Assembly (NCBI GenBank): GCA_026416775.1
Contig: JAOAEN010000008.1
Span: 1-14,770 of the forward strand
Reading direction: 5' to 3'
From: Dehalococcoidales bacterium
GTDB lineage: Bacteria > Chloroflexota > Dehalococcoidia > Dehalococcoidales > RBG-16-60-22
DNA length: 14,770 bases
Positions 1 through 14,770 of this stretch are shown here, in pieces (position 1 is the first letter of the stretch; each line of letters opens with the position of its first letter). A program made the translations under genes and the position numbers. The notes beneath the pieces are model-generated. The model searched no databases, was not told where the DNA came from, and saw only the letters and a program-made list of their open reading frames with translations.

Positions 1-45
1 TGGCTACATAACCGGAGGCGGACAAGCCGGGAAAAGACCCAACAA

Positions 46-76
46 AAAAGCCCGGCGAGTCTTTCACCGGGCTTTT
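46..76. terminator. Intrinsic terminator, probably bidirectional
   Basis: A perfect 10-bp stem (AAAAGCCCGG at 46-55, CCGGGCTTTT at 67-76) encloses an 11-nt loop. Read on the minus strand, the stem ends in six T and then GTT, which suits termination of the zinc-ribbon gene that stops at 97. Read on the plus strand it ends in four T, so it may also stop a gene converging from the left. Positions 1-45 hold nothing I can identify. Confidence 0.85.
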
Positions 77-96
77 CTGCCATGCCTTAAGAAGAT

Positions 97-267
97 CTAT
101 GAAGATTTATCTTCAAGCTCTGCCGGCTTCTTGTTCTCATAGATCACCCTGAGGTCACGGACATAGGCACACTGCAGGCACTGTTCGTACCAGCCGTGGT
201 AATCCCTGTCGACATAGAGATTACCACCGCATTTCGGGCAGCGGCGCGCTACCCCCGTACTTCCCAT
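97..267 (-). CDS. Small zinc-ribbon protein (56 aa), function unknown, under a CIRCE operator
   Basis: The product is a 56-residue protein with four cysteines in two CxxC knuckles (C10/C13 in CPKCGGN and C30/C33 in CLQCAY), spaced as in a one-zinc rubredoxin-like ribbon. A charged tail follows, and there is no signal peptide or membrane segment, so it is probably cytoplasmic. I do not know a characterised relative; nucleic-acid, protein or chaperone contacts are all possible. The start is ATG at 265-267 because GGGAGG (276-281) lies 8 nt upstream. A longer reading frame to 363 is unlikely because its start overlaps the -35 box and it has no ribosome-binding site. The gene is monocistronic: its own promoter (334-363), an operator (306-332) and a terminator (46-76) bracket it. 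Known: CIRCE is the HrcA operator. Inferred: this is a heat-shock gene. The gene is very likely real; its function is open. Confidence 0.85.
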   Translation of the reverse strand: MGSTGVARRCPKCGGNLYVDRDYHGWYEQCLQCAYVRDLRVIYENKKPAELEDKSS

Positions 268-305
268 TTCGTTAGCCTCCCTTCCTCCGGTCTGACTAAT
301 CGGAT

Positions 306-332
306 TTAGCACTCTAAACCCCTGACTGCTAA
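306..332. promoter_or_regulatory. CIRCE element (HrcA operator)
   Basis: The plus strand reads TTAGCACTC, nine spacer bases (315-323), then GACTGCTAA. The established CIRCE consensus is TTAGCACTC-N9-GAGTGCTAA, so 17 of 18 arm positions match and the spacer is exactly 9. It starts 1 bp past the -10 box (334-339) of the zinc-ribbon promoter and covers the expected transcription start, the normal position for HrcA repression of groE and dnaK operons. No hrcA gene lies in this window. Confidence 0.9.
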
Positions 333-333
333 T

Positions 334-363
334 ATCATACAACATTGCGAAGTGTACTGTCAA
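334..363 (-). promoter_or_regulatory. Sigma70-type promoter of the zinc-ribbon gene
   Basis: On the minus strand a perfect -35 TTGACA (358-363) is followed by an 18-bp spacer and a -10 TATGAT (334-339, 5 of 6 consensus). The expected transcription start near 326-328 lies inside the CIRCE element and gives a leader of about 60 nt. Confidence 0.85.
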
Positions 364-455
364 TATAAATTAAGTCTTAGACCCATTTCGCTAAGCACTT
401 AAGCGGATTGAGCAACGCTCACGGGAAGACGCCTCAGCAGAAAAAGCGGGGAAAG

Positions 456-475
456 AAAAAAACCGTTCAGTCGGT
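456..475 (-). terminator. Short intrinsic terminator after gyrB
   Basis: Directly after the gyrB stop codon the minus strand reads ACCG, a 6-nt loop, CGGT, and then a run of T. The stem is only 4 bp of Watson-Crick pairs, extendable by a G-T and an A-T pair, so it is weak, but the U-tract and position fit. The rest of 268-455 holds the leader, operator and promoter of the zinc-ribbon gene; I see no other gene there. Confidence 0.5.
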
Positions 476-2422
<1,947 letters not shown>

Positions 2423-2496
2423 TCACTCCGCCAAATCCAGGCCCGGCATACCAGCGAAGCTGGAACAGGATAGAGAACGAAGCATATTCTGGTGCT

Positions 2497-2526
2497 ATTC
2501 TACCACAATTCAGCTTCGGAAGTAAA
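2497..2526 (-). promoter_or_regulatory. Candidate extended -10 promoter for gyrB
   Basis: On the minus strand TTTACT (2521-2526, 4 of 6) is followed by 18 bp and TAGAAT (2497-2502, 5 of 6). TGG directly precedes the -10, which makes an extended -10. It lies at the end of the gene remnant and about 80 bp ahead of the gyrB start codon. This is by motif only. Confidence 0.6.
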
Positions 2527-2641
2527 GCAAAACCAGCCCCCTGTCCAGCCCCAGGCCTTCGCAGAAAGCCGTCAGCACGGAGTGTGCGCCGTTCATGCTG
2601 CGCGACATCATGGACTCGTAGGCGTTTCGGACACGATCCAT
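2510..2641 (-). pseudogene. N-terminal remnant of a C_GCAxxG_C_C-family gene
   Basis: A 43-codon open frame begins 5 nt after the folE stop, and the GGGAAG at the end of folE could act as its ribosome-binding site. Residues 16-31 read MNGAHSVLTAFCEGLG followed by LD. This matches the usual N-terminus of the C_GCAxxG_C_C family (PF09719, putative redox proteins), where the segment normally reads NCAQSV..AF.E..GLD. The defining Cys is Gly18 (TGC to GGC would be one base) and the usual Gln is His20. The frame stops before the glycine-rich and later cysteine segments, and I found no continuation in other frames before gyrB. I read it as a decayed remnant, though a short translated peptide is possible. 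The family assignment comes from motif memory, not a search. Confidence 0.5.
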
Positions 2642-2646
2642 AATGC

Positions 2647-3213
2647 CTACTTCCCGTGGATAAGTGAGAAGAACTCCGCCCGGCTTGCCGGGTTGGTGTG
2701 GAAGGTGCCACGCAGGGCTGATGTGATCACGTTGGCACCAGGCTTCTTGATGCCGCGCATGATCATGCACATGTGTTCCGCCTGGATGACCACCCCGGCG
2801 GCACGCGCGTTGAGGGCAGAGAAGACGGCATCGGCGATTTCGGTCGTCATGCGCTCCTGTACCTGGGGACGGCGGGCGATCGTTTCCACCACCCGGGCGA
2901 GCTTGCTTATGCCCACGATCCTCCCGTCCCGGCTGGGGATATAGCCCACGTGCGCCACCCCGTAGAAGGGCAGGAGATGATGCTCGCAGAGGGAATAAAA
3001 CGGGATGTCCTTAAGCACCACCATTTCCTGATGTCCCAGCTCAAACCCCACCCTCAGTTCCTCCCGGGGGTCCTTGCCGAGTCCCTGAAAAAGCTCAAGG
3101 TACATCTCGGCGACGCGCTGGGGGGTATCCCTGAGCCCGTCGCGTTCGGGGTCTTCGCCGATGGCCTCGATAATTTCCCTTACTGCCTTTCTTATCCGTT
3201 CTACATCAATCAT
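2647..3213 (-). CDS. folE: GTP cyclohydrolase I (type IA)
   Basis: This cytoplasmic enzyme converts GTP to 7,8-dihydroneopterin triphosphate, the first step of folate and pterin synthesis. The 188 residues are the normal family length. The zinc ligands C76 and H79 lie in [10 protein letters not shown] and the third, C149, lies in AEHMCM. The tunnel-fold signature ([26 protein letters not shown]) is complete, so it is the zinc-dependent FolE rather than FolE2. ATG at 3211-3213 follows a purine-rich GGGAGG. It sits 70 bp after thrC and is probably part of the foldase-hom-thrC transcript, since no clear promoter shows in that gap. No other folate gene is adjacent. Confidence 0.97.
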
Positions 3214-3283
3214 ACCTGCCTCCCTCCCGGGGCAAGGACGGCAAACATCCTCTCCGTGCCACTTTCAGCCCGCAGACACAACG

Positions 3284-4336
3284 CTAGGCCCAGCCCAGTG
3301 CAGATTCAACCGCCACGATGTCCGGGGGTAGCTCGCTGACCTGCGGTGCCGACCTTAAAGCGGTCTCCGTATCCTTGAGCCCGGTGCCGGTCACCACCAG
3401 CACGAGCACCCTGTCCTTGAAGCTCATTCCCTCCCGGGTGAGCTTGATAAGTCCGGCAAGCGGTGCCGCCGATGCCGGCTCACCGAAGATGCCTGCCTCG
3501 GATGCCATGATCTTCTGGGCGGCGAGGATTTCCTCATCGCTCACCATGTCAATAAGGCCGCCCGACTCGTCACGGGCAGCCACCGCCTTCTGCCAGCTCG
3601 CCGGGTTCCCGATACGTATCGCGGTGGCGACGGTCTCCGGCTTCTCAACGGGGTGCCCCCGCACTATCGGCGCCGCCCCTTCCGCCTGAAATCCGTACAT
3701 TCTGGGCTTTTTGGTCGCTTTTCCGGCGGCGAAGTACTCCTTGAAGCCCTTCCAGTAGGCGGTGATGTTGCCGGCATTGCCCACGGGCAGGAAGAGGTAG
3801 TCCGGCGCATCGCCGAGAACGTCGCAGACCTCAAAAGCCGCGGTCTTCTGTCCCTCGATGCGGTAGGGGTTGAGGGAATTCACCAGCGTTACCGGGTGCT
3901 TTTCCGAAAGGCGGCGCACGATATCAAGGGCCTTATCAAAGCTACCGCCGATAGCGATGATCTTTGCCCCGTGGACGATTGCCTGAGCGAGCTTGCCCAG
4001 CGCGATCTTCCCGCTCGGGATGACGATGACGCATTCAAGTCCGCAGTAGGCGGCATAGGCCGCGGCGGACGCGCTGGTATTCCCGGTGGAAGCACAGATG
4101 ACCGCCCGGCTGCCGGCTTCCACCGCTTTGGCAATTGCCACCACCATGCCTCTGTCCTTGAAGGAGCCAGTGGGCTGGCAACCCTCGAGTTTGAAGTAGA
4201 GCTCACCGCAGCCGTAGCGCCGGGCGAGCCGGTCACACCTGACAAGCGGGGTATCCCCCTCACCCAGCGTGAACATGGGGGTAGCAGGGGTTACCGGGAG
4301 ATAATCCCTGTAACGGAAAAGGACTCCTCTTTTCAT
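3284..4336 (-). CDS. thrC: Threonine synthase
   Basis: This PLP enzyme converts O-phospho-L-homoserine to threonine. The 350 residues match the short bacterial/archaeal class that has no long N-terminal extension. The PLP lysine is K60 in TGSFKDRG. The substrate and phosphate loops ASTGNTSASAAAYAA and PVGNAGN are present, as is the C-terminal VVTGTGLKD. The call of threonine synthase over threonine dehydratase rests on the N-terminal LGEGDTPL and overall pattern plus the neighbouring hom. Start: GTG at 4337-4339 and ATG at 4334-4336 are adjacent. I chose ATG, but GTG is equally possible. A purine-rich AAGAAGG lies 11 nt before the ATG. The 45-bp gap to hom contains a small CCCG/CGGG hairpin (4355-4366) of unknown meaning. 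Confidence 0.95.
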   Translation of the reverse strand: MKRGVLFRYRDYLPVTPATPMFTLGEGDTPLVRCDRLARRYGCGELYFKLEGCQPTGSFKDRGMVVAIAKAVEAGSRAVICASTGNTSASAAAYAAYCGLECVIVIPSGKIALGKLAQAIVHGAKIIAIGGSFDKALDIVRRLSEKHPVTLVNSLNPYRIEGQKTAAFEVCDVLGDAPDYLFLPVGNAGNITAYWKGFKEYFAAGKATKKPRMYGFQAEGAAPIVRGHPVEKPETVATAIRIGNPASWQKAVAARDESGGLIDMVSDEEILAAQKIMASEAGIFGEPASAAPLAGLIKLTREGMSFKDRVLVLVVTGTGLKDTETALRSAPQVSELPPDIVAVESALGWA

Positions 4337-4384
4337 CACCTTCCCAGCCTTCTTCCCGCGAACGGGGGTGTATTCTCAAAAAGT

Positions 4385-5695
4385 CTAGCCTTCTTCAATA
4401 TCCTCAATGCGGATGCAGTTGGCGATCCCCTTCACGACTTCGAGTCTGCCAAGCTCGCCGAGGGCTTTGCGCATGGCGCTCTCCCGGGCGGGGTGTGTCA
4501 TGATGACGATTTCCGCCGTGCGCGCCTTCTCATCCGATTCCGGCTGGATGGCAGAAGCGATGCTGATCATGTTGTCCCCGAAGATGCGGGCGATCTGGGC
4601 CAGCACGCCGGGACGGTCGGCGGCGGTGATGCGGATGTAGTACCTGGTCACGATCTCGTCAATGGGCTTGATGCGCCGCCCGTTTACCGGCTTCCACGTG
4701 GAGATGCTGCCGATGCCGAGCGAAATTTTCCTTGCCGAAGAGATGATGTCCGCAACGACGGCGCTGCTTGTCGGTTTTGCCCCGGCGCCCTCACCGATGA
4801 AGACCACCCTGCCCACGAGGTCGCCGTCAACCAGCACCGCATTATAGACGCCGTCCACCTTGGCAAGGAGGGACTCCTCACGGATAAAGACGGGGTGTAT
4901 CCTCGCCTCAACGGCGCCATCGCTCTCCTTGGCGATGGCAAGGAGCTTGATAGCGAAGCCGAGCTCCCGCGCGTAGCGGAAGTCCCGCCGGTTCAGGCGC
5001 GAGATACCCTCGCGGTAGATATCTTTTGGCTCAACAACCGTCTGGAAGGCAAGCGATGCCAGGATTGCCAACTTGTAGCAGGCATCAATACCCTCAATAT
5101 CGTTTTCGGGGTTGGCTTCGGCATAGCCCAGCTCCTGCGCCCGGCGCAGCGCCGCGGCAAAATCCACGTCCTTTTTCGCCATCTGGGTGAGGATGTAGTT
5201 GGTTGTCCCGTTGATGATGGCAAAGATACCGTGGATGCGGTTGGCGATGAGGTCATGCTTGAAGGGGGCAATCAGGGGGATACCGCCACCCACGCTTGCC
5301 TCATATTCCAGACCGACCCCGTGCTCATAGGCAAGCGCCCGCAGCTCCGCCCCGTGCTTGGCGATGACCTCCTTATTGGCGGTGACCACGTGGCGGCGGC
5401 TCTTCAAAGCCCGGCGGATGTAATCGGTTGCCGGGAATTCACCGCCGATCAGCTCAACGACGATGTCAATGCCGGGGGTATTGAAGAACTCATCATCATC
5501 GGTGGTGAAAAGCCCCCGCGGCATTTTCTTTGCCTGGGCACGCTCAAGGTCCACGGGAAGCACCTTCACCCGGCGCAGGACAAGGGGTGCGCCCACCCTC
5601 TGGGCAAGCTCGGCGGCTTTCTCTTCAAGCACCCGTGCCACCTGCCCTCCGATTACCCCGAGTCCCATCAGCCCGATGCCGATTTCCCTGCCCAC
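4385..5695 (-). CDS. hom: Homoserine dehydrogenase with C-terminal ACT domain
   Basis: The enzyme reduces aspartate-4-semialdehyde to homoserine, the branch point toward threonine and methionine. In its 436 residues it has an N-terminal Rossmann fold (GLGVIG, residues 11-16), DIVVELIGG, VTANKEVI, the substrate-binding EYEASVGGGIPLI, and AEANPENDIEGIDACYK with the family's acidic and lysine residues. A C-terminal ACT domain (starting near YYIRITAADRPGV) probably gives threonine feedback inhibition. It is monofunctional, with no aspartokinase fused. The start is GTG at 5693-5695: the Rossmann motif begins almost at once, and an AGAGAGG purine tract lies upstream. The gene begins 3 bp after the stop of the foldase gene, so the two are almost certainly translated from one mRNA with thrC downstream. 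Confidence 0.97.
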   Translation of the reverse strand: MGREIGIGLMGLGVIGGQVARVLEEKAAELAQRVGAPLVLRRVKVLPVDLERAQAKKMPRGLFTTDDDEFFNTPGIDIVVELIGGEFPATDYIRRALKSRRHVVTANKEVIAKHGAELRALAYEHGVGLEYEASVGGGIPLIAPFKHDLIANRIHGIFAIINGTTNYILTQMAKKDVDFAAALRRAQELGYAEANPENDIEGIDACYKLAILASLAFQTVVEPKDIYREGISRLNRRDFRYARELGFAIKLLAIAKESDGAVEARIHPVFIREESLLAKVDGVYNAVLVDGDLVGRVVFIGEGAGAKPTSSAVVADIISSARKISLGIGSISTWKPVNGRRIKPIDEIVTRYYIRITAADRPGVLAQIARIFGDNMISIASAIQPESDEKARTAEIVIMTHPARESAMRKALGELGRLEVVKGIANCIRIEDIEEG

Positions 5696-5698
5696 CTT

Positions 5699-7012
5699 TT
5701 ACCTGCCTCTCTGGCTCACGAGCGCCTTCTCCGCCCTGCTGATTGCCCATTCTTCAAGTTCTGCGGTAAGCCCTTCGGTGCTTATGTCCGCCGCATAGTC
5801 CACCCAGAGCTGGGATACCCAGTCGCTGTAGGCCCGGTTAATGAGGGTCTGACGGTCCTCCTCGCTCAGGGGGCGGTTTTCCTCACGGTCAATCACCTTT
5901 ACCAGCCAGTAGCCTCCCTGCGTCCAGTAGGTTTCATCACGGATCGGTTCGCTCCACCTGTCAAGCGGGGTCTCCGCGTTAAACGCGTATTTATCAAAGG
6001 CCTCGCTGATCCTCGGCGTACTGGGAGATGCCGGCGGCGCAAGCTCACCGAGGTCACCGCCGCTTTCCTTGGACGCGCTGTACTGTGATAGCTCCTTGGC
6101 AAGGGCGGTAATATTATCGCCGGCTTCAAGCCTTGCCCTGACCGCCAGGGCTTCCTCTTCGCTGCCGAGGAGAAGCGCATAGACGTGGGGATCGCCCTCC
6201 TCATTGCGCTCCTTGACGTTGATCAGCCAGTAGCCGAGCTGCTTGTAGCTGGTATTGTCCGCAATGGGCATGCTCAGCTCCCCCGGCGGCGCGCTGAAGG
6301 CATAGTCAAGCACCACCTGGGCCCCGACTTGGTCCTTGAGGATGGACGCCGGGTGCCAGCCGAAGTCCCCCTTGTTTACATTCCTGGAGTAGTAGTTCCG
6401 GGCGAACTCTTCGGCAAGTGCCGTAAAATTGTCCCCGCTGAGCAGCCTTTCCCTCACTTTGAGCGCCACGCTTTCGCTTTCCAGCATCATCGCCATCATG
6501 TGCACCTGGTTGTCCGAGACGGGGACTTCCTTGCTGAAGTGCTCGTCCTTGAGCCGCTGGGCGAGCCGGGATATGCGCGTGAAGTCCAGGTAGGCACGGT
6601 TTACGGGGAGCCCTGCCTCCTTGAGCGTCTCCTTCAGGTCCTCGTCCTTGACCACGATGCCGAGCTCTGCGGCCTTCTGCCGTATCATCTCGTTCTGGAT
6701 GATGGTGTTCGGCAGGGAATTGCTGATGACCCCGAGCGTCTTATCGGGGTTGCTTGACGCGTAGAGCTTGAGGGCATCAATGTAATAGCGCGTATCAAAA
6801 CCGACCTCACCCACCCTGATGACCGTCTGATGCATGGGACGGTACTCACCGAGAAACCATCCCACCACGACCAGCACCACCACCACCGTGATGACCGCCA
6901 CCCCGCTTATGAAGGCGATGCGCTGGTATCTCTTCTGTTTCTTCACCTGGGAAAGCTGGCGGCGGGTAAACTCTTTTGGTCTTTCCTGTCGCTTCTTCTT
7001 TGACAACTTCAC
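5699..7012 (-). CDS. Membrane-anchored SurA/PrsA-like protein with two degenerate parvulin domains
   Basis: The 437 residues start with a very basic cytoplasmic tail (1-31) and one membrane segment (32-55, rich in Val and Ile). A SurA-N-like helical region (about 65-165) follows, then two parvulin-type domains (about 170-272 and 277-390). There is no lipobox, so it is probably a single-pass protein with an extracytoplasmic folding domain. Both parvulin repeats keep the fold signatures (GDFGW, GGDLGE, GELSMP). Both have Ala where the first active-site His normally sits (HMMAMML, VYALLLG) and Trp where the second sits (GYWLINV, GYWLVKV), so a chaperone role without isomerase activity is likely. 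Start: GTG at 7010-7012 is too close to the only purine tract (GAGGT). TTG at 7004-7006, 7 nt from AGG, may be the true start. It is the first gene of the hom-thrC unit. Confidence 0.85.
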   Translation of the reverse strand: MKLSKKKRQERPKEFTRRQLSQVKKQKRYQRIAFISGVAVITVVVVLVVVGWFLGEYRPMHQTVIRVGEVGFDTRYYIDALKLYASSNPDKTLGVISNSLPNTIIQNEMIRQKAAELGIVVKDEDLKETLKEAGLPVNRAYLDFTRISRLAQRLKDEHFSKEVPVSDNQVHMMAMMLESESVALKVRERLLSGDNFTALAEEFARNYYSRNVNKGDFGWHPASILKDQVGAQVVLDYAFSAPPGELSMPIADNTSYKQLGYWLINVKERNEEGDPHVYALLLGSEEEALAVRARLEAGDNITALAKELSQYSASKESGGDLGELAPPASPSTPRISEAFDKYAFNAETPLDRWSEPIRDETYWTQGGYWLVKVIDREENRPLSEEDRQTLINRAYSDWVSQLWVDYAADISTEGLTAELEEWAISRAEKALVSQRGR

Positions 7013-7043
7013 ACCTCACAGTAGTATCAGGCCCTGTCTAATA

Positions 7044-7073
7044 TTTATAATCCAAAAGGCAAGTGTTTTTCAA
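7044..7073 (-). promoter_or_regulatory. Promoter of the foldase-hom-thrC unit
   Basis: On the minus strand TTGAAA (7068-7073) is followed by 18 bp and TATAAA (7044-7049), 4 of 6 or better for each box. Transcription would start near 7037, leaving a leader of about 25-30 nt. The remaining bases between this and the nadB stop (7074-7287) show no gene, only an imperfect 7-bp hairpin at 7132-7155 without a T-run. Confidence 0.65.
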
Positions 7074-7287
7074 ATGGCTGTATTTACCCCAAGTCCAGCG
7101 CATAGCGGGGTACGCCTCACTCCTGTGTTCTCCCCTTCACACACATGGGAAGGGGCAAAGGCGGTGCAAATAGGGCTAACCAGATGCAATCAATGCCGGA
7201 CCGTCTGAAGCGGAGAAAAGAGCAGGCATGATAGACCAGCCAGAGGCAACCGGAAAACCTCCAAATGGCGTTTTACCCGCAGCCGGG

Positions 7288-8832
7288 CTATTTCCTCCAG
7301 ACGATGTGGCACTGCCAGCGCGGCGAGGGCTGGGGGAAATCGGAGCGGTAGTGTGCCCCGCGGCTTTCCTCGCGCATGAAGGCAGCCTCAACCAAAAGCC
7401 GCCCCGCCAGGATGAGGTTGGCAAGCTCATAAGAAGGCTGATCCGTTGGCCCGGGCATGGTCTGCTGCCAGGCAGAAAGGAGGTTCGCTGCCTGGCTCAA
7501 GCCATCACGCTCCCGGATAATCCCCGCCTTATCCCAGAGGAGCTGCTGGAGCGCCGTCAGGCTTGCCGGCGGTGTTGCCTTCGGCAGCGGCCGCTGGGCA
7601 AGCGAAGCATAGAGGTTGCGCACCTTGCCCTCGCCCTCGGGCGGCCTGTCCTTTGCCCTGACCTTCGTCCTTTCGACGATCCTCCTGCTGAAGACGATCG
7701 CCTCAAGCAGGGAATTGGAAGCAAGACGGTTGGCACCGTGCACGCCGGTACAGGCGACCTCTCCCGTGGCGAATAGCCCGGGGATATTCGTCTCCCCCCA
7801 GCTATTGGTCCTGATACCGCCGATCATGTAGTGGGCGGCGGGTGCCACCGGGATCGGCTCACGGGTGATGTCCAGCCCGTGGTCAAGGCAGAAGTGGTAG
7901 ATGTGGGGAAAGCGCGTGGTAATGAGGTGGGGGTCAAGGTGAGTAACATCAAGGTACACATAATCGGTGCCGGTCTTTTTCATCTCGCTGACGATGCTGC
8001 GGGCAACCACATCCCGCGGGGCGAGCTCCGCCTTCTCATGATAGTCCCCCATGAAGCGGTAGCCCCTGGCATTGCGCAGCACCCCGCCTTCACCCCGCAC
8101 CGCCTCGGAGATGAGGAAGGGGGTTACGCCGGGCATGCGCAGTGCGGTGGGATGGAACTGGAAAAACTCCATGTCGGCGATTTCGGCACCGGCATTGAAG
8201 GCAAGGGCAATACCGTCACCGGTGGCGATATCGGAGTTCGTATTGTACTTGTAGAGCTGCCCGGCACCCCCGGTGGCAAGCACGAGGAACTCGCAGGCGA
8301 ATTCCTCAAAGCTGCCCGTGCGGCAATCGAGGGCACGGATTCCGGAGACCCTCCCCTTTTCCAGCAGGATCTCGGTAGCGAGGAAATGCTCAAGCACCGG
8401 TATCCGCGTGGCCCTCACCTGCTGGCTCAGGGCAAGCTCGATGTGCTCGCCGGTGGCGTCGCCTCCGGCATGAAGGATGCGGGGCACACTGTGGGCGGCT
8501 TCCATCGTGAGGGCAATCTCGCCGTTGAGGGTATCAAAAGGCACCCGGTAACGCACGAGGTCGGCAATCCGCGCCGGGGCTTCCTGCACCAGGATTTCCA
8601 CCGCCGCCTCATCGCAGAGGCCGGCACCGGCATTGACGGTATCCCTGAAGTGCAGCTCGGGCGAATCGTCCTTACCGATGGCTGCAGCAATGCCGCCCTG
8701 AGCGTACTTCGTGTTACAGTCGTCGATGCTGCCTTTGGTGATGACAAGGACGCTACCCAGCTCCCGGGCAAGGAGGGCTGTATAGAGACCACCGATGCCA
8801 CTACCCACCACGATATAGCGGTAATGGCGCAT
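7288..8832 (-). CDS. nadB: L-aspartate oxidase
   Basis: This FAD enzyme oxidises aspartate to iminoaspartate, the first step of de novo NAD synthesis; under anoxia fumarate can replace oxygen as acceptor. The 514 residues contain the FAD-binding GSGIGG (10-15), YAQGGIAAA, MEFFQFHPTAL, SEAVRGEGG, RDVVARSI, PVAPAAHYMIGGI, TGEVACTGVHGANRLASNS, and the C-terminal RGAHYRSDFP. EFFQFHPTAL and GVHGANRLAS favour NadB over the succinate dehydrogenase flavoprotein. ATG at 8830-8832 follows GAGGCGG by about 7-10 nt. It begins only 25 bp after the CCA end of tRNA-Leu, so it has little room for its own promoter and may be read from the tRNA promoter at 9051-9080. Partner genes nadA and nadC are not adjacent; nadE is about 3 kb away. 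Confidence 0.97.
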   Translation of the reverse strand: MRHYRYIVVGSGIGGLYTALLARELGSVLVITKGSIDDCNTKYAQGGIAAAIGKDDSPELHFRDTVNAGAGLCDEAAVEILVQEAPARIADLVRYRVPFDTLNGEIALTMEAAHSVPRILHAGGDATGEHIELALSQQVRATRIPVLEHFLATEILLEKGRVSGIRALDCRTGSFEEFACEFLVLATGGAGQLYKYNTNSDIATGDGIALAFNAGAEIADMEFFQFHPTALRMPGVTPFLISEAVRGEGGVLRNARGYRFMGDYHEKAELAPRDVVARSIVSEMKKTGTDYVYLDVTHLDPHLITTRFPHIYHFCLDHGLDITREPIPVAPAAHYMIGGIRTNSWGETNIPGLFATGEVACTGVHGANRLASNSLLEAIVFSRRIVERTKVRAKDRPPEGEGKVRNLYASLAQRPLPKATPPASLTALQQLLWDKAGIIRERDGLSQAANLLSAWQQTMPGPTDQPSYELANLILAGRLLVEAAFMREESRGAHYRSDFPQPSPRWQCHIVWRK

Positions 8833-8857
8833 GCTTCAACCGCCTCAAAATAAAAAA

Positions 8858-8944
8858 TGGTGCCGAGGCGGAGATTTGAACTCCGACGCGCTTTCGCGCA
8901 CCACCCCCTCAAGATGGCGTGTCTACCAATTCCACCACCTCGGC
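8858..8944 (-). tRNA. tRNA-Leu (anticodon GAG)
   Basis: The minus strand folds as a class II tRNA. The acceptor GCCGAGG pairs with CCTCGGC, followed by discriminator A and an encoded CCA (8858-8860). The anticodon arm is CCATC-TTGAGGG-GGTGG, giving GAG, and the long variable arm has a GCGC-GAAA-GCGC stem. The T arm is CGGAG-TTCAAAT-CTCCG. The A discriminator and long variable arm fit leucine. It lies 20 bp after tRNA-Trp and 25 bp before nadB, with a T-rich tract just after the CCA. Confidence 0.96.
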
Positions 8945-8964
8945 ACTTGACCACCAGCCCCACA

Positions 8965-9040
8965 TGGCAGGGGTGGCAGGACTCGAACCCACGACCTGCG
9001 GTTTTGGAGACCGCTGCTCTACCAACTGAGCTACACCCCT
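8965..9040 (-). tRNA. tRNA-Trp (anticodon CCA)
   Basis: The minus strand gives a 76-nt class I tRNA including an encoded CCA (8965-8967). Acceptor AGGGGTG pairs with CACCCCT, and the discriminator is G, as expected for bacterial tRNA-Trp. The anticodon arm GCGGT-CTCCAAA-ACCGC carries CCA. The D-arm TAGCTCAGTTGGTAGAGCA and the T loop GTTCGAGTC are typical. It is the first gene behind the promoter at 9051-9080. Confidence 0.97.
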
Positions 9041-9050
9041 GTGCACCAAG

Positions 9051-9080
9051 ATTATAAACCATCAGGCTATGCCCGTGCAA
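9051..9080 (-). promoter_or_regulatory. Promoter of the tRNA-Trp/tRNA-Leu (nadB) unit
   Basis: On the minus strand TTGCAC (9075-9080) is followed by 18 bp and a perfect -10 TATAAT (9051-9056). The start site would be near 9043-9045, only a few bases before the mature tRNA-Trp 5' end at 9040. It may also serve nadB. Confidence 0.85.
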
Positions 9081-9137
9081 GAACCGAGAAAATTAGCGGC
9101 CTCATGCAATCGGCTACCATGCTTACCTCTCCTCTTA

Positions 9138-9199
9138 ATCCCCTCTCCAGCCAGAAAGAACAGCGGGCCTCGGGAGATGCTCCCGGCTGGAGAGGGGAT
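9138..9199. repeat. 62-bp inverted repeat with a nested hairpin
   Basis: ATCCCCTCTCCAGCC (9138-9152) and GGCTGGAGAGGGGAT (9185-9199) are perfect 15-bp complements. Inside lies a second hairpin, CGGGAG (9171-9176)-ATG-CTCCCG (9180-9185), which shares one base with the right arm. No T-run follows on either strand, so it does not look like an intrinsic terminator. It may be a copy of a dispersed palindromic repeat or a miniature element; one window cannot show this. It lies in a gene-free 291-bp gap between the tRNA unit and the SDR gene that also holds both of their promoters. Confidence 0.75.
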
Positions 9200-9255
9200 A
9201 CGGGGTGGGATGAGTATCAGTAAACGGAGGTAAATAGAACCCGTTTTCCGCTAAC

Positions 9256-9284
9256 TTGACACTGCTTCGGTGGTGATGTAAATT
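9256..9284 (+). promoter_or_regulatory. Promoter of the SDR gene
   Basis: TTGACA (9256-9261, perfect) is followed by 17 bp and TAAATT (9279-9284, 4 of 6). The expected start near 9291 gives a leader of about 40 nt before the ATG at 9332. Confidence 0.7.
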
Positions 9285-9331
9285 CTCTATGTCCCGCAGG
9301 GGTTAAAAACTGTTAAGGAGGAAGGTCTTAT

Positions 9332-10099
9332 ATGGCTGGAGTACTCAAGGATAAGGTTGCCATCGTTACCGGGGCGGGCAGGGGGCTGGGTAAGGCGTTT
9401 GCCCTGAAATATGCCGAGGAAGGGGCAAAGCTGTTTTTGCCGGATATCAGCCTCGAACGTGCCCAGAAGACTGCCGAGGAGATCAGGGCAAAGGGCGGCG
9501 AGGCTTATGCCATGAAGGTGGATATTTCCTCGGAGAAAGAAACGCAGGATATGGCGGCTGAGGTGGTGAAACGCTACGGGAGGGCGGACATCCTGCTCAA
9601 CAACGCTGCGATCTGGTACGGCATTGACATAACACCATGGGACGCGTGGAAGGTTGAGGACTGGGACCGTATCTTCCGCGTCAACGTGACGGGCATGTGG
9701 CTCTGCTGCAAGGCGATTGCCCCCATCATGATAAAGCAGGGCAAGGGCAAGATCATCAACATTGCCTCCAACGTTGCCCGTTCGCCGGCGGCGCAGTTCT
9801 TCCTGCCGTATGCCTGCAGCAAAGGGGCGGTCTACACGCTCACCCAGGCACTGGCACGGGCGCTTGGTGGCTCGGGTATCAACGTCAACGCCATCGCCCC
9901 GGGCTATACCGCCACGGAGGCAAGCCTGAACCAGAAGGACAGCGCCAAGATCTTTGAGATCGCCACCGGCGAGCAGACGATGCACCAGAAGCTCCAGCCG
10001 GAGGATATGGTCGGGGCGGCAGTGTTTCTGGCATCTTCGGCTTCCGACCTCATCACCGGGCAGACCTACTATATCGACGGCGGCACCGTGATGCTCTAG
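9332..10099 (+). CDS. Short-chain dehydrogenase/reductase (classical SDR)
   Basis: The 255 residues form one Rossmann domain. The cofactor motif is TGAGRGLG (13-20), followed by NNAA (90-93), the structural N118, and the catalytic S146, Y160 and K164 (YACSK). D38 at the end of the second strand argues for NAD(H) over NADP(H). The C-terminal SASDLITGQTYYIDGGT is typical of the FabG-like classical group, but the substrate cannot be read from sequence; a hydroxy-lipid, sugar or alcohol is possible. ATG at 9332 follows AAGGAGG by 10 nt. It is the only plus-strand gene, with its own promoter and terminator, and it converges on the UroD-family gene. The pairing does not by itself prove a shared pathway. 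Confidence 0.93.
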   Translation: MAGVLKDKVAIVTGAGRGLGKAFALKYAEEGAKLFLPDISLERAQKTAEEIRAKGGEAYAMKVDISSEKETQDMAAEVVKRYGRADILLNNAAIWYGIDITPWDAWKVEDWDRIFRVNVTGMWLCCKAIAPIMIKQGKGKIINIASNVARSPAAQFFLPYACSKGAVYTLTQALARALGGSGINVNAIAPGYTATEASLNQKDSAKIFEIATGEQTMHQKLQPEDMVGAAVFLASSASDLITGQTYYIDGGTVML

Positions 10100-10129
10100 G
10101 ACCGAAGGCAGAGACAGGGAGAAAAATAC

Positions 10130-10168
10130 GAGAGGGGCGTGAATGCTGGATGCCCCTCTCTTTTTTTT
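10130..10168. terminator. Strong bidirectional intrinsic terminator
   Basis: GAGAGGGGC (10130-10138) and GCCCCTCTC (10152-10160) form a perfect 9-bp stem with a 13-nt loop, followed by eight T on the plus strand. It ends the SDR transcript. On the minus strand the stem is followed by GTATTTTTC, so it can also end the UroD-family transcript, whose stop is at 10188. Confidence 0.93.
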
Positions 10169-10187
10169 ATGGTCATGCGCCTGAAGA

Positions 10188-11528
10188 CTACTTGTAAACG
10201 CCGTATTCCTTGGTGGCGTCAATCATCATCTTCACGTTTTCGGGCTTGACGTCCTCGATCACGGCACCGCTGATCATGATGTAGCCTCCGCCGGGGGCAC
10301 AGGTGTCAATGAGCTTCTTTACAGCATCGCGGACGTCCTTGGGGGTGCCGATGCTCAGGGTGGAGATGGGGAGGTTACCGCCGATGCAGGAGATACCGCG
10401 GAGGACCTTCTTGGCCTTTGCCATGTCGGTCGCATCAAAGCCCCAGAGCACCTTACCCGGAGGGACATCCCTGATAACGTCAAGCCGGCTGTTGTAGCCG
10501 CCTTCTGCCCACGGGAAGGGGATGCACCCCTCGTTGATGAGGCCGAGCATCAGGTCCTTGAGCGTTGGCCAGTAGAACTTCTTGAACTGCTCATCGGAGA
10601 GGAAGCCATCGGCCCCCTTGTGAAGGGGGATGAAGACGATGGGGTTGCCGTTCTGCCGGGCGGCGGAAGCCCCCATCTTCACCATGATCGGGGTGAACTG
10701 CTCCATGGCGCGGATAAGCTTTTTGGGCTGGCGGTACATGTCCATCATGATGCCACGGGTGCCCCGCAGGGTATCGCCGATGGTGTCAAACGGAGCTTTG
10801 GTACCACCGCCGAAAAATGCCGGAAAGCCCGCCGCCGCCATTTCGGCCCCGTAGGCAGCGACGGTGCCGATCCACTTGAAGGCTTCATTGCCGGCCTCAA
10901 TCATCTTCTGGAGCGCCGATTGCACCGGCGGCAGCCCGAAGGGGACAAACGCTGCCGCGGTGAAGCCGCCGTACATTTCGGTCATGTTGGTGAACGGAGT
11001 GAGCATCTTGAGCCCGTCCAGCGCCCCCATGACGCGCGGAAGCCACGCCGTCAGGAAGAAGTTCGTCGGGTCGTCGATCAGGGCATCATACTCGTTTTCT
11101 TTCATGTACTCGCGCTCAAGACACTGGTAGGACGCGTTCTTGGGCACGCCGTGCCCCGGCCATGCATAGAGCTTGTAGTCAAGAATTTCATGCATTCTCC
11201 CTGGCGGGGCAACGGTAACGCTGCCGTGGGCATCAGGCTGCATGTCCAGCACGTACTTCTTGAAGGAGCTCATCAGCTTATCATAGTCGTACATCACGTC
11301 ATAGGGGGTGTAACCGGCATAATAGGCGGGGAAGAAACCGGTCATGGGGAAAACCGGCACTCTATCCGGCTTCTTGAGGTTAACGGCATCAAGGATGCGC
11401 TGCACTCTTGCCTTGTACGCCTTTTCAGCTTCCGGGCTTGCGAACTTGATGCCGGGCGGGGAAAGCCATTTTGCGATGAGGTCGTTGCGCTTCTCATCGG
11501 GGGTCATTTCTTCCCATTTCTTTTCCAT
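10188..11528 (-). CDS. Uroporphyrinogen decarboxylase-superfamily protein without the methyltransferase zinc motif
   Basis: The 446 residues fit the UroD/MtaA superfamily (PF01208). They include an N-terminal AVNLKKPDRVPVFP, and a C-terminal barrel ending with SCIGGNLPISTLSIGTPKDV and APGGGYIMISGAVI, then PENVKMMIDATKEYG. Known methylcobamide:coenzyme M methyltransferases (MtaA, MtbA) hold zinc with an H-x-C pair and a later Cys. The equivalent places here read W-A-E-G (340-343) and G421-A422, so all three ligands appear missing. True heme-pathway UroD is about 350 residues and lacks this N-terminal extension, so heme biosynthesis is unlikely. The role is unknown; no corrinoid protein or methyltransferase is adjacent. 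ATG at 11526-11528 follows AAAGGAGG by 5 nt, a strong site, and a candidate promoter is at 11589-11617. Confidence 0.85.
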   Translation of the reverse strand: MEKKWEEMTPDEKRNDLIAKWLSPPGIKFASPEAEKAYKARVQRILDAVNLKKPDRVPVFPMTGFFPAYYAGYTPYDVMYDYDKLMSSFKKYVLDMQPDAHGSVTVAPPGRMHEILDYKLYAWPGHGVPKNASYQCLEREYMKENEYDALIDDPTNFFLTAWLPRVMGALDGLKMLTPFTNMTEMYGGFTAAAFVPFGLPPVQSALQKMIEAGNEAFKWIGTVAAYGAEMAAAGFPAFFGGGTKAPFDTIGDTLRGTRGIMMDMYRQPKKLIRAMEQFTPIMVKMGASAARQNGNPIVFIPLHKGADGFLSDEQFKKFYWPTLKDLMLGLINEGCIPFPWAEGGYNSRLDVIRDVPPGKVLWGFDATDMAKAKKVLRGISCIGGNLPISTLSIGTPKDVRDAVKKLIDTCAPGGGYIMISGAVIEDVKPENVKMMIDATKEYGVYK

Positions 11529-11588
11529 GCGTCCCTCCTTTAAGTTATCGGTACCTGACCTGCGTGAGCCTGCTTGAGCGTTTTCACA

Positions 11589-11617
11589 ATATTAATCGTT
11601 TGGCGGAAAAAAATCAA
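11589..11617 (-). promoter_or_regulatory. Candidate promoter of the UroD-family gene
   Basis: On the minus strand TTGATT (11612-11617, 4 of 6) is followed by 17 bp and TAATAT (11589-11594, 4 of 6), giving a leader of about 55 nt. Positions 11618-11779, between here and the nadE stop, hold no gene; a 6-bp hairpin (11666-11683) lacks a T-run. Confidence 0.5.
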
Positions 11618-11779
11618 GGCGGGGGCGGGGTCGCTGCTGGTGCTAGGGAAAGTCTTACCATGTGCCCCTGCGATAGGGCAGGGCTGGTATTTGGGCAGTG
11701 ACGGGGCCGTGGGGAGGCCCGCTGCCGGTAATTTTGGTGCGCCGGGACCGGCGACGGGAAGCCATCGGACCGTTACGGT

Positions 11780-13774
11780 TTAGTCCAGACCGTATAACCT
11801 TGCCTGCATGGCGTCCACGTCTTCAAGCCACATTCTGGCTACGGCTTCGGAGGGCATGCGCCAGTCGCTGCGCGGGGAAAGGCTCACCGAGCCGAGCTTC
11901 GGTCCTTCCGGGAAGCACGTTCTCTTGAACTGGCTGGCGAAAAACCTGCCGATGAAGACCTTCAGCCACTTTACCAGCTCTTCCGGAGTGTATCGGGTAT
12001 CAAAAAGCCCGGCCCTTCTTGCCTGCTCGGCGAGGAAAAGAACCTTCCCCGGTCTTGTACCGGAGCGCACGAAGAGGTAGAGGAAGAAGTCTATAAGCTC
12101 CACCGGGCCGATGATTTCTTCGCTCTTCTGGCGTATTTTTCCCTCCTCCGGGGGCAGGAGTTCCGGGCTGATCGGGGTCTGGAGAATGTCGAAAAGTACC
12201 TTCCGGGCCGGTGAGGCGGGCATCTCTTCTTCAGCCACCCATTTCACCAGGTAGCGCACCAGCGTCTTGGGAACCGAAGCGTTCACATGGTAGTGGGAAA
12301 TGTGGTCTCCCGCAAAGGTGCACCATCCCACGGCGATTTCGGTGAGGTCCCCCGTGCCGAGCACGATGCCATCAAGCTGGTTTGCCCTGTTGAAAAGAAA
12401 TTCCGTCCGGTAGCGGGCCTGCACATTCTCAAAGACAATATCCGGCTGCCCGTCATGCCCGAGGTCCCTGAGATGACGGCGGCATGCGTGAATGATATTG
12501 ACTTTTTCCGTGCTCACCCCCAGCGCCCGGCACAGTCTTACCGCGTTGCTTCTGGTGCGTGCCGTGGTGCCGAAGCCGGGAAGGCTGTAGGCATGGACAT
12601 GCTGGCGGGGCAGTCCGAGGTAGTCCATCGTCTTTACCGCCACGAGGAGGGCGAGGGTGGAATCGAGCCCGCCGGAGACGCCGAGCACCAGGTGTGCTTT
12701 CCCGGCGGAGACAAGTTTCTGGGCGAGGGCGGCAACCTGCATGGAGAAGATCTCCCGGCATCTCTGCGCCCTTTGCTGCGGGTCTCGGGGGACAAAGGGA
12801 TGCGCATCAAGGGGGCGGCGGAGCTGGTCTACCAAGGGGTCAGACACCACTGCGGTGGTCATCCTGAACTTCCCCTCCTGCCGGGAGGCCAGGTGAAAGC
12901 TGTTGCTAAGACGGCGGTCGTGGACGAGACGCTCCAGGTCAACATCCGCGATGAGGAGCTGCGGCGCAGGTGATAGCCTTGCTGACTCGGCGAGGATTGT
13001 CCCGTTTTCGGCGATGATGGCATCGCCACCGTAAACGGCATCGTTGCTGGACTCGCCCGTCCCCGAAGAAACGTAGCAGTAGGCGGCAAGACACCTGCCG
13101 GATTCCGAGCCTATCATCGTGCGACGCCAGTCCGCCTTGCTGATCAGCTCGTTGCTTGCGGAGAGGTTGACGAGAACGGTTGCCCCGGTCAGTGCCTGAT
13201 ACTCGTGGGGGGAGAGGGGAACCCAGAGGTCCTCACAGATTTCCACCCCGATAACCGCATCGGGGATGTCGGCTAGGGAAAACAGGATGTCCGTCCCGAA
13301 GGGGACGGTATTTCCGAGGAGGCTGATGTGGTCAACGGGGAAACCTTTACCCGGGCTGAACCACCGTCCCTCGTAGAACTCCCTGTAGGATGGCAGGTAG
13401 CTTTTGGGGACAATACCGAGGATGCGCCCGCCGTTGAGGACTGCCGCACAGTTGAAAAGCTGCTGGTTCACTTCAAGCGGGAGGCCGAGGATGACGAGCA
13501 TGGGAGGGGCTTCCCTGCCCTCCTCCATGACGCGGGATAGCCCCTCCTTCGCTCTAGAAAGGAGCATCCGGTGCTGCACTAGATCACCAAGGGTGTAAGC
13601 GGTAATCGCCATTTCGGGAAAGACCAGCACCTGCACCCCCGCCCTGCCGGCATCGTGCATCATCCCGATGATGCTCTTCACATTGAAGTCAATATCGGCA
13701 ATGCGTAGCGGCGGAACCGCCAGCCCGATGCGCAGAAAACCGAGCTCCCTGCTCAAAAGCAGTCCACGTGTCAT
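11780..13774 (-). CDS. nadE: Glutamine-dependent NAD+ synthetase
   Basis: This two-domain enzyme amidates deamido-NAD to NAD+ with ammonia taken from glutamine. Residues 13 to about 290 form a nitrilase-type amidase with the triad E54 (FPEMA), K124 (VPKSYLP) and C180 (EICEDLW). The C-terminal synthetase domain has the P-loop SGGLDST (367-373) and the TGDLTEIAVGW motif. The 664 residues match the long NadE class seen in Mycobacterium. I chose ATG at 13772-13774 because AGGGGG lies about 6 nt upstream and this N-terminus fits the family. A GTG at 13820-13822 would add 16 unlikely residues. It is 160 bp after glnA. No clear promoter shows in that gap, so it may share the glnA transcript or use one I cannot recognise. 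Confidence 0.97.
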   Translation of the reverse strand: MTRGLLLSRELGFLRIGLAVPPLRIADIDFNVKSIIGMMHDAGRAGVQVLVFPEMAITAYTLGDLVQHRMLLSRAKEGLSRVMEEGREAPPMLVILGLPLEVNQQLFNCAAVLNGGRILGIVPKSYLPSYREFYEGRWFSPGKGFPVDHISLLGNTVPFGTDILFSLADIPDAVIGVEICEDLWVPLSPHEYQALTGATVLVNLSASNELISKADWRRTMIGSESGRCLAAYCYVSSGTGESSNDAVYGGDAIIAENGTILAESARLSPAPQLLIADVDLERLVHDRRLSNSFHLASRQEGKFRMTTAVVSDPLVDQLRRPLDAHPFVPRDPQQRAQRCREIFSMQVAALAQKLVSAGKAHLVLGVSGGLDSTLALLVAVKTMDYLGLPRQHVHAYSLPGFGTTARTRSNAVRLCRALGVSTEKVNIIHACRRHLRDLGHDGQPDIVFENVQARYRTEFLFNRANQLDGIVLGTGDLTEIAVGWCTFAGDHISHYHVNASVPKTLVRYLVKWVAEEEMPASPARKVLFDILQTPISPELLPPEEGKIRQKSEEIIGPVELIDFFLYLFVRSGTRPGKVLFLAEQARRAGLFDTRYTPEELVKWLKVFIGRFFASQFKRTCFPEGPKLGSVSLSPRSDWRMPSEAVARMWLEDVDAMQARLYGLD

Positions 13775-13886
13775 AATTATCCCCCTGACGGCGGCTACTG
13801 CCTGCCCCGCCCCGATGGACACAGGGCGCAGGTGCCCCGCCGTTGAAGGTGGGGCTGCCCCGCGCCCTTTTTGACGCCGTTACGGC

Positions 13887-13922
13887 GGTGCTTCTGTGGC
13901 GCTACTGCTGACCACAGGCACC
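13887..13922. repeat. Bulged inverted repeat downstream of glnA
   Basis: GGTGCTTCTGTGG (13887-13899) and CCACAGGCACC (13912-13922) pair over 11 bp with a 2-nt bulge and a 12-nt loop, just past the glnA stop at 13935. There is no T-run on the minus strand, so it could mark the 3' end of glnA mRNA or be processed, but it is not a clear intrinsic terminator. The rest of 13775-13934 shows no gene. Confidence 0.5.
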
Positions 13923-13934
13923 GGCCGGTTTCTT

Positions 13935-14770
13935 TTACAGCACCGGGAGGTATTTCTTAAGCTCGTATTCGGTCACTTGGACACGGTACTGGTCCCATTC
14001 GAGCTTCTTGTTCCTGATGAATGCCTCAAAGATGTGCTCGCCGAGGGCTGCCCTCACCAGCCGGCTCTTTTCGGCAAGCTGCACCGCTTCGAAAAGGTTC
14101 GACGGGAGTGTCCCGATGCCGCGTTTCTTCCTTTCCTCATCGCTCATGTGGTAGACGTTCTCTTCGACGGGTGGCGGCGGCTCCAACCCTTCCTCGATCC
14201 CGGCAAGGCCGGCAGCCAGCATCACCGAGAAGCACAGGTACGGGTTGCTGGCGGGGTCGGGAGAACGGAGCTCGAACCTCGTGGCTTTCTCAAAGCCCGG
14301 CTTGTATTCGGGGACGCGGATGAGGTCGGAGCGGTTGCGCGTCGCCCACGAGATGTAGACCGGAGCCTCGTAGCCGGGGACAAGGCGCTTGTAGGAATTG
14401 ACCCACTGGTTGGTGACCGCGGTGAACTCGGGGGCGTATTTCAGCAGCCCGGCAAGGAAGCTGAGTGCGGTCTTGGAAAGGTGGTACTTACCGTTCTTAT
14501 CAAAGAAGGCGTTGGTATCACCCTTGAAAAGGGACTGGTGGACGTGCATGCCGCTGCCGTTGATGCCGAATACCGGCTTGGGCATGAAGGTGGCGTAGAC
14601 CCCGTGCTGGAGGGCGATCTGTTTTACCACGATGCGGTAGGTCATGACGTTGTCCGCCATGGTGAGAGCATCGGAATAGCGCATGTCTATTTCGTGCTGG
14701 GAGATGGCGACCTCATGGTGCGATTTGTCCACCGCAATCCCCATCTCCTCCAGCGCCAATACCGTGGCAC
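13935..14770 (-). CDS. glnA: Glutamine synthetase type I, alpha subgroup (C-terminal part)
   Basis: The enzyme makes glutamine from glutamate, ammonia and ATP as a cytoplasmic dodecamer. About 278 residues lie in the window; the frame is open to the right edge, so the N-terminus and part of the catalytic barrel are outside. Visible are HHEVAISQHEID, the catalytic FGINGSGMHVHQSL, KRLVPGYEAPVYISW, TRNRSDLIRVP and FELRSPDPASNPYL. The region after VEENVYHMSDEERKKRG resembles the GSI-alpha group of Firmicutes (ENIY-type), not the beta group with its NLYDLPP adenylylation loop. Feedback control rather than adenylylation is therefore likely. The start and promoter are off the window. Its glutamine would also feed the NadE gene next to it. 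Confidence 0.96.
   Translation of the reverse strand, partial: ATVLALEEMGIAVDKSHHEVAISQHEIDMRYSDALTMADNVMTYRIVVKQIALQHGVYATFMPKPVFGINGSGMHVHQSLFKGDTNAFFDKNGKYHLSKTALSFLAGLLKYAPEFTAVTNQWVNSYKRLVPGYEAPVYISWATRNRSDLIRVPEYKPGFEKATRFELRSPDPASNPYLCFSVMLAAGLAGIEEGLEPPPPVEENVYHMSDEERKKRGIGTLPSNLFEAVQLAEKSRLVRAALGEHIFEAFIRNKKLEWDQYRVQVTEYELKKYLPVL

What the first reader, a model, noticed from the sequence alone, without database searches (positions are those of the whole stretch)
97..363. A 56-residue zinc-ribbon protein controlled by a CIRCE heat-shock operator
TTAGCACTC-N9-GACTGCTAA (306-332) matches the CIRCE consensus at 17 of 18 arm positions with the exact 9-bp spacer. It lies 1 bp past the -10 of a perfect TTGACA/TATGAT promoter whose only gene is this small protein, which is then cut off by its own terminator. 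Known: HrcA usually controls groE and dnaK operons. A stand-alone four-cysteine ribbon protein as an HrcA target is, to my knowledge, not described. It could be a redox or zinc-responsive helper of the heat-shock response, a folding factor or a nucleic-acid binder.
Basis: partly seen in the sequence, partly recalled or inferred. Interest (0 to 1): 0.78.

Follow-up and report, generated by a model that had tools for sequence, protein, structure and literature searches.

The report
Heat-shock operator before zinc-ribbon gene
A tiny four-cysteine zinc-ribbon protein of a Dehalococcoidales-type bacterium carries the switch that normally controls heat-shock chaperones, several relatives keep that switch and some place the gene in line with chaperone genes, so it is probably an undescribed heat-shock protein.

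The parts
97..267 (-). 56-aa four-cysteine zinc-ribbon protein gene (CPKC-X16-CLQC)
   Evidence: translation; 104 homologues, all with E<=1.4e-10; C10 C13 C30 C33 invariant in 57 aligned sequences
276..280 (-). Shine-Dalgarno GGAGG, 8 nt before ATG
   Evidence: read directly
306..332 (.). CIRCE-type HrcA operator, 17 of 18 arm positions, N9 spacer
   Evidence: kept in relatives
334..339 (-). -10 TATGAT
358..363 (-). -35 TTGACA
40..82 (-). terminator-like site after the ribbon gene (19 pairs, T run)
476..2416 (-). gyrB-like gene upstream, probably a separate transcription unit (terminator-like site 482-464); name recalled from the sequence, not scanned

Best explanation
The gene is a genuine member of the HrcA heat-shock regulon of this order (Dehalococcoidales by its named relatives). 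Shown by sequence: operator at the start site, hrcA with an operator of the same kind in the same genome, conservation of the operator at orthologues. Inferred from established HrcA biology: HrcA on the operator blocks initiation until unfolded proteins occupy GroE, HrcA then loses activity and the ribbon is made together with GroE and the hrcA operon. Inferred from neighbourhoods: the protein works with the protein-quality-control machinery (Hsp20, GroESL; a paralogue with ClpB), most likely as a small zinc-stabilised accessory or adaptor of chaperones or their clients (about 0.4), less likely as an RNA-polymerase- or nucleic-acid-binding regulator (about 0.3). The confidence given is for the HrcA control.
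For: Operator and promoter. hrcA TIGR00331 298.5 bits over cut-off 197.2, operator at C26:750-776, 12 nt before its ATG. 117 sites in 61 genomes, 111 of them within 500 bp of hrcA, groES, ribbon or Hsp20, reversed control 5 sites; 51 of 51 hrcA and 47 of 53 groES hits have one. 9 of the 14 best ribbon hits have one. Arms 0.84/0.94 pairwise identity, spacer 0.34 over 11 ribbon sites. 10 of 107 tree rows carry the site, all inside one 30-row clade, Fisher 8.6e-7 without correction for relatedness. Ribbon then Hsp20 in G004, G138, G135 and a ribbon to groES-groEL run in G044, each behind the operator. 7 ribbons (counted by me) within 2 kb of an Hsp20 gene against 0.16 expected under uniform placement. 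Own-genome paralogue between HspR-like gene and clpB.
Against: No expression or binding data. 20 of the 30 clade members have no site with <=3 mismatches in the scanned 400 nt (two of these rows have 110 nt or less upstream), including a seven-row f16 group. Of the 14 best hits five lack it: G022:C11 (cut by contig end), G006 (10-bp spacer and one arm change), G034 (5 mismatches), G045, G041. 16 of 31 genomes of the own family have no ribbon match at E<=1e-9 (incomplete assemblies). The hrcA site of the own genome is the weaker one (3 mismatches to textbook CIRCE), and at <=3 mismatches the reversed pattern also gives one match in this genome (none at <=2). groES and Hsp20 were not found in the own MAG. 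The tree has few columns and is poorly resolved.
Confidence: 0.85

Rival explanations
1. The ribbon is a small transcription-type regulator (RPB9/Brz-like): made under HrcA control, it binds RNA polymerase or nucleic acid and tunes heat-shock or stress genes rather than handling proteins.
Confidence: 0.3
2. The ribbon is a zinc or redox buffer/sensor: heat or oxidation releases zinc from its four cysteines, and HrcA control merely couples its amount to stress.
For: Four invariant cysteines; it lies with a CxxCxxCC chelating-domain gene (PF03692) and an FmdB ribbon gene in G044 and the f16 group.
Confidence: 0.15
3. The operator is a chance or decaying palindrome, or a site of another regulator, with no HrcA control of the ribbon.
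For: Many clade members lack it; one position of the right arm differs from the textbook consensus; the reversed pattern gives one match at <=3 mismatches in the own genome.
Against: The same variant arms (TTAGCAGTC / GACTGCTAA) occur at hrcA and groES of the order; 0 of 200 shuffles; arm/spacer contrast.
Confidence: 0.04

Closest known systems
HrcA/CIRCE regulon (TTAGCACTC-N9-GAGTGCTAA)
   Same: Operator arms, 9-bp spacer, place at the start site, hrcA preceded by a site of the same kind.
   Different: Known targets are groESL, hrcA-grpE-dnaKJ and, in one Geobacter, rpoH (PMC545781 passages); in Lactobacillus plantarum a gene of unknown function and an integrase also respond to hrcA deletion (PMC3842655 passages). 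Here the target is a ribbon gene; arms of the order often read TTAGCAGTC/GACTGCTAA.
CPxCG-related small zinc finger proteins (Brz of Halobacterium)
   Same: Under 100 aa, CPxCG plus CxxC, 16 residues apart.
   Different: Brz controls bop in an archaeon; no heat-shock link in the passages seen (PMC2253796).
RPB9-type zinc ribbon (PF02150)
   Same: Predicted fold and cysteine arrangement.
   Different: Pfam score 22.8 under the cut-off 25.2; stand-alone bacterial protein.
FmdB family zinc ribbon (TIGR02605/PF09723)
   Same: Another small ribbon protein that in G035 and G033 also lies behind a CIRCE-type site, in G035 before a DnaJ-type gene.
   Different: Different sequence family (MPxYEYxC start).

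Membership tests
HrcA/CIRCE regulon | hrcA in the same genome | tested here: met
   G000:C26, PF01628 169.6 bits, TIGR00331 298.5 bits
HrcA/CIRCE regulon | operator with CIRCE arms and N9 spacer | tested here: met
   17 of 18 arm positions, 0 of 200 shuffles
HrcA/CIRCE regulon | operator at the promoter/start site | tested here: met
   1 bp past the -10
HrcA/CIRCE regulon | operator kept upstream of orthologues | tested here: met
   9 of the 14 best hits; 10 of 107 rows of the wider family, all in one 30-row clade; 20 clade rows lack it
HrcA/CIRCE regulon | HrcA binding and heat induction | not testable with these tools
   no expression or binding data
CPxCG-related small zinc finger proteins | under 100 aa with a CPxCG-like and a second Cys pattern 7-40 residues apart | tested here: met
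   C10-C13 and C30-C33; definition from PMC2253796 passages
PF02150 Zn_ribbon_RPB9 | score over the curated cut-off | tested here: not met
   22.8 against 25.2 bits
RPB9-type zinc ribbon fold | structural match | tested here: inconclusive
HspR/HAIR regulon (for the paralogue on G000:C331) | HAIR operator CTTGAGT-N7-ACTCAAG (consensus recalled) near hspR-ribbon-clpB | tested here: not met
   no match with <=3 mismatches in L243, L297, L298; HspR model NF047375 matches below its cut-off, 83.8 and 86.6 against 105 bits

The most novel reading that the evidence does not exclude
Mini zinc-ribbon proteins are a hitherto unrecognised component of the heat-shock machinery of Dehalococcoidia: different paralogues were placed under HrcA (alone, before Hsp20, or upstream of groESL) and into hspR-ribbon-clpB operons, so that the ribbon acts with several chaperone systems as a zinc-dependent co-factor of proteostasis.
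Probability: 0.45. Interest if true: 0.72.

Novelty: new variant of a known kind. Interest (0 to 1): 0.6.

Why it matters
The HrcA regulon is usually thought of as a chaperone regulon with few members. A tiny ribbon protein found behind the same operator in four families of an order, and beside Hsp20 or upstream of GroESL in some of them, is a concrete, testable candidate for a new heat-shock protein or chaperone accessory. It also gives a function lead for part of the large group of uncharacterised CPxCG small proteins.

Tried and rejected
Chance palindrome: rejected by shuffles and by conservation. HAIR operator at hspR-ribbon-clpB: not found with the recalled consensus. PDB sequence search with the family profile: best E 0.088, no clear relative. 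Foldseek: no match at E<=0.001. Papers on the structural neighbour TTHA0897/ZifS: none held. Dehalococcoides plus heat shock plus Hsp20: 7 papers by listing, none of which looks to be about this by title and start of abstract (none read for this beyond the listing except PMC11994032 below). HrcA plus Dehalococcoid: 4 papers by listing, two looked into by passages: PMC12090745 suggests HrcA as a regulator near reductive-dehalogenase genes, PMC11994032 reports loss of HrcA and Hsp20 in some SAR202; neither passage set treats the ribbon. Class-wide search (393 genomes, 128 with a match): I looked at 29 loci, 16 of them outside the order; none of the 29 has an operator (<=2 mismatches) except the already known G044. 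HspR-like genes (41% and 39% identity) precede the ribbon in L327 and L331; Hsp20-like hits (37%) lie beside it in L342 and L347: weak leads only. The heat-shock link is not a property of the whole family: by my count, 32 of the 77 tree rows outside the clade have both a Crp-type and a ferredoxin-type neighbour instead. 20 further stretches around low-scoring ribbons showed no HspR, ClpB or Hsp20 neighbour. A second structure model with a wider alignment gave little change (pLDDT 68.5).

Full report
Observation. The window is contig C336 of an 86%-complete, 1.46-Mb assembly in 347 contigs; the nine best named matches of the protein are Dehalococcoidales or Chloroflexi assemblies, so I call the order Dehalococcoidales. 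The minus strand carries TTGACA-N18-TATGAT, one base, then TTAGCAGTC-N9-GAGTGCTAA, GGAGG, and an ATG at 267 opening a 56-codon gene that ends before a 19-pair terminator-like site. The CIRCE pattern with up to 3 mismatches occurs once in the window and in 0 of 200 shuffles.

Regulator. hrcA is on C26 (PF01628 169.6 bits; TIGR00331 298.5 bits over cut-off 197.2). The only other site found in the assembly is C26:750-776, 12 nt before the hrcA start; it is weaker, 3 mismatches to the textbook arms, and at <=3 mismatches the reversed pattern also gives one match (with the S-pattern at <=2 mismatches 2 sites against 0). groES and Hsp20 were not found in this incomplete assembly.

Regulon in relatives. 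With S allowed at the seventh arm position and <=2 mismatches, 60 of 61 genomes have the site, 117 places in all against 5 for the reversed pattern. Counting a site to a gene match within 500 bp: 51 at hrcA (51 of 51 hrcA matches), 47 at groES (47 of 53), 9 at the ribbon, 4 at Hsp20 (two of them before one gene), 6 others. Of the 6, one precedes FmdB and a DnaJ-type gene (G035), one FmdB (G033), one lies at a contig end (G040), three are unexplained. Ranked, 9 of the 14 best ribbon hits have the site; the misses are G022:C11 (upstream cut by the contig end), G006 (TTAGCAGAC-N10-GACTGCTAA), G045, G041 and G034 (5 mismatches to CIRCE). itself counts 9 of 11 because I gave it a chosen list.

Conservation. 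Over the order (156 genomes, 64 with a match at E<=1e-9) I scanned up to 400 nt upstream of the first cysteine of 108 ribbon rows with distinct cores from the loci: 10 have a site, all with <=2 mismatches, and no row has the reversed pattern; G029, left out there because of an in-frame TGA, is an eleventh. They lie in four families (f1, f5, f15, f37). Over the 11 sites the arms are 84% and 94% identical pairwise and the spacer 34%, as expected of a selected operator. Twenty clade rows lack the site, among them a seven-row f16 group; 16 of 31 genomes of the own family have no ribbon match at E<=1e-9.

Neighbourhood. Behind the operator no chaperone gene follows the ribbon in the window or, as far as the stretch reaches, in G002, G018, G022, G025, G027 and G029; in G004, G138 and G135 the next gene on the same strand is Hsp20 (PF00011; G135 has two operator-like sites in tandem); in G044 it is followed by a CxxCxxCC gene (PF03692), an FmdB ribbon, groES and groEL, with gaps up to about 245 nt, so one transcript is not proven. 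A ribbon of another clade precedes Hsp20 in G036 without an operator. By my count, seven ribbons lie within 2 kb of an Hsp20 gene among the 32 genomes that have both; 0.16 expected under uniform placement; three of the seven share a genus and are divergent. In G000 itself, G046 and G075 a more distant paralogue sits between an HspR-like MerR gene and a clpB gene (the G075 HspR and the G046 clpB were judged by reading and by similarity only); the HspR model matches below its cut-off and no HAIR site was found. Against a family-wide heat-shock role, 32 of the 77 tree rows outside the clade have Crp- and ferredoxin-type neighbours (my count).

Literature. PMC545781 (passages): groESL is the only constant HrcA target in delta-proteobacteria; hrcA-grpE-dnaKJ and, once, rpoH are others. 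PMC3842655 (passages): a gene of unknown function and an integrase respond to hrcA deletion in Lactobacillus. No held paper has HrcA, CIRCE and 'zinc ribbon' together; HrcA with Dehalococcoid gave four papers, two looked into by passages. Novelty is claimed only against these searches.

Conclusion. HrcA control is very likely (0.85; unchanged by the corrected count of 9 of 14). A role in proteostasis is the best reading of the neighbourhoods, with a transcription-type regulator as the main rival; both need experiments.

Noticed in passing
L243 (G000:C331) 1615-4115: In the window's own genome a paralogous ribbon (1989-2174) lies between an HspR-like gene and clpB with gaps of about 20-26 nt.
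   Followed up: partly
L151, L152, L155, L184 upstream of the ribbon: Four genomes (G044, G004, G034, G138) show, by eye, no TTGACA but repeats of the TCTAACA type about 11 bp apart before the operator or its remnant, with a divergent sensor kinase and response regulator next door: possibly a response-regulator box combined with CIRCE.
   Followed up: partly
L163 1574-1874; L295 1840-2220: CIRCE-type sites before FmdB zinc-ribbon genes, in L163 followed by a DnaJ-type gene.
   Followed up: partly
L009 (G029:C69) 1163-1309: Ribbon gene with operator (1 mismatch to the S-pattern) and one in-frame TGA at a conserved tryptophan position; decay, error or recoding unknown.
   Followed up: no
L164 2169-2195; L166 1185-1211; L167 2348-2374: Operator-like sites without a recognised heat-shock gene nearby, two of them with 2 mismatches.
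   Followed up: no
L154, L247, L248, L250, L251, L252, L253: Ribbon - CxxCxxCC (PF03692-like) - FmdB run in family f16; the same trio precedes groESL in G044.
   Followed up: partly
L261 1860-1944: Two operators in tandem before an Hsp20 gene in G018.
   Followed up: no
sites: The order's HrcA operators often read TTAGCAGTC/GACTGCTAA, in some families TTAGCAATC/GATTGCTAA, instead of the textbook arms.
   Followed up: partly
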